Assembly (NCBI RefSeq): GCF_017571525.1
Contig: NZ_JAGETY010000011.1
Location: 1-64,000, forward strand
Direction of reading: 5' to 3'
Length of the DNA stretch: 64,000 nt
DNA from: Hymenobacter sp. BT559
Lineage (GTDB): Bacteria; Bacteroidota; Bacteroidia; Cytophagales; Hymenobacteraceae
Below are positions 1 through 64,000 of the stretch, piece after piece (the first letter of the stretch is position 1; every line of letters starts with the position of its first letter). A program made the position numbers and the translations under genes. The notes below the pieces were generated by a model, which was given only the letters and a program-made list of their open reading frames with translations, was not told the DNA's origin and did no database searches.

Positions 1-37
1 AGGGGTACTAAATCTACTGAAGAAGACGACAAGGAAA

Positions 38-73
38 GATTGCCGCGCTCCACTTCGTTGCGCTCGCAATGAC
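38..73. repeat. Right half of intergenic repeat family A
   Basis: The stretch runs from GATTGCCGCGCTCC to GCTCGCAATGAC. It matches the right arm of fuller elements at 6741-6845 and 16455-16578, including the preceding GACGACAAGGA. The left arm would lie outside the window. It sits just upstream of the uronate isomerase gene. Confidence 0.75.
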
Positions 74-113
74 AATTTACAATTTACAATTCATAACTCA
101 TAATTAACTAATT

Positions 114-1559
114 ATGAAGCCCTTCCTCTCCGACGACTTCCTTCTCCAAACGGAGACGGCCCGCACGCTCTACCACCAGCACGCCGCGCCGCAGCCCATC
201 ATCGACTACCACTGCCACCTGCCGCCCGACCAGATTGCCCAAAACCGGCAGTTTGACAACATCACCCAAATCTGGCTCTACGGCGACCACTACAAGTGGC
301 GCGCCATGCGGGCCAACGGCGTGAATGAGCGCTTCGTGACCGGCGACGCCAGCGATTGGGAGAAGTTTGAGAAGTGGGCCGAAACGGTGCCCTATACCGT
401 GCGCAACCCCCTCTACCACTGGACGCACCTGGAGCTGCGCCGCTACTTCGGCATTACCGAGCTGCTGAACAAGGACAGCGCCCGCCGCATCTACGACCAG
501 TGCAACGCGCTGCTCCAAACGCCCGAGTACAGCGTGCAGGGCCTGCTGCGCAAAATGAACGTGGTGACTGTATGCACCACTGACGACCCGGCCGACACCT
601 TGGAGCACCACCAGGCACTGGCCGGCCACGACTTCGGCACGCGCATCCTGCCCACCTTCCGCCCCGACAAGGCCATGACGCCCGAGGCCGCCGACTACCG
701 CCAGTACCTCGACAAGCTGGGCACGGCAGCTGGCACCAAAATTCGCACTTACACCGACCTGCTGGCAGCCCTGCGCCAGCGGCACGATTTCTTCGCTAGC
801 CTCGGCGGGCGCCTCTCCGACCACGGCCTGGAGCAGATTTATGCCGCTGACTATACCGAGGAAGAAGTAGCCGCCATTTTTGAGAAAGCGCAGGCTAGCC
901 AGCCGCTGTCGGCTGCGGAAGTTGAGCAATTCAAGTCGGCCATGCTGGTAGAGCTGGCCATCATGGATTGGGAGAAAGGCTGGACGCAGCAGTTTCACCT
1001 GGGCGCGCTGCGCAACAACAACACCCGCGCCCTGCGCGAGCTAGGCCCCGACACCGGTTGGGATTCGATTGGCGACTTCTCGCAGGCCCGGGCCTTGTCG
1101 CGCTTCCTGGACCGGCTGGACAACCAAAACAAGCTAGCCAAAACCATCCTCTACAACCTCAACCCCGCCGACAACGACCTGTTTGCCACCATGATTGGCA
1201 ACTTCCAGGACGGTTCGGTGGCCGGCAAAATCCAGTTTGGCTCGGGCTGGTGGTTCCTAGACCAGAAGGATGGCATGGAAAAGCAACTCAACGCGCTCTC
1301 CAACATGGGGTTGCTAAGTCAGTTTGTGGGTATGCTCACCGACTCGCGCAGCTTCCTTTCTTTCCCGCGCCACGAGTACTTCCGCCGCATTCTCTGCAAC
1401 CTGCTGGGCCGCGATGTGGAGAACGGCGAGTTGCCCGCCGAGGAGTTACCCTGGCTAGGCCAGTTGGTCGAAAACATCAGCTACGGCAACGCCAAAAACT
1501 ACTTTGGTTTTGAAGGGGCCGCCAAGCCGGTAAGTGCAGGAGAGCTGGCCACTGTGTAG
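114..1559 (+). CDS. uxaC: Glucuronate/galacturonate isomerase
   Basis: Uronate isomerase (481 aa; the E. coli enzyme is about 470). It converts D-glucuronate to D-fructuronate and D-galacturonate to D-tagaturonate in the cytoplasm, the first step of the isomerase route for pectin and alginate-type sugars. The N-terminal DYHCHLPP motif gives the amidohydrolase-like HxH, and the LTDSRSFLSFPRHEYFRR segment near residue 420 is typical of the family. The ATG follows an AT-rich leader without a Shine-Dalgarno site, as is usual in Bacteroidota. kdgK, kdgA and an ExuT-like transporter follow on the same strand. The reductase and dehydratase steps (UxaB/UxuB, UxaA/UxuA) are not in the window and may lie upstream. 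The TAG stop is part of an inverted repeat. Confidence 0.95.
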   Translation: MKPFLSDDFLLQTETARTLYHQHAAPQPIIDYHCHLPPDQIAQNRQFDNITQIWLYGDHYKWRAMRANGVNERFVTGDASDWEKFEKWAETVPYTVRNPLYHWTHLELRRYFGITELLNKDSARRIYDQCNALLQTPEYSVQGLLRKMNVVTVCTTDDPADTLEHHQALAGHDFGTRILPTFRPDKAMTPEAADYRQYLDKLGTAAGTKIRTYTDLLAALRQRHDFFASLGGRLSDHGLEQIYAADYTEEEVAAIFEKAQASQPLSAAEVEQFKSAMLVELAIMDWEKGWTQQFHLGALRNNNTRALRELGPDTGWDSIGDFSQARALSRFLDRLDNQNKLAKTILYNLNPADNDLFATMIGNFQDGSVAGKIQFGSGWWFLDQKDGMEKQLNALSNMGLLSQFVGMLTDSRSFLSFPRHEYFRRILCNLLGRDVENGELPAEELPWLGQLVENISYGNAKNYFGFEGAAKPVSAGELATV

Positions 1560-1620
1560 CGCGGACTTTTAGTCCGCGAATAGTACCGTTTATCACTTGC
1601 GGACTAAAAGTCCGCGCTAC
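1556..1620. repeat. Inverted repeat family C, copy 1, overlapping the uxaC stop
   Basis: Two arms of about 23 nt, built around GCGGACTTTTAGTCCGC, flank a 19-nt spacer (1556-1578 and 1598-1620). Each arm is itself a short palindrome. The uxaC stop TAG (1557-1559) is inside the left arm. A second copy lies at 21553-21636. Confidence 0.9.
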
Positions 1621-1665
1621 TCAGCCCGCTTTCAAGGCAGGGTATCGGAATCGTTTGCGTTAAAA

Positions 1666-1719
1666 AAGACGGGAAAAGTGGGTTTACGCACCCTATTACC
1701 GGCCTACCTTTCCCGTCTT
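1666..1719. promoter_or_regulatory. Inverted repeat upstream of kdgK
   Basis: The arms AAGACGGGAAA (1666-1676) and TTTCCCGTCTT (1709-1719) flank 32 nt. It could be a terminator-like structure for uxaC or an operator for kdgK. No regulator gene is nearby and no matching site was seen elsewhere, so the role is open. Confidence 0.4.
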
Positions 1720-1785
1720 ATTCCCTCCTGCTTAACGCTGGGTTAGCGCCTTTTTAGGCTAAACTGACCCCTAGCGCCCCCTCTT

Positions 1786-2799
1786 ATGAAGCAAGTCGTA
1801 ACCTTCGGCGAAGTGATGATGCGGCTCTCGCCGCCGCTGAATTACCGGCTGCCCCAGACCGCTACCCTCGAAGTAACCTACGGCGGCGGCGACGCCAACG
1901 TAGCCGCTGCCCTCGCCCAAATGGGCGTGCCCGCCGCCCACGTCTCGGCCTTCCCGGCCAATGAATTGGGCTATGCCGCCGCCAACCACCTGCGCCGCTA
2001 CGGCGTCGATACCACCCACTGCCACTTCACCGAAGGCCACCGGCTCGGGTTGTATTTCCTGGAAGTGGGTGCCTCGCTGCGGCCCAGCCGCATCGTGTAC
2101 GACCGCGCCGAGTCGGCCTTCGCCCACCTCGACCCTGCTTCCTTTAACTGGGAGGAAATTCTAAAAAACGCCGGCTGGCTGCACTGGACGGGCATCACGC
2201 CCGCCATCTCGGCCGCCGCGGCCCAGGCCACCGCCGAGGCCATTGCAACTGCGCGCCGGCTAGGGGTCACCGTATCGGCCGACGTGAATTACCGCCGCAA
2301 CCTGTGGCAATACGGCCAGAAAGCGCAGGATGTAATGCCGGGCCTGGTAGAAGGCTGCGATATCGTGGTCTGCACCGAAGGCGACGCCGACGACCTTTTC
2401 GGCATCAAAGCCGACCCGAATTCTGATAATGGCTTCATTTCGATGAGCCAGCAGCTGACCCAGCGCTTCCCCACTATTAAGCGCGTCATTGCCACCCGCC
2501 GCCAGACGCAGAGCGCCTCGCACGAGCGCATTTGCGGCTTGCTCTGGGACCAGGGCGAGTTTTTCGAAACGCCGTTCTACGACATCTCGCCGGTGGTAGA
2601 CCGCATCGGCGGCGGCGACTCGTTTATCTCGGGCTTCATCTACGGCTCGCACACCTATGAAGACCGCGCGCAGGCGCTGTCTTTCGCCACCATCGCTTCG
2701 GCGCTGAAGCACACCATTCACGGCGACATCAACCTGGTGACGCCCGCCGAAGTCGAGCACCTCATGCAGGGCAACCTCACGGGCCGGCTGCTGCGCTGA
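1786..2799 (+). CDS. kdgK: 2-keto-3-deoxygluconate kinase (PfkB family)
   Basis: Sugar kinase of the PfkB/ribokinase family (337 aa) that phosphorylates 2-keto-3-deoxygluconate to KDPG. The N-terminus MKQVVTFGEVMMRLSPP and the YGGGDANVA segment near residue 34 form the sugar-binding part. The C-terminal RIGGGDSFISGF near residue 268 carries the anion hole and catalytic Asp of the family (GxGD signature). It lies between uxaC and kdgA, so its substrate is inferred from both sequence and context. A 227-nt gap containing two inverted repeats separates it from uxaC, so it may have its own promoter. Confidence 0.92.
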   Translation: MKQVVTFGEVMMRLSPPLNYRLPQTATLEVTYGGGDANVAAALAQMGVPAAHVSAFPANELGYAAANHLRRYGVDTTHCHFTEGHRLGLYFLEVGASLRPSRIVYDRAESAFAHLDPASFNWEEILKNAGWLHWTGITPAISAAAAQATAEAIATARRLGVTVSADVNYRRNLWQYGQKAQDVMPGLVEGCDIVVCTEGDADDLFGIKADPNSDNGFISMSQQLTQRFPTIKRVIATRRQTQSASHERICGLLWDQGEFFETPFYDISPVVDRIGGGDSFISGFIYGSHTYEDRAQALSFATIASALKHTIHGDINLVTPAEVEHLMQGNLTGRLLR

Positions 2800-2807
2800 T
2801 TTTTCAA

Positions 2808-2921
2808 CTGTTCGCTAATAGCTGCTAGCTGTTAGCTTTTTCTGCTGGATTGCCAGCCACAGAACAGCCAGCAGCTTATTATTGAACATCAAGCTAACAG
2901 CTAGCAGCTATTAGCGAACAG
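2808..2921. repeat. Perfect 31-bp inverted repeat (family F)
   Basis: The arms 2808-2838 and 2891-2921 are exact reverse complements around a 52-nt spacer. Each arm contains related short words such as GCTAATAGCTGCTAGCTG. The element fills the gap between kdgK and kdgA. No second copy was seen in the window. Confidence 0.9.
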
Positions 2922-2929
2922 CCAAAAAC

Positions 2930-3592
2930 ATGTCCTCCCAAGAAGTTATCGCCCGCACACTAGCCGCGCCACTGGTGCCGGTTTTTTTCCATGCTGATGC
3001 CGCCTATGCGCAGTCCATTGTGCGTGGCTGCTACGCCGGGGGCGTGCGGGTATTTGAGTTTACCAACCGCGGCGCCAATGCCTTTGAGGTGTTTCAGGAG
3101 CTAGCCAAGCTGGTAGCCGACGATTGCCCCGACCTCGTGCTGGGCATCGGCACCATCTATACCGCCGCCGATGCCGAGCGTTTCATCGCGGCCGGTGCGG
3201 CCTTCATCGTGCAGCCCGTGACTACGGCCGACGTAGCCGCTGCCTGCCAGCGTCACGACGTGGCCTGGCTGCCCGGCGCCATGACCCCCAACGAAATTTA
3301 CGCCGCCACCCAGCTTGGCGCGCAGCTCGTCAAAATCTTCCCCGGCAACCTCGTCGGGCCCGATTATGTGAAGGCCCTGCGTGGCCCCATGCCCAACGTC
3401 AAGCTGATGGTGACGGGCGGCGTCGAGCCCACCGAGGCTAGCCTCACCGAGTGGTTTGGGGCCGGCGTGAACGTGGTAGGCGTGGGCTCGCAGCTCTTCA
3501 AAGGGGCTAGCGACGCGGCCACCATCACGGCGCGGGTAGCCCCGCTGATGCAGTTTTTACAGCAGAAAGTAGCTAATGCTGCTAAAAAATAA
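2930..3592 (+). CDS. kdgA: KDPG/KHG aldolase
   Basis: Class I aldolase (220 aa) that splits 2-keto-3-deoxy-6-phosphogluconate into pyruvate and glyceraldehyde-3-phosphate, ending the hexuronate pathway. It has the TIM-barrel landmarks VFEFTNRG (catalytic Glu strand, near residue 40), GIGTIYTAADAERF (near 78), PGAMTPNEI (near 118) and QLVKIFPGN (Schiff-base Lys, near 133), followed by the phosphate-binding VTGGVEPTE. It follows kdgK by 130 nt, most of it an inverted repeat. The symbol eda would be equally suitable. Confidence 0.93.
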   Translation: MSSQEVIARTLAAPLVPVFFHADAAYAQSIVRGCYAGGVRVFEFTNRGANAFEVFQELAKLVADDCPDLVLGIGTIYTAADAERFIAAGAAFIVQPVTTADVAAACQRHDVAWLPGAMTPNEIYAATQLGAQLVKIFPGNLVGPDYVKALRGPMPNVKLMVTGGVEPTEASLTEWFGAGVNVVGVGSQLFKGASDAATITARVAPLMQFLQQKVANAAKK

Positions 3593-3593
3593 T

Positions 3594-3640
3594 CGTTTGT
3601 CATGGCGAGCCTGCGAATCGCAGGCTCGCCATGACAAACG
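3594..3640. repeat. Perfect 22-bp hairpin (family D, copy 1)
   Basis: The arms 3594-3615 and 3619-3640 (CGTTTGTCATGGCGAGCCTG and onward) are perfect complements with a 3-nt loop, starting 1 nt after the kdgA stop. The right arm is followed by a T-rich run, so it could act as a terminator or an RNA-stabilising 3' end. A degenerate copy lies at 53728-53760. Confidence 0.9.
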
Positions 3641-3676
3641 GTTTTTGAGTAGCGCTTTTACTAGTAATCCTATTCT

Positions 3677-5050
3677 ATGAATCCCACCCTAAGCAGCTCG
3701 CCGCCCGGCACCGACTCGACGGTTGTGGGCAAGTACCGCTGGACTATCTGTTCGCTGGTATTTTTTGCCACGACTATCAACTACCTCGACCGGGCCGTTA
3801 TCTCGCTGCTGAAGCCGTACCTCGAAACGGCGTTCCACTGGAACGCAGGCGACTACGCCAACATCGAGATTGCCTTCAAGCTGGCCTATGCGGTGGGCAT
3901 GATAGGCGTGGGCCGCATCATCGACAAGCTGGGCACCAAGCTCGGCTACGCGCTTTCGACCGCGCTGTGGAGCGTGGCCGCCATGGGCCACGCGCTGGTG
4001 AGCAGCACGCTGGGGTTCGGGGTGGCGCGGGGCTTTTTGGGTATCACGGAGGCCGGCAACTTTCCGGCGGCCATCAAGACAACGGCTGAGTGGTTTCCGC
4101 AGCGCGAGCGGGCCCTGGCCACGGGCATTTTCAACTCGGGCTCCAATGTGGGGGCCATTATCGCGCCGCTTAGCGTGCCGTGGATTGCCGAGCATATTGG
4201 CTGGCAGTGGGCCTTCATTATCACCGGGGCGCTGGGCTTTATCTGGCTGGTTTTGTGGATGCTCATCTATGAAACGCCGGCCGAGAGCAAGCGCCTGAGC
4301 AAGGCCGAGTTTGCCTACATCAACGCCGATATTCCGGTGGGCCTGCCCGCCGAGGGGGTGGTAGAGGAAAAGCCCAAGGTAGGCTGGCTGCCGCTGCTGG
4401 GCTTCCGCCAAACCTGGGCCTTCGTGCTGGGCAAGTTCATTACCGACCCCATCTGGTGGTTTTACCTGTTCTGGTTGCCCGACTTTTTGACCAAGCAGTA
4501 CCACCTCAAGGGCACCGAGATTGCCTTGCCCGTGGCGGCCGTGTACGTGCTGTCGAGCATCGGCAGCGTGGGCGGCGGCTACCTGCCGCTAGGGTTCATC
4601 AAGCGCGGCATGCCCGCATTTAAGGCCCGCAAAACGGCCATGCTGGTTATTGCTTTCTGCGTGTTCCCGATTGTGTTTGCGCAGTGGCTAGGGGGGTTGA
4701 ATATGTGGCTGGCGGTGCTGGTTATCGGCATTGCGGCGGCGGCCCACCAGGCGTGGAGCGCCAACATTTTCACCACCGTGTCCGACATGTTTCCCAAGCG
4801 CGCGGTGGCCTCGGTTACGGGCATTGGCGGCATGGCGGGCGGGCTGGGCGGCATCGCCCTTACGGCCCTGGTGCAGAAGGGCATGTTTGTGCACTACGAA
4901 AGCATTGGCCAGCTCGACAAGGCGTACTACATCATGTTCTTCATTTGCGGGGCAGCCTACCTGCTGGCCTGGGTGCTCATGTTTACGCTGGTGCCGCGCA
5001 TGGAGCCCATCCAGCTCGACGAGAGCGACATTCTTCCCACTGCTTCCTAA
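3677..5050 (+). CDS. MFS hexuronate transporter (ExuT-like)
   Basis: Twelve-helix major facilitator permease of the anion:cation symporter family (457 aa). The cytoplasmic N-terminus is followed by WTICSLVFFATTINYLDRAV, the characteristic first helix of ExuT, UxuT and GudP-type transporters, and by a conserved RGFLGITEAGNFPAAIK segment near residue 115. The likely substrates are glucuronate or galacturonate, inferred from its place directly after uxaC-kdgK-kdgA. It probably imports the sugars that UxaC isomerises. The next gene starts 13 nt downstream, suggesting co-transcription. Confidence 0.88.
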   Translation: MNPTLSSSPPGTDSTVVGKYRWTICSLVFFATTINYLDRAVISLLKPYLETAFHWNAGDYANIEIAFKLAYAVGMIGVGRIIDKLGTKLGYALSTALWSVAAMGHALVSSTLGFGVARGFLGITEAGNFPAAIKTTAEWFPQRERALATGIFNSGSNVGAIIAPLSVPWIAEHIGWQWAFIITGALGFIWLVLWMLIYETPAESKRLSKAEFAYINADIPVGLPAEGVVEEKPKVGWLPLLGFRQTWAFVLGKFITDPIWWFYLFWLPDFLTKQYHLKGTEIALPVAAVYVLSSIGSVGGGYLPLGFIKRGMPAFKARKTAMLVIAFCVFPIVFAQWLGGLNMWLAVLVIGIAAAAHQAWSANIFTTVSDMFPKRAVASVTGIGGMAGGLGGIALTALVQKGMFVHYESIGQLDKAYYIMFFICGAAYLLAWVLMFTLVPRMEPIQLDESDILPTAS

Positions 5051-5063
5051 GCTGTTTTTTTAT

Positions 5064-5582
5064 ATGAAACGCTCATTTGCTGCCCTGGCGCTGCTAGCCC
5101 TGCCACTGCTTGCCGTGGCCCAAACGGCACCCAAGCGCGCCAAGCATACTACGGCGCTGCCGTCAGCTACGACTACTCCTGCTCAGCGCAACGCTGAGGC
5201 AGCCAAAGAGGTGGAAGGCTTGGAGCGCCAGCGCTTTGCCGCGCAGGTAAGCAAGGACTACGCTTTTCTGGAAAAGGCTTTTGCTGACGACCTTGTGTAC
5301 ACGCACGCCAACGGCAAGCAGCAGGGCAAGACCGACTACCTGCAGGGTATCCGCGACGGCAAGAGCGTGTACGACAAGATTGACGTCGAAAACATCAATG
5401 TGCGCGCCTACAACAACGGCACGACGGCCGTGGTAAACGGCCAAATCACCATTTACCAGCCCAATAAGCCCGATGGCTCGCCCAATGTGGCGCACCTCAA
5501 ATACGTGACCGTGCAGATTAAAAATCTGCAGGGCTGGCAGGTAGTGCTGTGGCAGTCGCAGAAGCAGCCGGAGGCTAAGTAG
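5064..5582 (+). CDS. Secreted NTF2-like (DUF4440/SnoaL-type) protein
   Basis: 172-aa protein with a signal peptide (MKRSFAALALLALPLLAVAQ), an Ala/Thr-rich linker, and a cone-like NTF2 fold core from residue 55 (LERQRFAAQVSKDYAFLEKAF, then DDLVYTHANGKQQGKTDYL and a C-terminal VTVQIKNLQGWQVVLWQSQ). This pattern fits DUF4440/SnoaL-like proteins. Many of these are uncharacterised, and some bind or isomerise small molecules. The ATG at 5064 is chosen because it opens the signal peptide; the frame runs open further upstream only through the transporter gene. The 13-nt gap suggests export alongside uronate uptake, but the function is unknown. Confidence 0.75.
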   Translation: MKRSFAALALLALPLLAVAQTAPKRAKHTTALPSATTTPAQRNAEAAKEVEGLERQRFAAQVSKDYAFLEKAFADDLVYTHANGKQQGKTDYLQGIRDGKSVYDKIDVENINVRAYNNGTTAVVNGQITIYQPNKPDGSPNVAHLKYVTVQIKNLQGWQVVLWQSQKQPEAK

Positions 5583-5700
5583 GCTGAGCGGGTGCCGGGA
5601 GCCGGCCCTTCCTAAAAGGAGGGAACCCTAACGACTGCCCCCGGCCCCTCAGCTACTCTTTTACGAAAATTACTCCTGGCCTACCGGCCAGTGCTTTGCT

Positions 5701-6732
5701 ATGTCTACACCAACTACCACGCTACCTACTCACGACGAGCTGGCCACCCCCGTCGGCACCACGCTCGAGCGCTACATCATGCGCAAGCAGGCCGAGTTTC
5801 CGTTTGCAACCGGCGAGCTCTCGCAGTTGCTGCGCGACATTGCCCTAGCCAGCAAAATCATGGTGCGCGAGGTGAGCCGCGCCGGCCTCAGCAGCCTGGC
5901 CGAAACCGTGGGGCCCGAGGGCGAAACCACCGCGCCGCGCCACCGCCTGGGCGAGGAGGCGCACATCCGCTTCGTGCGCGCCCTCACCAACGGCGGCGAG
6001 TGCTGCGCCGTGCTGAGCGAGGCCCGGCCCGACATCATCGAAACCGGCAACCAGGACGGCAAGTACGTGGTGGCCCTCAACCCGCTCAATGGCTCGGTGA
6101 GCCTCGATTTCAACGTGAGCACGGGTACCATCTTCAGCATCTACCGGCGCGTGAGCCGCTACGGCGGGCCGGCTAGGGCCGAAGATTTTACCCAGGGTGG
6201 CCGGGCGCAGGTGGCGGCGGGCTACATCCTCTACGGCTCCAGCGTGATGCTGGTGTACACCACGGGCCACGGCGTAACGGGCTTCACGTATGAGCCCAGC
6301 CTGGGAGAGTTTTTTCTTTCGCATCCCAAGCTGACTATTCCGGCGCAGGGCACGGTGTTTTCGTGCAACGAGGGCAACTGGTTCGACTTCCCCGAGTTTG
6401 CCCGCTCCTTTCTTACCACCTGTAAGGAGCGCCGCTACACCGCCCGCTACGTGGGCTCGCTGGCGGCTGATTATCACCGCAATCTCTTCACGGGTGGCAT
6501 TTACCTCTACCCGCCCACCGGCGAGTGGCCTAGCGGCAAGCTGCGCCTGCTCTACGAATGCTACCCCATTGCCTTCGTGACCGAGCAAGCCGGTGGCGTG
6601 GCCGTGACCGGCGCCACCGACGTGCTCGACGTGCCCCCTAGCCAGGACCTGCACCAGCGCGTGCCGCTTTTCGTAGGCTCGGCCGAGCTAGTGCGCGAGC
6701 TGCAAGCGGCAGCGGCAGCGGCAGCGGCATAA
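5701..6732 (+). CDS. Class I fructose-1,6-bisphosphatase homologue, probable pseudoenzyme
   Basis: 343-aa protein that aligns with E. coli Fbp almost without gaps (YGSSVMLVYTTG, RYVGSLAADYHRN, GKLRLLYEC, LHQRVPLF). The class normally hydrolyses fructose-1,6-bisphosphate in gluconeogenesis with two or three Mg2+ held by acidic residues. Here the ligand positions are changed: Gly84 replaces the Asp of KLD, Ala108 replaces the second Glu of SEE, and Asn127 and Asn130 replace both Asp of DPLDG (it reads NPLNGSVSL). Glu107 and Glu286 remain, as do the sugar-phosphate residues Asn223, Arg249, Tyr250, Tyr268 and Lys280. Loss of catalysis is inferred; the fold and sugar binding look kept. The C-terminus is a poly-Ala run from a GGCAGC repeat. 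It follows the hexuronate genes on the same strand. The symbol fbp is withheld because activity is doubtful. Confidence 0.85.
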   Translation: MSTPTTTLPTHDELATPVGTTLERYIMRKQAEFPFATGELSQLLRDIALASKIMVREVSRAGLSSLAETVGPEGETTAPRHRLGEEAHIRFVRALTNGGECCAVLSEARPDIIETGNQDGKYVVALNPLNGSVSLDFNVSTGTIFSIYRRVSRYGGPARAEDFTQGGRAQVAAGYILYGSSVMLVYTTGHGVTGFTYEPSLGEFFLSHPKLTIPAQGTVFSCNEGNWFDFPEFARSFLTTCKERRYTARYVGSLAADYHRNLFTGGIYLYPPTGEWPSGKLRLLYECYPIAFVTEQAGGVAVTGATDVLDVPPSQDLHQRVPLFVGSAELVRELQAAAAAAAA

Positions 6733-6740
6733 AATGATTC

Positions 6741-6845
6741 TATCATTGCGAGCGCAACGCAGCGGAGCACGGCAATCTTTTCTTTTTCGTTGGGATAATG
6801 ACCCTAGCGGGAAGGAGCGATTGCCGCGCTACGCCCGCAATGACA
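6741..6845. repeat. Intergenic repeat family A, copy 2
   Basis: Element of about 105 nt with imperfect terminal inverted repeats (TCATTGCGAG at the left, CCGCAATGACA at the right) and inner arms GGCAATC and GATTGCCGCGCT. Its interior resembles copy 3 at 16455-16578 (GGATAATGACCCTAGCGG against the similar GGGATTATCAACCC). It lies between the FBPase homologue and the aldehyde dehydrogenase. Confidence 0.85.
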
Positions 6846-6932
6846 GGAGAGGTTAACCTCTCCTTCTTTCCGCTGTTCCCTACCTGTTCTTTCACCAACG
6901 CGCCCGACCAACACCCGGCGCACTTCTTTCTC

Positions 6933-8477
6933 ATGCCGAAAATCATTGCGCCCGAAGTCGAATTCAGCAAGCTGCTGAGCGACGTGAAGCAGGCTGTACC
7001 CGAAATATTTGCCCCTGGCGGCGGCTACCTCAACTTATTTGAGGGCAAGTGGCAGGAGCCCGGCGAGCCCCGCGCCTTCCACTCCCCCATCGACGGCTCC
7101 GACATCGGCTCGCTGCCCATGCTCAAGCACAATGCCGCCCTGCGCGCCGTGCGCTTTGCCAAGGGCGAAGCCGCTGCCTGGGCTGCTACCGACTTGCAGG
7201 AGCGCCGCCGCCGCGTGCAGGCCTGCCTCGACCAATTGCGCCCGCACATCGACCTGGTGAGCAAGCTGCTGATGTGGGAAATCGGCAAAACCTACAAGCT
7301 GGGCTTCAACGACATTGACCGCTGCATCGAGGGCGTGCAGTGGTACGTGGAGAACATCGAAAGCCTGCTCGGCGACCGCCGCCCGCTAGGCCTCGTCAGC
7401 AACATTGCCTCCTGGAACTACCCCATGTCGGTGCTGCTGCACGCGGTGCTGGTGCAGGCGCTGGCCGGCAACGCCGTGATTGCCAAGACGCCTACCGACG
7501 GTGGCTTTATCTCGCTCAGCCTCACCTTTGCCATTGCCCGCCGCGCCGGCCTGCCCGTGACGCTGGTAAGCGGCCCCGGCGGCGAGCTCAGCGACGTGCT
7601 GGTGAAAGACCCGGCCGTGGACTGCCTCAGCTTTGTGGGCGGGCGCTACAATGGCCGCAACATCGCCGACGCCCTGAGCGTGGAGCACAAGCGCTACATG
7701 CTGGAGATGGAGGGTGTGAATACCTACGGCATCTGGGACTACTCGCAGTGGGACAAGCTGGCCGACCAGCTGGTGAAAGGCTACGACTACGGCAAGCAGC
7801 GCTGCACGGCCTACGTGCGCTGGGTGGTGCAGCGCGACCTGTTTCCGCAGTTCTTGGAAACCTACACCAAGGCCATCGGCAGCCTCAAAGTGGGCAACCC
7901 GACCCTAGTCGATAACCCCGGCGACAAGCTGCCCGACCTCGCCTTTGGCCCCGTTATCAACGCCGCGCAGGCCAAGAGTCTCGACGATTTATTTACCGAC
8001 GCCAGCAAGCACGGCGCCATCCCCTTCTACCAGGGCAAGCTCGATGATAACCTCTTCCTGCCCGGCCAGGACCGCTCGGCCTACCGCGCGCCGCGTGCCC
8101 TGGTGGGCCTGCCCCGCCAGGCCGAGCTCTACTTCAAGGAGCCCTTCGGCCCCATCGACACAGTAGTACTCGTAGACCGCGTAGAGGAGTTGGTGGGCGA
8201 GATGAACATCTCGAACGGCGCGCTCGTGACGGCGCTAGGGTCCGACGACGAGAAGTGGGCCACCCGCACCAGCAAGGAGCTGCGCGCCTTTAAGGTGGGC
8301 ATCAACAAGCTGCGCAGCCGCGGCGACCGCGAGGAAGTATTCGGCGGCCTGGGCGAAAGCTGGAAAGGCGCCTTCGTGGGCGGCAAGCTACTCGTGGAGG
8401 CCGTGACCCAGGGCGCCCCTGGCCAGCCCGTACTCGGCAACTACCCCGACGCCGTGCTGCTGCCCGAGAAAGCCTAG
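6933..8477 (+). CDS. NAD(P)-dependent aldehyde dehydrogenase
   Basis: 514-aa ALDH superfamily enzyme that oxidises an aldehyde to the acid. Visible landmarks are SNIASWNYPMS with the oxyanion-hole Asn (near residue 165), the Rossmann segment AGNAVIAKTP, LEMEGVN with the general-base Glu (near 257), and YGKQRCTAYVR with the catalytic Cys (near 290). The C-terminal FKEPFGPIDTV matches the usual EPFGP. The substrate is unknown; proximity to uronate genes is suggestive only. The ATG at 6933 is preferred because the longer frame from 6798 begins inside a repeat element and its N-terminal extension is not ALDH-like. Confidence 0.88.
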   Translation: MPKIIAPEVEFSKLLSDVKQAVPEIFAPGGGYLNLFEGKWQEPGEPRAFHSPIDGSDIGSLPMLKHNAALRAVRFAKGEAAAWAATDLQERRRRVQACLDQLRPHIDLVSKLLMWEIGKTYKLGFNDIDRCIEGVQWYVENIESLLGDRRPLGLVSNIASWNYPMSVLLHAVLVQALAGNAVIAKTPTDGGFISLSLTFAIARRAGLPVTLVSGPGGELSDVLVKDPAVDCLSFVGGRYNGRNIADALSVEHKRYMLEMEGVNTYGIWDYSQWDKLADQLVKGYDYGKQRCTAYVRWVVQRDLFPQFLETYTKAIGSLKVGNPTLVDNPGDKLPDLAFGPVINAAQAKSLDDLFTDASKHGAIPFYQGKLDDNLFLPGQDRSAYRAPRALVGLPRQAELYFKEPFGPIDTVVLVDRVEELVGEMNISNGALVTALGSDDEKWATRTSKELRAFKVGINKLRSRGDREEVFGGLGESWKGAFVGGKLLVEAVTQGAPGQPVLGNYPDAVLLPEKA

Positions 8478-8500
8478 TAGCTGCGTTGAACCAAGTAATG

Positions 8501-8534
8501 GAATGCCCCCGGCAGCTACGGCCGGGGGCATTTT
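8501..8534 (+). terminator. Rho-independent terminator after the aldehyde dehydrogenase
   Basis: The GC-rich stem TGCCCCCGGC (8504-8513) and GCCGGGGGCA (8521-8530) has a 7-nt loop and is followed by TTTT. It starts 23 nt after the stop codon. Confidence 0.85.
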
Positions 8535-8545
8535 GCTGCTAACAC

Positions 8546-8598
8546 CTAGCTAGCGAGTTGGCTGGCGGCCGCAGGCAGTTAGCCAACTCGCTAGCTAG
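8546..8598. repeat. Perfect 18-bp inverted repeat rich in CTAG
   Basis: The arms CTAGCTAGCGAGTTGGCT (8546-8563) and its exact complement (8581-8598) flank a 17-nt spacer. Together with the terminator, this is what the 307-nt gap 8478-8784 holds. The rest shows nothing recognisable. Confidence 0.8.
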
Positions 8599-8784
8599 CC
8601 ACTTTTGGTATCGTTGCGGCAGCATCACCCTCTTCCTACCTCCTATTGAAACATCTTCCCCGGCCTCACCCACTACGCCCCGCGTGAAGACCCGGCTGCC
8701 TTCAATGCGGCCGTATTGGTTTCCTTAGGCAGCCGTAGGATGACAGGACCAGCGGCGCTCGCACGGCCATTCGCTTCTTTGTGT

Positions 8785-10857
8785 ATGCTTCGCTACTTTT
8801 TGCCATTTTACCTGCTGCTGGCGCTGCTGACCGCCGCTAGCCTGCCCGCTGCCGCCCAGGCTTCCATCACCCCCGTTATCGACTGGAAGGCACCTGCCAC
8901 GCTGCCTACTTACCTCTTGCAGCAGGTGCACCAGCAGTACGCCCCGCGCCGGCTAGCCCTCGATGCGGCGCTGGCCTCGGCGGCGGGCACGCAGGCATAT
9001 CGCGACTCGGCGCGGGCGCGCTTCCGAAGGGTGCTAGGGCCGCTGCCGGCCCGCAGTCCGCTCCGGGCACGGGTTACGGGCACGGTGCCGCAGGGGGGCT
9101 TTCAGATTGAAAAAGTGATTTATGAGAGCCTGCCGCACCACCACGTCACGGCTAATCTTTATCTGCCCGAGGGCAAGGGCAAGAAGCCGGCGGCACTGCT
9201 CTTTTGCGGGCACGAGCAGACCAGCAAGGCGACGCCCTCGTATCAGCTCACGGCCCGGCTGCTGGCCCGCAACGGCTTCGTAGTGCTCGTCATCGACCCG
9301 GTGAGCCAGGGCGAACGGATGCAGCTGGTAGACCCTAGCGGGAAATTTCTCACGCGCGGCGGCACCACCGAGCACACCCTGCTCAACGCCCAGGCCACCC
9401 TGCTAGGCACCAACCTGCCCGCCGAGGAGCTGTGGGACAACGTGCGCAGCCTCGACTATTTGCTCACCCGGCCCGAGGTAGATGCGGCCCGCGTGGGCTG
9501 CCTCGGCAACTCGGGCGGGGCCACCCAAACGGCCTACTTCATGGCCTACGATGACCGGGTGCAGGTGGCCGCGCTGTGCAGCTACGTGGCCGCCGGCGAG
9601 CGCAACCTCACCCTCACCGGCCCGGCCGATGGCTGTGTGATGCTGCCCGGCGCGGGCGCGGCCGGCCTCGACGTGGCCGACTGGCCTATCATGTTTGCCT
9701 CCAAGCCCTTGCTGCTGCTCACTGGCCGCTACGACTTCGTAGACCAGACCGATATGAACGCCGCTTACGCCGACACCCGCCGGGCCTACACGGCGCTGGG
9801 CCAAGCTGAGAAAACCGACCTCTTCACCTACGACGACGGCCACGGCATTTCGGCCCCCAAGCGGGCGGCGGCCGTGGCCTGGTTTCGGCGGTGGCTGGGG
9901 GCTAGCGGGCCGCTGATAGCCGAAGGCAACGACCAGCCCCTACCCGAGGCTATGCTGCGCTGCACCGCCACCGGGCAGGTTGCCACGGCGTTTAAGGAGG
10001 AAGTAAGCCTGGCCGCTATGCACCTGGCCGAGGCGCGAGCGCTGGCCAGCCACCGGCCGGCCTATTCGCCGGAAACACTGCCCCACGTGCTCATCCAGCA
10101 GCTAGGGCTAGGGCAAAGCTCAACGGGTGCAATTAAAATAAGTGAAGAGCCGCGCGATACCCTGCGCCTGCCCAACGGCCTGGCGTGGCAGGGCCTGCTA
10201 TTGCGCCGCGACGATGAGCCCCCGCTGCCCGCCCGCCTCCTGCTGCCGGCGCCCGGCGCGCCCACCCGGCTCGTGCTGTGGCTGCCCGGCCAGGGCATGG
10301 CCGCCGTGCTGCGCGACAGCGCCGCCCGGCTAGCCGCCTACCAGCGCCAAGGCACGGCCGTGCTGCTGGCCGACCTGCGTGGCCTAGGCGAAACCACCGA
10401 CCCGGCCGCCTTCAACGACCCCAAGTACTATAACCAGGAATACCGCGATGCCATGCTGGCGCTGCACCTGGGCCGCCCGCTGCTAGCCCAGCGCGTGGCA
10501 GATGTGGGCACCATTCTCACGCTGCTGCGCAACGACAGCCGGTTTTGGCAATTGCCCATCTTGCTACGGGCCGATGGCCGCACGGCATTGGTGGCCCTGC
10601 ACGCCGCGCTGCTTAGCCCGCGCGTAGTTAAAAAACCGTTTCCGATGACGAATGACGCGCCGCAGCCGCCAGGCACAGCGCCCGTTTTTGGCCCTGGCAT
10701 AGAGCAGGTGCAGGTGAGTAGTGGGCCGCCTTCGTTCCAGTATTACCTCGAAAACCCGGCGGCCAAAGATGCTTATTCGGAAGTACTACCCGGTGTGCTA
10801 CGCCGCTACGATGTGCCCGACCTGCGCCGGGCGCTGGGCAAGCGGCTCCTGCCGTAG
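8785..10857 (+). CDS. Secreted alpha/beta hydrolase (acetylxylan-esterase-like) with second degenerate domain
   Basis: 690-aa exported protein with a signal peptide MLRYFLPFYLLLALLTAA ending in AAAQA. The first hydrolase domain (about 30-400) has the nucleophile elbow GNSGGAT, the acid in LLTGRYDFVDQTD and the His in YDDGHGISAP, giving a full Ser-Asp-His triad like that of acetylxylan esterases and dienelactone-hydrolase relatives. The C-terminal half (about 455-640) looks like a second alpha/beta hydrolase core (LVLWLPGQGMA, VLLADLRGLGET), but its elbow reads RADGRTAL without a Ser at the expected place. It probably removes ester groups from polysaccharides or similar substrates in the periplasm; this is inference. 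The ATG at 8785 is preferred over 8716 because it starts the signal peptide. Confidence 0.78.
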   Translation: MLRYFLPFYLLLALLTAASLPAAAQASITPVIDWKAPATLPTYLLQQVHQQYAPRRLALDAALASAAGTQAYRDSARARFRRVLGPLPARSPLRARVTGTVPQGGFQIEKVIYESLPHHHVTANLYLPEGKGKKPAALLFCGHEQTSKATPSYQLTARLLARNGFVVLVIDPVSQGERMQLVDPSGKFLTRGGTTEHTLLNAQATLLGTNLPAEELWDNVRSLDYLLTRPEVDAARVGCLGNSGGATQTAYFMAYDDRVQVAALCSYVAAGERNLTLTGPADGCVMLPGAGAAGLDVADWPIMFASKPLLLLTGRYDFVDQTDMNAAYADTRRAYTALGQAEKTDLFTYDDGHGISAPKRAAAVAWFRRWLGASGPLIAEGNDQPLPEAMLRCTATGQVATAFKEEVSLAAMHLAEARALASHRPAYSPETLPHVLIQQLGLGQSSTGAIKISEEPRDTLRLPNGLAWQGLLLRRDDEPPLPARLLLPAPGAPTRLVLWLPGQGMAAVLRDSAARLAAYQRQGTAVLLADLRGLGETTDPAAFNDPKYYNQEYRDAMLALHLGRPLLAQRVADVGTILTLLRNDSRFWQLPILLRADGRTALVALHAALLSPRVVKKPFPMTNDAPQPPGTAPVFGPGIEQVQVSSGPPSFQYYLENPAAKDAYSEVLPGVLRRYDVPDLRRALGKRLLP

Positions 10858-10966
10858 CGTAGCCGGCCCGACAGGCTGAAATCGTGCCAATTAGCCCGCA
10901 GCCCACGCTGGTACTGCTTAAAAAAATAATTTTTACGATACAGCACTTACCGATGACTAAATAGGA

Positions 10967-10996
10967 TTGTAGTTAGAGCATACGCACGTACATTTG
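10967..10996 (+). promoter_or_regulatory. Bacteroidota-type promoter
   Basis: TTG (10967-10969), a 19-nt spacer and TACATTTG (10989-10996) match the Bacteroidota consensus TTG-N19-TAnnTTTG. It would give a 5' leader of about 75 nt ahead of the small secreted-protein gene at 11077. The rest of the gap 10858-11076 shows nothing else clear. Confidence 0.55.
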
Positions 10997-11076
10997 CTGC
11001 CGTCGAGCCCGACGATGGTCCTAGTGACCTACCACGGGCCGGCGGCTGCTACCCCACTTACGCTCTCTGCCATCTC

Positions 11077-11436
11077 ATGAAGACATCACTTACTTCCCTC
11101 TTTCTCTTAACGTTGGTACTGAGTCAGCGCCCCGCCCTGGCTTCTTCCAACGACCCCGAGCGCCCCACGCCCAGCGTAGGCGTGCTGGCGGGTAGCGGCA
11201 TCGGGGCTAGCCCGCTGGTGCGCTACCTGGCCGCTACGCTCCAGCTCTCGCCCGAGCGCACCCGGGTGGTGCAGCAGGCCGTGCAGAAGCACCAGCGCCT
11301 GACGCGCACACCCGAGCTGCTGACCCAGTGCCTGTTTAAGGTGCTTACCCCTAGCGAGTTTGAGCAATTTCAGCAGCTGCGCGAAAACGCTGCTACAGCC
11401 AGCGACCTGCGTATGGTAGCCCAGCGCAAGGGCTAG
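11077..11436 (+). CDS. Small secreted protein of unknown function
   Basis: 119-aa protein with a signal peptide (MKTSLTSLFLLTLVLSQRPALA, cleavage near residue 22). The mature part is mostly helical with two amphipathic stretches (LAATLQLSPERTRVVQQAVQKH and a C-terminal LTPSEFEQFQQLREN). The layout recalls small periplasmic LTxxQ/Spy-like helical proteins, but no motif is decisive. It has its own candidate promoter. Its stop TAG overlaps the stop of the convergent antiporter gene in a shared CTAG. Confidence 0.6.
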   Translation: MKTSLTSLFLLTLVLSQRPALASSNDPERPTPSVGVLAGSGIGASPLVRYLAATLQLSPERTRVVQQAVQKHQRLTRTPELLTQCLFKVLTPSEFEQFQQLRENAATASDLRMVAQRKG

Positions 11437-13100
11437 CGGACGACGCTGGCGGGCGCGGCCTCTTCGGGCTGCTGCACGGTAGCCAGCTGCGTATCGAGCG
11501 CTATCTCGAAGCGGTCGAGCTCTAACTCTACCTGCCGCACGGCCTCTTCGCTGTAAGCATCGTTGTGGTGCAGATGCACCAGCTGCTGGCGCTGGCGCTC
11601 AGTCACGTCGAGGCGGCAGCGCAGCAAGTCCTCAAAGGCCGCAGCGGCCTGGGTTTCGGTTTCGGTGGGCGGCTGCTCGTCGGTGGTTTCGTTGGCGGCC
11701 AGCGTGCCGTGCAGGCGGCGCGCCTGGCGGCGCATCACTTCGCGCAGCGTCAGCAGGCTGGGGTCGGGAGCAGGCGCGGCCGCAATGCGGCCTTCGAGGT
11801 AGACCAGCGCATCGCGCGTGAGAGCCAGCCGCAGCTCCTGCGCCTCGGCCGCGCGCTGGGCCGGCGACTCTTGCACCCCTAGCCGGCGCACCAGCCAGGG
11901 CAGGCTCAGACCCTGCACCAATAGCGTGACCAGGATAACGGTGAAGGTGATGAACAGCACGGTATTGCGCTGCGGAAACGCCTCCCCTCCGCGCACCACC
12001 AGCGGCAGGGCCAGCGCGGTGGCCAGCGATACCACCCCGCGCATACCGGCCCACGAGGTAATGAAGAGGTTGCGCTTGGGCGTCATCTCGCCCGAGCGGC
12101 CCAGCAGATGCCCTAGCCAGTGGCCCAGGTACGACACCGGAAACACCCAGCCCATCCGAATGGCGATAGTGACAGCACTCACCAACAGCCCGTAGCCGAG
12201 CGTAGACCAAAAAGTACCCACGCCCAGGCCGGCCAGAATAGTGCGCAGCTCCAGCCCGATTATCAGGAAAACCAGGCCATTGAGCAAAAAGCCCAGCACC
12301 CGCCAAAAGCTGTGCTTGAGCAGCCGCGTTTGGTTGTCGTAGATGTCGTGCGAGCGCCGGCTCATCATCAGGCCCATCGCCACTACCGCCAATACCCCCG
12401 ATACGCCTACGTGCTCAGCAGCTAAGTAAATACCAAACGGCAGCAGCAGCGACAGCGCCGTGATGAGCGTGGCATCGGTGAGGTGATGCTGGATGCGCAC
12501 CACCACGTAGCCCACTGCAATGCCGATGGCCGCCCCACCGCCAGCCACCCACAAAAAGTGCCAGCTGGCATCCCAGAGGCCAAACGTGCCGCTCACCACC
12601 GCCGCCACCGCGTAGCGGTAGGCAATGAGCGCCGAGGCATCGTTTACCAGGCTTTCGCCCTCCAGAATGCCCGTAATGCGGCGCGGCAGCCCCAAGCCCT
12701 TTGTAACGCTGGTGGCCGCTACGGCATCGGGCGGAGCCACAATGGCTCCTAGCACAAAGCCCAGCGCCCAGCTAAAGCCTGGTATGCAGTAGTGCGCCAG
12801 CACCGCCACCGCCGTGGTAGTGAGCAGTACCAGCCCCACCGCCAGCAGCGTGATGGGCCGCCGGTTGGCCACAAACTCGTGCCACGACATCTGGTAGCTC
12901 GCCTCGTAGAGCAAGGGCGGCAAAAAGATGAAGAAGATAAGGTTAGGGTTGAGCTCGATGGCGGGCAGGCCAGGCACCAGCCCTAGCAGCCCACCCGCCA
13001 CCACCAGCAGCACCGGGTAGGGCAGCTTGAGTCGCGGGGCCATTGCTGACAGCGCCACCAGCAGGGCTAGCAGAAAAATGATAAGGGCCAGGTGTTCCAA
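11433..13100 (-). CDS. CPA1 family Na+/H+ antiporter (NhaP-like)
   Basis: 555-aa membrane antiporter exchanging Na+ (or K+) for H+. About twelve helices span residues 1-410. The unwound helix carries GAIVAPPDAVAATSV and the ion-binding helix ESLVNDASALIAYR has the ND pair typical of CPA1. A hydrophilic C-terminal tail of about 140 residues (HDNDAYSEEAVRQVELELDR) is probably cytosolic and regulatory. The ATG at 13100 opens directly into the first helix. It is convergent with the small secreted-protein gene and shares its stop tetranucleotide. Ion preference cannot be read from the sequence. Confidence 0.9.
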   Translation of the reverse strand: MEHLALIIFLLALLVALSAMAPRLKLPYPVLLVVAGGLLGLVPGLPAIELNPNLIFFIFLPPLLYEASYQMSWHEFVANRRPITLLAVGLVLLTTTAVAVLAHYCIPGFSWALGFVLGAIVAPPDAVAATSVTKGLGLPRRITGILEGESLVNDASALIAYRYAVAAVVSGTFGLWDASWHFLWVAGGGAAIGIAVGYVVVRIQHHLTDATLITALSLLLPFGIYLAAEHVGVSGVLAVVAMGLMMSRRSHDIYDNQTRLLKHSFWRVLGFLLNGLVFLIIGLELRTILAGLGVGTFWSTLGYGLLVSAVTIAIRMGWVFPVSYLGHWLGHLLGRSGEMTPKRNLFITSWAGMRGVVSLATALALPLVVRGGEAFPQRNTVLFITFTVILVTLLVQGLSLPWLVRRLGVQESPAQRAAEAQELRLALTRDALVYLEGRIAAAPAPDPSLLTLREVMRRQARRLHGTLAANETTDEQPPTETETQAAAAFEDLLRCRLDVTERQRQQLVHLHHNDAYSEEAVRQVELELDRFEIALDTQLATVQQPEEAAPASVVR

Positions 13101-13133
13101 GTGACTGACGGATTTTTACAATACGAGGCAATA

Positions 13134-13225
13134 AAAAACGTCATGCTGAGCTTACCGAAGCATCTCTACCGAACAACCCAATTGGCGCGGCAGAGATGCT
13201 TCGGTAAGCTCAGCATGACGTTTTT
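13134..13225. repeat. 34-bp perfect inverted repeat (family B, long form)
   Basis: The arms 13134-13167 and 13192-13225 are exact complements beginning AAAAACGTCATGCTGAGC, with a 24-nt spacer and T/A-rich ends, so both strands read as terminators. It separates the antiporter from the P450 gene. Its core GTCATGCTGAGC is shared by shorter hairpins elsewhere. Confidence 0.9.
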
Positions 13226-13269
13226 CTGGTTTATACGTCTTCTGGCAGTCAGAAGGTCTGCTTTTGGTC

Positions 13270-14679
13270 CTACTCCGGGCGCCGCCGAAAGCCTAGCGGC
13301 AGCGCGCCACCCGGCCGCAGCGTGATGAGCGGCGACATGCTCGGCACGGCCGTGCCGGCCGGCTCTACGCCGTAGCGACGCAACGTTTGCACCAGCACCA
13401 GCTGCAGCTCGGTGAGGGCAAACTGCTGGCCCACGCACAGGCGCGGCCCGCTCCCGAAGGGCAGGTAGCCATAGGCCGGCGGTGGGGGCTGCGCCCCAGC
13501 TGCAAAGCGCTCGGGCCGAAAGGCTTCGGCATCGGGCCACAGCGCCGGGTGATGGTGCAGGCCGTAGAGATACAGCGAAAACAGCGTGCCTTTCGGAATG
13601 GGCTGGCCCTGAAACTCGTCGGGCTCGGTGGCCACGCGGTCCATTATCCAGGCCGGCGGATAGAGGCGCATGGCTTCCTGCACCACTTGCAGGGCGTAGG
13701 GCAGCCGCGGCAGGTCGGCGAACTCGGGCGGACGGCCGCCGGGCAGCTCGTGCGCTATTTCGGCCACCAGCTTGTCCTGCGCCGCGGGGTGGTGGGCTAG
13801 CAGGTAGAGCGCCCAGGCCAGGGCATTGGCCGAGGTTTCGTGGCCGGCCACGAGCAGGATATTCAGCTCGTCGAGCAGCTGCTCGTCGGGCATGGCCTCG
13901 CCGGTGTCTTCGTAGCGGGCGTCGAGCAGCATTTGCAGTAGGTCGTCGGGGGCGGGGGTGCCGGGCGGGCTAGCCGCCTGCGCCGCCCGGTGCCGCCCCA
14001 CGGCCGCCTGCACCAGCTCGCGCAGCTGTCGGGCCAGCCGGTCGTGGCGGCTGTAGTTGCCCCGCACCCAGTGCCAGGGCCGCAGATACGGCTGCCGGAT
14101 GGTATTTACATAAAATGCCTGAATAGCCGTGAGCCAGTCGCTGAGCTGGGCCAGCTGGCTGTCGTCCAGGCTATCGCCAAATACCGACCTAGCCACGATG
14201 CGAAACGCCACTCGCGTCATGGCGGCGTGGGCGTCGAGCTCGGCCACGGGGCTAGCGGCGGTCAGCGCATCGAGCTCGGCTACCCACTCGTCGGCCGCGG
14301 CGCGCATGAGGCGCGTGAGGCCCGCCAGCCGCTGGCGGTGAAAGCCGGGCTGAATGAGCCGGCGCTGGCGCAGCCAGTCGGCGCCCTCGTTGGTGAGCAG
14401 GCCGCGGCCCAGGTAGCGCAGCAGCCCGTGCGTGAGGTCTGACTTAAAGTAGCGCCGGTGGTTTTTCTGTAAGATGTGTTGCACCAGCGCCGGGTCGCGC
14501 GTGACGATGGCCGGCCGCACGCCGCCCAGGTACAGCCGCACCGTGTCGCCGTAGTGCGCCAGCAGCTGGTTGAGCGCCCCGATGGGGTCGCGGGCCGCCT
14601 TCATAGAGTTGCGCAGCGTGATGCGGCGCGGCACCTGGGGCCAGCCGCCGGCGGGGCTAGCCGTAGTAGGTTCGCTCAT
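13270..14679 (-). CDS. Cytochrome P450
   Basis: 469-aa soluble P450 monooxygenase. The I-helix AGHETSANALAW carries the oxygen-activating A-G-x-x-T, the K-helix EAMRLYPPAW has the ExxR pair, and FGSGPRLCVG near residue 415 holds the heme-ligand Cys. The N-terminus has no membrane anchor. The arrangement resembles bacterial fatty-acid or terpene hydroxylases of the CYP102/CYP4-like clan. The substrate is unknown and no ferredoxin partner is adjacent. It starts 6 nt after an unknown helical-protein gene on the same strand, so the two are probably one operon. Confidence 0.93.
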   Translation of the reverse strand: MSEPTTASPAGGWPQVPRRITLRNSMKAARDPIGALNQLLAHYGDTVRLYLGGVRPAIVTRDPALVQHILQKNHRRYFKSDLTHGLLRYLGRGLLTNEGADWLRQRRLIQPGFHRQRLAGLTRLMRAAADEWVAELDALTAASPVAELDAHAAMTRVAFRIVARSVFGDSLDDSQLAQLSDWLTAIQAFYVNTIRQPYLRPWHWVRGNYSRHDRLARQLRELVQAAVGRHRAAQAASPPGTPAPDDLLQMLLDARYEDTGEAMPDEQLLDELNILLVAGHETSANALAWALYLLAHHPAAQDKLVAEIAHELPGGRPPEFADLPRLPYALQVVQEAMRLYPPAWIMDRVATEPDEFQGQPIPKGTLFSLYLYGLHHHPALWPDAEAFRPERFAAGAQPPPPAYGYLPFGSGPRLCVGQQFALTELQLVLVQTLRRYGVEPAGTAVPSMSPLITLRPGGALPLGFRRRPE

Positions 14680-14685
14680 GGCCTT

Positions 14686-15243
14686 TTAGTCGGGTAGCAC
14701 CAGCTCGCGCGGCAGCTCAAACTTCAATTCGCGGCTCTTCGAGCGGCCGTGCAGCTGGGTCAGAAAGTCATCGAGCTCGGGCTTGTACTCCAGCCACAAG
14801 TCTTCGTGCAGGTGCTTTGGGATGAGCTGGGTGAGGCGGGTGGCCAGCCGGGCCGTGCCCACATAAAAACCCTGGTACACGCTATCAAACTGCCCGGTAT
14901 AGTTGTCGAAAATCAGCCGCAGCGTGTAGAGGCTCAGGTCGATTTCGAGCTGCTTGCTCTTGGTGATGCGGCGGGCGCGGGCGGCCTCCTGCACGGCCTC
15001 GCGCAGGGCCTTCACCAGGCTACGGTTGAGCAGGCGGCCCGTCACGGCCACGTTGAACAGCTCGTGAATGCGGTCGGCGCTCGTTTCGTACACGCTTTCG
15101 AGCGTCACCTCGGGCAGCAGCTCAAAGCTGAACGTGTCGTAGAGCTCGGCATCGCGGCGCGCGGCGCGCAGCACCAGCGCCTCCTTTTCCTTGTCGGAAA
15201 GGCGGGCCACAGCTTTTTTAAAATCGGCGGAGGGAACGGGCAT
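14686..15243 (-). CDS. Conserved-looking helical protein of unknown function
   Basis: 185-aa soluble protein if started at the ATG at 15243 (MPVPSADFKKAVARLSDKEKE); the frame is open back to 15336. It is charged and largely helical with no signal peptide or transmembrane segment. A region around 95-125 (EAARARRITKSKQLEIDLSL) is basic and could touch nucleic acid, but I recognise no family. The later start is chosen because the upstream 93 nt overlap the probable promoter region of the divergent clpS and encode a low-complexity acidic stretch. It lies 6 nt before the P450 gene, suggesting co-expression. Confidence 0.65.
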   Translation of the reverse strand: MPVPSADFKKAVARLSDKEKEALVLRAARRDAELYDTFSFELLPEVTLESVYETSADRIHELFNVAVTGRLLNRSLVKALREAVQEAARARRITKSKQLEIDLSLYTLRLIFDNYTGQFDSVYQGFYVGTARLATRLTQLIPKHLHEDLWLEYKPELDDFLTQLHGRSKSRELKFELPRELVLPD

Positions 15244-15418
15244 AGACGAGGCGAGCAGCTGGAATGAAGAACCGGAAATGACGGCTGACTCTTCCTCCCT
15301 TTCTATTCCAGCTTCTTCTTCAAAAGTAGCGGCCAAGGCGGGTTTATCTTCCTTTCCACCCGAACGAAACCCCCGGCCCCGGCGTTATCAGCCAGCTCCT
15401 TCTTCGTCGGGGCTGCCG

Positions 15419-15426
15419 TATTTTTG
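15419..15426 (+). promoter_or_regulatory. Candidate -7 element immediately before clpS
   Basis: TATTTTTG matches TAnnTTTG and ends 4 nt before the clpS ATG, so transcription would begin at or next to the start codon (leaderless). No good TTG box is visible at the expected distance, so support is moderate. Confidence 0.4.
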
Positions 15427-15430
15427 TGTC

Positions 15431-15721
15431 ATGGCTTTCCCCGAAACTCGCCCGCAAATTGATTATGATGACGACGTACTACTGCTCGAAGAAGAGCAGG
15501 AGCTGCGCGCCCTCGTAGTTTATAACGACGACGTGAACACCTTCGACCACGTTATTCAAACCCTCATCGACGTGTGCGAGCACGCGCCCGAGCAGGCCGA
15601 GCAATGCACGCTGCTCATTCACTACAAGGGCAAGTGCGCGGTCAAAAACGGCACCTTTGAAGAGCTGGAGCCGCGCTGCGCGGCCATTCACGACCGTGGC
15701 ATCTCGGCCGACATCGTATGA
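15431..15721 (+). CDS. clpS: ClpS, adaptor for ClpAP protease
   Basis: 96-aa adaptor that binds N-degron residues of substrates and hands them to the ClpA/ClpC unfoldase. The YNDDVNTFDHVIQTL segment (about 31-45) contains the Asn-Asp pair and the Leu/Phe pocket residues that hold the N-terminal residue, and ALLIHYKGKCAVKNG-like sequence follows, as in other Bacteroidota ClpS. An acidic N-terminal tail (DYDDDVLLLEEEQE) precedes the core. The ATG at 15431 is chosen because the longer frame from 15191 is the shadow of the opposite-strand gene. Confidence 0.93.
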   Translation: MAFPETRPQIDYDDDVLLLEEEQELRALVVYNDDVNTFDHVIQTLIDVCEHAPEQAEQCTLLIHYKGKCAVKNGTFEELEPRCAAIHDRGISADIV

Positions 15722-15821
15722 TGTGCTAATTTTTAATGTGTTGATGTGCTGGCTCTTGCCGGCATAATGGCTTTCCATTTATCAGCACCTCAGTACATCG
15801 TTTACTCAGCATACCAACTGA

Positions 15822-16436
15822 ATGGACTTTCCTTCCAAATTGATTGAGAACGCGGTAGCGGAGCTGTCGCGCCTGCCCGGCATTGGCAAAAAAACCGCTT
15901 TGCGGCTCGCCCTACACCTGCTCAAGGCTGAAACTGACACCACCGCCAACCTGGCCGAGGCGCTGGCCAAGATGCGCTTCGACATCACGTACTGTCGCAC
16001 CTGCCATAGCATTTCGGATGCCGAGGAGTGCAGCATTTGCGCCAACAAGCTGCGCGACCACAGCACGGTGTGCGTGGTGGCCGACGTGCGCGACGTGATT
16101 GCCATCGAAAATACCGGCCAGTACCAGGGCGTGTACCACGTGCTAGGGGGCGTTATTTCACCCATCGAGGGCATTGGCCCGGCCGACTTGCAGGTCGACT
16201 CGCTGGTGGCCCGCGCCGGCGCCGAAGACTCGGAGATTCGCGAAATCATCCTCGCCATCTCGCCCACCATGGAGGGCGATACTACGGCCTTCTACCTCTC
16301 GCGCCGCCTGCGTGACTTTGGCAATGTGCACATCAGCACCATTGCCAGGGGCATCCCGATGGGTGGCGAGCTCGAATACGCCGACGAAATCACGCTGGGC
16401 CGCAGCATTGTAGAGCGCCAGCGCCAGGCCCGCTAG
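15822..16436 (+). CDS. recR: Recombination mediator RecR
   Basis: 204-aa DNA-binding ring protein that works with RecF and RecO to load RecA on gapped DNA. It has the N-terminal helix-hairpin-helix LPGIGKKTALRLALHLL, a C4 zinc finger with CRTCHSIS and CSICANKLRD (about 55-80), and a Toprim domain (VVADVRDVIAIENT and YHVLGGVISPIEGIGP). The length is normal for the family. The 100-nt gap to clpS holds no clear promoter or repeat. Confidence 0.96.
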   Translation: MDFPSKLIENAVAELSRLPGIGKKTALRLALHLLKAETDTTANLAEALAKMRFDITYCRTCHSISDAEECSICANKLRDHSTVCVVADVRDVIAIENTGQYQGVYHVLGGVISPIEGIGPADLQVDSLVARAGAEDSEIREIILAISPTMEGDTTAFYLSRRLRDFGNVHISTIARGIPMGGELEYADEITLGRSIVERQRQAR

Positions 16437-16454
16437 GCCCCTCTTTCTTTATTC

Positions 16455-16578
16455 TGTCATTGCGAGCCCAACGAAGTGGAGCGCGGCAATCTTTCCTTTC
16501 CGCTAGGGATTATCAACCCAAGAATGCGGACGACAAGGAGCGATTGCCGCGCTCTATTGCGTTGCGCTCGCAATGACA
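16455..16578. repeat. Intergenic repeat family A, copy 3
   Basis: The most complete copy, about 124 nt. Terminal arms TGTCATTGCGAG (16455-16466) and CTCGCAATGACA (16567-16578) are perfect, and inner arms GAGCGCGGCAATC and GATTGCCGCGCTC extend the pairing. It carries no coding sequence. It separates recR from the glycosyltransferase gene. Confidence 0.9.
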
Positions 16579-16603
16579 GGTACCCCCGTATTTTCGCCTC
16601 CCC

Positions 16604-18574
16604 GTGGTGAAGCTCTCCGTCGTCATTGTCAGCTATAATGTTTGCTACTTTCTGGAGCAGACGCTGCTGTCGGTGCGCCAGGCAGCAGCGGAGTTAGGCG
16701 AGCCGGTAGAGGTGTTTGTGGTCGATAATAACTCGACCGACACCTCAGCAGCGATGGTGCAGCAACGCTTTCCCGAAGTCATCTTACTGCAAAACAACGA
16801 TAACCGGGGATTTTCCCGGGCCAATAACCAGGCCCTGCGGCTTGCCACCGGCCAGTATCAGCTACTGCTCAACCCCGACACCCTGGTGGCCGAGGACACC
16901 TTTCGGCGCTGCTGCGACTTTCTGGATGCACACCCGCGCTGCGGTGGCCTGGGGGTGATGATGCTCGACGGCCAGGGCCGGTTTTTGCCCGAAAGCAAGC
17001 GCGGGCTGCCCACGCCAGTGGTGGCATTTTACAAGATATTCGGGCTAGCGCGGCTGTTTCCGGGCTCGCGCACGTTTGGGCGCTACCACCTGGGCTTTCT
17101 CGATAAGCACGAGCCGCACGAAGTAGCGGTGCTCAGCGGGGCGTTTATGCTGCTGCGCCAAGCCGCACTGGCCCAGGTGGGCCTGCTCGACGAAGACTAT
17201 TTTATGTACGGCGAGGACATCGACCTCTCGTACCGGCTCACGCAGGGCGGCTGGCAAAACTGGTATTTTCCGGGCACCCGCATCCTGCACTACAAGGGCG
17301 AAAGCACCAAGCGCACCAGCGTCAACTACGTGCTGGTATTTTACCGGGCCATGGTCATTTTTGCGCGCAAGCACTTTGCAAGCAGCCAGGCGGGGGCCGT
17401 TTCGCTGCTGATAAACAGTGCCATCTGGCTGCGGGCGGGGCTAGCCCTGGCCCAGCGCCTGGCCACCGCTGCTACCCCGATGCTGCTCGATGCGGGCCTG
17501 CTCTACGCCGGCATCTACCTGCTGAAATCGTACTGGGAAGCCACCCTGAAGTCGGTGCGGGCACCCTTTCCGCCGCAGTATATGCTGGTGGCCGTGCCTC
17601 TCTACATCGCGACCTGGCTCACCACCACCTGGCTGAGCGGGGGTTACGACCACCCCATGCGCGCCCGACGGGTGCTGCGCGGCGTGGCCGTGGGCACGGT
17701 GCTGATTTCGGCCGTATCGAATTTTTTTGACAACTGGCGTTTCTCGAAGGCACTCATCGTACTGGGGGGCGGCTGGGCGGTGGCGGCGCTGCTGGGGCGC
17801 CGCCTGCTGAGCCACTGGCTGCGCCACGGCAACCTGCGCCTGAGCCAGGGCCAGCCCAAAACCCTAGCCATCGTAGGCTCGGCGGCCGAAAGCCGGCGCG
17901 TGCGCCAGCTGCTGGCCCAGGCCCGGGTGCCGAGCAAGATTATCGGCTACATCAGGCCCGGCGGCTCGCTAGCCCCCCCCATACCCCCGCAGCCCGACTA
18001 CCTGGGCACGGTGGCCGAGCTGCCCGCGCTGCTGCGCCTGTATGGCCTCACCGAGCTTATTTTTTGCGGCCAGGACCTGCCAGCCAGCCAGATTATCGAC
18101 CTCATGGCTAGCTTGCCTGCCCGGCCGCCGGTGGCTTATAAAATATTGCCGGCCGGCAGCCAGTATATCATCGGCAGCAGCCACAAGGATGCACCCGGCG
18201 ACTACTACACGCTCAACAGCTCGTGGCGCCTGAGCCAGCCCGCCCAGCGCCGCAACAAGCGCCTCCTCGACCTAGTGGCCTGCCTGCTGGTGGCTTTGGG
18301 TAGCCCGCTGCTGCTGCCGGCCCAGCGCCGGCCGAGGGGCCTGCTGCCGCACCTGCTGCAAGTGCTGCGGGGGCGCCGTAGCTGGGTGGGCCTGCGCTAC
18401 CTGCCCGAAGCCACCCGCCAGGCGGCGGTGCTGTCGCCGGCCGATGCTGCTCCCACCGATGCCCCCCTCACGGAGGCCGCCCGCCAGCGGCTCGAACGGC
18501 TGTATGCCCAAGACTATGAGCTGGCTTTTGACCTCGGCGTGTTGTGGCGCGGCTGGCGCCGGCTGGGGGGCTAG
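16604..18574 (+). CDS. GT2 glycosyltransferase fused to degenerate sugar-phosphate transferase
   Basis: 656-aa membrane protein starting at GTG. Residues 1-240 are a WbbL/rhamnosyltransferase-like GT2 domain: VVIVSYNV, VVDNNSTD, LLNPDTL and DEDYFMYGEDIDLSYRL (catalytic ED region). Several hydrophobic segments follow (about 270-300, 320-345 and 360-410). Residues 420-520 resemble the nucleotide-binding-like domain of WcaJ/CpsE-type polyprenyl-phosphate transferases (KTLAIVGSAAESRRV, DYLGTVAELP). The last 110 residues keep the start (NKRLLDLVACLL) and end (GRRSWVGLRY, YAQDYELAFDL) of the transferase domain but lack its catalytic FRTMR core. It probably acts in surface polysaccharide synthesis, with the C-terminus as a non-catalytic module; that is inference. 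Confidence 0.8.
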   Translation: MVKLSVVIVSYNVCYFLEQTLLSVRQAAAELGEPVEVFVVDNNSTDTSAAMVQQRFPEVILLQNNDNRGFSRANNQALRLATGQYQLLLNPDTLVAEDTFRRCCDFLDAHPRCGGLGVMMLDGQGRFLPESKRGLPTPVVAFYKIFGLARLFPGSRTFGRYHLGFLDKHEPHEVAVLSGAFMLLRQAALAQVGLLDEDYFMYGEDIDLSYRLTQGGWQNWYFPGTRILHYKGESTKRTSVNYVLVFYRAMVIFARKHFASSQAGAVSLLINSAIWLRAGLALAQRLATAATPMLLDAGLLYAGIYLLKSYWEATLKSVRAPFPPQYMLVAVPLYIATWLTTTWLSGGYDHPMRARRVLRGVAVGTVLISAVSNFFDNWRFSKALIVLGGGWAVAALLGRRLLSHWLRHGNLRLSQGQPKTLAIVGSAAESRRVRQLLAQARVPSKIIGYIRPGGSLAPPIPPQPDYLGTVAELPALLRLYGLTELIFCGQDLPASQIIDLMASLPARPPVAYKILPAGSQYIIGSSHKDAPGDYYTLNSSWRLSQPAQRRNKRLLDLVACLLVALGSPLLLPAQRRPRGLLPHLLQVLRGRRSWVGLRYLPEATRQAAVLSPADAAPTDAPLTEAARQRLERLYAQDYELAFDLGVLWRGWRRLGG

Positions 18575-18706
18575 CGGCTTTGGCGGCAATACGGTGCGCC
18601 GCATTTTTGAGCAACGGAAAGTAGAAATTGGCCCAGCCGACGGGGCTGCTGGGCGAACAAATGGCCGCCACCCGCAGTAAGTGAAGCCAGCGGTAGGCGC
18701 GGGCCC

Positions 18707-18714
18707 TACCTTTG
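18707..18714 (+). promoter_or_regulatory. -7 element upstream of the Cys-motif protein
   Basis: TACCTTTG fits TAnnTTTG. It lies 20 nt before the GTG at 18735 and downstream of the earlier in-frame GTG at 18681, which argues that 18735 is the true start. No clear upstream TTG box. Confidence 0.45.
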
Positions 18715-18734
18715 TGCCTTCTCACCAAGTTGCC

Positions 18735-19106
18735 GTGAAAGCATTTTTCGCCTACTTCTTTATTTCGCTGGTGCTGCTGCAATCGTTCAGCCGCGAAGTA
18801 TTGCTGGTGGATTTTGCCCTCAATCAGGCGGCTATCACGGCCCGCTACTGCGTGAATAAGGCCCGCCCGGCCCTGCACTGCGACGGCAAGTGCTACTTCG
18901 CCAAGAAGGCCCGCCAGCAGGAAGAGCGCGAGAATAAGTCGGCCGGCCCCGTAAAGGAGCGGCTCGAAATGCTGCCGGCGGCCTTTGCCGCCTGGCAGTC
19001 GCAGCCGGCCCAGCCGGTTGCCCCCGCTGCTACTTGCTACGCGGCGCTGGTGCCCGGGCACTACACTGCGCCGCTAGGGGCAGTTTTTCGCCCGCCCCTC
19101 GGCTAA
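18735..19106 (+). CDS. Small membrane-anchored protein with CxNK...CxGKC motif
   Basis: 123-aa protein with one N-terminal hydrophobic segment (VKAFFAYFFISLVLLQSFS) and a compact Cys motif: YCVNKARPALHCDGKCYFAKK, i.e. C, nine residues, C, three residues, C. A Lys/Glu-rich helix and an Ala/Pro-rich tail follow. From memory, Bacteroidota have many similar uncharacterised proteins with CVN...CxGKC placed ahead of TonB receptors. The cysteines could bind a metal such as copper or iron, or be oxidised; this is inference. It heads an apparent unit with the TonB receptor at 19217 and the PepSY protein at 21643. Confidence 0.65.
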   Translation: MKAFFAYFFISLVLLQSFSREVLLVDFALNQAAITARYCVNKARPALHCDGKCYFAKKARQQEERENKSAGPVKERLEMLPAAFAAWQSQPAQPVAPAATCYAALVPGHYTAPLGAVFRPPLG

Positions 19107-19216
19107 GCCAACCATCGAACGGGGAGTTGCCGGCCGGCTAGGGCCTGAGGCGCAATGCGTTTGTGGCCTAGCCGGGCCTTGCCCCTCTGTGTTTGGGTTA
19201 GTCTGTTTTCAGAGGA

Positions 19217-21556
19217 ATGAAAGGTATGTTTATGGGTGCCGGGCTGGCCGTGGCTAGCCTGGCGAGCGCGCAGGCGCAGCAAGCCGCCGTGCGCGGCACA
19301 GTTCTCGATGCGCAGTCGCAGCAGCCGCTGCCGGGCGTTTCGGTGGTGGCTCCGGGCACTGGCACCGGCACTACCACCGATGCCAACGGCCGCTTTGTGC
19401 TGGCTGCGCCGGCCGCTAGCCGCGAGCTAACTATCTCGTTTATTGGCTACAACACCCAGCAGGTGCACGTGCCTACTGGCGGCCACGCCCTCACGGTGCG
19501 GCTCGAAGCGGCGCCCGTGAGCCTGCAGGGCGTGGTGGTGTCGGGTAGCCGCGAGCAGGAGCGGCGCACCGAAACGCCGGTGGCCATCAGCACGATAACG
19601 CCGCAGCTCATTGCCGATACCAAGGCTACTGCGCCCTACCAGCTGCTCAATAAGGTGGCGGGCGTGTACATGGTGGATATGGGCGCCGAGCAGCACATGA
19701 TGGCTATCCGCCAGCCCATTACGACCAATGCGGTGTATTTGTATTTGGAGGATGGCCTGCCCATCAGGCCCATCGGCATCTTCAACCACAATGCGCTGTA
19801 TGAGATAAACCAGGGCGGCGTGCGCAGCGTGGAAGTGGTGAAGGGCCCGGCTTCGTCGCTCTACGGCTCCAATGCAATCGGCGGGGCAGTCAACTTTTTG
19901 ACCAAGCAGCCCACGCCGCTGCCCACAGTGGGCGCCTCGGTGCAGGGCGACAACTTCGGCTACCGGCGCATCGATGCCAGCGCCAGCGGCACAGTGGGCC
20001 GACTAGGGCTGTATGCGGGAGGCTACGCGGCCCGGCAGCGCGGCGGCTGGCAAGACTACACTGACTTCAACAAGCAGTCGTGGACGCTGCGGGCCGATTA
20101 TACTTTCAACGCCAAAACCCGCCTCATCGGGACGGGAAGCTATAATTACCTCTACACCCAAACGCCGGGTACCCTCGACAGCGCGCACTTCTACAGCCGC
20201 AGCTACCAGAGCAACAACCGCTTCACCAACCGCGAGGTGACGGCCGTGCGCGCCAGCCTGCGCCTGGAGCACGACTGGAGCCCCGGCCAGCAAACGGCTT
20301 TCACGGCCTTCACGCGCTACAACTCGACCGGCCAGCTACCGAGCTACTACATCGCCGATGTGCGCGCGAACGGCGTGTACCAAAGCTCCAATGGGCAGGT
20401 CAATAATCAGTCTTTTCACAGCTACGGGGCCCTAGCGCAGCACCGCGCCGACCTTGGTTTTCTCAACTCGCGGCTCATTGTGGGGGCGTATGCTGATTTC
20501 AGCCCTAGCACGTACTACGCTCGTTACCTGAATGTTCAGAAGGACGTAGCCAACAATTTCTACACCGGCTACACCGATACGGGGCGCTACCTCGACGACT
20601 ACAAAATCGACCTCATCAACACGGCTGCCTACGCCCAGTACGAGGTACAGGCTACTGAGGCGCTGCGCATAGTGGGCGGCCTGCGCTACGACCGGGTGCA
20701 GTACAAGTTCAGCAACAACCTGAGCGGCAGCCAGACCAGCAAAAAGGCGGCGCAGGACAATGTGTACAACATCGTGGCGCCCAAGCTGGGCCTGACTTAT
20801 GCGCTAGGGCCGGCCCAGGGCTTGTACGCCAATTTTAGCACCGGCTTCCAGCCGCCCGAAACCAGCAGCCTCTACAGCTCGCGACAGACTATCGAGCTGA
20901 AGCAGGCCAACTTCACCAACTACGAGGCCGGCGGCTGGGTGGCCTTGTTCGAGCGCAAAGTGTATATCGACCTGAGCCTCTACCAAATGGAGGGCCGCAA
21001 CGAAATTGTGAGCCTCTTGCAGGCCGACAACACCACGCAAAGCGAAAACGTGGGCGCCACCCGCCACCAGGGCATCGAGTACACGCTGACCTACGCGCCG
21101 GTGCCAGAGGTGAACTTCCGCCTGAGCGGCACCAACGCCCGCCATACCTACCTCGATTACAGCGAAGTAGTGCAGGGCCGCAACCGCGACTACGCTGGCA
21201 ACCGCATGGTGGGCGCGCCCAACTGGCTAGCCAATGCGGAGGTGTTTTACAAGCCGCGCTTTGCGCCCGGCGCCCGCGTGGGGCTGGAGTACCAGCGCGT
21301 GGGCCAGTTCTACACCAACACGGCCAACACCAAAACCTACGCCGGCTACCACCTGCTGAACCTGCGCCTGGGCTACCGCCTGCCGCAATCGGTAGCGCGC
21401 GGCCTGGAGGTGTGGGCCAATGTGGTGAACCTCGGCAACGCGCTCTATGCCGTGAACGCCACCACCAACCAGTACGGCACCACCTACACGGCGGCCGCGC
21501 CGCGCACCATCACGCTGGGGCTAGGGTACACTTTTGCCGCGAAGGCGCGGGAGTAG
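19217..21556 (+). CDS. TonB-dependent receptor (probable metal or metal-complex uptake)
   Basis: 779-aa outer-membrane receptor. A signal peptide ends near AQAQ; a CarboxypepD_reg-like beta domain (about 24-108, GTVLDAQSQQPLPGVSV) precedes the plug (about 115-225, ending EVVKGPASSLYGSNAIGGAVN), and a 22-strand-type barrel runs to the C-terminus (TLGLGYTF). The plug carries VYMVDMGAEQHMMAIRQP, a Met/His cluster that could bind a soft metal. It sits between a Cys-motif protein and a PepSY membrane protein, which suggests uptake followed by reduction or release at the inner membrane. The substrate is not proven. Its TAG stop lies inside repeat family C. Confidence 0.88.
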   Translation: MKGMFMGAGLAVASLASAQAQQAAVRGTVLDAQSQQPLPGVSVVAPGTGTGTTTDANGRFVLAAPAASRELTISFIGYNTQQVHVPTGGHALTVRLEAAPVSLQGVVVSGSREQERRTETPVAISTITPQLIADTKATAPYQLLNKVAGVYMVDMGAEQHMMAIRQPITTNAVYLYLEDGLPIRPIGIFNHNALYEINQGGVRSVEVVKGPASSLYGSNAIGGAVNFLTKQPTPLPTVGASVQGDNFGYRRIDASASGTVGRLGLYAGGYAARQRGGWQDYTDFNKQSWTLRADYTFNAKTRLIGTGSYNYLYTQTPGTLDSAHFYSRSYQSNNRFTNREVTAVRASLRLEHDWSPGQQTAFTAFTRYNSTGQLPSYYIADVRANGVYQSSNGQVNNQSFHSYGALAQHRADLGFLNSRLIVGAYADFSPSTYYARYLNVQKDVANNFYTGYTDTGRYLDDYKIDLINTAAYAQYEVQATEALRIVGGLRYDRVQYKFSNNLSGSQTSKKAAQDNVYNIVAPKLGLTYALGPAQGLYANFSTGFQPPETSSLYSSRQTIELKQANFTNYEAGGWVALFERKVYIDLSLYQMEGRNEIVSLLQADNTTQSENVGATRHQGIEYTLTYAPVPEVNFRLSGTNARHTYLDYSEVVQGRNRDYAGNRMVGAPNWLANAEVFYKPRFAPGARVGLEYQRVGQFYTNTANTKTYAGYHLLNLRLGYRLPQSVARGLEVWANVVNLGNALYAVNATTNQYGTTYTAAAPRTITLGLGYTFAAKARE

Positions 21557-21636
21557 CGCGGACTTTCAGTCCGCGACTGCACTGCCTGTAAACTTCTTAA
21601 CGAATTGTCCAGGTGCGGACTAAAAGTCCGCGCTAC
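21553..21636. repeat. Inverted repeat family C, copy 2, overlapping the TonB receptor stop
   Basis: The left arm 21553-21575 and right arm 21614-21636 are near-identical in sequence to copy 1 (GCGGACTTTCAGTCCGC and GCGGACTAAAAGTCCGC), with a longer spacer. The receptor stop TAG (21554-21556) is inside the left arm, as in copy 1. Confidence 0.9.
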
Positions 21637-21642
21637 ATTCTT

Positions 21643-23268
21643 ATGCAAACAACGTCGACCCCGCCGGCCCGGCCGGCCACAGCCACTTCGCCGCTGCGGC
21701 GCTTTGTGGGCCGCAACATGTACCGCTGGCACCGGGTGCTGGGCCTTATCACCCTGCTGCCGGTGGTGCTCTGGACGCTCAGCGGCATCTCGCACCCCCT
21801 GATGTCGAACTGGCTGCGGCCGCCCATCGCCCACGAAACCGTGCCCGCGCCACCGCTGCAAGCTGCCGCGCTGGCCGTGTCGGTGCCACAGGTGCTGGCG
21901 CAGCAGCACTTAGTAGCCATCCAGAACCTGCGCATGGTGCAGTATCGCCACCAGCCTTATTACCAGGTTACTGACTTCCGGGGCCGGCTGCGCTACTTTG
22001 CCGCTGCCACCGGCCAGGAGCTGCCCAATGGCGACCGCGCCTACGCCGAAGACGTGGCGCGCTACCTCACGGCCGACTCGACCTCGGCCGTGGCGAGCGC
22101 CGAGCGCCTGACCCACTATACCGGCGACTACAAGTTTATCAACCGCCTGCTGCCGGTCTGGAAAATTACCCTGGCTAGGCCCGATGGCATGGCCGTGTTC
22201 GTCGAAACCGAGCAGAGCCGCATGGGCACCTTCAATAACACTGCCCGCGCCCGCTTTCTGTGGGTGTTTGGCATGATGCACAACTGGGATTTCCTCGATG
22301 CGCTGCCGAGGCCGTGGCACCTGGGTATCATGCTGGCCTTTACCACCATTATCTGGCTGTCAGCCCTAAGCGGACTGGTTATCTATGGCTTTGTGCGGAA
22401 GAAATTGCGGCAGCCCCGCTCGCCCCAGGACCAGGTGGGCTGGCTGCGCCGGCGCCACCGTTCGCTAGGGCTGTGGGTGGCGTTCGTCACCTTCACGTTT
22501 GCCCTGAGCGCGTCATATCACCTCTGGCAAAAGCTCACGCCCGACCGGCGCGACTCCGTAGCCCGCGTGTCAGGCTTCGCCGCCAGCGAATTGACCTGGC
22601 CGCTGACTGAGGCCCTAGCCGGCCCAGCCCCAGTGCAGCGTGTATCGCTGGTGCGGGTGGCGGGCCAGCCCTACTACCGGCTGGCTAGCCAGGGTACAGC
22701 CGGCGGTCCACCACAAGTACAATACCGTAGCACCCGCGACGGCCAGCTGCTACTCGCTGGCGAGTCGCTGTACGCCCGCGAGCTCGGCCAGGAGTTCATG
22801 CTGAAGCTCAATGGCCAAGCCGCGCCGGCTACCGCCACTGGTGCTGCCGAAGACGGCGCCCTCCCCGACTGCTGCACCGCCCCTAGCCTAGCGGCTGAAG
22901 CGCCCGCCACTATCGGCACGCCCGCTGCCGGCCCCGCGCCCGCACAAGCCAACCTGCTCAGCCCCGAGCTGATAACTAAGTTTGCCGGCGAGTACGGCTT
23001 CGTGAACAAGCGCCTGCCGGTGATGAAGCTGGCCTTTGCCACGCCCGACCACACGGCCCTGTACGTGGAGCCCGCCAGCGGCCGCCTGGCCGCGCTCGTC
23101 ACCGACGGCGACCGGCGCGAGGGCCTGTCGTTCGCAGTGCTGCACAAGTTTTTCCTGATGGACTGGGCCGGCAAAAACGTGCGCGACGCCGTGGCCATCC
23201 TCTCAGCGCTAGGGGTGCTGGTGGTTACGCTCTACGGGTTTGCCCTGCTGCTACGCACACGGCAATGA
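21643..23268 (+). CDS. PepSY-associated membrane protein, possible ferric/cupric reductase
   Basis: 541-aa inner-membrane protein with about four transmembrane helices (ITLLPVVLWTLSGISHP, IMLAFTTIIWLSALSGLVIYG, LGLWVAFVTFTFALSASYHL and a C-terminal AVAILSALGVLVVTLYGFALL) and two periplasmic PepSY-like loops. Conserved His occur at helix ends (MYRWHR, MMHNWDF, PWHLG, LHKFFLMDW), which fits heme ligation as in PepSY_TM proteins next to siderophore or metal receptors. A Cys-Cys pair lies in the second loop (LPDCCTAP). The ATG at 21643 is chosen because the earlier GTG at 21613 lies in repeat family C. A role in reducing or releasing the metal imported by the upstream receptor is inference. Confidence 0.78.
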   Translation: MQTTSTPPARPATATSPLRRFVGRNMYRWHRVLGLITLLPVVLWTLSGISHPLMSNWLRPPIAHETVPAPPLQAAALAVSVPQVLAQQHLVAIQNLRMVQYRHQPYYQVTDFRGRLRYFAAATGQELPNGDRAYAEDVARYLTADSTSAVASAERLTHYTGDYKFINRLLPVWKITLARPDGMAVFVETEQSRMGTFNNTARARFLWVFGMMHNWDFLDALPRPWHLGIMLAFTTIIWLSALSGLVIYGFVRKKLRQPRSPQDQVGWLRRRHRSLGLWVAFVTFTFALSASYHLWQKLTPDRRDSVARVSGFAASELTWPLTEALAGPAPVQRVSLVRVAGQPYYRLASQGTAGGPPQVQYRSTRDGQLLLAGESLYARELGQEFMLKLNGQAAPATATGAAEDGALPDCCTAPSLAAEAPATIGTPAAGPAPAQANLLSPELITKFAGEYGFVNKRLPVMKLAFATPDHTALYVEPASGRLAALVTDGDRREGLSFAVLHKFFLMDWAGKNVRDAVAILSALGVLVVTLYGFALLLRTRQ

Positions 23269-23291
23269 GCCAAACGGGTGTGCCGCTGGTG

Positions 23292-23522
23292 CTAGGCCAG
23301 CCGCGCCAGCATTACCAGCACGATTACCTGCGAGGGGTCTTTGGGCGAGAGCTTATTCTCGAAGCTTTCCAGCTCGTAGCCCTTGGCTAGCCACGCTTTC
23401 ACCTCCGAGAAGCCAAGAATTTCAGCCTGCGTAAATGGGATGGGTGCTGCCCCCGAGCCGGCCGCGGCGGGCTCCGATAAGAAAGTAAGTATTTTGGTAG
23501 CGGGCAGCTCGGCAGCATTCAT
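23292..23522 (-). CDS. Small hypothetical protein
   Basis: 76-aa cytoplasmic protein starting at the ATG 23522 (MNAAELPATKILTFLSEP). It has a Gly/Ala/Ser stretch, then a helix pair (FSEVKAWLAKGYELESFENK) and a hydrophobic C-terminal strand (VIVLVMLARL). I do not recognise a family. It is convergent with the PepSY gene (23 nt between stops) and divergent from the aminotransferase. The earlier in-frame codons up to 23651 overlap the upstream promoter region and look non-coding. Confidence 0.5.
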   Translation of the reverse strand: MNAAELPATKILTFLSEPAAAGSGAAPIPFTQAEILGFSEVKAWLAKGYELESFENKLSPKDPSQVIVLVMLARLA

Positions 23523-23704
23523 ACGGGTGGAATAAGCCCGGCCAGGAGCCGGCGGGATAAGCGGGTAAAGGGGCCGCAAAGCTACGGGGCTGTTTGCGCC
23601 GGCAACACGGGCGAGCCCTAGCCGCAGAGGGTGCAAATGCTGCCGGCCCAACTTTTATTTCACAAAATACCCTCCTGTTTTACCCGTAACCCCGCGCGGG
23701 CCAA

Positions 23705-23712
23705 TACTTTTG
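23705..23712 (+). promoter_or_regulatory. -7 element of the aminotransferase gene
   Basis: TACTTTTG fits the Bacteroidota TAnnTTTG box and lies 31 nt before the ATG at 23744. The upstream region has only a weak T-rich match (around 23676-23681) for the -33 box. Confidence 0.5.
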
Positions 23713-23743
23713 CGACTCGCACCTTTTTTTATCAATTAAGCTT

Positions 23744-24985
23744 ATGTCGCCTAGTACCGCTACCCCGGCTGCCGCGCCGGCCGACCCCACCGCGTATTTC
23801 TCCGACCGCATTCTCCAGATTCAGGAGTCGGCCACCATTGCAATGGCCAAGAAAAGCCGCGAGCTGGCGGCCCAGGGCGTAGACGTGATTAACCTGAGCT
23901 TCGGCGAGCCCGATTTTCAGACCCCGCAGTATATCAAGGATGCCGCCAAAAAGGCGATTGACGACGGCTTTACCTTCTACACGCCGGTACCCGGCTACCT
24001 CGACCTGCGCCAGGCCATCTGCGACAAGCTACTGCGCGACAACCGCTTAACTTACGCTCCTAACCAGATTGTGGTGAGCACCGGCGCCAAGCAGGCGCTC
24101 AGTAACATCATCATGACCCTGGTGAACCCCGGCGACGAGGTCATCATTTTTTCGCCCTACTGGGTTAGCTACGCCGCGCAGGTAGAGCTGGCCGAGGGCG
24201 TAGCCGTGCCCATTATGGGCTCGCTCGAAAACGACTACAAGGTGACCGCCGCCGAGTTTGAGGCCGCCATCACGCCGCGCACCAAGGCCGTGATGTACTC
24301 GTCGCCCTGCAACCCCACGGGTGCCGTGTTCAGCCGCGCCGAGCTAGGGGCCATTGCCGAGGTGCTGGCCCGCCACCCCGGCATTTTCGCCATTGCCGAC
24401 GAGATTTATGAGTACATCAATTTCACTGGCGAGCACGTGAGCCTGGCGCAGTTCGACGCCGTGAAAGACCAGGTTATCACCATCAATGGCTTCTCGAAAG
24501 GCTACGCCATGACGGGCTGGCGCCTGGGTTACCTGGCCGCGCACCCGGCCGTGGCGGCGGCCTGCGACAAGCTGCAAAGCCAGATTACCTCCGGCACCTG
24601 CTCTATTGCCCAGCGGGCGGGGCTAGCCGCGCTGCAAGGCGGCCGGTCGTCGGCTGATGAGATGGTGCAGGCTTACCACCGCCGCCGCGACCTCGTGCTA
24701 GGGCTGGTAAAAGACATTCCGGGCCTGAAGACCCCCACGCCCGACGGCGCGTTCTATATTTTCCCCGATGTGTCGGATTTTTTCGGCCGCACTGCGCCCG
24801 ACGGCGCGGTTATCAACGACTCGTCGGACCTGGCGCTGTACCTGCTGCGCGATGCGCACGTAGCCGCCGTGAGCGGCGACTCGTTTGGCGCGCCCGACTG
24901 CATCCGCTTCAGCACCGCTGCGGCCGATGAGAAACTGACCGAAGCCTTCGCACGGATTAAGAAGAGCCTGGCGGCGCTGCAGTAG
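23744..24985 (+). CDS. Class I/II PLP aminotransferase (aspartate aminotransferase-like)
   Basis: 413-aa fold-type I aminotransferase, probably aspartate:2-oxoglutarate or a close relative. It shows SFGEPDFQTP with the substrate-gating Gly, the PLP pocket VSTGAKQALSN, SPCNPTG with the cofactor-binding Asn, ADEIYEYINF with the Asp that pairs the pyridine nitrogen, and NGFSKGYAMTGWRLGY, where the Lys forms the Schiff base. The C-terminal CIRFSTA contains the carboxylate-binding Arg. Length and motifs fit the Iγ/Ib subgroup. Single gene with its own promoter; a hairpin follows. Confidence 0.92.
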   Translation: MSPSTATPAAAPADPTAYFSDRILQIQESATIAMAKKSRELAAQGVDVINLSFGEPDFQTPQYIKDAAKKAIDDGFTFYTPVPGYLDLRQAICDKLLRDNRLTYAPNQIVVSTGAKQALSNIIMTLVNPGDEVIIFSPYWVSYAAQVELAEGVAVPIMGSLENDYKVTAAEFEAAITPRTKAVMYSSPCNPTGAVFSRAELGAIAEVLARHPGIFAIADEIYEYINFTGEHVSLAQFDAVKDQVITINGFSKGYAMTGWRLGYLAAHPAVAAACDKLQSQITSGTCSIAQRAGLAALQGGRSSADEMVQAYHRRRDLVLGLVKDIPGLKTPTPDGAFYIFPDVSDFFGRTAPDGAVINDSSDLALYLLRDAHVAAVSGDSFGAPDCIRFSTAAADEKLTEAFARIKKSLAALQ

Positions 24986-25004
24986 TCGGAGTTTGGTACT
25001 CAAG

Positions 25005-25039
25005 GAACGTCATGCTTCACGTGGTGTAGCATGACGTTC
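25005..25039. repeat. Family B short hairpin, terminator-like
   Basis: The 12-bp arms GAACGTCATGCT (25005-25016) and AGCATGACGTTC (25028-25039) flank an 11-nt loop, then a T run follows. It lies after the aminotransferase stop and ahead of the ABC-F gene. Confidence 0.85.
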
Positions 25040-25088
25040 TTTTTTGTACGCACTGCGCCCCGCCCCCGCCGTACCTTTACGGGTACTT

Positions 25089-27005
<1,917 letters not shown>

Positions 27006-27018
27006 GAAGAGTTTCCTA

Positions 27019-27069
27019 AAAATTAAGGCCTTCCTGCTTCGACAAGCTCAGCAGGAAGGCCTTAATTTT
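27019..27069. terminator. Bidirectional terminator, family B-like hairpin
   Basis: Perfect 20-bp arms (27019-27038 and 27050-27069) with an 11-nt loop TCGACAAGCTC, and A/T runs at both ends. It lies between the convergent ABC-F gene and the acidic small-protein gene, and probably ends both transcripts. Confidence 0.9.
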
Positions 27070-27093
27070 TTCTTTGTGTAACTAGCTAATAAG

Positions 27094-27471
27094 CTACGCT
27101 TTCCAGAGCTCGTGCTCCTGGCCTTTGCTGGTGGTGAGCACGAAGCGTGGTGGGTTGGCGCGCAGCACAAGGCGCACGCGGCCGGGGTATTTCTCCGAGT
27201 CAATCCAGACGCCATCTTCCTTCTGCGGCTTGTCGGCAGCAGGCAGGTAGGCAGTGGGCAGCAGCACGTCGGTATCAGACTTGAGGTCGAGGTGCACTTT
27301 TTCGAGGGCCGCTTCGAGGTCGGCGCCGTAGTCGTCGTTGAAGTCGTCTTCGAGGTCGTGCAGCGCCTCTTCCACGTCGTCGTAGCGGGCGTCGTCGTAG
27401 GTGAGCGTGTGGAGCTCGGCCTTTTTCTCAATCAGGGCCAGCAAGGCTTTGTTCAGGTCGGCAGCGTTCAT
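27094..27471 (-). CDS. Acidic hypothetical protein
   Basis: 125-aa cytoplasmic protein. The N-terminal half is a charged helical region very rich in Asp/Glu (YDDARYDDVEEALHDLEDDF), and the C-terminal half is beta-like (VRLVLRANPPRFVLTTSKG). No family is recognised. The ATG at 27471 (MNAADLNKALLAL) is preferred to the open frame up to 27534, which encodes a Pro-rich extension. It is divergent from the MtfA-like peptidase gene. Confidence 0.6.
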   Translation of the reverse strand: MNAADLNKALLALIEKKAELHTLTYDDARYDDVEEALHDLEDDFNDDYGADLEAALEKVHLDLKSDTDVLLPTAYLPAADKPQKEDGVWIDSEKYPGRVRLVLRANPPRFVLTTSKGQEHELWKA

Positions 27472-27578
27472 GGGGGCAGGCAGGGGGAAGACAGCGGGAA
27501 GTGATACGCCACAAATTTGCGCACGAAAAGGCAAACTGCCCCGCCAACCCCCGGCACCAGGCAGCCGTTAAGGCGGCC

Positions 27579-28529
27579 ATGTCCCTCTCCTACCTGCTGG
27601 CCGGCGCCGCGCTGCTGGCCGTGCTGCTGCTTTTTTACCGCTACCTCACAGCCGATGCCCGCCAGCGCCGGGCCGCCCTGGCCGCGCCTTTTCCCGAGGC
27701 CTGGCGGACTATGCTTACGGAGAACGTGGCTTTTTACGACGGCCTGGGGGCTAGCGAAAAAGCACGCTTCGAGCAAGCCATGCAGCTTTTTCTGGCCCGC
27801 ACGCGCCTCACGGGCGTGCAGACCGAGGTAGACGACCTGACGCGGGTGCTCACGGCCGCGGCTGCAGTCATTCCGGTGTTTGGCTTTCCGGGCTGGGAAT
27901 ACCCGACCCTGCACGAAGTGCTGATAGTGCCCGACGCCTGGCAGCTCGAAACCCGCCCCGACCAGGAGGTAAAGCAGCTGGAGGGTACCCTGCTAGGGTC
28001 GGTGCAAAGCTTTCAGAACTCGCAGTACATGCGCCTCTCGCGGGCCGCGCTGGTGCAGGGCTTCGCCGATGCGGAAGACAAGCATAACGTGGGCGTGCAC
28101 GAGTTTGCGCACCTTGTCGATGAGGCTGATGGCCAGATAGACGGCATCCCCGGCGCGGGCCTGCCGCCCGCCCTGCGCCGCCCGTGGGCCGAGGTGATGC
28201 AGCGCGAGCTAGCCGCCATTCGGGCCGGCCACTCTGACATCGACGCCTATGCGGGCACCAACGAGGCCGAGTTTTTTGCGGTGGTGAATGAGTACTTTTT
28301 CGAGCGCCCCGAGAAGCTACAAGAGCACCACCCCGAGCTGTTCGACCTGCTAGCCCAGGCCCTGCACCAGCACCCCGAGCAAACCCTCACCGCCCACGGC
28401 AGCCACCTCGACCCGCGCCAGTGGCTGCGCCAGCTGCGCGCCAAAAAGAAAGTGTTGGGCCGCAACTCGCCCTGCCCATGTGGCTCGGGCAAGAAGTACA
28501 AGGACTGCCACCTAGGGCAGGCAGCGTAG
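27579..28529 (+). CDS. MtfA-like zinc peptidase (M90) with C-terminal SEC-C motif
   Basis: 316-aa protein. An N-terminal transmembrane anchor (LAGAALLAVLLLFYRYL) is followed by the M90/MtfA domain, with the zinc site H174EFAH and TNEAEFFAVVNEYFFE containing a likely third ligand Glu. E. coli MtfA is a cytosolic aminopeptidase that binds the glucose repressor Mlc. The last 25 residues form a SEC-C zinc motif (CPCGSGKKYKDCH), known from SecA tails and many accessory proteins. MtfA with a SEC-C tail is unusual to my knowledge. The ATG at 27579 is chosen because the earlier start adds a non-conserved stretch before the membrane anchor. Confidence 0.82.
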   Translation: MSLSYLLAGAALLAVLLLFYRYLTADARQRRAALAAPFPEAWRTMLTENVAFYDGLGASEKARFEQAMQLFLARTRLTGVQTEVDDLTRVLTAAAAVIPVFGFPGWEYPTLHEVLIVPDAWQLETRPDQEVKQLEGTLLGSVQSFQNSQYMRLSRAALVQGFADAEDKHNVGVHEFAHLVDEADGQIDGIPGAGLPPALRRPWAEVMQRELAAIRAGHSDIDAYAGTNEAEFFAVVNEYFFERPEKLQEHHPELFDLLAQALHQHPEQTLTAHGSHLDPRQWLRQLRAKKKVLGRNSPCPCGSGKKYKDCHLGQAA

Positions 28530-28635
28530 GCCAGCTACCTGGTGCGAGCGGTCGGAGAAAAAATAGTCTTCTAGCGCTAACTGAGGTCGGACTGTCGAAT
28601 GGTTTCTTGCGGCAAGTTTGGTTTAATCGCTGTTT

Positions 28636-29712
28636 ATGGGATACGACGTACACATTACGCGCAAGCAACACTGGGCCGATGAGGAGGAAGCCGCCACTAT
28701 CTCGCTGGCTGAATGGCTGGCCTACGTGGCCGCTGACCCCGAAATGCGCCTCGACAACCACGCCGAAGCTCCGGTTGGGGATACTGGCACCACCCCAGGG
28801 GTAGAGAGCCAGGGCCTCAGCGTGTGGCTGCCGTATTCGAAAAATGGTCGCGCGGGCAACTACGCCTGGTTTGCGCACGAGGGTGACCGGGTGACGGTGA
28901 AAAATCCCGATGAAGAAATTCTGGGCAAGATGCTGACCATTGCCCACGCACTCGGCGCTCGGGTGCAGGGCACCGATGGCGAGTACTATGATGAGGTGGC
29001 GCCCCTATTTGCCAACCCAGCGTCTAGCAGCACCGGCACTTGGGCGGATGCTGGCCTTCGCAATTTCCAAACTTTTGCCTCGGCCGGGGCCGCAGAGCCC
29101 TTGCTACAAGCTCTGGCGGAGGCCGGCATTCCGTACCACACCACGTTCGACACCGGGCAGGTAGCATTCGACCCCTCTTTTGCCAACAATCAGCTAACCA
29201 GCAATTTCACGGTGCAGCTAGCCCTCGTCGATTTCGAACGCGGCACCCAGCTGCTCAATAAGCTGAATCAGCACGCTCTCAGCCAAATCGACCCTGACCA
29301 CTACCTGTTTCGCTTCACCGACGAGGAACTGATGGACATTGTGGTGAAACCCGACGAATGGAGTGCGCTGGATGTGGCGCTCGCCGGCCAGCTGCTTCGC
29401 AAGCGCGGGCGCGATGTTTCGCCCGACACCTTGCAGCTGCTGCGCCAGCGCCGCGTGGCCGAGCTAGCCCAGCCCGACCAAGACCACAAGTCCCTCGTAC
29501 GGAGCGGCTACTTGTCGGCTATGCTAGGGGGCATCATCGGCATTGTGGTTGGCTACCAGCTCTATACCAGCCGCAAGCAGCTGCCTACCGGCCAACGCGT
29601 ATATGCCTACTCGCCCACTGACCGGGTGCATGGTATTCGCATTATGGTGCTGGGTATCTGCGTTTTTATTTTGGTCATGGCCGCCCGCCTCATTCGGCTG
29701 ATGGAGGACTAG
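28636..29712 (+). CDS. Mosaic membrane protein with N-terminal MGYDVHIT domain
   Basis: 358-aa protein. Residues 1-110 start MGYDVHITRKQHWADEEE, a compact domain that I associate with stand-alone cytoplasmic or immunity-like proteins of Bacteroidota, though it is not characterised. A middle region (about 145-240) is mixed alpha/beta. Residues 225-280 (RFTDEELMDIVVKPDEWSALDVALAGQLLRKRG) resemble the short helical repeat often attached to DUF2007-type membrane proteins. Two C-terminal transmembrane helices follow (YLSAMLGGIIGIVVGYQLY and IMVLGICVFILVMAARLI). No catalytic motif is evident and the function is unknown. Confidence 0.65.
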   Translation: MGYDVHITRKQHWADEEEAATISLAEWLAYVAADPEMRLDNHAEAPVGDTGTTPGVESQGLSVWLPYSKNGRAGNYAWFAHEGDRVTVKNPDEEILGKMLTIAHALGARVQGTDGEYYDEVAPLFANPASSSTGTWADAGLRNFQTFASAGAAEPLLQALAEAGIPYHTTFDTGQVAFDPSFANNQLTSNFTVQLALVDFERGTQLLNKLNQHALSQIDPDHYLFRFTDEELMDIVVKPDEWSALDVALAGQLLRKRGRDVSPDTLQLLRQRRVAELAQPDQDHKSLVRSGYLSAMLGGIIGIVVGYQLYTSRKQLPTGQRVYAYSPTDRVHGIRIMVLGICVFILVMAARLIRLMED

Positions 29713-29715
29713 CGC

Positions 29716-30108
29716 CTACCCCAGCTCCACGCTAGGGTCCCAGTACAGCTTTTTGAAGTCAACTACCGTGTCGTCCTCTACGCGCACGCCTTCAGCTTCG
29801 AGGCGCTCCTGCATGGCCGTGGGCGTCGGGAAGTGGTGCCGCCCGCTGAGCTGCCCCAGCCGATTGACGACGCGGTGTGCGGGCACGGGCGCCTCCTTCT
29901 GGTGCGTAATGGCGTCGAGGTTGGAGGCCATGAGGGCGTAGCCCACGGCCCGCGCGCCCCGCGTGGCACCCAGGTAGTGCGCCACGGCGCCGTAGCTCGT
30001 GACGCGGCCGGGCGGCACCAGGCGCACCACCTCGTGCACGTCGGCAAAGTAGTTACGCTCGGGCGCGGGCGTGGTTTGGCCGGGAGGCGGGCTGGCGGGC
30101 TTCTTCAT
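29716..30108 (-). CDS. Alkyltransferase-like protein (ATL), MGMT family without catalytic Cys
   Basis: 130-aa DNA-repair protein of the MGMT C-terminal-domain family. The helix-turn-helix segment PPGRVTSYGAVAHYLG and the Arg finger of ARAVGYALMASN are present, but the active-site PCHRV reads PAHRV (Ala77), so it cannot accept the alkyl group. ATL proteins (E. coli YbaZ has Trp here) bind O6-alkylguanine and direct it to nucleotide-excision repair. The stop lies 3 nt from the stop of the convergent membrane-protein gene. Substrate range is inferred from the family. Confidence 0.88.
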   Translation of the reverse strand: MKKPASPPPGQTTPAPERNYFADVHEVVRLVPPGRVTSYGAVAHYLGATRGARAVGYALMASNLDAITHQKEAPVPAHRVVNRLGQLSGRHHFPTPTAMQERLEAEGVRVEDDTVVDFKKLYWDPSVELG

Positions 30109-30267
30109 GGCGGTGAAAATACGGGCCGGCGGCGCAACCCCGGCCGGGCCGGCGCGTCCTTGCGCCCGCGCACTTGAACCCGAACTTTGCGCCGGCTGTT
30201 TCCTGACCTTCGGCCAGCTGCCGGCCCCTTTGGTGGGCTAGTAGCTGATTCCCAATTAATTTCCTGT

Positions 30268-31359
30268 ATGCGTTTTTTTCCTGCGGCCCTGCCTTCTAAG
30301 CCCCTCGCGGGCACGGCTCCGCTGCTGCTGGCCGGGGCACTAGCCCTGCTAGGCGGCTGCCATTCCAAAACTGAAGAGAAAGGCGGCAAAGACGCCAAAA
30401 AAAATAACGGCCCCGCCCTGGTAGATGTGCTGGTGGCTAGCCCTTCGTCCGTGACCGATTCAGTAGAAGCCAACGGCGCGGTGGTAGCCAACGACTTTGT
30501 GGAGCTGCACCCCGAGGTGAGCGGCCGCCTCACCTACCTGCAGGTAAACGAGGGCCGCCGCGTGGCCAAAGGCACCGTCATTGCCCGCATCAACGACGCC
30601 GACCTGCAAGCCAACCTGCAAAAAATCCGGGCCCAGCTGCAAGTAGCCCGCCTCTCGCAAGACCGGCTGGAGAAACTGCTGAAGGTGCAGGGCGTAAACC
30701 AGGCCGACTACGACTTGGCCGTGAGCCAGGTGCGCAGTGCCGACGCCGACGCCGCCTACACCCAGGCCATGATTGCTAAAACGGTTATCCGGGCTCCTTT
30801 TGCCGGGGTGCTGGGCTTGCGCCAGGTGAGCCCGGGGGCCTATGTCACGCCCACTACCATCATTGCCACCCTCCAGGCTGATACCAAGCTCAAGGTCGAT
30901 TTTACCCTGCCCGAGGCCAACGTGGGGCTAGTGCACCCGGGTACTACCGTGACAGTGCGCTTTGCCGGCAACCCGCCGCGCACCTACCCTGCCACCGTGC
31001 AGGCCCAGGAAAGCCAGGTAAACCAGACCACCCGCAACCTCACGGTGCGCGCCCTGCTGCCCGCCGGCGCTCAGGTGAGCCCCGGCACCTTTGCCAGGGT
31101 GCTGGTGCCCACCGGCACGGCCCGCCGCAGCGTGGTGCTGCCCACCAACGCCATTATGCCCGGCGATAAGTCGGACCAGGTAGTACTCGTTAAAAATGGC
31201 AAAGCCGTGATGCAGGACGTGAAAACCGGCGACCGCCAGGAAGACCAGATTGCCGTGATAAGCGGCCTCTCGGCTGGCGACTCGGTGGTGACGAACGGCG
31301 TGCTTTTCACCCAGCCCGGCAAGCCGGTGAAGGTGCGGAAGGCTAGAAAAGCCTCTTAA
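30268..31359 (+). CDS. RND efflux periplasmic adaptor lipoprotein
   Basis: 363-aa membrane-fusion protein linking an RND pump to TolC. A lipoprotein signal ends in LLGGC (lipid-anchored Cys near residue 29), followed by a charged linker, a lipoyl half-motif (VSGRLTYLQVNEGRRVAKG), an alpha-hairpin (ADLQANLQKIRAQLQVARLSQDRL) and a beta-barrel domain (LKVDFTLPEANVGLV). The ATG at 30268 is chosen because it begins the lipoprotein signal; the open frame from 30187 adds a non-signal sequence. The pump gene follows after a 129-nt gap with a repeat, then a TolC gene, giving a complete tripartite system. Confidence 0.9.
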   Translation: MRFFPAALPSKPLAGTAPLLLAGALALLGGCHSKTEEKGGKDAKKNNGPALVDVLVASPSSVTDSVEANGAVVANDFVELHPEVSGRLTYLQVNEGRRVAKGTVIARINDADLQANLQKIRAQLQVARLSQDRLEKLLKVQGVNQADYDLAVSQVRSADADAAYTQAMIAKTVIRAPFAGVLGLRQVSPGAYVTPTTIIATLQADTKLKVDFTLPEANVGLVHPGTTVTVRFAGNPPRTYPATVQAQESQVNQTTRNLTVRALLPAGAQVSPGTFARVLVPTGTARRSVVLPTNAIMPGDKSDQVVLVKNGKAVMQDVKTGDRQEDQIAVISGLSAGDSVVTNGVLFTQPGKPVKVRKARKAS

Positions 31360-31371
31360 AAACCACCTGTC

Positions 31372-31454
31372 CTTGCGAGCGCAGCGCGGCAATCGCACCA
31401 GAACGTTCTAGTTCGGGTGTCGTGCTGAGGCGATTGCCGCGCTGCGCTCGCAAG
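31372..31454. repeat. Repeat family A, short form (25-bp perfect inverted repeat)
   Basis: The arms 31372-31396 and 31430-31454 (CTTGCGAGCGCAGCGCGGCA and onward) are exact complements around a 33-nt spacer. It resembles a shortened family A element. It lies inside the efflux operon between the adaptor and pump genes. Confidence 0.85.
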
Positions 31455-31488
31455 CACATAAATTATTTATTATCAATCAGTTATAAGC

Positions 31489-34400
31489 ATGAATATCTCT
31501 GAGCTATCCCTGAAGCGGCCCGTGCTCGCCACGGTGTTCAACCTGCTGCTGATACTCTTCGGTGGGGTGGGCTTCTCGTTTCTGGCGCTGCGCGACTACC
31601 CGGCCATCGACCCGCCGATTATCAGCGTGAGCACCTCCTACACGGGCGCCAACGCCGACGTGATTGAGAACCAGATAACCGAGCCGCTCGAAAAGCAGAT
31701 TAACGGTATTCCGGGTATCAAGTCCATCACGTCGAGCTCGTCGCTAGGGTCCAGTAATATCACGGTCGAGTTTAACCTCGACGTGGATTTGGAGGCCGCC
31801 GCTTCCGATGTGCGCGACAAGGTGGGCCAGGGCGTGCGCTCGCTGCCGCAGGATATTGACGCGCCACCGGTGGTATCGAAGTCGGACGCCAACTCCGACA
31901 ACATCCTCATCCTGGCCGTGCAGAGCCGCACCAAGAGCCTGATGGACCTCAGCGACTTTGCCGAGAACAACCTGCAGCAGCGCTTCCAGACCATCAACGG
32001 CGTGTCGGCTATCAATATCTTCGGGCAGCAGCGCTACGCCATGCGCCTGTGGCTCGACCCGGCCAAGATGGACGCCTTCCAGGTGTCATTCACCAACGTG
32101 CAGCAGGCCCTGAACGCCGAAAACGTGGAGGTGCCCGCCGGCAAAATCTACGGCGGCAAAACGGAGCTGACCATCCGCACCATGGCGCGCTTCACCACCG
32201 AGGCGCAGTTTCGCAACCTCATCTTGCGCGAAGGCAAGAACGGCATTGTGCGCCTCGGCGACGTGGCCCGCGTGGTGCTAGGCCCCGAAAGCTACGAGCA
32301 GAGCTGGAAGGTGAACGGCGCCTACGCCGTGGGCCTGGCCATTGTGCCGCAGCCGGGCTCCAACTACGTCGAAATCGCCGACGAATTTTATAAGCGCCTG
32401 GCTGAGGTGCAGAAGGAAAACAAGGCTGACATTCAGCTGCGGGTGCTCACCGACAACACCAAGATTGTTCGCAACTCCATCGATGAAGTACTTGAAACAC
32501 TGGCGATTTCGTTCGGGCTGGTGGTACTGGTTATCTTCTTCTTTTTCCGCAACTGGCTCACGGCCCTGCGTCCGCTCATCGACATTCCGATTTCGCTGGT
32601 TGCCACGTTTTTCGTGATGTACCTGGCGGGCTTTACTATCAATATCCTGACCCTGCTCGGCATCGTGCTGGCCACTGGCCTGGTAGTAGATGACGGTATT
32701 GTGGTGACGGAGAACATTTTCCGCAAGCTCGAAGAAGGCATGGATATCCGCCGGGCGGCGCTGGAAGGCAGCAAGGAAATCTTCTTTGCGGTTATCTCTA
32801 CTTCGCTGACCCTGGCGGTAGTGTTCCTGCCGGTAATTTTCCTGGAAGGCTTCACCGGGCGCTTGTTCCGCGAGTTTGGCGTGGTGGTGGCCGGCGCGGT
32901 GCTGATTTCGGCCTTCGTGTCGCTCACGATTACCCCGGTGCTCAACGTAGTGTTGCACCGCGAAAACAAGAATAAGGAAGGCAGCGGGCACGGCCGACTT
33001 TACGACAAAACCGAGCCGTTTTTTCAGGGCATGGAAACTGGCTACGGGCGCATCGTGGGTGGCTTTTTGCGGGTGCGGGGGCTAGCGTGGGTAGTGGTAG
33101 CCTTCTGCGCAGGCATTATCTACTTCATTGGCAAGGGGCTGCCCACCGAGCTGGCGCCTATTGAGGACCGCAGCAGCGTGCGCATGGTGCTGACCGGCCC
33201 CGAGGGCACGAGCTTCGACGCGATGGAGAAAATCAGCGGCCAGGTAGCCGCCTTCACGGCCGACTCGGTGCCCGAAAACGACTTTGTGTTTGCCCGCACC
33301 CCTGCCGGCGGCAGCGCCAACACGGCGCAGGTGCGCGTGGGCCTGGTGCCGCCCGACCAGCGCAAGCGCTCGCAGGACGATATTGCCAAGTACCTGACCA
33401 AGAAGACCAAGCGCTTCAACGACGCCCGTATTTTCGTGGTGCAGGAGCAAACCATCGCTGTGGGCTCGGGCGCCAAGAGCAGCGTGCCGGTGCAGTTTGT
33501 GCTGCAGAATACGGACCTCGAAAAGATAAAGGAGGCACTGCCCAAGTTCCTGGCCGCTGCCCGGCAAGACCCGACCTTCCAGAACGTCGATGCCAACCTC
33601 AAATTCAACAAGCCAGAGGTGCAGCTCACGTTTGACCGCCTGAAAATCCGCGACCTGGGCCTGACTACGCAAGACGTGGTAGCCGCCGTGCAGGGCGCCT
33701 TCGGCGGCCGGCGCATGGCCTATTTCCTGCTCAACGGCCGGCAGTACCAGGTAATCGGGCAGGTAGACCGCAACTCGCGTAGCGCGCCTAACGACATCAG
33801 CCGCCTCTACGTGACGAACAGCCGTGGCGAGAGCATTCCGCTTACGGCCGTGGTGCACCAAGTCGAAAACTCCAACCCCAGCACGCTCTTTCACTTCAAC
33901 CGCCTGAAAGCGGCCACCTTATCGGCGCAGCTGGCCGAGGGCAAAACGGTAGGCGACGGGGTGAAGGCTATGCAGGCAATAGCCGATAAGGAGCTGGATG
34001 CCAGCTTCTCAACGGCGCTCACCGGCTCGTCGCGCGACTTTGCCGAGAGCTCGGGCAACACGGCGTTTGCCTTCGTGCTGGCCCTGGTGCTGATTTACCT
34101 GCTGCTGGCGGCGCAGTTTGAGAGCTTCCGCGACCCGCTCACCATCCTGCTCACGGTGCCGCTAGCCCTGGCCGGCGCGCTGCTCAGCCTGTGGGCGATG
34201 GGCCAGACGCTCAACATCTTCTCGCAAATCGGGATGATTATGCTCATCGGACTTGTCACCAAAAACGGCATCCTCATCGTGGAGTTTGCCAACCACCAGC
34301 GCGACGCCGGCCTACCCCTGCGCGAGGCCGTGCAGCTGGCCGCCCAGCAGCGCCTGCGCCCGATTTTGATGACCTCGCTGGCCACGGCGCTGGGTGCGCT

Positions 34401-34605
34401 GCCCATTGCCCTTAGCCTGGGCGCGGCCAGCACCAGCCGCAAGCCGCTGGGCACGGTCATCGTGGGTGGCATTCTGTTCTCGCTGGTGCTCACGCTGTTG
34501 GTCATTCCGGCTATTTACACTTTTGTGGCCAAAGAGCGCAAGCCGCAGGCCGAGGGCGAAACTGAAGCCATTCCGGCACACGAGCCGGCCGAAGTAGCTG
34601 CTTAG
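31489..34605 (+). CDS. RND multidrug efflux pump (AcrB/MexB family)
   Basis: 1038-aa inner-membrane proton-driven pump with twelve helices and two large periplasmic loops. The proton relay is intact: the Asp pair in GLVVDDGIVVTEN (helix 4, near residue 405) and the Lys in GLVTKNGILIVEF (helix 10, near residue 925). The porter-domain entry ISELSLKRPVLATVF is typical of the HAE-1 group. It probably exports drugs, detergents or metabolic by-products with the preceding adaptor and following TolC. Substrates are not deducible from sequence. Confidence 0.95.
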   Translation: MNISELSLKRPVLATVFNLLLILFGGVGFSFLALRDYPAIDPPIISVSTSYTGANADVIENQITEPLEKQINGIPGIKSITSSSSLGSSNITVEFNLDVDLEAAASDVRDKVGQGVRSLPQDIDAPPVVSKSDANSDNILILAVQSRTKSLMDLSDFAENNLQQRFQTINGVSAINIFGQQRYAMRLWLDPAKMDAFQVSFTNVQQALNAENVEVPAGKIYGGKTELTIRTMARFTTEAQFRNLILREGKNGIVRLGDVARVVLGPESYEQSWKVNGAYAVGLAIVPQPGSNYVEIADEFYKRLAEVQKENKADIQLRVLTDNTKIVRNSIDEVLETLAISFGLVVLVIFFFFRNWLTALRPLIDIPISLVATFFVMYLAGFTINILTLLGIVLATGLVVDDGIVVTENIFRKLEEGMDIRRAALEGSKEIFFAVISTSLTLAVVFLPVIFLEGFTGRLFREFGVVVAGAVLISAFVSLTITPVLNVVLHRENKNKEGSGHGRLYDKTEPFFQGMETGYGRIVGGFLRVRGLAWVVVAFCAGIIYFIGKGLPTELAPIEDRSSVRMVLTGPEGTSFDAMEKISGQVAAFTADSVPENDFVFARTPAGGSANTAQVRVGLVPPDQRKRSQDDIAKYLTKKTKRFNDARIFVVQEQTIAVGSGAKSSVPVQFVLQNTDLEKIKEALPKFLAAARQDPTFQNVDANLKFNKPEVQLTFDRLKIRDLGLTTQDVVAAVQGAFGGRRMAYFLLNGRQYQVIGQVDRNSRSAPNDISRLYVTNSRGESIPLTAVVHQVENSNPSTLFHFNRLKAATLSAQLAEGKTVGDGVKAMQAIADKELDASFSTALTGSSRDFAESSGNTAFAFVLALVLIYLLLAAQFESFRDPLTILLTVPLALAGALLSLWAMGQTLNIFSQIGMIMLIGLVTKNGILIVEFANHQRDAGLPLREAVQLAAQQRLRPILMTSLATALGALPIALSLGAASTSRKPLGTVIVGGILFSLVLTLLVIPAIYTFVAKERKPQAEGETEAIPAHEPAEVAA

Positions 34606-34620
34606 TACTCCATTTGAAAG

Positions 34621-34704
34621 AACGTCATGCTAAGCCTGTAGAAGCTTCTCTACCGCGCCGCTAGGGTGTCATTCGGTAGAGAGGCTTCGGCAGGCTCAGC
34701 ATGA
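34621..34704. repeat. Family B long-form inverted repeat, imperfect
   Basis: The arms 34626-34654 and 34675-34703 pair over 29 positions with four mismatches, around the core CATGCTAAGCCTGTAGAAG. It lies between the pump and TolC genes, 15 nt before the TolC start. Confidence 0.8.
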
Positions 34705-34720
34705 GAGATGTTTGTTTTCC

Positions 34721-36070
34721 ATGAAATCACTGTTTATTGGCCTTGCGCTGCTCAGCCTAGGTACCGCTAGCCTCGCCCAAACGCCCGCCCCGGCCGTGCC
34801 GGCGCCCGCCATGGCAGCTAGCCCGGCCGCACCGGTGCTCACGCTGCACGAGGCCCTGCAAACGGCGCTCAAGAACAGCCTCGACCTGCAAATTGCCCAG
34901 AATACGGTAGAGGTGCAGCGCCTGCAAAACACGCTGGGCTTTGCAGGCGGCCTGCCCACGCTGGCCCTGGCGGGCAGCAACAACGTGGTGATTAACAACA
35001 CGAACCAGGAGTTTAACACCGGCCAGACGACCATCCGTACCGGTGCCCGCTCCACGCAGTACAACTTCGGCCTGGCGGGGTCCTACCTGCTCTATAACGG
35101 TGGCTACGTAGTGGCCAACCGCAAGCGGCTCGATGAGTTGCAGCAAATCAGCGAACTGCAGCTCAACTCAACGGTGCAGAATGTGCTGGCCGATGTGAGC
35201 CTAAAATACTACGCCGTAGTGCAGCAGCAGCGCTACATCCGCACGCTGCAGGCCTCGGTGGAGGTGTCGCGCCAGAAGCTGCGCCTCATCGAGGCGCGGC
35301 AGGCGGTGGGGCTAGCCAACAACGCCGATAAATTTCAGGCCCAGCTCGACCTCAATGCCCAGCTCGAAACCCAGGGCCAGCAGGCGCTGGCCGCCGAGCA
35401 GGCCAAAGCCGACCTGCTGCGCGCCCTTACGATGGACTTAGCTACGCCGATAGCGCTGGAAGACAGCATTCCGGTGAGCCACGACCTGCGCTGGGCCGAC
35501 ATTCAGGCCTCGCTGGTGCACAACCCGGCCCTGCTGGCCGCCGACCGCCAGGTGCGCGTGAACGAACTACTGGAGCGCGTGGCCCGCGCCAACCGCTACC
35601 CCTCGCTGGGCATCAACGCGGGCACCAACTTTGCGCGCAACCAGAACGCCGTGGGTACCACGCTCTTCAACCAGAGCTACGGGCCCTACGCCGGGCTGGG
35701 GCTGTCACTACCCCTCTACTCGGGCGGTGTAAACCGGCGCCGCGTAGATGTGGCCCGCGTGAACACCAAAACGGCTGAGCTGCAGCGCACTGCCTTGCAG
35801 CAAAACTACCAGCTCAACGCCCGCAAGGCCTGGGAAGCCTACGAGCAGACCCTAGCCCTGGTCGATACGGCCGAGGCGAGCTACACCACCGCCCGCAACC
35901 TCTTGAAACTCGTGCAGATGCGCCTCGATGCCGGCCTCTCGACCCTGGTGGATGTGAAGCTGGCTCAGCAGAGCTACGAAGATGCCGGCTACCGCCTCGT
36001 CAACTACCGCTACAATGCAAAGTCGGCCGAGATAACGCTGCGGCAGCTGGCAGCCTTGCTGGCACCCTAG
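34721..36070 (+). CDS. TolC-family outer-membrane efflux protein
   Basis: 449-aa outer-membrane channel. It has a signal peptide (MKSLFIGLALLSLGTASLAQ), a Pro/Ala linker, and two OEP repeats with long coiled-coil helices, for example LHEALQTALKNSLDLQIAQNTVEVQRLQ near residue 50 and NTKTAELQRTALQQNYQLNARKAWEAYEQTL near residue 350. It completes the adaptor-pump-channel operon. The ATG at 34721 is preferred over the TTG at 34712. A terminator follows after 30 nt. Confidence 0.9.
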   Translation: MKSLFIGLALLSLGTASLAQTPAPAVPAPAMAASPAAPVLTLHEALQTALKNSLDLQIAQNTVEVQRLQNTLGFAGGLPTLALAGSNNVVINNTNQEFNTGQTTIRTGARSTQYNFGLAGSYLLYNGGYVVANRKRLDELQQISELQLNSTVQNVLADVSLKYYAVVQQQRYIRTLQASVEVSRQKLRLIEARQAVGLANNADKFQAQLDLNAQLETQGQQALAAEQAKADLLRALTMDLATPIALEDSIPVSHDLRWADIQASLVHNPALLAADRQVRVNELLERVARANRYPSLGINAGTNFARNQNAVGTTLFNQSYGPYAGLGLSLPLYSGGVNRRRVDVARVNTKTAELQRTALQQNYQLNARKAWEAYEQTLALVDTAEASYTTARNLLKLVQMRLDAGLSTLVDVKLAQQSYEDAGYRLVNYRYNAKSAEITLRQLAALLAP

Positions 36071-36100
36071 CGCTAGGCCCAGGATTTTACGCTATTTTCA

Positions 36101-36138
36101 GAAAAGCCTGTCCCACCAGCTAGTGGGGCGGGCTTTTC
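36101..36138 (+). terminator. Terminator after TolC
   Basis: The stem GAAAAGCC...TCCCAC / GTGGGG...GGCTTTTC is a rho-independent-type hairpin 31 nt after the TolC stop. It ends the efflux operon. Confidence 0.75.
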
Positions 36139-36311
36139 ACTTGCTACAAGAAGCCACTCAGCACCTGAGCCCGTATTTCCTCACTAACTTCTCTTAATTA
36201 CCAACCAATTAGCTACCACGTCGGGCTAAAGCCCGACTGTTTCCACCACTCTTCTTACCCGGCCCACCGGACCTGCTGCCTCTGCCTAAATCCGCTACCC
36301 TTTCTGAGCTT

Positions 36312-36468
36312 ATGAATACTGTATCTAACATCTTGCAAATACCCATGCCAACGGCGTGCGCGTCCAGCAGGACGTATCACTGACCATCCCGAACGGCATA
36401 GTAGCCCCTACTCCGACGGCACATACAAAATCGGCCTGATGCGCGCCATTGCCACGTCGCAAAAGTAA
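36312..36468 (+). pseudogene. Frameshifted remnant of a short gene
   Basis: Three reading frames read like one small protein: MNTVSNILQIP in the first, HANGVRVQQDVSLTIPNGIV in the second and YSDGTYKIGLMRAIATSQK with TAA at 36466 in the third. Two single-nucleotide losses would explain it. A terminator overlaps the stop. No family is recognised. It is the only coding-like material in the 560-nt gap 36071-36630, which also has a short palindrome near 36221-36236. Chance cannot be excluded. Confidence 0.4.
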
Positions 36469-36505
36469 AAAAGGGCTAGCAGGAACGACCGGCTAGCCCT
36501 TTTTT
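36467..36505 (+). terminator. Terminator overlapping the remnant stop
   Basis: The arms AAAAAAGGGCTAGC (36467-36480) and GCTAGCCCTTTTTT-type sequence (36492-36505) flank an 11-nt loop and are perfectly paired, followed by further AT-rich sequence. It overlaps the TAA of the frameshifted remnant. Confidence 0.8.
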
Positions 36506-36630
36506 AAGCGGCTGCTTAGGAAATAGCCTAAAAGAACACCATGCTTGCTTTCGCCCTGCATAATATCTGGAGTAATGCCTAGCTTTTTGCTGCGCTCTTA
36601 GGTTAACTCGCCGCTAGCGCATTCGGCTCT

Positions 36631-37674
36631 CTAATTTTCGTTGTTGCGCGCGGCTTCGTCGCGGTTAAGCTTGGTGAGGAAAGAGCGCGTGAGGGGCGTT
36701 TCGCTTTCGTACCCCTTGCGGCGCTCATTGGCGGCGGCGCTTTCACCGGTGGCCGGCAGGGCGCGGTTTACCCAGGCCAGCATGTCGACGGTAGTGCCGG
36801 GCGCAATGCCGTGGAAGGTGGCCAGCAGCTTGGCGGGGAGCGATAAAATGAGCTCCCCGTCGCCGCGGCGGGCGGCGTTCCAGATGCGGCGGGCGGCGTC
36901 TTCGGCGCTCATTGTGAAGCCCGGCAGCGCATCGGCGATGCTAAACCAGGCGTATTCTTTTTTGTGGTCGCCCTTCACGTCAGCATTCTGGGCGCTGCCA
37001 GTGCGCAGCAGGCCGGGGCACACCGTAGTCACATAAATACCGTGCTGATTCAGCTCGGCCCGAAAGCCTTCTGACAACCCGACGAGGGCAAATTTGCTGG
37101 CGCTGTAGGCTGTGAGGTGCGGAATGGCCACCTTGCCCCCTAGCGACGAGATATTGATGATACGGCCCTCCCCGCGCAGGCGCATGCCGGGCAGCACCGC
37201 CTGCATGGCGTGAAAAGGCGCCCAGAAGTGTGTGTTCATGGCGTCCTCAAAATCGCGGGCATCCATGTTTTCGAGCGGCCCGCCGATGATGATGCCGGCA
37301 TTATTGACCAGCACGTCAATGCCCCCAAGCTTGCTCTCGACCTCGGCTACCAGCGAGCGCACCTCAGTGGCATCGGTGAGGTCGCGGGCCAGGGCCAGAA
37401 CAGTATTTTCGGTGCCGCCATAGCCGAGCAGGTCCTGGCGGGCGCGGTCCAGCTCCTGTTGGTCGCGGGCGCAAATAGCTACGCGGGCTCCTTCAAGCAC
37501 GGCGCGGCGGGCCAGCACCAGGCCTAGCCCCCGCGAGCCGCCCGTGATGAGCACGGTGCGCCCCGTGAGTTCATACGAGCCGCGCCGGTTGCGCCAAACG
37601 GTAGTAGCTAGAGCGGCCAGGCCCAGGCCAGCAGCCCAGGCCCAGGAGGAAGAAGGTCGGCGGGAAGTTTTCAT
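36631..37674 (-). CDS. SDR family oxidoreductase with N-terminal membrane anchor
   Basis: 347-aa short-chain dehydrogenase/reductase. Residues 13-27 are a hydrophobic anchor (AAGLGLAALATTVW). The Rossmann motif LITGGSRGLG, NNAGIIIGG, the catalytic Ser in NISSLGG and the YSASK Tyr/Lys pair (near residue 190) are all present. The C-terminal extension beyond 270 is unusual for a 250-aa SDR and ends with a polar tail. The substrate is unknown; classical SDRs with a membrane anchor often act on lipids or steroids. Confidence 0.88.
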   Translation of the reverse strand: MKTSRRPSSSWAWAAGLGLAALATTVWRNRRGSYELTGRTVLITGGSRGLGLVLARRAVLEGARVAICARDQQELDRARQDLLGYGGTENTVLALARDLTDATEVRSLVAEVESKLGGIDVLVNNAGIIIGGPLENMDARDFEDAMNTHFWAPFHAMQAVLPGMRLRGEGRIINISSLGGKVAIPHLTAYSASKFALVGLSEGFRAELNQHGIYVTTVCPGLLRTGSAQNADVKGDHKKEYAWFSIADALPGFTMSAEDAARRIWNAARRGDGELILSLPAKLLATFHGIAPGTTVDMLAWVNRALPATGESAAANERRKGYESETPLTRSFLTKLNRDEAARNNEN

Positions 37675-37719
37675 ACCCCTCTGTATGCAGTTGGGCGGTG
37701 AAAGGTTACGTTAGGTCAG

Positions 37720-37828
37720 TAGCACGAAGCTTCCACTTCGTGCGTGAGCACAGCGAGCAAGTGGAACCGGACAGCCCCTAGCGCAAGTTGCTCGCTGCGC
37801 TTGCGCACGAAGCTTCCGCTTCGTGCTA
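37720..37828. repeat. Nested inverted repeat (GCACGAAG...CTTCGTGC)
   Basis: The outer arms TAGCACGAAGCTTCCACTTC and CGCACGAAGCTTCCGCTTCG (37720-37744 and 37804-37828) each contain their own palindrome, GCACGAAG paired with CTTCGTGC. The inner region also pairs (GAGCAAGTGG against AAGTTGCTCGC only loosely). It lies between the SDR and dienelactone-hydrolase genes. One copy in the window. Confidence 0.75.
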
Positions 37829-37845
37829 TGCCCCTAGTTTCGCCT

Positions 37846-38556
37846 TCACGCCCCTAGCTTTTCTTTAAAGAAGGCTAGCGTGAGTGCCCAGGCTTCGGCG
37901 GCGGCGTCTTTGTTGTAGCTCGGGCGCTCATCGCAGTGGAAGCCGTGGTCGGCGTAGGAAATAACGGTGTTGATATAAGGCTTGCCAGCCGCATCAACGG
38001 CGTCGATTATCGTGTGGATATTGTCTTTTGAGATGTGCTGGTCGAGTCCGCCCCAGAAGAACAGGTGCGGCGCGTGCAGGTCCTTGGCGCGGTCGGTGAG
38101 GGTGTGCAGCCCGCCGCCGTAGTACGATACGGCCGCCTGCAGCGGCAGCACGGCATTGGCCACGAAGGCCACGCGCCCGCCCAGGCAAAAGCCGATAGCC
38201 GCGATTTTGTCATTTTGCACATTGGGCTGGGCTTGCAGCCAATCGTAGGCGGCTTGCGCATCGTGGGCTAGCCCCTCGGGCGTGATGGCGCCGTAGTGCG
38301 GCATGGCAGCGGCAAAGTTGTCGTACGGAATTTCAAGGCCCGGCTCAGCCGTGCGGTGAAACAACTCGGGCGCTACCACCACGTAGCCCGCGGCGGCCAG
38401 GCGGTCGGCCACGTTGCGAATGTGGCCATTCACCCCGAAGGCTTCTTGAAAAAGAATAATGCCGGGGGCGCCAGCGGTATGTTGAGGCTGGGCTACGTAG
38501 GCGTGCATCTGGGTGCTATCAGCTACGTTCAGAACCAGCGGGTTGGGAGTACTCAT
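37846..38556 (-). CDS. Dienelactone hydrolase family protein
   Basis: 236-aa cytoplasmic alpha/beta hydrolase. The nucleophile is Cys in IGFCLGGRVAF (near residue 122), with the Asp in FFWGGLDQH and the His in YADHGFHCDER, the Cys-Asp-His triad of the family. Such enzymes open dienelactones in chlorocatechol degradation, but many act on other esters or lactones. The N-terminal VADSTQMHAYVAQPQ is usual. No chlorocatechol genes are nearby, so the physiological substrate is open. Confidence 0.9.
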   Translation of the reverse strand: MSTPNPLVLNVADSTQMHAYVAQPQHTAGAPGIILFQEAFGVNGHIRNVADRLAAAGYVVVAPELFHRTAEPGLEIPYDNFAAAMPHYGAITPEGLAHDAQAAYDWLQAQPNVQNDKIAAIGFCLGGRVAFVANAVLPLQAAVSYYGGGLHTLTDRAKDLHAPHLFFWGGLDQHISKDNIHTIIDAVDAAGKPYINTVISYADHGFHCDERPSYNKDAAAEAWALTLAFFKEKLGA

Positions 38557-38654
38557 AAAGAGGAGGAACTGGGAAAGGGATTTGGAGCCAGAAACAAGGC
38601 CGCAGAAGCCGATGTTTTCACCCGTCGATTCTCGTTTTCCTATTCCGCTAGCTT

Positions 38655-39710
38655 ATGCCTACCTCCTCCACCCTGCGCTTGAGTGTGCTCGACCAGTCGC
38701 CGGTGCGGCCCGGCGCTACCTCCCGCCAAGCCTTGCAAGAAACTACGCAGCTCGCCCAGCTGGCCGACCGCCTTGGCTACACCCGCTATTGGGTAAGCGA
38801 ACACCACAATACGACCACCCTAGCCGGCCCCACCCCCGAGGTGCTGCTGGCCCACCTGGGCGCCCACACCAGCCGCATCCGGCTAGGGTCGGGGGGCGTG
38901 ATGCTGCCCCACTACTCGGCCCTGAAAGTGGCCGAAAACTTCAAGATGCTGGAGGCGCTGCACCCTGGCCGCATCGACCTGGGTATCGGCCGCGCGCCGG
39001 GGGCCGACCGCCTCACCGCCTACGCCCTCAACCCCAGCAATAAGTTTGAGGAGGAAGCTTTCGTGGAGCAGCTCGTGGATTTACAAGCCTACCTGCGCGA
39101 CGAGCGCACGCCCGAAACCATCCACGAGCGGGTGCAGGCCATTCCGCAGATTGATACCCAGCCCGAGCTGTGGCTGCTGAGCAGCAGCGGGCAAAGTGGC
39201 GAGTTTGCGGCGCAGCTGGGCATGGGCTTCACGTTTGCGCAGTTTATCAACCCCAATGGCGGCCCGGCGGCGGTGCGTGCCTACCGGCAGCAGTTCCGGC
39301 CCTCGCCCGAGCTGGCTGCGCCTGAGGCGAGCGTGGCGCTGTTTGTGCTGTGCGCCGACACCGAAGAAAAGGCCAATGCCCTCGCCAAAGCCATGCTGAT
39401 GCAACTGCTGCGCTTCGAGCAGGGCGTGCGCGGCCCCTACCCCACGGCTGCCGAAGTAGCCGCCTACCAGTTTGGTCCGCTCGAGCGGACGCGCCTGCGC
39501 CACCACCAAGGCCGCGTGGTAAGCGGCACACCCGACCAAGTGCACCAGCAGCTCTCTGAGCTAGCCGCTGCTTATGAGGTAAACGAGCTTATCCTGACCA
39601 GCATCACCGCCGACTTCGCCGACCGCCTGCGTTCTTATGAGCTGATAGCCGAGGCGTTTGCGCTCAGCCCAGCTAGCGCTGCCATGAAGTCGGACGTACT
39701 AATGAACTAG
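38655..39710 (+). CDS. LLM-class flavin-dependent oxidoreductase
   Basis: 351-aa luciferase-like monooxygenase of the bacterial group with the start LSVLDQSPVRPG. The segments YTRYWVSEHHNTTTLAGPTP and IRLGSGGVMLPHYSALKVAENFKMLEALHPGRIDLGIGRAPG contain the flavin-binding barrel. It would use reduced FMN and oxygen on an unknown substrate, often a thiol or alkanesulfonate-type compound in this class. The ATG at 38655 gives the expected N-terminus. It is divergent from the dienelactone hydrolase gene. Confidence 0.9.
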   Translation: MPTSSTLRLSVLDQSPVRPGATSRQALQETTQLAQLADRLGYTRYWVSEHHNTTTLAGPTPEVLLAHLGAHTSRIRLGSGGVMLPHYSALKVAENFKMLEALHPGRIDLGIGRAPGADRLTAYALNPSNKFEEEAFVEQLVDLQAYLRDERTPETIHERVQAIPQIDTQPELWLLSSSGQSGEFAAQLGMGFTFAQFINPNGGPAAVRAYRQQFRPSPELAAPEASVALFVLCADTEEKANALAKAMLMQLLRFEQGVRGPYPTAAEVAAYQFGPLERTRLRHHQGRVVSGTPDQVHQQLSELAAAYEVNELILTSITADFADRLRSYELIAEAFALSPASAAMKSDVLMN

Positions 39711-39732
39711 TACTTTTACACTATTCAGTTTC

Positions 39733-39914
39733 ATTCTAAATAAAATAGCCTCTACGTGAGGCTTTTTTATTTTCCTTAAACTTCTTTCCGCCAGCACTCT
39801 ATATAAAATAATTTTTCGTTTGCTTCCCAGAAGGCCTAGTAACCATGTCTGTGTTATTTGGAAAGATTCTAAAATAAGCTGCACCTTTGCACTGCGTTGA
39901 ATCATTCTAAATAA
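39733..39914 (+). promoter_or_regulatory. Promoter region with three ATTCTAAA boxes ahead of the siderophore receptor
   Basis: ATTCTAAAT occurs at 39733, ATTCTAAAA at 39866 and ATTCTAAATAA at 39904, the last ending 3 nt before the receptor ATG. TTTG (39857-39860) and CACCTTTG (39882-39889) resemble the Bacteroidota promoter with a 21-nt spacer. The boxes could bind an iron-responsive repressor; no regulator gene is present, so this is inference. Confidence 0.45.
39740..39770 (+). terminator. Terminator after the LLM oxidoreductase
   Basis: The stem AGCCTC (39747-39752) and GAGGCT (39758-39763) is extended by flanking A/T pairing and followed by a T run. It lies 30 nt after the stop. Confidence 0.75.
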
Positions 39915-39917
39915 GCC

Positions 39918-42458
39918 ATGCGTCACCTTTCCACTGCTGTTCTGCTTACGAGTTTTGCTTTACCCTCCCTAGGCCAAACCCCCGCCACCAGCCCGGCGCC
40001 GGAGGGCCACTCGCGCCACGCGCCGCACCAGCGCCTGGGCACTATAGTGGGCCGCGTGACGCTAGCCGATGGCCAGACTCCCGACCATATTTCGGTACTG
40101 GTACGCGGCACTACGCACGGCACCACACCCGAGGCCGACGGCAGCTTCCGGCTAGCCGCGCCGGCCGGCTGGCAGGTGCTCAAACTCTCGGGGCTAGGGT
40201 ACTCGGCACAGGAAGTAACGGTGGAAGTGCTGCCCGGCCAGACGGTAACCGCTGCCCCCCAAACCCTGGCACGCGGCAACCGCCAGCTCGACGAAGTGAC
40301 CGTGACCGGCAATAAAACCCTCAACCAGCGGGCCACGGCGGTGGGCAAGCTGCCAGTGGCGCCGCTCGACCTGCCCCAGGCCACCCTCACGGTAGAGCGC
40401 CAGGTGCTGGAGCAGCAGCAGGTGCTGCATATCAGCGACGCCTTGGTGAACGCCCCAGGTGTGTACATCATGGGGGCCACGGGCGGCACGCAGGAAGAGA
40501 TAGCCAGCCGGGGCTTTGCCTATACCAACAATAATACGTTTAAGAATGGCGTGCGCTACAACAATGCCATCTTGCCCGAAACCAGCTCGTTAGAGCGCTT
40601 GGAGGTGCTAAAGGGCAGCGCGGCCATCCTCTACGGTAACGTGGCGGCGGGCGGCGTGCTCAACCTTGTGACCAAAAAGCCGCGCTTCGAGCGGGGCGGC
40701 TCAGTGGGGCTGCGCGTGGGCAGCTTCGGGTTGGTGAAGCCTACGTTTGACGTGTATGGTGCGCTGGGGGCTAGCCAGAAGGCCGCCTTCCGACTGAACG
40801 GCTCGTATGAGCGCGCCGACAGCTACCGCGACCAGGTAAAGTCGAACCGCATCTACGTGAACCCGTCGGTGCTGTTCAATCTTAGCGCCAATACAACGCT
40901 GCTGCTGGAAGGCGATTTTTTGCGCGACCGCCGCACGCCCGATTTTGGCATCGGGGCTATTGACTACGTAATTCAGGAATCGCGCTCGCGGTTTTTGAAC
41001 ACCTCCGACGCCCTCAATGCCACCCAGCAAACCAGCGCCACGGCTACGCTCACTACCCGGCTTAGCGATACGTGGTCGGTGCGGGCCATCGGCGGCTTTC
41101 AGCGCTACGATAATGAGCTGCGGAGCGCCGCGCGACCCACGAGCATTAACAATGGCACGATGGCTGCCTTGGGCACCGCCGGCCGGCCCGGCTACGTGCC
41201 CGCCCACGCCAAGCCCAGCCTCTTTGGCAACTGGGGCCGCAACCTGCAACGTACCGAAATTGCCGAAAACTACTACCTGGCCGAGGTTGACCTGACGGGC
41301 CAGTTCCACACCGGCAGCATAGCCCACGTGTTGCTAGTGGGCGCCGATGCCGACCAGTACAACACCAACACTCTGGCCTACCGCACCCAGGCCTACGACT
41401 CAGTTAACATCCTGGACCCTAGCCGCAAGCTAGGCCCGCCCGCTGGCCGCACCACCGGCTACGACGCGCTGGGCTACGCCACCCGCACCCTCGGCAACAC
41501 CCGCCGCGCGGGCTTTTATGCCCAAGACCTCGTGAGCCTGCTGCCTAATGTGAAGCTGCTGGCCGGCCTGCGCTGGAGCTACCAGGAAACTCCTAGCGAC
41601 GTGTACACCTATTTGGCCACCACGGGCGTGGCTACGGTAGCCGAAAACCGCCGCTACGACAATGCCTTTTCGCCGCGCCTGGGCCTTGTCTATCAGCCCA
41701 TTAAGAATACGGCCGTTTTTGCTTCTTACTCCAACTCGTTCAGCCCCAACACGGGCGTAGATGTGACGGGCAACAACCTGGCGCCTTCTATCATTGACCA
41801 GTATGAGGTAGGCTTGAAGAATGACTTGTTCAATGGCGCGCTGTCGGCCAACGTCACGCTCTACCGCATTGTGAACAGCAACCAGTCTCAGACCGTGTTG
41901 CAGAATGCACCCTATTATAACCCCAACTTCCCCAGCGCCCAGGAGCTAGCCGGCGAAGTGACGAGCAAGGGCCTCGAAGTAGATGTGCAAAGCAAGCCCT
42001 ACCTGGGCTGGTCGATGCTGGCCGGCTACAGCTATAATAACACCGCCTATACCAAGAGCACCCTCTACCCCGACGGCAGCCGCCTGCGCTACAACCCCGC
42101 CCATACCGCCAACCTGAGCGTGTTCTACAACTTCAATGGGGCCTTTAACGAGGGCTTCCTACGCGGCCTCTCGGTGGGTGCTACCGGCTACTACGTGGGC
42201 GACCGCCTGGCCGGCCGCAACCCGCGCCTGGTAGACCCGGTGACCGGCGCCGCCGGCTACAATGATGCCTTCAAGCTCATCGCCCTGCCCAACTACGTGC
42301 TCTTCGATGCCAACGTGGCCTACAGCTACCAGCGCTTCACGCTGCGCGCCAAGCTCGCCAACATCCTCAACGAGCTGAGCTACAATGTGCACGACGACAA
42401 CAGCATCAACCCCATTGCGCCGCGCACCTACTCGGCCACGTTGAGCGTCAAGCTGTAA
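39918..42458 (+). CDS. TonB-dependent siderophore receptor
   Basis: 846-aa outer-membrane receptor for ferric siderophores. A signal peptide is followed by an N-terminal CarboxypepD_reg-like domain (about 35-120), a plug (about 135-260, with SRGFAYTNNNTFKNGVRYN and LEVLKGSAAILYGNVAAGG) and a barrel ending SATLSVKL. The plug layout matches the TIGR01783 siderophore-receptor group. It stands alone with its own AT-rich promoter. The ligand is unknown; no siderophore biosynthesis genes are nearby, so it may take up siderophores made by other bacteria. Confidence 0.92.
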   Translation: MRHLSTAVLLTSFALPSLGQTPATSPAPEGHSRHAPHQRLGTIVGRVTLADGQTPDHISVLVRGTTHGTTPEADGSFRLAAPAGWQVLKLSGLGYSAQEVTVEVLPGQTVTAAPQTLARGNRQLDEVTVTGNKTLNQRATAVGKLPVAPLDLPQATLTVERQVLEQQQVLHISDALVNAPGVYIMGATGGTQEEIASRGFAYTNNNTFKNGVRYNNAILPETSSLERLEVLKGSAAILYGNVAAGGVLNLVTKKPRFERGGSVGLRVGSFGLVKPTFDVYGALGASQKAAFRLNGSYERADSYRDQVKSNRIYVNPSVLFNLSANTTLLLEGDFLRDRRTPDFGIGAIDYVIQESRSRFLNTSDALNATQQTSATATLTTRLSDTWSVRAIGGFQRYDNELRSAARPTSINNGTMAALGTAGRPGYVPAHAKPSLFGNWGRNLQRTEIAENYYLAEVDLTGQFHTGSIAHVLLVGADADQYNTNTLAYRTQAYDSVNILDPSRKLGPPAGRTTGYDALGYATRTLGNTRRAGFYAQDLVSLLPNVKLLAGLRWSYQETPSDVYTYLATTGVATVAENRRYDNAFSPRLGLVYQPIKNTAVFASYSNSFSPNTGVDVTGNNLAPSIIDQYEVGLKNDLFNGALSANVTLYRIVNSNQSQTVLQNAPYYNPNFPSAQELAGEVTSKGLEVDVQSKPYLGWSMLAGYSYNNTAYTKSTLYPDGSRLRYNPAHTANLSVFYNFNGAFNEGFLRGLSVGATGYYVGDRLAGRNPRLVDPVTGAAGYNDAFKLIALPNYVLFDANVAYSYQRFTLRAKLANILNELSYNVHDDNSINPIAPRTYSATLSVKL

Positions 42459-42472
42459 ATCCTCCGTAATCA

Positions 42473-42521
42473 GCCAGCAGACCGTCATGCTTTGACAAGC
42501 ACAGCATGACGGTCTGCTGGC
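42473..42521. terminator. Bidirectional terminator, family B hairpin
   Basis: The 19-bp perfect arms (42473-42491 and 42503-42521) have an 11-nt loop TTGACAAGCAC. It lies between convergent genes (siderophore receptor and NmrA-like protein) and shares the core ACCGTCATGCT with other family B hairpins. Confidence 0.88.
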
Positions 42522-42545
42522 TAGTATTCTCTTCGGAACAACAGG

Positions 42546-43433
42546 TTAATACGCGAACGCCGTCCGGTGCTTTTGCACAAACTCGGCCCAGCGCACGGGC
42601 TGCTGCCCGGTGATGCCGGGGAAGTTATCAAACGTATCGTCGGCACCCGGAATGGTGTGGGCCGCGTAGCGCTTGTAGTGGTCGTACACGCAGCTCATGT
42701 AGGCCATTTCGGCCCCGGCCGCGCGCATATTTTCGAGAAAAATCTCGGGTGGCAGCGCCTCATAGCGAAATGGCTGGCTCAGCTCCTGCTGCATGATAGC
42801 CGCGATTTCGCCATACGATTTGGCATCGTAGCCGAGCCGGTAGGTGCGGCCGGCGTGCTGCTCGGGGTGCAGCAGCGCCTGCGCGGCCGCCAGGGCCACA
42901 TCTTCGGCATCGACCCAGCTTAGGCGGGCATCGCCAGTAAATTGCTGAATAACACCCTGCTTCACCACCTGCGTACCACCGTAGCTCAGCAGGTTTTGCA
43001 TAAAGGTTTCGGGCCGCAAATGCGTAGACGAAAAGCCCGACCACTCGATGTAGCGCTCCACGAGCTGGTGCCAGGCCCAGTGCGCCACGGTGGTATCGTC
43101 GCGCCCGCAGGCACCAAGGTGCACAATGTGCTGCACGCCAGCCTCCTTGGCCTGGTCCAGAAACGCCTTGCTTTGGCGCAGCATATCCACGGTGTAGCCC
43201 GTCACGAGCAGGGCGCGGTTAATGCCTTGCAGGGCCGGAGCCAGGGTTTCTTCTTTATCAAAATCCAGAATGACAGTGCGAATGCCCTGGGCTTCGAATG
43301 GCTGCGCCTTGTCGGGCGAGCGCACGGCGGCCACCAGCGTGCAAGCATCGTCGGCCTGGAGGCGGCGCAACGTGTCACCGCCAATCTGGCCGGTAGCGCC
43401 GGTAACGAGGATAGTTGGTTTGGAAACGGACAT
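42546..43433 (-). CDS. NmrA-like/atypical SDR NAD(P)-binding protein
   Basis: 295-aa atypical short-chain dehydrogenase. The Rossmann motif VTGATGQIGGDTLRRL is present, while the classical catalytic YxxxK is not seen in the usual place (LGACGRDDTTVAHWAWHQLVERY holds related residues). This is the pattern of NmrA or QOR-like family proteins, some of which are redox-sensing regulators and some reductases. The length fits. The substrate or partner is unknown. It is followed by a TSUP permease on the same strand (57 nt apart), so joint transcription is possible. Confidence 0.85.
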   Translation of the reverse strand: MSVSKPTILVTGATGQIGGDTLRRLQADDACTLVAAVRSPDKAQPFEAQGIRTVILDFDKEETLAPALQGINRALLVTGYTVDMLRQSKAFLDQAKEAGVQHIVHLGACGRDDTTVAHWAWHQLVERYIEWSGFSSTHLRPETFMQNLLSYGGTQVVKQGVIQQFTGDARLSWVDAEDVALAAAQALLHPEQHAGRTYRLGYDAKSYGEIAAIMQQELSQPFRYEALPPEIFLENMRAAGAEMAYMSCVYDHYKRYAAHTIPGADDTFDNFPGITGQQPVRWAEFVQKHRTAFAY

Positions 43434-43490
43434 GCGGAAGCCAATGGTGAGGTTTCATAACCGCCCCTCTCGGCCAGATGTTCGACACCG

Positions 43491-44297
43491 CTAGCCCCTG
43501 GCTGCGCCCATCGTCTGCCAGGTTTCCCAGCCCAGCTTGAGAATAAAGGCGCTCACGACCACCAAAAACAGCACCCGCACGAAGCCCGTGCCGCGCCGCA
43601 GCGCCAGCCGCGCCCCTAGCGAAGAGCCCAGCACGTTGCAGGCGGCCATCGGCAGGGCATAATAATACAGCACCTGCCCGGTCGAGATAAAGTAGGCTAG
43701 CCCAGTGATATTGGTGGCAATATTGACCACCTTGGCCGAGGCCGAGGCCGCCAGAAAGTCGTAGCCAAACAACCCCACGAACGCAAACAGCAGCAAGCTG
43801 CCCGTACCCGGCCCGAAGAACCCGTCGTAAAATCCGATGCCGGCGCCCAGCGCAATGCCCGTCCACAGCTCGCGGCGGCCGTGCAGGCGCGGCGCGTGCA
43901 GGCTGCCAAAATCCTTGCGCCAGAAGGTATAGGCGGCCATCAGCACCAGCAGGGCCAGCACCAGCGGCTTCACCAGGTCTTTGTTGAGGCCGCTCACTGC
44001 CCGCGCCCCTAGCAGCGCGAAGCAGCCCGCCACCACCGCCGCCACGGCCACGGTGCGCCAGTTGATGGACACGCCCGCTAGCCCCCGCAGATACCGAAAA
44101 GCCGACGCTGAGGTGCCCGCCAGGCTAGCTACTTTGCCGGTGCCGAGCACTGTAGGTACCGGCACCTTGGGTAGCAGCAACAACAGGGCCGGCAGTTGAA
44201 TGAGCCCCCCGCCGCCCACCATGCCATCGATGAGGCCGGCTAGCAGTGAGGCCGCGCACAGGAGCGGAAGGGTATAAGACGGGTCGCTAAGGGGCAT
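43491..44297 (-). CDS. TSUP family permease (TauE/SafE, sulfite exporter-like)
   Basis: 268-aa inner-membrane protein of about eight helices. The N-terminal LIDGMVGGGGLIQLPALL and the internal GFYDGFFGPGTGSLLLFAFV are the two inverted half-repeat signatures of the TSUP family, members of which export sulfite or sulfonates or take up sulfur compounds. The ATG at 44297 (MPLSDPSYTL) is preferred over the TTG at 44312. The substrate is unknown. It lies upstream of the NmrA-like gene on the same strand. Confidence 0.88.
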   Translation of the reverse strand: MPLSDPSYTLPLLCAASLLAGLIDGMVGGGGLIQLPALLLLLPKVPVPTVLGTGKVASLAGTSASAFRYLRGLAGVSINWRTVAVAAVVAGCFALLGARAVSGLNKDLVKPLVLALLVLMAAYTFWRKDFGSLHAPRLHGRRELWTGIALGAGIGFYDGFFGPGTGSLLLFAFVGLFGYDFLAASASAKVVNIATNITGLAYFISTGQVLYYYALPMAACNVLGSSLGARLALRRGTGFVRVLFLVVVSAFILKLGWETWQTMGAARG

Positions 44298-44320
44298 TTT
44301 GGTGAATAGCAACTAAAGCA

Positions 44321-44357
44321 AGAACGTCATGCTTCGACAAGCGCAGCATGACGTTCT
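44321..44357. repeat. Family B hairpin
   Basis: The 13-bp arms AGAACGTCATGCT and AGCATGACGTTCT (44321-44333 and 44345-44357) flank the 11-nt loop TCGACAAGCGC. It lies between dnaB and the TSUP permease, 21 nt after the dnaB stop in the direction of transcription. Confidence 0.88.
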
Positions 44358-44378
44358 CTTTACAAACAAGTCAATTTC

Positions 44379-46037
44379 TTAAAACGGCGGCTCTTCGCCA
44401 AAGCTGTTGCTCTTGGGGAAGGGCACCGGCGAGGGTGCGTCGTTCATACGCGAGCCTAGCCGGATGGTATTGGGCGCTCCAAAGCCACCGCCCGGCGCGG
44501 GCCCGCCGGCCGGCTCCGAGTCGAAGCTGCTACTAGGAAACGAGTTAGACGAGAAGGCCGGTGCGCCGCCGAAGCCGCCCGCATCGCCGCCCCCATCGAA
44601 GCCGTCGAGGTCGGCAAACTTGGTGAAGCGGCCGATGAACTTGAGCTGCACCGTTTCCAAAGAGCCGTTACGGTGCTTGGCAATGATAACCTCGCCCATA
44701 CCCTGGGTCGGGTTGCCCATTTCATCTTCCGTAATCTTATAATATTCAGGTCGATACAGGAAGATAACCATGTCGGCGTCCTGCTCGATAGAGCCCGATT
44801 CGCGAAGGTCACTGAGTTGGGGCTTCTTGTCGCCGCCGCGCGTTTCTACCGAGCGCGAGAGCTGCGACAGCGCAATTACCGGCACGTTTAGCTCCTTGGC
44901 AATGCCCTTGAGGGCTCGCGAAATGCTGGCAATTTCCTGTTCGCGGTTGCCGCCCTTGCCGCCGTCGTTGCCGCTCATCAACTGTAGGTAGTCAATGATA
45001 ATGAGCTGGATATCGTGCTGCGACTTGAGGCGCCGGCACTTGGCCCGCAGCTCACGAATGCTGAGCGCGGGCGTGTCGTCGATGTAAATCGGGGCCGTGG
45101 AAAGCGACGAAATCTTGTGGTTGAGTTGCGCCCACTCGTAGTCGGCGAGGTTGCCCTTCTTGATTTTCTCCGAATCGAGCTCCGCCTCAGCCGAAATCAG
45201 ACGATTGACGAGCTGAAGCGACGACATTTCGAGCGAGAAAATGGCCACCGGCTTCTTGAAATCAACCGCCGCGTTGCGCATGGCCGATACCACGAATGCG
45301 GTTTTGCCCATGCCGGGGCGAGCCGCAACAATCACCAAGTCAGATGGTTGCCACCCGCTGGTCACGCGGTCGAGGGCCGAGAAACCGGTGGGCACACCGG
45401 TGAGGCCGTCCTTCTGGTGCTTCTTTTCTTCGAGCTCCTTGATGGCCTTCACCATCAGGTCCTGCATCGAGTCGACGCCCTTGCGCATGTTGTCTTCCGA
45501 CACCTGGAAGATGTTCTTCTCTGTGGAGTCGAGCAGCTCAAATACGTCGGTGGTTTCCTCGTAGGCGTCGCGCAGGATGTCGGTGGCCGTGCGAATGAGC
45601 TCGCGCTTGATGGCGGCCTCCAGAATGACCCTAGCGTGCGCCTCGATGTTGGCCGCCGAGTTGATGTGCATGGTGAGGCCGGCCACGTAGCCCACCCCAC
45701 CGGCGGCTTCGAGCTCGCCCATCTCGCGCAGCTCCTGCACCACGGTAAGCTGGTCGATAGGCTCCGACTTATCAAACAAGTTACTTATGGCCTTGTAGAT
45801 GCGCTGGTGGCCATCCTTATAAAAGCTGTGGGCTTTCAGGATATCAACCACCGTAGTGAGCGCGTCTTTTTCGAGCATGAGGGCACCTAGCACGGCGGCT
45901 TCCATTTCGAGGCGCTGGGGCGGCAGCTTGCCGGTGGGCGACATGGGCACGGGCGCGCGGCTACCGCGCACACCCTGAAAGGCGGCAGCAGCGCGGGCCG
46001 CAGATTGCTTGAGGCGGTCGTCCATACGGTCGTTCAT
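44379..46037 (-). CDS. dnaB: Replicative DNA helicase DnaB
   Basis: 552-aa hexameric helicase that unwinds the replication fork. An N-terminal helical domain (MEAAVLGALMLEKDAL, near residue 45) precedes the RecA-like motor with Walker A ARPGMGKT (near 245), Walker B LIIIDYLQLM and the DNA-binding loop SRSVETRGGDKKPQLSDLRESG. A Gly/Ser/Pro-rich C-terminal tail of about 90 residues is longer than in E. coli and may be disordered. The ATG at 46037 (MNDRMDDRLKQ) is chosen over the upstream frame, which has no DnaB-like sequence. No intein is seen. Confidence 0.96.
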   Translation of the reverse strand: MNDRMDDRLKQSAARAAAAFQGVRGSRAPVPMSPTGKLPPQRLEMEAAVLGALMLEKDALTTVVDILKAHSFYKDGHQRIYKAISNLFDKSEPIDQLTVVQELREMGELEAAGGVGYVAGLTMHINSAANIEAHARVILEAAIKRELIRTATDILRDAYEETTDVFELLDSTEKNIFQVSEDNMRKGVDSMQDLMVKAIKELEEKKHQKDGLTGVPTGFSALDRVTSGWQPSDLVIVAARPGMGKTAFVVSAMRNAAVDFKKPVAIFSLEMSSLQLVNRLISAEAELDSEKIKKGNLADYEWAQLNHKISSLSTAPIYIDDTPALSIRELRAKCRRLKSQHDIQLIIIDYLQLMSGNDGGKGGNREQEIASISRALKGIAKELNVPVIALSQLSRSVETRGGDKKPQLSDLRESGSIEQDADMVIFLYRPEYYKITEDEMGNPTQGMGEVIIAKHRNGSLETVQLKFIGRFTKFADLDGFDGGGDAGGFGGAPAFSSNSFPSSSFDSEPAGGPAPGGGFGAPNTIRLGSRMNDAPSPVPFPKSNSFGEEPPF

Positions 46038-46325
46038 TGAAGGGTAGGCAGGGCAAAAGACGGGTAACAGCGCAGGTAATTGCTTTCGACGGAAAGCGGC
46101 CGGGCAACCAGTGCCCGAACTAACAAAGCTAACCAATAAGTGTCCGAAAAGAAAGCCAAAGCTGGGCTATTGTTTGGAAGGCTGGCCCGGCCCGAGCGCA
46201 GGCCCGGCCGTACTTTCGCGCCCTGCAACCGGCTGGCAACAGGCGGCTTAGCCCGTGGCGGGCGGCCTGGGCATCGCTAGCCAGCTCGACTCCAACCAGA
46301 TACTAAACAACTAATCATAAGACAC

Positions 46326-47690
46326 TTGGAAAATATTCATCTCATCGCCGTTGGCGGCAGCATTATGCACAACCTGGCGCTGGCGCTGCACCGGCGCGGC
46401 GCACACGTAACGGGCTCCGACGACGAGATATTTGAGCCGGCCCGCACCCGGCTGGCGGCGGCCGGCTTGCTGCCCGAGGCCGAAGGCTGGTTTCCGGAGA
46501 AGATTCATACCGACCTCTCGGCCGTGATTGTGGGCATGCACGCCCGGCCCGACAACCCCGAACTGGCCCGCGCTCAGGAGCTAGGCCTCAAAATCTACTC
46601 GTTTCCGGAGTACATCTACGAGGCCAGTAAAGACAAGCAGCGCATCGTAATAGGCGGCTCGCACGGCAAGACGAGCATTACGGCGCTCATTCTGCACGTT
46701 TTGCGCTTCCACAACCGGCAGTTTGACTACGCCGTGGGCGCGCAGCTCGCGGGCTTCGACCTGATGGTGCAGCTCACGGATGACGCGCCGATTATCATCA
46801 TCGAAGGGGACGAGTACCTATCGTCGCCGGTAGACCGCCGGCCCAAGTTTCACCTCTACCAGCACCACATTGGCGTGATTTCGGGCATCAGCTGGGACCA
46901 CATCAACGTGTTTCCGACCGAGGAAATCTACCGCGAGCAGTTCGAGATTTTTGCCCGCCAAACCCCCAAGGCCGGCGTGCTCATCTACGACCGCGACGAC
47001 GAGCAAACGCAGCTCGTGGCTGTGCCCACTAGCCCCGATGTGACGTACGTAGGCTACGGCCCGCACGAGCACGTTATCCGCGATGGCCAGACCTTCCTCA
47101 TAACTAAAAAGGATGAGGAGGTGCCCATTCAGGTATTTGGCGAGCACAACCTGCGCAACATCTCGGCGGCTAAGGAGGTGTGCAAGCAGCTGGGCATCAA
47201 GGGCAAAGATTTTTATAAGGCAGTCGCTACCTTCAAAGGCGCGGCGCGGCGCCTAGAGCTGGTGCAGGCCGGCGCTACGTCGGTGGTATACAAAGACTTT
47301 GCCCACGCGCCCAGCAAGCTACGCGCCACGGCGGCGGCCCTCAAGCAGCAGTTTCCGAAGCGGCGGCTGGTGGCCTGCCTCGAATTGCACACGTTCAGCT
47401 CGCTCAACCCGGCGTTTTTGCCGCAGTACGCGCACTGCTTCGACGCGCCCGATGTGGCCGTGGTGTACTTCAACCCTCACGTGCTGGAGCACAAGCGCCT
47501 GCCACCGCTAGCCCCCGAGGCAGTGGCCGAGGCCTTTAAGCGGCCCGATTTAAAGGTCTTTACCGATAGTAAGGCTCTGGCCGAGTTCCTGCATGCCCAG
47601 CAGTGGGCCGATACTAATTTGCTGCTGATGACCTCCGGCACCTTCGACGGCCTGGACCTGACAGCGCTGGCAGCGGAGGTAGTGAAATAA
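46326..47690 (+). CDS. mpl: UDP-N-acetylmuramate:tripeptide ligase
   Basis: 454-aa Mur ligase that rejoins recycled L-Ala-D-Glu-meso-DAP to UDP-MurNAc in peptidoglycan recycling. The N-terminus IHLIAVGGSIMHNLALALHR is the UDP-sugar site. IGGSHGKTSITALIL holds the ATP P-loop (near residue 115) and EGDEYLSSP the metal-binding Glu. The start is TTG at 46326, which begins the conserved sequence directly. The 288-nt gap before it, shared with divergent dnaB, holds a possible -7-like TACTTTCG near 46211 and nothing else clear. Confidence 0.94.
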   Translation: MENIHLIAVGGSIMHNLALALHRRGAHVTGSDDEIFEPARTRLAAAGLLPEAEGWFPEKIHTDLSAVIVGMHARPDNPELARAQELGLKIYSFPEYIYEASKDKQRIVIGGSHGKTSITALILHVLRFHNRQFDYAVGAQLAGFDLMVQLTDDAPIIIIEGDEYLSSPVDRRPKFHLYQHHIGVISGISWDHINVFPTEEIYREQFEIFARQTPKAGVLIYDRDDEQTQLVAVPTSPDVTYVGYGPHEHVIRDGQTFLITKKDEEVPIQVFGEHNLRNISAAKEVCKQLGIKGKDFYKAVATFKGAARRLELVQAGATSVVYKDFAHAPSKLRATAAALKQQFPKRRLVACLELHTFSSLNPAFLPQYAHCFDAPDVAVVYFNPHVLEHKRLPPLAPEAVAEAFKRPDLKVFTDSKALAEFLHAQQWADTNLLLMTSGTFDGLDLTALAAEVVK

Positions 47691-47709
47691 CCTGCGCTTC
47701 TGCTGCTTT

Positions 47710-48831
47710 ATGCGTTACCTACTCACTCCCTGCACGGTGTACACGGGTACCGACGTGCTGCCCAACCACGCGGTGCTCCTCAACGACGGCCGCATTGAGG
47801 CGGTGCTGCCCGCCACTGCCGAGCTGCCCGCCGACGTGCCCCGCCGCGATGGCCGCGGCCTGAACCTGGCGCCGGGCTTCGTCGATTTGCAGATTTACGG
47901 CGGGGCTAGCGGCCTGTTTTCGGTCGAGCCCACGCCCACCGTACTGGCCGACCTGCGGGCGCATACGCTGCGCCACGGCACCACCAGCTTTTTGCCGTGC
48001 CTGCCCACCAGTCCGCCCGCACTGATGCGCGAGGCTCTGGCTACGGTGCAGGCGGCGCTACCGTCCATGCCCGGCCTGCTAGGCCTGCATTTGGAAGGCC
48101 CGTACATCAACCCCGTCAAGAAGGGCGCACACCAGGAAGCGTTTATTCAAACCCCTACCCTAGCCGATATTGAAGAGCTGCTAAATGAGGCGGGCGGCGC
48201 CTTGCGCTTCATGACGCTAGCACCCGAGCGGGTGAGCCCGGCCGTGGTGGCCCGGCTGCGGACGGCGGGCGTGGTGCTGTCGGCGGGCCACTCGGCGGCT
48301 ACGTATGAGCAGGCCACGGCGGCATTTGACCAGGACTTTACCACGACTACGCACCTGTTCAATGCCATGTCGGGCTTCGAGAGCCGGGCGCCGGGGCTGG
48401 TGGGCGCTGTGTACGACCACCCCGCCGCCCACGCCAGTATCATTGCCGATGGCGTGCACTGCGCCTACGCTGCGGTGCGCGTAAGTCAGAAAATGATGGG
48501 CGAGCGCCTGTTTCTCATCACCGACGCCGTGACGGCCAGCTCTACCGGCGCCTACCGCTTTCATCAACAAGATAACTACTTCGTAGATGAAAAAGGCACC
48601 CTAGCCGGCTCGGCGCTCACGATGCTGCTGGCGGTGCGCAACTGCGTGCAGCACGTGGGCCTGCCGCTGGCCGAGGCCCTGCGCATGGCCTCGCTTTACC
48701 CCGCCCGGGTGGTGGGGCTAGCCCACGAAATCGGGCGCATCGAGCCCGGCTACCGGGCCGACTTGTGCTTATTTGACGATGATTTTCAAGCCCACGCTAC
48801 CATACTTCGGGGCGAGTGGTACGCGGCTTAA
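47710..48831 (+). CDS. nagA: N-acetylglucosamine-6-phosphate deacetylase
   Basis: 373-aa amidohydrolase converting GlcNAc-6-P to GlcN-6-P and acetate. HLEGPYINPVKKGAHQ has the metal-binding Glu (near 127), SAGHSAATYEQA and THLFNAMSG carry the metal His, and LITDAVTASSTG holds the catalytic Asp. It is 19 nt downstream of mpl on the same strand, so cell-wall recycling steps are probably co-expressed. The usual first HxH of some amidohydrolases is absent (QIYGG), as in the single-metal NagA group. Confidence 0.93.
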   Translation: MRYLLTPCTVYTGTDVLPNHAVLLNDGRIEAVLPATAELPADVPRRDGRGLNLAPGFVDLQIYGGASGLFSVEPTPTVLADLRAHTLRHGTTSFLPCLPTSPPALMREALATVQAALPSMPGLLGLHLEGPYINPVKKGAHQEAFIQTPTLADIEELLNEAGGALRFMTLAPERVSPAVVARLRTAGVVLSAGHSAATYEQATAAFDQDFTTTTHLFNAMSGFESRAPGLVGAVYDHPAAHASIIADGVHCAYAAVRVSQKMMGERLFLITDAVTASSTGAYRFHQQDNYFVDEKGTLAGSALTMLLAVRNCVQHVGLPLAEALRMASLYPARVVGLAHEIGRIEPGYRADLCLFDDDFQAHATILRGEWYAA

Positions 48832-48837
48832 TTGCTT

Positions 48838-48895
48838 AAAGTAAAAAGCTCATCCCTAACATACGGCCGTATGTTAGGGATGAGCTTTTTACTTT
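48838..48895. terminator. 58-bp perfect palindrome, bidirectional terminator
   Basis: The arms 48838-48866 and 48867-48895 are exact complements with no spacer. The stem core GCTCATCCCTAACATACGG is flanked by AAAAA and TTTTT, so it reads as a terminator on both strands. It lies between convergent nagA and the small peptide gene, whose TAA stop is inside it. Confidence 0.92.
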
Positions 48896-48987
48896 GAATC
48901 CTTCTTCGGCCGGCCGCTGTCATTGACCAGCAGCACGGCCAAGGCCGTGAGGCTCAGGCGCAAGGCCCACTTGGCGGCGCGGCTCAT
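48889..48987 (-). CDS. 32-aa predicted membrane peptide, coupled to a lipoprotein gene
   Basis: Short gene of 33 codons including stop (MSRAAKWALRLSLTALAVLL then VNDSGRPKKDSK). It has one hydrophobic helix with basic residues on both sides. Its ATG overlaps the TGA of the preceding lipoprotein gene (ATGA, 48984-48987), a pattern of translational coupling. Its stop is within the 58-bp palindrome. Chance is possible for so short a frame, but position and hydrophobicity support it. Function unknown. Confidence 0.5.
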   Translation of the reverse strand: MSRAAKWALRLSLTALAVLLVNDSGRPKKDSK

Positions 48988-49601
48988 TTGCGTTTCTTTT
49001 TGGCGGTGGGGTCTTCGATGGGTGCTTTGGCAAATATCTCATTGGCCTCCAGCACTTTCATGGTGCAGCTACTGCCGCCCGAGTTGTCGTCGCAGGTGGT
49101 GCCCACGATGTGGCCATCCTCAAAATCGAAGTAGCAGTTGGGGCAGCCCACGCCCGTGATGACGTAGCGGCTGGCGTTGGGCGTGAGGTAATAGGTGCTG
49201 TCGTCGGTGCCGCGTAGCGGCAGGGCCATGGCCCGGTAGGCGCCGTTTTGGTGGCCCATGCCGATGAGGTAATACACGGGCTGCTTTTCCTCGCTGCCGG
49301 GCGCCTTGCGCACCATGATGCGGTCGATAACCGTGCCGTCGTCGAACTGCCGAATGAGCGCTGCCGCCATTACGGCCTGCGACAGCTTGTATTTCACAGT
49401 CCCTTTACCATCAAGATGCATAATCTGATGGCTGCTGGCTGAGCCCGACAGCGAGGCGCCGGCGGCATCGCTCAGGCGCTGGGCTTCGCGGGCGGGGTCG
49501 CTGCTCTCGCGGCGTCGGGTAGTCTCGCAAGATGTCAGCATCAGCAAGCCACTAAGCAACCCCAGCAGCAACAATCCAAACAAACGGGGTAGAGTACGCA
49601 T
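48984..49601 (-). CDS. Lipoprotein with C-terminal Cys cluster
   Basis: 205-aa lipoprotein. The signal LLSGLLMLTSC ends at the lipidated Cys near residue 25. After a Ser/Ala-rich linker the mature domain is beta-rich. Four cysteines near the C-terminus (GVGCPNCYFDFEDGHIVGTTC and a following Cys in GGSSC) could form disulfides or bind a metal. The last residues are basic (AKKKRK). No family is recognised. It is translationally coupled to a 32-aa peptide gene. Confidence 0.7.
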   Translation of the reverse strand: MRTLPRLFGLLLLGLLSGLLMLTSCETTRRRESSDPAREAQRLSDAAGASLSGSASSHQIMHLDGKGTVKYKLSQAVMAAALIRQFDDGTVIDRIMVRKAPGSEEKQPVYYLIGMGHQNGAYRAMALPLRGTDDSTYYLTPNASRYVITGVGCPNCYFDFEDGHIVGTTCDDNSGGSSCTMKVLEANEIFAKAPIEDPTAKKKRK

Positions 49602-49703
49602 ATAGGCAGCCTTCCTTCTCTCTTAGCTCGTGAACGCCCTCATACGTGGCAGCGCGCCGATTTGGTTTAGCCCACTGCCTCAGCTAGCCCGCACTGCTCA
49701 GCA

Positions 49704-49738
49704 AAAAAGGCGCGCCGGGCTAGCCGACGCGCCTTTTT
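49704..49738. terminator. Bidirectional terminator
   Basis: The arms AAAAAGGCGCG (49704-49714) and CGCGCCTTTTT (49728-49738) have an A tract on one side and a T tract on the other. It lies in the gap between the M48 peptidase (ends 49856) and lipoprotein (starts 49601) genes, both on the minus strand. The same gap (49602-49855) also has a CCGGTCCG...CGGACCGG pairing near 49770-49800. Confidence 0.8.
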
Positions 49739-49855
49739 ACCGTGAACCTGTTCAGGAGGTTAGGAAGCCGGTCCGACCGCTTTCAACGGCCGGACCGGTG
49801 CCACGACAGCGAAGCGTATTTTCCCAACAGCTTCGGTAGTTACCAGGAGTGGGCC

Positions 49856-50650
49856 CTAGCGGGGCTTGTAATATTTCTGGGCCTCGGGCAGCAGACTCTT
49901 GATGTCGGCAATGCGCTGGGCATCGGCGGGGTGGTCGGAGAGGAAAACCGGCGTGCTGTTCTGGCTCTGGGCCGCCATGCGCTCCCAGAACGGGATGGCA
50001 CCGGCCGGGTCATAGCCCGCCATGGCCATGAAAATCAGGCCCAGGTGGTCGGCCTCGCTTTCCTGGCGGCGGCTGAAGGCCAGGGCGGCACCCTGCTCGC
50101 CAGCCCCGATTACGGTATTAAACAGGCTACCCGTGGCGGTAGGGTTTTGCGAAACCGCCGTGGCCAGCGCCGTGCCGCCCAGTTGCAGGGCTAGTTGGTC
50201 GCTCATACGCTCGGCGCCGTGCTTGGCCACGGCGTGCGAAATTTCGTGCCCTAGCACTACGGCCAGGCCGTTTTCATCGCGGGTGAGCGGCAGAATACCT
50301 GTGTACACCGCCACCTTGCCGCCGGGCATGCACCAGGCGTTCACCGTTTTGGGGTCATCGATGAGGTTAAACTCCCATTGGTAGCCGTCGAGCTGGCTGC
50401 TCTGGCCCTGCTGCTTGAAATATTGCTCCACGGCGGCGGCTACGCGCTGGCCCACGCGGCGCACCATGGCCACTTCTTCGGCATTGGTAGAAAGTTTGGC
50501 AGTGCCCAGCGTTTGCTTGTATTGGGTTACGGCCAGCGTATTCATCTCGCTGTCTGACACCAGGCTGAGCTGGCGGCGGCCCGTAATCGGCACGGTGGTG
50601 CAGCCGGCGGCTAGCAGCAAGCTGCTAGCTAGTAGGAATTTCTTGAACAT
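49856..50650 (-). CDS. M48 family metallopeptidase lipoprotein
   Basis: 264-aa periplasmic zinc peptidase anchored by a lipoprotein signal (LLAAGC, Cys near residue 17). The zinc site is GHEISHAVAKH with the third ligand Glu in ESEADHLGLIFMA. The sequence VNAWCMPGGKVAVYTG before it is a family hallmark. It resembles E. coli LoiP/BepA, which degrade or assist misfolded outer-membrane proteins. It stands alone. The 201-nt gap to the next gene shows only weak T-rich promoter-like sequence. Confidence 0.9.
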   Translation of the reverse strand: MFKKFLLASSLLLAAGCTTVPITGRRQLSLVSDSEMNTLAVTQYKQTLGTAKLSTNAEEVAMVRRVGQRVAAAVEQYFKQQGQSSQLDGYQWEFNLIDDPKTVNAWCMPGGKVAVYTGILPLTRDENGLAVVLGHEISHAVAKHGAERMSDQLALQLGGTALATAVSQNPTATGSLFNTVIGAGEQGAALAFSRRQESEADHLGLIFMAMAGYDPAGAIPFWERMAAQSQNSTPVFLSDHPADAQRIADIKSLLPEAQKYYKPR

Positions 50651-50851
50651 GAAAAAAGTGCTGATAAGGGTTAGAGAAAGAGTGGACTAGCCCGGCTTGG
50701 CGTAGCGAATCTGGGGCCAATAAAGCAGCCGGGCCCTGCAGGCTATACGCAACCGGGCGGGGGAAATGTTTACTTTGTGCAGCGAGGGGCCGCGTGGGCC
50801 CTGCACCGGGCCAGCCCCGCCACTACTCGCCTTTTCCGATAGCCTCTTCCC

Positions 50852-51466
50852 ATGAAAATTATCTGCATCGGCCGCAACTACGCCGACCACATTGCCGAGC
50901 TGCACAACGAAACGCCCGCCGCCCCGGTCATTTTCCTCAAGCCCGAAACGGCGCTGGTGCAGCGCGGCCAGCCCTTCTTCGTGCCCGACTTTTCGAAAGA
51001 CGTGCACCACGAGCTGGAGCTGGTGCTGCGCATCAGCAAAAACGGCCGCCACATCGAGGAAAAATTTGCCCATACGTACTTCGACGCCATTGGGCTAGGC
51101 ATCGATTTTACGGCCCGCGACCTGCAGAGCGAGCTCAAGAAAAAAGGCCTGCCCTGGGAGCTGGCCAAGGCCTTCGATGGCTCGGCCCCCGTGTCGCCCA
51201 CCTTCAAGCCGGTGGCCGAGTTTCCCGATTTTGCCAACATCAACTTCCGCCTTGAAGTAAATGGCGAGGTGCGTCAGCAGGGCAACTCGGGCCTGATGCT
51301 GCACCCGTTCGCCAAGATTCTCAGCTTCGTGTCGCAGTACATTACCCTCAAGCAGGGCGACCTCATTTTCACCGGCACGCCGGCCGGTGTGGCGGCCGTG
51401 CAGCCCGGCGACGAGCTGGTGGGCTACCTCGAAGACGAGAAAATCCTGGAAGTACCCGTGCGCTAG
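50852..51466 (+). CDS. Fumarylacetoacetate hydrolase family protein
   Basis: 204-aa protein of the FAH fold. IGRNYADHIAEL and PETAL begin the domain; HHELELVLRISKN carries the Glu pair that binds the metal, IGLGIDFTARDL the Asp, and FTGTPAGVAAVQPGDEL the conserved end. Members hydrolyse C-C bonds of beta-diketones, decarboxylate oxaloacetate or hydrolyse acylpyruvates. The short length fits the YcgM/acylpyruvase subgroup, so that is the best guess. Single gene. Confidence 0.88.
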   Translation: MKIICIGRNYADHIAELHNETPAAPVIFLKPETALVQRGQPFFVPDFSKDVHHELELVLRISKNGRHIEEKFAHTYFDAIGLGIDFTARDLQSELKKKGLPWELAKAFDGSAPVSPTFKPVAEFPDFANINFRLEVNGEVRQQGNSGLMLHPFAKILSFVSQYITLKQGDLIFTGTPAGVAAVQPGDELVGYLEDEKILEVPVR

Positions 51467-51480
51467 GCCCTATTCCGCAA

Positions 51481-51622
51481 GGTGTAGCGACGCATCCCCG
51501 CGTCTCATCGTTGTACGATAGCCGACCGTGCCGTTGCGCACCAGCCAGCCTTTTCGCTTCACGATAGCCGCCCGCTACCCCTAGCGGCGCGGCCCCGAGA
51601 TGCAAGAATGCGTCGCTACACC
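51481..51622. repeat. Long inverted repeat (GTAGCGACGCAT family)
   Basis: The outer 15-bp arms GGTGTAGCGACGCAT (51481-51495) and its complement (51608-51622) enclose 112 nt, with partial inner pairing (GCGTCTC against GAGATGC) and no coding content. The length and terminal repeats resemble a small non-autonomous element. One copy in the window. Confidence 0.75.
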
Positions 51623-51657
51623 CGGTTATCTCCTTTCCGTTATCAAGCCTTATTATT

Positions 51658-53703
51658 TTGCTGAATATCAAACTACTGCGCCAGCTCACGCTGCCGGCGC
51701 TGGGCGGTTTACTATTGCTAGCCACCATCGGCCATAGCCAAGACGATGGCCAGGACGACACTACCACGCGCCGCGTGAGCGGGCCGATAAAGCCGGCCCT
51801 GGCGGCCGGCAAGGTCGAAGTGGCGCCGGGTTATTTCCTGTTTCCGATTGCGCCGGGGCAGCCGGGCTTTCTGGCGGCCAGCATGGGGGAGCTGCGGCCC
51901 AACCACTTTCACGGCGGCCTCGACATCAAGACCGGCGGCGGCGTGAACAAACCCGTGTATGCCGCGGCCGATGGCTACATCTCGCGGCTCAAGCAGTCGG
52001 CCTTCGGCTACGGCAACGTGCTGTATATCACGCATCCCAACGGCCTGACGACCGTGTATGGCCACCTCAACAAATTTGAGGGGCTAGTCGGGGCCGAGCT
52101 GCTGCGCCGCCAATACGAGAAGCAGACCTACGAGCTGGAGCTGTTTTTTCAGCCCGGCCAGTTTCCGGTGAAGCGCGGCGAGGAAGTGGCGCTATCGGGC
52201 AACACCGGTGGCTCGGCCGGCCCGCACCTGCACTGGGAAGTACGCGATGCCCAGGACCGCCAGCTCAACCCCTTGCAGTGGGGCGGCTTTTCGGAAATCC
52301 AAGACCACACCGGGCCCACTTTGCAGGCGCTGGCCGTGGAGCCCCTAGCCATCACGGCCAGGGTGCGCGGGCGCTTCGAGCGGGCCGTGCTGGTGCCCAA
52401 GCTGCAGCCCGCGCCCGGCGCGGCTACGGTGTGGCCCGATACGGTGCGCTGCTTTGGGCAGGTGGGCCTGCTGCTGCAGGGCTTCGATAGATTTGATAAT
52501 GCCTGGAATAAAAACGGCATCCAGCGCGTGACGGTGCGCGTGAACGGCCAGCCACACTATCAGCACATTATCGACGCGGTCCCCTTCCCCAACGGCACGC
52601 GCCAGGTCAACAACTTCGTTGACTACGCCTACGCCCGCACCGGTGGCCGCACCCTGCAAAAGCTGTGGGTGGAAGACGGCGACGACCTGCCTTTCTACAC
52701 ACCCGCCGGCCTGGGCAAAGGCAAGCTCGACGTAGAAGACGGCAAGGTGTATAGCATTGATTTTGAGCTGGCCGACGCCTACAACAACAAGGCCACCGCC
52801 CACCTGGTGCTGCGGGGCGAAAAGCCTGCTGACTACACCAAGCTGCCCGGCGCGGCCGCGCCGGGCAAGCCCAAGCTCAACTACGACATCACCCGCAATT
52901 TGCTGCGGGCCACGGCCCTGCACGCCCCCACCGATACCGCCGGCCAGCCCCAGTACCTGCTACTGCGGCGCGGCGGCCGGCAGCTAGCCCTGCGCCCCAG
53001 CTACTCGGTAGGCGCGGCCACTACCTACCTCTACGACCTGCGCGCCGGCCTGCCTGACTCGCTGCTGCTCGGCGACTTGCATCAGGCCTTCGACCGCCAG
53101 GCGATGATTCCGCCCGGCCAGGAAACCAACTACGCCACGCCCTACCTCAACGTGGTGTTTGGCGCCCAAACGTTGTTTTCTAACCTCTACCTGAGCACCT
53201 TGCACCGGCCCGATGCCGGCCCCGCCGCGCCCGAGAGCTGGACGGTGGGCACGCCCCTGGTGCCGCTCTACCTGCCGCTGCGCCTCACCCTGAAGCCCGC
53301 CAGCCCGCCAGCCGACCGCCCCCGCACGGCCATCTACAGCGTGTCGGCCAACGGCGGGCGGGCCTACGTAGGCGGCACCTGGAACGAAGCCGGCGACCAG
53401 ATTTCGGCCAATCTCAAGCAGTTCGGCCAGTTTCGGCTCTACACCGATACCAAGGCGCCCTCGGCCCAGCTCGTGAGCCGGGCGGGCGGCCAGCTCACCT
53501 TCCACGTAGGCGACGATATGTCGGGGCTCGCCTCGTATAAGCTGCTAATAGGTGGGCGCTTCCGCCTGCTGCGCTACGAGTACAAGAATGCTACGCTCTT
53601 CACCGTGCCGAGCGACACGCTAGGCCCCAAGCTGCGCGGCCCCGCCGAGCTACACCTGGCCGACCAGGCTGGCAATGAAAAGGTTATCCCGCTGACTTTG
53701 TAG
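51658..53703 (+). CDS. M23 (LytM-type) metallopeptidase, large secreted form
   Basis: 681-aa exported protein. A signal sequence (LLRQLTLPALGGLLLLATIG) is followed by the peptidase domain: HFHGGLDIKT (zinc His and Asp, near residue 84), then HPNGLTTVYGHL and GPHLHWEVRD (catalytic and zinc HxH, near 188), so it should cut peptidoglycan cross-links. About 480 further residues form beta-rich domains without recognised motifs, probably for binding or placement. The start is TTG at 51658, which precedes the signal directly; no better ATG exists upstream. It resembles the large M23 proteins of Bacteroidota. Confidence 0.88.
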   Translation: MLNIKLLRQLTLPALGGLLLLATIGHSQDDGQDDTTTRRVSGPIKPALAAGKVEVAPGYFLFPIAPGQPGFLAASMGELRPNHFHGGLDIKTGGGVNKPVYAAADGYISRLKQSAFGYGNVLYITHPNGLTTVYGHLNKFEGLVGAELLRRQYEKQTYELELFFQPGQFPVKRGEEVALSGNTGGSAGPHLHWEVRDAQDRQLNPLQWGGFSEIQDHTGPTLQALAVEPLAITARVRGRFERAVLVPKLQPAPGAATVWPDTVRCFGQVGLLLQGFDRFDNAWNKNGIQRVTVRVNGQPHYQHIIDAVPFPNGTRQVNNFVDYAYARTGGRTLQKLWVEDGDDLPFYTPAGLGKGKLDVEDGKVYSIDFELADAYNNKATAHLVLRGEKPADYTKLPGAAAPGKPKLNYDITRNLLRATALHAPTDTAGQPQYLLLRRGGRQLALRPSYSVGAATTYLYDLRAGLPDSLLLGDLHQAFDRQAMIPPGQETNYATPYLNVVFGAQTLFSNLYLSTLHRPDAGPAAPESWTVGTPLVPLYLPLRLTLKPASPPADRPRTAIYSVSANGGRAYVGGTWNEAGDQISANLKQFGQFRLYTDTKAPSAQLVSRAGGQLTFHVGDDMSGLASYKLLIGGRFRLLRYEYKNATLFTVPSDTLGPKLRGPAELHLADQAGNEKVIPLTL

Positions 53704-53727
53704 CCTACTCAATCTATATTAAACTCG

Positions 53728-53760
53728 GTTGTCATTACTTCGCAGGCTCGCCATGACAAC
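53728..53760. repeat. Repeat family D, degenerate copy
   Basis: GTTGTCAT at the left and CGCAGGCTCGCCATGACAAC at the right preserve the right arm of the hairpin at 3594-3640, while the left arm is mostly lost. It lies between the M23 peptidase and bcp genes. Confidence 0.75.
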
Positions 53761-53805
53761 TGCGTTTGAAGTTCATGTACTCTTAACTAATTAACCTTTC
53801 CTACC

Positions 53806-54255
53806 ATGCTTCCCGAGCCCGGCACCCTAGCCCCCGATTTCACTGCCCCCGACCAGCACGGCAGCCCGTTCACGCTGAGCAGTCTGCGCGGCCAGCGCGT
53901 GGCGCTTTATTTCTACCCCAAGGACGACACACCCGGCTGCACCGCACAGGCCTGCAACCTGCGCGACAATGAAGGCCAGTTAGCTGCCCAGGGTATTAAG
54001 GTGGTAGGCGTGAGCACCGACGACACGGCCTCGCACGGCAAGTTTGCGGCTAAGTACGACTTGAACTTTCCTCTCATTGCCGATGCCGACAAGACCATCG
54101 TGAACGCCTACGGCGTGTGGCAGGAAAAGAAAAACTACGGCAAAACCTACTGGGGCACCGTGCGCACTACGTTTTTGCTTGACGCCAATGGCGTGATTGA
54201 GAAGGTTATCAAGCGCCCCGACACCAAGGAGCACGCCGCGCAGGTGCTGAAGTAG
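53806..54255 (+). CDS. bcp: Thioredoxin-dependent thiol peroxidase (Bcp/PrxQ)
   Basis: 149-aa peroxiredoxin that reduces hydrogen peroxide and organic hydroperoxides with thioredoxin. YFYPKDDTPGCTAQACNLRD contains the peroxidatic Cys and, five residues on, the resolving Cys, the atypical 2-Cys arrangement of PrxQ. The Thr before the Cys and a downstream Arg (VRTTFLLD) complete the active site. The length is typical. It is convergent with the quinone oxidoreductase gene, with 14 nt between the stops. Confidence 0.93.
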   Translation: MLPEPGTLAPDFTAPDQHGSPFTLSSLRGQRVALYFYPKDDTPGCTAQACNLRDNEGQLAAQGIKVVGVSTDDTASHGKFAAKYDLNFPLIADADKTIVNAYGVWQEKKNYGKTYWGTVRTTFLLDANGVIEKVIKRPDTKEHAAQVLK

Positions 54256-54269
54256 CGTCTTGCTTTATT

Positions 54270-55235
54270 CTACTCATTCACCAGCAGAATTTTGCCGATA
54301 TGCTCGCTGCTGGCCATAAGCTGCTGCGCCTCGGCCGCCTGGGCCAGCGGGAAAGTGCGGTAAATAACCGGCTCCAGCTGCCCAGCAGCGGCTAGCGGCC
54401 ACACGTACTTTTCAACCTCGGCGGCCAGCGCGGCTTTAAACTCGGCCGAGCGCGGGCGCAGCATGCTGCCGCTGAGGCGCAGGCGCTTGGTCATGATGTC
54501 GAGTAGGTTGATTTCGACTTTGGCGCCCTGCATGGCGTTGAGGTATTGCAGGCGGCCATCGGGGGCTAGCAGGCGCAGGTTTTTGGCGGTGTAGTCGCCG
54601 CCTACCATATCCAGAATCACGTCGATTTTTTCGTCCCTAAACGCCTGCTCGAAGTCCTCGTGCTTGTAGTTGACGCACCGGGCAGCCCCTAGTCGCTCGC
54701 AAGCCTGGCACTTGCTGGGCGAGCCAGCAGTAGCCAGCACCCGGTGCCCCAACGCATGCCCTAGCTGAATGAGCGTGAGGCCGATGCCGCTGCTGCCGCC
54801 GTGCACCAGCACGGTTTCGCGGGGCTGCAAGGCAGCGTCCTGAAACACATTGGCCCACACCGTGAAGGTGGTTTCGGGCAGGCTGGCGGCCTGCTCCAGC
54901 GACCAGCCAATGGGCACGGGCAGGCAGTGCCGAGCATCTACGGCCGCATACTCGGCGTAGGCGCCCTCGCTCAGTAGGGCGCACACGTGGTCGCCCACCT
55001 GCCAGCGCGGGGCGGCACCCACAGCCACTACCACGCCGGCCACCTCCAGGCCGGGCACCACGCCGGCCACCGGCTGGCCGCCGTATTTGCCCTCGCGCAG
55101 CGCGATATCGGAGCGGTTGAGGCCAGCGGCTTTTACCTTGATGAGTACTTCGTGGGCGGCGGGCACCGGCTGCGGGCGCTCTTGCAGCTGCAACACGTCG
55201 GGGCCGCCGGGGCGGACAATCACAATGGCTTTCAT
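54270..55235 (-). CDS. NAD(P)H-quinone oxidoreductase (zeta-crystallin/PIG3-like)
   Basis: 321-aa member of the zinc-free medium-chain dehydrogenase family. The N-terminal MKAIVIVRPGGPDVLQL, the substrate-domain VLIKVKAAGLNRSDIALREG and the nucleotide-binding VLVHGGSSGIGLTLIQLG match TP53I3/PIG3-type quinone oxidoreductases. The ATG at 55235 is chosen because it begins that N-terminus; the open frame to 55295 adds a non-conserved stretch. It is divergent from the SDR gene at 55354. Confidence 0.9.
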   Translation of the reverse strand: MKAIVIVRPGGPDVLQLQERPQPVPAAHEVLIKVKAAGLNRSDIALREGKYGGQPVAGVVPGLEVAGVVVAVGAAPRWQVGDHVCALLSEGAYAEYAAVDARHCLPVPIGWSLEQAASLPETTFTVWANVFQDAALQPRETVLVHGGSSGIGLTLIQLGHALGHRVLATAGSPSKCQACERLGAARCVNYKHEDFEQAFRDEKIDVILDMVGGDYTAKNLRLLAPDGRLQYLNAMQGAKVEINLLDIMTKRLRLSGSMLRPRSAEFKAALAAEVEKYVWPLAAAGQLEPVIYRTFPLAQAAEAQQLMASSEHIGKILLVNE

Positions 55236-55353
55236 ACAGATAGAAGGGAGGCAGCCCTGCCCGGGCGGCAGCAAGTGGCTGCTGCTGTAACCCAATGCAC
55301 GGCTGGCGGGTTATGGCGAGGGCATTTCCCCACCCTTATTCTTCACTTTACTC

Positions 55354-56070
55354 ATGGAAAAATTAACCGGAAAAGTAGCCCTCGTAACGGGCGCAGGCAA
55401 AGGTATTGGCAAGGCCATTGCCGTAGCGCTAGCCCACGAAGGTGTGCACGTAGGCCTGGTGGCCCGCTCCGAGAGCCAATTGCAAGAGGTAGCCGCCGAG
55501 CTGCAAAAGCTGGGCGTGAAAACCAGCTTCGCCGCTGCCGATGTAGCCGACGAAGCCGCCGTGAACGCCGCCGTGGCCCACATCACCGGTGAATTGGGGC
55601 CGCTCGACATTCTGATTAATAACGCGGGCATTGGCACGTTTGCCAAGTTTCTGGACATGCCGCCGGCTGATTGGGAGCACATTATCCGGGTCAACCTGCT
55701 AGGGGTGTACTACGTGACGCGCGCCGCCCTACCGGCTATGATAGCGCGCCAATCGGGCGATATCATCAATATTTCCTCAACCTCGGGGCTGCGCGCCGCG
55801 GCGGGCAGCAGCGCCTACAGCGCCTCCAAATTTGCCGTGATGGGCCTGAGCGAGGCGCTGATGCAGGAAGTGCGCAAGCACAACATCCGGGTTTCGGCGC
55901 TTACGCCCAGCACCGTGGCTACTGAGCTGGCCATCAACAATAACCTCACCGATGGCAACCCCGAAAAGGTGATGCAGCCCGAGGATATCGCCGAGTTTAT
56001 CATCGCGCAACTGAAGCTGAACCGGCGCATCTTCATTAAGGAAGCCGGGCTATGGTCGACTAACCCGTAG
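55354..56070 (+). CDS. SDR family oxidoreductase (FabG-like)
   Basis: 238-aa classical short-chain dehydrogenase/reductase. The N-terminal [19 protein letters not shown] has the nucleotide Gly triad, INNAGIGTF and NISSTSG carry the structural Asn and catalytic Ser, and [10 protein letters not shown] holds the Tyr/Lys pair. Length and motifs fit 3-oxoacyl-ACP reductase-like enzymes, but there is no fatty-acid gene context and the substrate is open. The start ATG at 55354 follows an AT-rich leader. Confidence 0.88.
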
Positions 56071-56095
56071 CAGAAACAGGTGTTCAGCTGCGCAT

Positions 56096-56145
56096 AAAGA
56101 ACGTCGTGCTCGACAAGCGGACGCCAGATGAGCATGACGTTCTTT
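56096..56145. terminator. Bidirectional family B hairpin
   Basis: The 15-nt arms AAAGAACGTCGTGCT and AGCATGACGTTCTTT (56096-56110 and 56131-56145) pair with one G-T wobble around a 20-nt spacer. It lies between the convergent SDR and MarC genes. Confidence 0.82.
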
Positions 56146-56171
56146 ATTATTAAGCCCTGTTCACCAGCAGT

Positions 56172-56786
56172 TTATTCTACGTGAAATAGCACCTTCACTG
56201 CTGTTACAAAAAAGTTAACGCCAATAGCTAGGGTCAGAAAACCCATAATGCGCGACAAGGCCGCCATACCAGGCCGGCCCATGAGCCGGGTGAGGCGCAA
56301 GGAGGAAACCAGGATGAGAAAAGCCGCTGCGGCTACCAGCGCAAAGCCCAGCACCGTCATGGCCTTATCGGCGTAAGTGGGGCGAATAAGGCCGATGCAG
56401 AGCGCCATCGAGCCGGGCCCCGACAGCATGGGCATGGCCAGCGGCGTGAAGCTGATATCGTCTTTGTGCTTGCTCTCTTCGAGGGCATCGGGGCCCACGC
56501 GGTCGCGGTTGGCGCCGGGCGTCAGCAGGTCGAAGGCCGAGCGCATAAGCAGGATGCCGCCCGCAATGCGCAAGTGCTGAATATTGATACCGAAGAAGTT
56601 AAGAATATACTGCCCGCCAAAAAACGCCACCGACAAAATCGCTACCATGTAGCTGCACGAGCGCAGCGCCGTGGCCGTGCGCTCAGCATTAGTGTCGGTG
56701 TCGGTGAGCGTCAAGAACATCGGCATCGCCCCGAAGGGGTTGACAACCGAGAAGAGGGTAGTGAAGGTGGCAATCAAAACTTCCAT
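56172..56786 (-). CDS. MarC family integral membrane protein
   Basis: 204-aa inner-membrane protein with about six hydrophobic segments, starting LIATFTTLFSVVNPFGAMPMFLTLT, the typical MarC N-terminus. The family name comes from the marRAB locus, but its transport function is unproven. AFDLLTPGANRDRVGPDALEE lies in the cytoplasmic loop. The upstream region on the minus strand has no obvious promoter. Confidence 0.9.
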   Translation of the reverse strand: MEVLIATFTTLFSVVNPFGAMPMFLTLTDTDTNAERTATALRSCSYMVAILSVAFFGGQYILNFFGINIQHLRIAGGILLMRSAFDLLTPGANRDRVGPDALEESKHKDDISFTPLAMPMLSGPGSMALCIGLIRPTYADKAMTVLGFALVAAAAFLILVSSLRLTRLMGRPGMAALSRIMGFLTLAIGVNFFVTAVKVLFHVE

Positions 56787-56908
56787 GCCTCAAAGGTATT
56801 GGATGGCACCGGCTGCCCAGGGTTTGCGTAGTAGAATTAGTCAATTTCTACAGCTGCTGCTCATCTTTACAGTCCAATTCACCTTTCCCCACCTGCTTTT
56901 CTGCCTGC

Positions 56909-58012
56909 GTGCCTACTCTTTACTTTATTTTATACAGCCTGGGGCTGCTGCTCGGCGGCGCGGGTGTGCTGGCCACGCTGCTACCGCTGTTGCGCCAAAC
57001 TGCTTGGTGGATTCGGGTCTTTGATTTTCCGCGCCTCCAGATTGTAGGCGGGCTCCTCCTGAGCGTACTGCTACTAGAGCTGCCTGGTGGCCGGCCAGCA
57101 CTAGCCCACGCGCCGCTGCTCGTGGTGGCTATGGGCGCGGCGGTTCTGTATCAGGCCACGCGCATCTGGCCCTACACACCCTGGCACCGCAAGCAGGTGC
57201 AGGACAGCCAGCGCCCTGCCACAGACAATGCCAACCACCTCAGCCTGCTGGTTACCAACGTACTAATGTACAACCGCGATGCCTCGCGCTGCCTGGGCGT
57301 CATTCGCGAGCAGCGGCCCGACATTGTACTAGCCGTCGAAACCGACGAGTGGTGGCTGAGCCAGCTGGCTGGCCTCGCGAAAGAGTACCCGCACACCTGC
57401 CACGCCCCGCTGCCCAATACCTATGGTATGCTGGTATTTTCGCGCCTGCCGCTACTGTACAAAGAGATACAATTTATTCTCGACCCCGGCATTCCATCTT
57501 TTCACGGGCGGGTGCGCCTGCCGAGCGGCGTCGAGGCCAACCTGCACTTTTTGCACCCCAAGCCGCCCGCGCCCCAGGAGTCGAAAACCAGCACCCGGCG
57601 CGATGCCGAGCTACTGCTGGTGGGCCGCGCCATTCAGGCCCACGACGGACCTACCATCGTGGCGGGCGACCTCAACGACGTGGCTTGGAGCCATACCTCC
57701 GAGCTGTTTCGACGGCTAGCCCGCCTGCTCGACCCGCGCGTGGGCCGGGGCCTGCTGCCCACTTTTCACGCCGATTATAAGCTATTGCGCTGGCCCCTTG
57801 ACCACGTCTTTCATTCGGCGCACTTCCGCTTGCAGGCCCTCAAGCGCCTGCCGCATATCGGTTCCGACCACTACCCTATTTTTATTCGCCTCAGCTACGA
57901 GCCGCAGGGCTGGCAAACCCAGGAAGCCGAGCTGGAAACCCCCGATGCTGCCGACCGCCTCGAAGCCCGCGAAAAGATTCAGGAGGCCGCTACCGAAGAA
58001 GCCGAGGCCTAG
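56909..58012 (+). CDS. Membrane-anchored endonuclease/exonuclease/phosphatase family protein
   Basis: 367-aa protein. Two to three N-terminal hydrophobic segments (LYFILYSLGLLLGGAGVLATL, IVGGLLLSVLLLEL and LLVVAMGAAVLY) precede the EEP domain from about residue 110: LLVTNVLMYNRD (metal-binding Asn), VLAVETDEWW (catalytic Glu), VAGDLNDVAWS (Asp-x-Asn) and the final GSDHYPIFIRL (Asp-His). All main catalytic residues are present, so it is probably an active phosphodiesterase or phosphatase facing the periplasm or cytoplasm side of the membrane. The start is GTG at 56909. A terminator follows. Confidence 0.85.
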   Translation: MPTLYFILYSLGLLLGGAGVLATLLPLLRQTAWWIRVFDFPRLQIVGGLLLSVLLLELPGGRPALAHAPLLVVAMGAAVLYQATRIWPYTPWHRKQVQDSQRPATDNANHLSLLVTNVLMYNRDASRCLGVIREQRPDIVLAVETDEWWLSQLAGLAKEYPHTCHAPLPNTYGMLVFSRLPLLYKEIQFILDPGIPSFHGRVRLPSGVEANLHFLHPKPPAPQESKTSTRRDAELLLVGRAIQAHDGPTIVAGDLNDVAWSHTSELFRRLARLLDPRVGRGLLPTFHADYKLLRWPLDHVFHSAHFRLQALKRLPHIGSDHYPIFIRLSYEPQGWQTQEAELETPDAADRLEAREKIQEAATEEAEA

Positions 58013-58028
58013 CCATTGCCCTTAAGCT

Positions 58029-58074
58029 GAGCGGCCCGCCCGATTATCCCGAAGGATAAGCAGGCGGGTCGCTC
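58029..58074. terminator. Terminator hairpin after the EEP gene
   Basis: Long interrupted stem: AGCG, CCCGCC and TTATCC on the left pair with GGATAA, GGCGGG and CGCT on the right around a CGAA tetraloop. It is followed by TTATAA. Confidence 0.75.
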
Positions 58075-58148
58075 TTATAATCTACACAAATAATTGACAC
58101 TCAGTAGTTCAACGAATAATAAATAGGGTTATGCAAAAGGTACTCAAC

Positions 58149-58826
58149 TTATAAAACCTGCTTACCAGCCTTGGCACGCACATTGGCTTCGGCACTAGCG
58201 GGCAGGGTACGGGTCCGAACGGTCGGCTTACTTTTGGCGCTGGCTATGGGCAGCGGAATACGGCTGATGAGGGTGCTGAGGCGGCCGCGGCCATTACGCA
58301 CAATCGGGCGCAGGTTCAGGACCATGCGCTTGCGGTTGAGGTCGCCAAAACCTAAGGCAAAATTGCGTAGCGCCGGCAAGGCGTCGTTGCCGAGCAGCTT
58401 GTAGGTATTCATCTCAAACTCGAAGGGCACGCGCACCGAGTCGCGGGGCGGTAGTTCGAGCGTCATTGGCATGCGGCCCGAACCCAGCACTTTGTTATCG
58501 ACCAGCACCGTGTAGTCGAGGCCGGTGATGGCGGTGGGCTCTAGGTTGGGGTTATAGGCATTGAGCTGCAAGCGCATTTTCAGCGGCAGGCTCTTATTCA
58601 CATAGCCCTCAATGAGTTGGTTACGCTTGGGCAGGTCTACGTCGCTAGGGGTGCGCAGCGCTAGCACATCCAGCGTACCGAGGCTGGCCTGCTCCACCTT
58701 GCGTAGCTTCACTTCGGGCATTACGTTGGGTGAGCCTTCCTGGCGCGTTTCGCGCAAGGTGCAGCTCGTGGCAAGCAGCAAGCCCATGGCCGGCAGCAGC
58801 AACGTAAAGCGACGGATGAATGACAT
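58149..58826 (-). CDS. LEA-type-2-like lipoprotein
   Basis: 225-aa lipoprotein starting at the ATG 58826 (MSFIRRFTLLLPAMGLLLA, lipobox LATSC); an ATG at 58844 is the alternative. The segment LQLNAYNPNLEPTAITGLDYTVLVDNKVLGSG (about 95-125) is the LEA_2/WHy core, a small beta-sandwich found in desiccation-related proteins. The C-terminus is basic. It may sit on the periplasmic side of the outer membrane. Function unknown; the family link to stress is only suggestive. Confidence 0.72.
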   Translation of the reverse strand: MSFIRRFTLLLPAMGLLLATSCTLRETRQEGSPNVMPEVKLRKVEQASLGTLDVLALRTPSDVDLPKRNQLIEGYVNKSLPLKMRLQLNAYNPNLEPTAITGLDYTVLVDNKVLGSGRMPMTLELPPRDSVRVPFEFEMNTYKLLGNDALPALRNFALGFGDLNRKRMVLNLRPIVRNGRGRLSTLISRIPLPIASAKSKPTVRTRTLPASAEANVRAKAGKQVL

Positions 58827-58844
58827 AGCAGTAACTGTGTTCAT

Positions 58845-59370
58845 GGCCAGACCTACGAAGTGACTTGGCTAAGTGGTTGGCAAAACAAGAAAATAAAAAC
58901 CGTGCCGAGACTGCTTTTCGTCAAACTTCTCCCTTCACCGGATGCACCCGCCATTTGAGTCTGTTAATGACTGGTAGGCTGATAGCACACTCCGCTTTTA
59001 CGGCGAATGCTGGCCCTTGGCCACCTTAAAATCTCAAGTAACTGGCTTCTACCCTGAAAAGAACTCTGCCTAGAAGTTGCCGCAAATAATCTGTTTTTCG
59101 TAATTATGAGGCAAGTTATAAAGAGTAGCGCGAATGAGCAAGCAATTATCTTCAAATTATACAAGTCATCTTTAAGTACAATTTTTATTTAATTTATTGA
59201 TTTAAAACCACTTAATTTTTAAACAGGCCTTATTTTCATAAACAAAGTACCAGAATTTCTTATAAAGAGGAAAGCAAAAAATCACAATTATTTTTCAGCG
59301 CAATCTGTTCTGGTCGTAGTCGAAGCGCGAGGAGTAGGGCAGGCTGTGCTGATTACTGGCGAAATCAGCT
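58845..59370. other. AT-rich intergenic block
   Basis: Within this gap, about 59070-59300 is far richer in A and T than the rest of the window (for example ACAATTTTTATTTAATTTATTGATTTAAA is split here into short A/T words). No convincing gene is present; one minus-strand frame (58964-59164) has a TTG start and a hydrophobic beginning, but weak support. It may hold the promoter of the lipoprotein gene at 58826, or be a remnant of foreign DNA. Confidence 0.5.
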
Positions 59371-59426
59371 TTCTAAAAAATAGAAAGGCCGGTAGCACAA
59401 GCTACCGGCCTTTCTATTTTTTAGAA
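59371..59426. terminator. Strong bidirectional terminator after dnaK
   Basis: Perfect 26-bp arms (59371-59396 and 59401-59426) with an ACAA tetraloop, A/T runs at both ends and a GC-rich core AGGCCGGTAGC. It lies 35 nt after the dnaK stop in the direction of transcription. Confidence 0.92.
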
Positions 59427-59461
59427 ACAAGCCTTTAGTGGCCTCTACTGCTGGCTAGGGT

Positions 59462-61393
59462 CTACTTGCCATCTACTTCTTCGTAATCGACATCGGTTAC
59501 GTGGTCGCCGGCTGGCTGGCCGCCCTGGGCTTGGCCATCGGCACCGGGGAAACCTTCGCCGCCGGGCTGGCCGCCTTGGGCGCCAGCAGCAGCGTACATC
59601 TCCTGCGAGGCAGCTTCCCAAGCTTTGTTCAGCGCAGCTACACCAGCATCGATGCCAGCGAGGTCTTTACTTTCGTGGGCCTTCTTGAGGTCGGCTAGGG
59701 CACCTTCCACGGCAGTTTTGTTGCCGCCGCTCAGCTTGTCGCCAAACTCTTTGAGCTGCTTCTCGGTCTGGAAAATGAGCGAGTCAGCCTGGTTTATTTT
59801 GGTGATGCGCTCGGTTTCAGCTTTGTCGGCGTCGGCGTTGGCGGCAGCTTCCTGACGCATGCGCTCGATGTCTTGCTCCGAGAGGCCCGACGAGGCTTCG
59901 ATGCGGATTTTCTGCTCCTTGCCGGTGCCTTTGTCCTTGGCCGTCACGTTCAGGATGCCGTTGGCGTCGATGTCGAACGTTACCTCAATCTGCGGTACGC
60001 CGCGGGGCGCGGGCGGAATGCTGTCGAGGTGGAACTTGCCGATGGTGCGGTTCTGCGAGGCTAGCGGACGCTCGCCCTGCAGCACGTGGATTTCTACCGA
60101 AGGCTGCGAGTCCGAAGCCGTTGAGAAAGTCTCTGATTTTTTGGTCGGGATGGTGGTGTTGCTTTCGATGAGCTTGGTCATTACGCCACCCATCGTTTCG
60201 ATACCCAGCGACAGCGGAGTCACGTCGAGCAGGAGCACGTCTTTCACCTCACCGGTGAGTACGCCACCCTGGATAGCAGCACCAATGGCCACTACTTCGT
60301 CGGGGTTCACGCCTTTGCTAGGCTTCTTGCCGAAGAACTTCTCTACTTCTTCCTGGATGCGCGGAATACGGGTCGAGCCACCCACAAGGATAACCTCGTC
60401 AACTTGCGAAGCGCTCAGCCCAGCATCTTGCAGGGCCTTTTTGCAGGGCTCCATCGAGCGGCGCACGAGCTTGTCGCTCAGCTGCTCGAACTTCGAGCGG
60501 CTCAGCTTTACCACGAGGTGCTTGGGGCCGCTGGCGGTAGCCGTGATGTAGGGCAGGTTTATTTCGGTCTCGTTTGAGCTCGACAGCTCAATCTTGGCCT
60601 TTTCAGCGGCCTCTTTCAGGCGCTGGAGGGCTAGCGGGTCGTTGCGCAGGTCAAGGCCTTCGTTGTCGCTCTTAAACTGGTCGGCCAGGAAGTCGATGAT
60701 AACCTGGTCGAAGTCGTCGCCACCGAGGTGAGTGTCGCCGTTGGTGCTCAGTACTTCAAACACGCCATCGCCCAGCTCGAGGATGGAGATATCGAACGTA
60801 CCGCCACCGAGGTCATACACGGCGATTTTCTGGTCTTTATGCTTCTTGTCGAGGCCGTAGGCTAGCGCAGCAGCCGTAGGCTCGTTAATGATACGCTTCA
60901 CGTCGAGGCCCGCGATGGCACCGGCTTCTTTGGTAGCCTGGCGCTGGGCGTCGTTGAAGTAAGCCGGCACCGTAATAACGGCTTCGGTTACGGTGGTGCC
61001 CAGGTAGTCTTCGGCCGTCTGCTTCATTTTCTGCAGAATCATGGCCGAGATTTCCTGGGGCGTGTAGTTGCGGTCACCAATTTTCACGGCCACCGTGTTG
61101 TTGGGGCCGGCCACCACGTCGTAGGCCACATACTTCTGCTCCTGAGTCACTTCGTTGAAGTGGCGGCCCATGAAGCGCTTGATGCTGGCGATAGTGTTTT
61201 TGGGGTTGGTAACGGCCTGGCGCTTAGCCGGGTCGCCTACCTTGCGCTCACCCTTGCCATTGTCGAGAAACGCGACAATCGACGGCGTGGTGCGGCGGCC
61301 TTCGGAGTTGGGGATTACAACCGGCTCGTTGCCTTCCATTACGGCGACGCACGAGTTGGTGGTGCCCAAGTCTATACCGATGATTTTGCCCAT
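59462..61393 (-). CDS. dnaK: Chaperone DnaK (Hsp70)
   Basis: 643-aa Hsp70. The nucleotide-binding domain begins [16 protein letters not shown] and includes [17 protein letters not shown] and [10 protein letters not shown]; the linker [13 protein letters not shown] leads to the peptide-binding domain (near 395-510) and the helical lid. The C-terminus has Gly/Gln-rich repeats ([11 protein letters not shown]) and ends [13 protein letters not shown]-like, normal for bacterial DnaK. The 359-nt gap upstream (61394-61752) holds no gene; a heat-shock or Bacteroidota promoter could not be identified with confidence. grpE and dnaJ are not adjacent. Confidence 0.97.
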
Positions 61394-61752
61394 AATCGTG
61401 TGGGTGCTGAAGTTTAAAGTGAGATGGTGTCTGGGTTGGGAGTTAGGGCTACGAAGCCGCTGCGGGCCTTGTTACAAGCCGCGTACCAGCCGTGTTTTTC
61501 TGCCACATTGGCGGGCTAGCCCCCACAATAAGCCGATGGGCTGCCAGGGCGGCGGGCAGCAGCGGGGGCGGCCCCACCCCGGCCTGCCGAAGTTGCCGGA
61601 TGCAGCGGCTAGCCCAGCGGAGGCATTCAGCGGCAGCCAGCTGCTGTTGAGCTAAAAATTTATTTTCGGGCAGGCAATCCAAGGACCTTCACAGAACCGT
61701 TTATGGCGGCAGTTTTCCTCTCCTTCAACTTCCTCACCTTTTAAAGTTTAAT
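61394..61752. other. Gene-free gap between dnaK and the CHRD lipoprotein
   Basis: This divergent region of 359 nt should contain both promoters. I see GC-rich stretches (about 61540-61590) with possible short stems, and an AT-rich patch around 61735-61752 before the CHRD gene. No clear TAnnTTTG box or repeat family member was recognised. Confidence 0.5.
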
Positions 61753-62205
61753 ATGAAGAACGTTTTCCTCCTCATGGGCCTGGCGGCTCTCACCCTCACC
61801 ACTGCCTGCAAAAAAGACGATAACAACACCCCGGCTGCTATGCAACTGGCGGGCACTATGAGCGCTAGCACCGAAGTGCCAGCCGTTAAAGTCGCCTCTA
61901 CGGGCACGGGCTCCGTAACGGGCACCTTCGACCAGAGCACGATGGTGCTCAACTACACCATTACGTATTCAAACCTTACGGCCAACCCGAGCGCCGGGCA
62001 CTTTCACTTTGGCGACGCCAAGCATTCGGGCGGGGTGTTTGTAGTGTTTCCAGCCTTGCCCGCCGCTACTAGCGGAACGGTGTCGGGCTCGGCTACGCTC
62101 ACGGCCATGCAGGCCGATTCCTTTAAGCTAGGTCACGTGTATAGCAACCTGCACACCGCCAACAACCCCGGCGGCGAAGTGCGTGCCAACGTGACCTTAA
62201 AGTAA
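61753..62205 (+). CDS. CHRD domain lipoprotein
   Basis: 150-aa lipoprotein (signal ending LTLTTAC, Cys near residue 19, then a KKDDNN linker). The rest is a single CHRD domain: MSASTEVPAVKVASTGTGSV, HFHFGDAKHSGGVFVVF and YSNLHTANNPGGEVRANV with its conserved His and Gly-Gly-Glu. CHRD was named from chordin; its bacterial role is not known, and a binding function is assumed. Single gene followed by a strong terminator. Confidence 0.9.
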   Translation: MKNVFLLMGLAALTLTTACKKDDNNTPAAMQLAGTMSASTEVPAVKVASTGTGSVTGTFDQSTMVLNYTITYSNLTANPSAGHFHFGDAKHSGGVFVVFPALPAATSGTVSGSATLTAMQADSFKLGHVYSNLHTANNPGGEVRANVTLK

Positions 62206-62235
62206 CGCTCCCGTCCTTCCGCTACTATATATTGA

Positions 62236-62264
62236 GAGCCGGCCGCTACCCTAGCGGCCGGCTC
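62236..62264 (+). terminator. Terminator after the CHRD gene
   Basis: Perfect 13-bp arms GAGCCGGCCGCTA (62236-62248) and TAGCGGCCGGCTC (62252-62264) with a CCC loop, followed by GTTGCGTTT. It starts 31 nt after the stop. Confidence 0.85.
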
Positions 62265-62351
62265 GTTGCGTTTAGGGCAGCGGGTGGTACGCAACTTTGC
62301 CAAGCGGCTATGCATCTTTGGCCTTTACTCCGCTTCCCCTCCCCTTTTTTG

Positions 62352-64000
62352 ATGAAACCCACCCTTCTTGCCGCGTTGCTGCCGGGCTGCTTACTGCTCG
62401 CGGGCACTGCCCAGGCCCAGGCCCCGTCTACGCCCATGGCCGCTGCCAACTCGCCTTACCAGCCATCGGCTACTAAAACCAACGACCTGGTGCACACCAA
62501 GCTGGCTGTGCGCTTCGACTACGCCAAGCGCTACCTCTACGGCCAGGAATGGGTGACGCTCAAGCCCCACGCCATCGCCACCGACACGCTGCGGCTAGAT
62601 GCGCAGGGCATGGATATCAAGACCGTGGCACTCATGAACGGAGCTAGCCAACAGCCGCTCAAGTACGACTACTCCGACAAGAACAACCTGCGTATTAACC
62701 TGGGGCGCACGTTCAAGCCCGGCGAGCAGTACGTGGTGTACATCGAGTACACAGCAAAGCCCAACGAGCTACAAGTGCAAGGTTCGCAAGCTATTACTGA
62801 TGCTAAAGGCTTGTATTTTATTAATCCCGACAGCGCGGTGAAGGGCAAGCCGGTGCAAATCTGGACGCAGGGCGAGACGCAAAGCTCGTCGGCGTGGTTT
62901 CCGACCATCGACCGGCCCAACCAGAAGACGACCGAAGAAATCGCCATGACGGTGCCGGCCAAGTACACCACGCTCTCAAACGGCCAGCTGGTGAGCCAGG
63001 TGCCCGCCGGCCCCGGCCTGCGCACCGACACCTGGAAGATGGACCTGCCGCACTCGCCCTACCTGTTTATGATGGCGGTGGGCGACTTCAAAATCTACAA
63101 AGACACGTGGCGCGGCAAGGACGTTACCTATTACCTGGAGCCCAAATACGCACCCTTTGCCAAGCAGATTTTTGGCAATACGCCCGACATGCTGGAGTTT
63201 TTCTCGACCCGGCTAGGGGTTGAGTTTCCGTGGAATAAGTATGCCCAGATTGTGGCCCGCGACTACGTGAGCGGCGCCATGGAAAACACCACCGCCACGC
63301 TGCACGGCGAGCAAGTGCAGATGGACGGCCGCGAGCTAGTAGACCGCGAGTACAGTAGTGAGTCGGTGATTGCACACGAGCTGTTTCACCAGTGGTTTGG
63401 CGACTACGTCACGGCCGAATCGTGGTCGAACATCACGGTGAACGAGTCGATGGCCGACTTCTCGGAGGCCCTCTACGCCCAGCACAAGTACGGCCAGGAT
63501 GCTAGCGATGCCCATAATTACCGCTACGTGCAGAGCTACTTGGCTAGCCCCCCCGACGCGGCCAAAAACCTGGTGCGCTTCCACTACAATAACAAGGAGG
63601 ACGTTTTTGACCTCGTGAGCTACCAGAAGGGCGGCGCTATTGTGCAGATGCTGCGCACCTATCTGGGCGACGACGTATTCTTCGCTGGCTTGCAGAAATA
63701 CCTCACCGATAACAAGTTCGGCAACGGCGAAGCGCACCAGATGCGCCTCGCGATGGAAGCTGTGTCGGGGCAGGACCTCAACTGGTTTTACAACCAGTGG
63801 TACTACGGCAGCGGGCACCCGGTGGTGACTATTGACTACAATTGGGATGGCGGCGCTAAAACGCAGACTGTCACCATCAAGCAGACCCAGCAGGGCCAGG
63901 TATTTCAGCTGCCGCTCGCCATCGACTACTACGTGAATGGCAAGGCCCAGCGCCAGCGCGTGATGATGACCCAGGCCACGCAGACGTTTACGATGCCCCT
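62352..64000 (+). CDS. M1 family aminopeptidase (partial, runs off the window)
   Basis: At least 549 residues, open at the right edge. A signal peptide (MKPTLLAALLPGCLLLAGTA) ends near AQAQA. The N-terminal beta domain is followed by the exopeptidase signature SGAMEN (near 308-312) and the zinc site HELFHQWFGD (H342, E343, H346) with the third ligand Glu in NESMADFSEAL. QKGGAIVQMLR and FYNQWYYGSGHP continue the family pattern. It is a secreted or periplasmic zinc aminopeptidase, probably releasing N-terminal residues from peptides. The start ATG follows a T run without a Shine-Dalgarno site. Confidence 0.92.
   Translation, partial: MKPTLLAALLPGCLLLAGTAQAQAPSTPMAAANSPYQPSATKTNDLVHTKLAVRFDYAKRYLYGQEWVTLKPHAIATDTLRLDAQGMDIKTVALMNGASQQPLKYDYSDKNNLRINLGRTFKPGEQYVVYIEYTAKPNELQVQGSQAITDAKGLYFINPDSAVKGKPVQIWTQGETQSSSAWFPTIDRPNQKTTEEIAMTVPAKYTTLSNGQLVSQVPAGPGLRTDTWKMDLPHSPYLFMMAVGDFKIYKDTWRGKDVTYYLEPKYAPFAKQIFGNTPDMLEFFSTRLGVEFPWNKYAQIVARDYVSGAMENTTATLHGEQVQMDGRELVDREYSSESVIAHELFHQWFGDYVTAESWSNITVNESMADFSEALYAQHKYGQDASDAHNYRYVQSYLASPPDAAKNLVRFHYNNKEDVFDLVSYQKGGAIVQMLRTYLGDDVFFAGLQKYLTDNKFGNGEAHQMRLAMEAVSGQDLNWFYNQWYYGSGHPVVTIDYNWDGGAKTQTVTIKQTQQGQVFQLPLAIDYYVNGKAQRQRVMMTQATQTFTMP

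Follow-up and report, generated by a model that had tools for sequence, protein, structure and literature searches.

The FBPx locus

The window, a 64,000-nucleotide stretch from Hymenobacter sp. BT559 (NZ_JAGETY010000011.1, positions 1 to 64,000), is the start of contig C2 in a Hymenobacter genome of 5.12 Mb that is 99.99% complete. It opens with an operon-like run of genes comprising uxaC, a KDG-kinase-like gene, and genes for a KDPG aldolase, an MFS transporter, a DUF4440 protein, a class I fructose-bisphosphatase (FBPase) homologue, here termed FBPx, and an aldehyde dehydrogenase (Table 1). An earlier note on this DNA had placed FBPx directly after a hexuronate pathway, and this context is real and conserved in relatives, where a gene located 5′ of uxaC (L003:495-2144) is read, by its sequence, as a putative uxaA-like altronate dehydratase. 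Nothing on hexuronate use by Hymenobacter was found in the literature searched.

Table 1. Genes of the operon-like run and functional segments of FBPx, in window coordinates (FBPx residues numbered from its start codon; pig FBPase numbering in brackets where given)
Feature	Position	Strand	Basis
uxaC, glucuronate isomerase (the window begins at the contig end)	114..1559	+	
2-keto-3-deoxygluconate kinase-like sugar kinase (kdgK)	1786..2799	+	
KDPG/KHG aldolase (kdgA/eda family); products pyruvate and glyceraldehyde 3-phosphate	2930..3592	+	
MFS transporter, galactonate/hexuronate-type	3677..5050	+	
DUF4440/SnoaL-like protein, signal-peptide-like start; co-conserved with FBPx, co-lost in G057	5064..5582	+	
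FBPx (343 aa), homologous to class I FBPases and predicted to be a catalytically dead pseudoenzyme	5701..6732	+	Homology and residue alignment
AMP-site loop TGELS, residues 37-41, invariant in 15/15 FBPx; further AMP-site residues K121, Y122, R149	5809..5823	+	
Dynamic-loop region, residues 66-88 (~pig loop 52-72 and following KLD), substituted and relaxed: Glu to Ala78, Asp to Gly84	5896..5964	+	
E107 (pig Glu97, retained) and A108 (pig Glu98, lost)	6019..6024	+	
Metal/phosphate loop, residues 125-141: NPLNGSVSLD for DPLDGSSNID (N127, N130, V133, S134)	6073..6123	+	
Retained R249 and Y250, equivalent to pig Arg243 (supplied across the interface between subunits) and pig Tyr244	6445..6450	+	
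K280, R282 (sugar-phosphate site) and E286 (pig Glu280), retained	6538..6558	+	
Aldehyde dehydrogenase with non-phosphorylating glyceraldehyde-3-phosphate dehydrogenase (GAPN) as its nearest match	6933..8477	+	

The FBPx reading frame is open and full length, and homology to class I FBPases extends over the whole protein. Both FBPase Pfam domains are detected (PF00316, 170 bits; PF18913, 136 bits; residues 21-337), and residues 21-335 align to the Escherichia coli FBPase (PDB 2gq1) with E = 9e-88. FBPx also passes the NCBIfam equivalog NF006778, class 1 fructose-bisphosphatase (380.9 bits against a cut-off of 368), so that automatic annotation would label it an active FBPase. A plasmid search for FBPase returned only matches of <60% identity, and an AlphaFold2 model of FBPx computed from 28 sequences (pLDDT 44.5, pTM 0.39) was too poor for use.

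Among the neighbouring genes, the dehydrogenase has non-phosphorylating glyceraldehyde-3-phosphate dehydrogenases as its best PDB matches, and the alignment retains the QRCTA motif together with aligned Arg/Tyr residues that we take to bind phosphate in GAPN. Its score lies far under the NCBIfam cut-offs, and its annotation would be generic. The DUF4440/SnoaL-like protein, which nearly always adjoins the operon FBPase, is predicted to be exported and lies amid cytosolic sugar-acid genes.

Loss of catalytic and metal-binding residues

Alignment to the E. coli enzyme indicates that five catalytic acidic residues are gone in FBPx. Within the dynamic loop, Ala78 stands where E. coli has Glu60 (pig Asp68). 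Gly84 occupies the position of Asp66 (pig Asp74), Ala108 that of Glu90 (pig Glu98), and Asn127 and Asn130 those of Asp110 and Asp113 (pig Asp118 and Asp121, respectively), such that the motifs KLD, SEE, and DPLDG have become RLG, SEA, and NPLNG. The phosphate loop is changed as well, with V133 in place of E. coli S116, part of the DPLDGSS motif. Four of these losses, at positions 84, 108, 127, and 130, had been named in the earlier note and are reproduced at every position by the alignment, but the fifth, Ala78, and V133 had been overlooked.

In published FBPase structures, metal M1 is coordinated by Asp118, Asp121, and Glu280, and metal M2 by Glu97, Asp118, and the Leu120 carbonyl (PMC3785478); the attacking water is positioned by Asp74 and Glu98 (PMC5639204, PMC5349122). 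The only metal ligands left in FBPx are the equivalents of Glu97 and Glu280 (pig numbering), Asp118 and Asp121 being Asn in all 15 of the orthologues described below, and in the same 15 the water-activating and proton-transfer residues Asp68, Asp74, and Glu98 are replaced by Ala or Pro, Gly, and Ala, respectively. Three of the positions lost, pig Asp68, Glu98, and Asp121, correspond to yeast Asp79, Glu109, and Asp131, at each of which a single alanine substitution abolished FBPase activity in lysates, although the Asp79 mutant was additionally undetected in the cytosol (PMC5349122).

FBPx would be unable to hydrolyse fructose 1,6-bisphosphate, judging by these residues. That FBPx has kept class I FBPase activity, as automatic annotation would have it, accords with its score above the NCBIfam class 1 cut-off but is highly improbable, and was rejected on account of the five catalytic losses, three of which affect residues that are individually needed in yeast. 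It could alternatively be proposed that FBPx remains an enzyme with a rebuilt pocket, performing metal-independent or single-metal chemistry on another sugar phosphate. The invariance of Glu107 and Glu286, the fixation of the replacements H81, E85, H88, N127, N130, and V133, and the long stem branch leading to the FBPx clade (see below) are consistent with such a conversion, but we know of no protein of this fold that is active when the DPxDG metal site is missing, and single alanines at the same sites abolish activity of the yeast enzyme; we regard a new chemistry as very unlikely.

Distribution and origin of FBPx

Relatives were taken from a GTDB genome scan and 120 Hymenobacter genomes, and fall into three FBPase types distinguished by their identity to the FBPx query: housekeeping type A (54-59%), operon type B (63-77%), and FBPx itself (87-96%). 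The 15 FBPx orthologues, from 15 species genomes among the 120 from Hymenobacter, have G84, A108, N127, and N130 in common, and Ala or Pro at position 78. At the seven acidic positions they read [A/P]GEANNE versus EDEEDDE in E. coli and in 82 other Hymenobacter FBPases, the latter number including one type B copy that is truncated before the last site. Sequencing or assembly error as the cause of the losses is ruled out by the occurrence of the same pattern in 15 independent genomes. The earlier note had called FBPx a pseudoenzyme and proposed that conservation of the G/A/N/N pattern be looked for in relatives; all 15 orthologues carry it, and with five catalytic residues lost and the pattern fixed throughout, the designation is well supported.

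In a maximum-likelihood tree computed without the metal columns, the 15 FBPx sequences form one clade within type B (SH-aLRT 100). Its stem is long (0.75 changes per site) and its internal branches are short. The FBPx label requires one change on this tree, and a single nested clade with one such change suggests that catalysis was lost once. Type B FBPases of Hymenobacter (e.g., L014-L064) occupy the same operon position as FBPx but retain all catalytic residues, and the genes around these intact copies follow the same order throughout the genus, except that many of the copies have no dehydrogenase next to them. On the strength of this shared gene order, the sequence comparison indicates that FBPx is an in-place descendant of the operon-borne second FBPase and not a fresh copy of the housekeeping gene.

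The genome that contains the window also encodes an intact class I FBPase, located on contig C28 (L001, with DPLDGSS, SEE, and QKLD); a search for such a second enzyme had been suggested in the earlier note. Intact FBPase A is present in all 14 of the FBPx genomes that are at least 90% complete, and the fifteenth, G090, in which only FBPx was found, is 83% complete. Neither GlpX nor class III FBPase has a match in the window's genome, which excludes replacement of FBPase function by either enzyme there; one PFK is encoded. Only three FBPase A positions, C-terminal and confounded by phylogeny, are associated with the presence of FBPx, and beyond these no strong matched changes were seen in the FBPase A of FBPx genomes.

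Selection, loss, and decay

The median pairwise dN/dS among FBPx genes is 0.12 (105 pairs, median dS 0.52); the corresponding values are 0.09 for the sister clade of intact type B genes and 0.08 for type A. Of 161 sites that are at least 95% conserved in the active paralogues, FBPx has altered 18/31 in the catalytic loops versus 6/130 elsewhere, a clustering for which the Fisher test (p = 5e-11) is descriptive because the loop boundaries were set around known motifs after a first comparison. As judged from the sequences, the metal site has apparently been removed in a targeted way and the rest of the protein preserved, a pattern that general decay does not fit. FBPx thus displays both features of a pseudoenzyme, conserved catalytic residues that are gone and a gene kept by selection, and that it is catalytically dead and selectively maintained is, in our assessment, very probable.

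Several genomes provide evidence in the opposite direction, for a slowly decaying relic in which catalysis was given up because the active type A enzyme suffices and FBPx persists only through the selected operon. In G057, a member of the same species clade, the DUF4440 gene and FBPx are cleanly gone from the interval that separates the transporter from the GAPN-like gene (L168 7870-7995) while the remainder of the operon is intact, and FBPx is therefore dispensable. The FBPx gene of G083 has a single-base frameshift near its C terminus, possibly a sequencing error; type B decays in G071 and G072, which lack uxaC; and loop residues 68-78 are variable among FBPx proteins. However, a near-full-length frame has been kept in 15 species at that median dS, with a dN/dS close to that of the active clade, every one of them carries the same fixed catalytic substitutions, and the non-catalytic invariant sites are nearly untouched, whereas neutral drift predicts dN/dS of ∼1 and scattered changes. 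The strictly neutral form is contradicted by these observations, and the relic interpretation as a whole appears quite improbable. A neutral pseudogene is likewise disfavoured by the low dN/dS and the clustered changes, although the loss in G057 still marks FBPx as non-essential.

Other genomes illustrate different states of the locus. G108, from the same clade, has uxaC but no FBPx in an assembly that is 82% complete and whose contig ends within the transporter. Hymenobacter ginkgonis carries a broken, internally deleted type B FBPase (L065 8001-8676) with intact catalytic-loop residues (RLD), and also FBPx at the operon. The type B copies of G071 (L170 4330-5265) and G072 (L171 4212-5135) are shortened or disrupted, with ∼71-73% identity and a stop inside the match, and adjoin a broken transporter; in these two genomes the second FBPase seems to decay along with the operon.

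Retained binding sites and possible function

The residues that the earlier note had listed as retained are all recovered in the comparison with E. coli FBPase (E107=E89, N223=N206, R249=R238, Y250=Y239, Y268=Y257, K280=K269, E286=E275), and the equivalent of E. coli Arg271 can be added to them. N223, R249, Y250, Y268, R282, Y122, and R149 are invariant in 15/15 FBPx proteins; K280 is found in 14/15, and the AMP-site residue K121 in 87%. The sugar-phosphate and AMP sites are assigned by equivalence with the residues of mammalian FBPase, the cross-subunit arginine being pig Arg243. FBPx has in common with E. coli Fbp these site residues, the cross-subunit Arg, and two-domain homology over its full length, unlike the catalytic segments, where NPLNG, SEA, RLG, the dynamic-loop Ala/Pro, and the phosphate-loop Val set it apart. 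The relaxed dynamic loop, together with V133 and S134, could weaken binding of the 1-phosphate in FBPx.

A sensor of fructose bisphosphate or another sugar phosphate and a partner of a second, active FBPase were the two roles suggested in the earlier note, and each may be considered on the sequence evidence. Retention of the sugar and AMP sites, with tight linkage to hexuronate genes and often a position beside the GAPN-like gene, would also be expected of a stand-alone homotetramer that acts as a sensor or buffer of F6P/FBP and AMP and signals elsewhere, for example to an operon regulator or to GAPN. We consider this unlikely, as no candidate receptor or regulator is fused to or adjoins FBPx, and the divalent metals that normally coordinate the 1-phosphate cannot bind in the usual way.

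FBPases are tetramers that undergo AMP-driven rotation and in which arginines are supplied by adjacent chains (PMC5639204). Since FBPx retains that Arg, we tentatively prefer, at somewhat less than an even chance, the reading that it serves the active FBPase A as a subunit with a regulatory role or as a partner that binds AMP or sugar phosphate; a more specific form, in which FBPx joins the housekeeping enzyme in mixed tetramers and relays AMP or sugar-phosphate signals to it, is doubtful.

A sequence of events can be proposed around the partner reading. The metal and catalytic residues would have disappeared once from the type B FBPase, at its operon locus in the ancestor of one Hymenobacter lineage. 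The sugar-phosphate pocket, AMP site, and cross-interface Arg would have remained, and the protein would have stayed under purifying selection beside an intact type A enzyme, as the computed tree, alignments, and dN/dS suggest. FBPx would then act by binding, most likely through co-assembly with type A FBPase or else by binding AMP or a sugar phosphate, and FBPase activity would thereby be tuned during hexuronate catabolism. Glyceraldehyde 3-phosphate released by KDPG aldolase would be shared between GAPN and lower glycolysis on one side and gluconeogenesis on the other, and a control role for FBPx at this branch point is plausible. The proposal as a whole, that a dead FBPx is kept under selection and tunes FBPase activity by binding, has in our view about an even chance of being correct.

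Relation to known systems and significance

No bacterial class I FBPase pseudoenzyme with conserved removal of the metal site has been described in the literature searched. In trypanosomatids, the prozymes of deoxyhypusine synthase and AdoMetDC are dead paralogues that activate a partner enzyme (PMC3663545, PMC5201418). They resemble FBPx in pairing a dead paralogue with an active one and by analogy offer a possible heteromer model, but differ in fold and organism. In Toxoplasma, TgFBP1 is a second FBPase with minimal in vivo activity that exists beside an essential active one (PMC7729029); TgFBP1 differs from FBPx in having measurable kinetics and in belonging to an unrelated lineage.

The Hymenobacter operon constitutes a natural experiment, in which a single position is occupied by intact enzymes in some relatives and by dead orthologues in sister lineages, with one genome that is without FBPx. 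It also illustrates that curated equivalog thresholds can mislabel a dead enzyme as active and so mislead metabolic reconstruction. Should FBPx regulate the active FBPase, gluconeogenesis would be subject to inducible control at the protein level during growth on sugar acids, and if mixed tetramers are formed, FBPx would be a bacterial example of a regulatory subunit, inducible by substrate, that acts on the gluconeogenic step.
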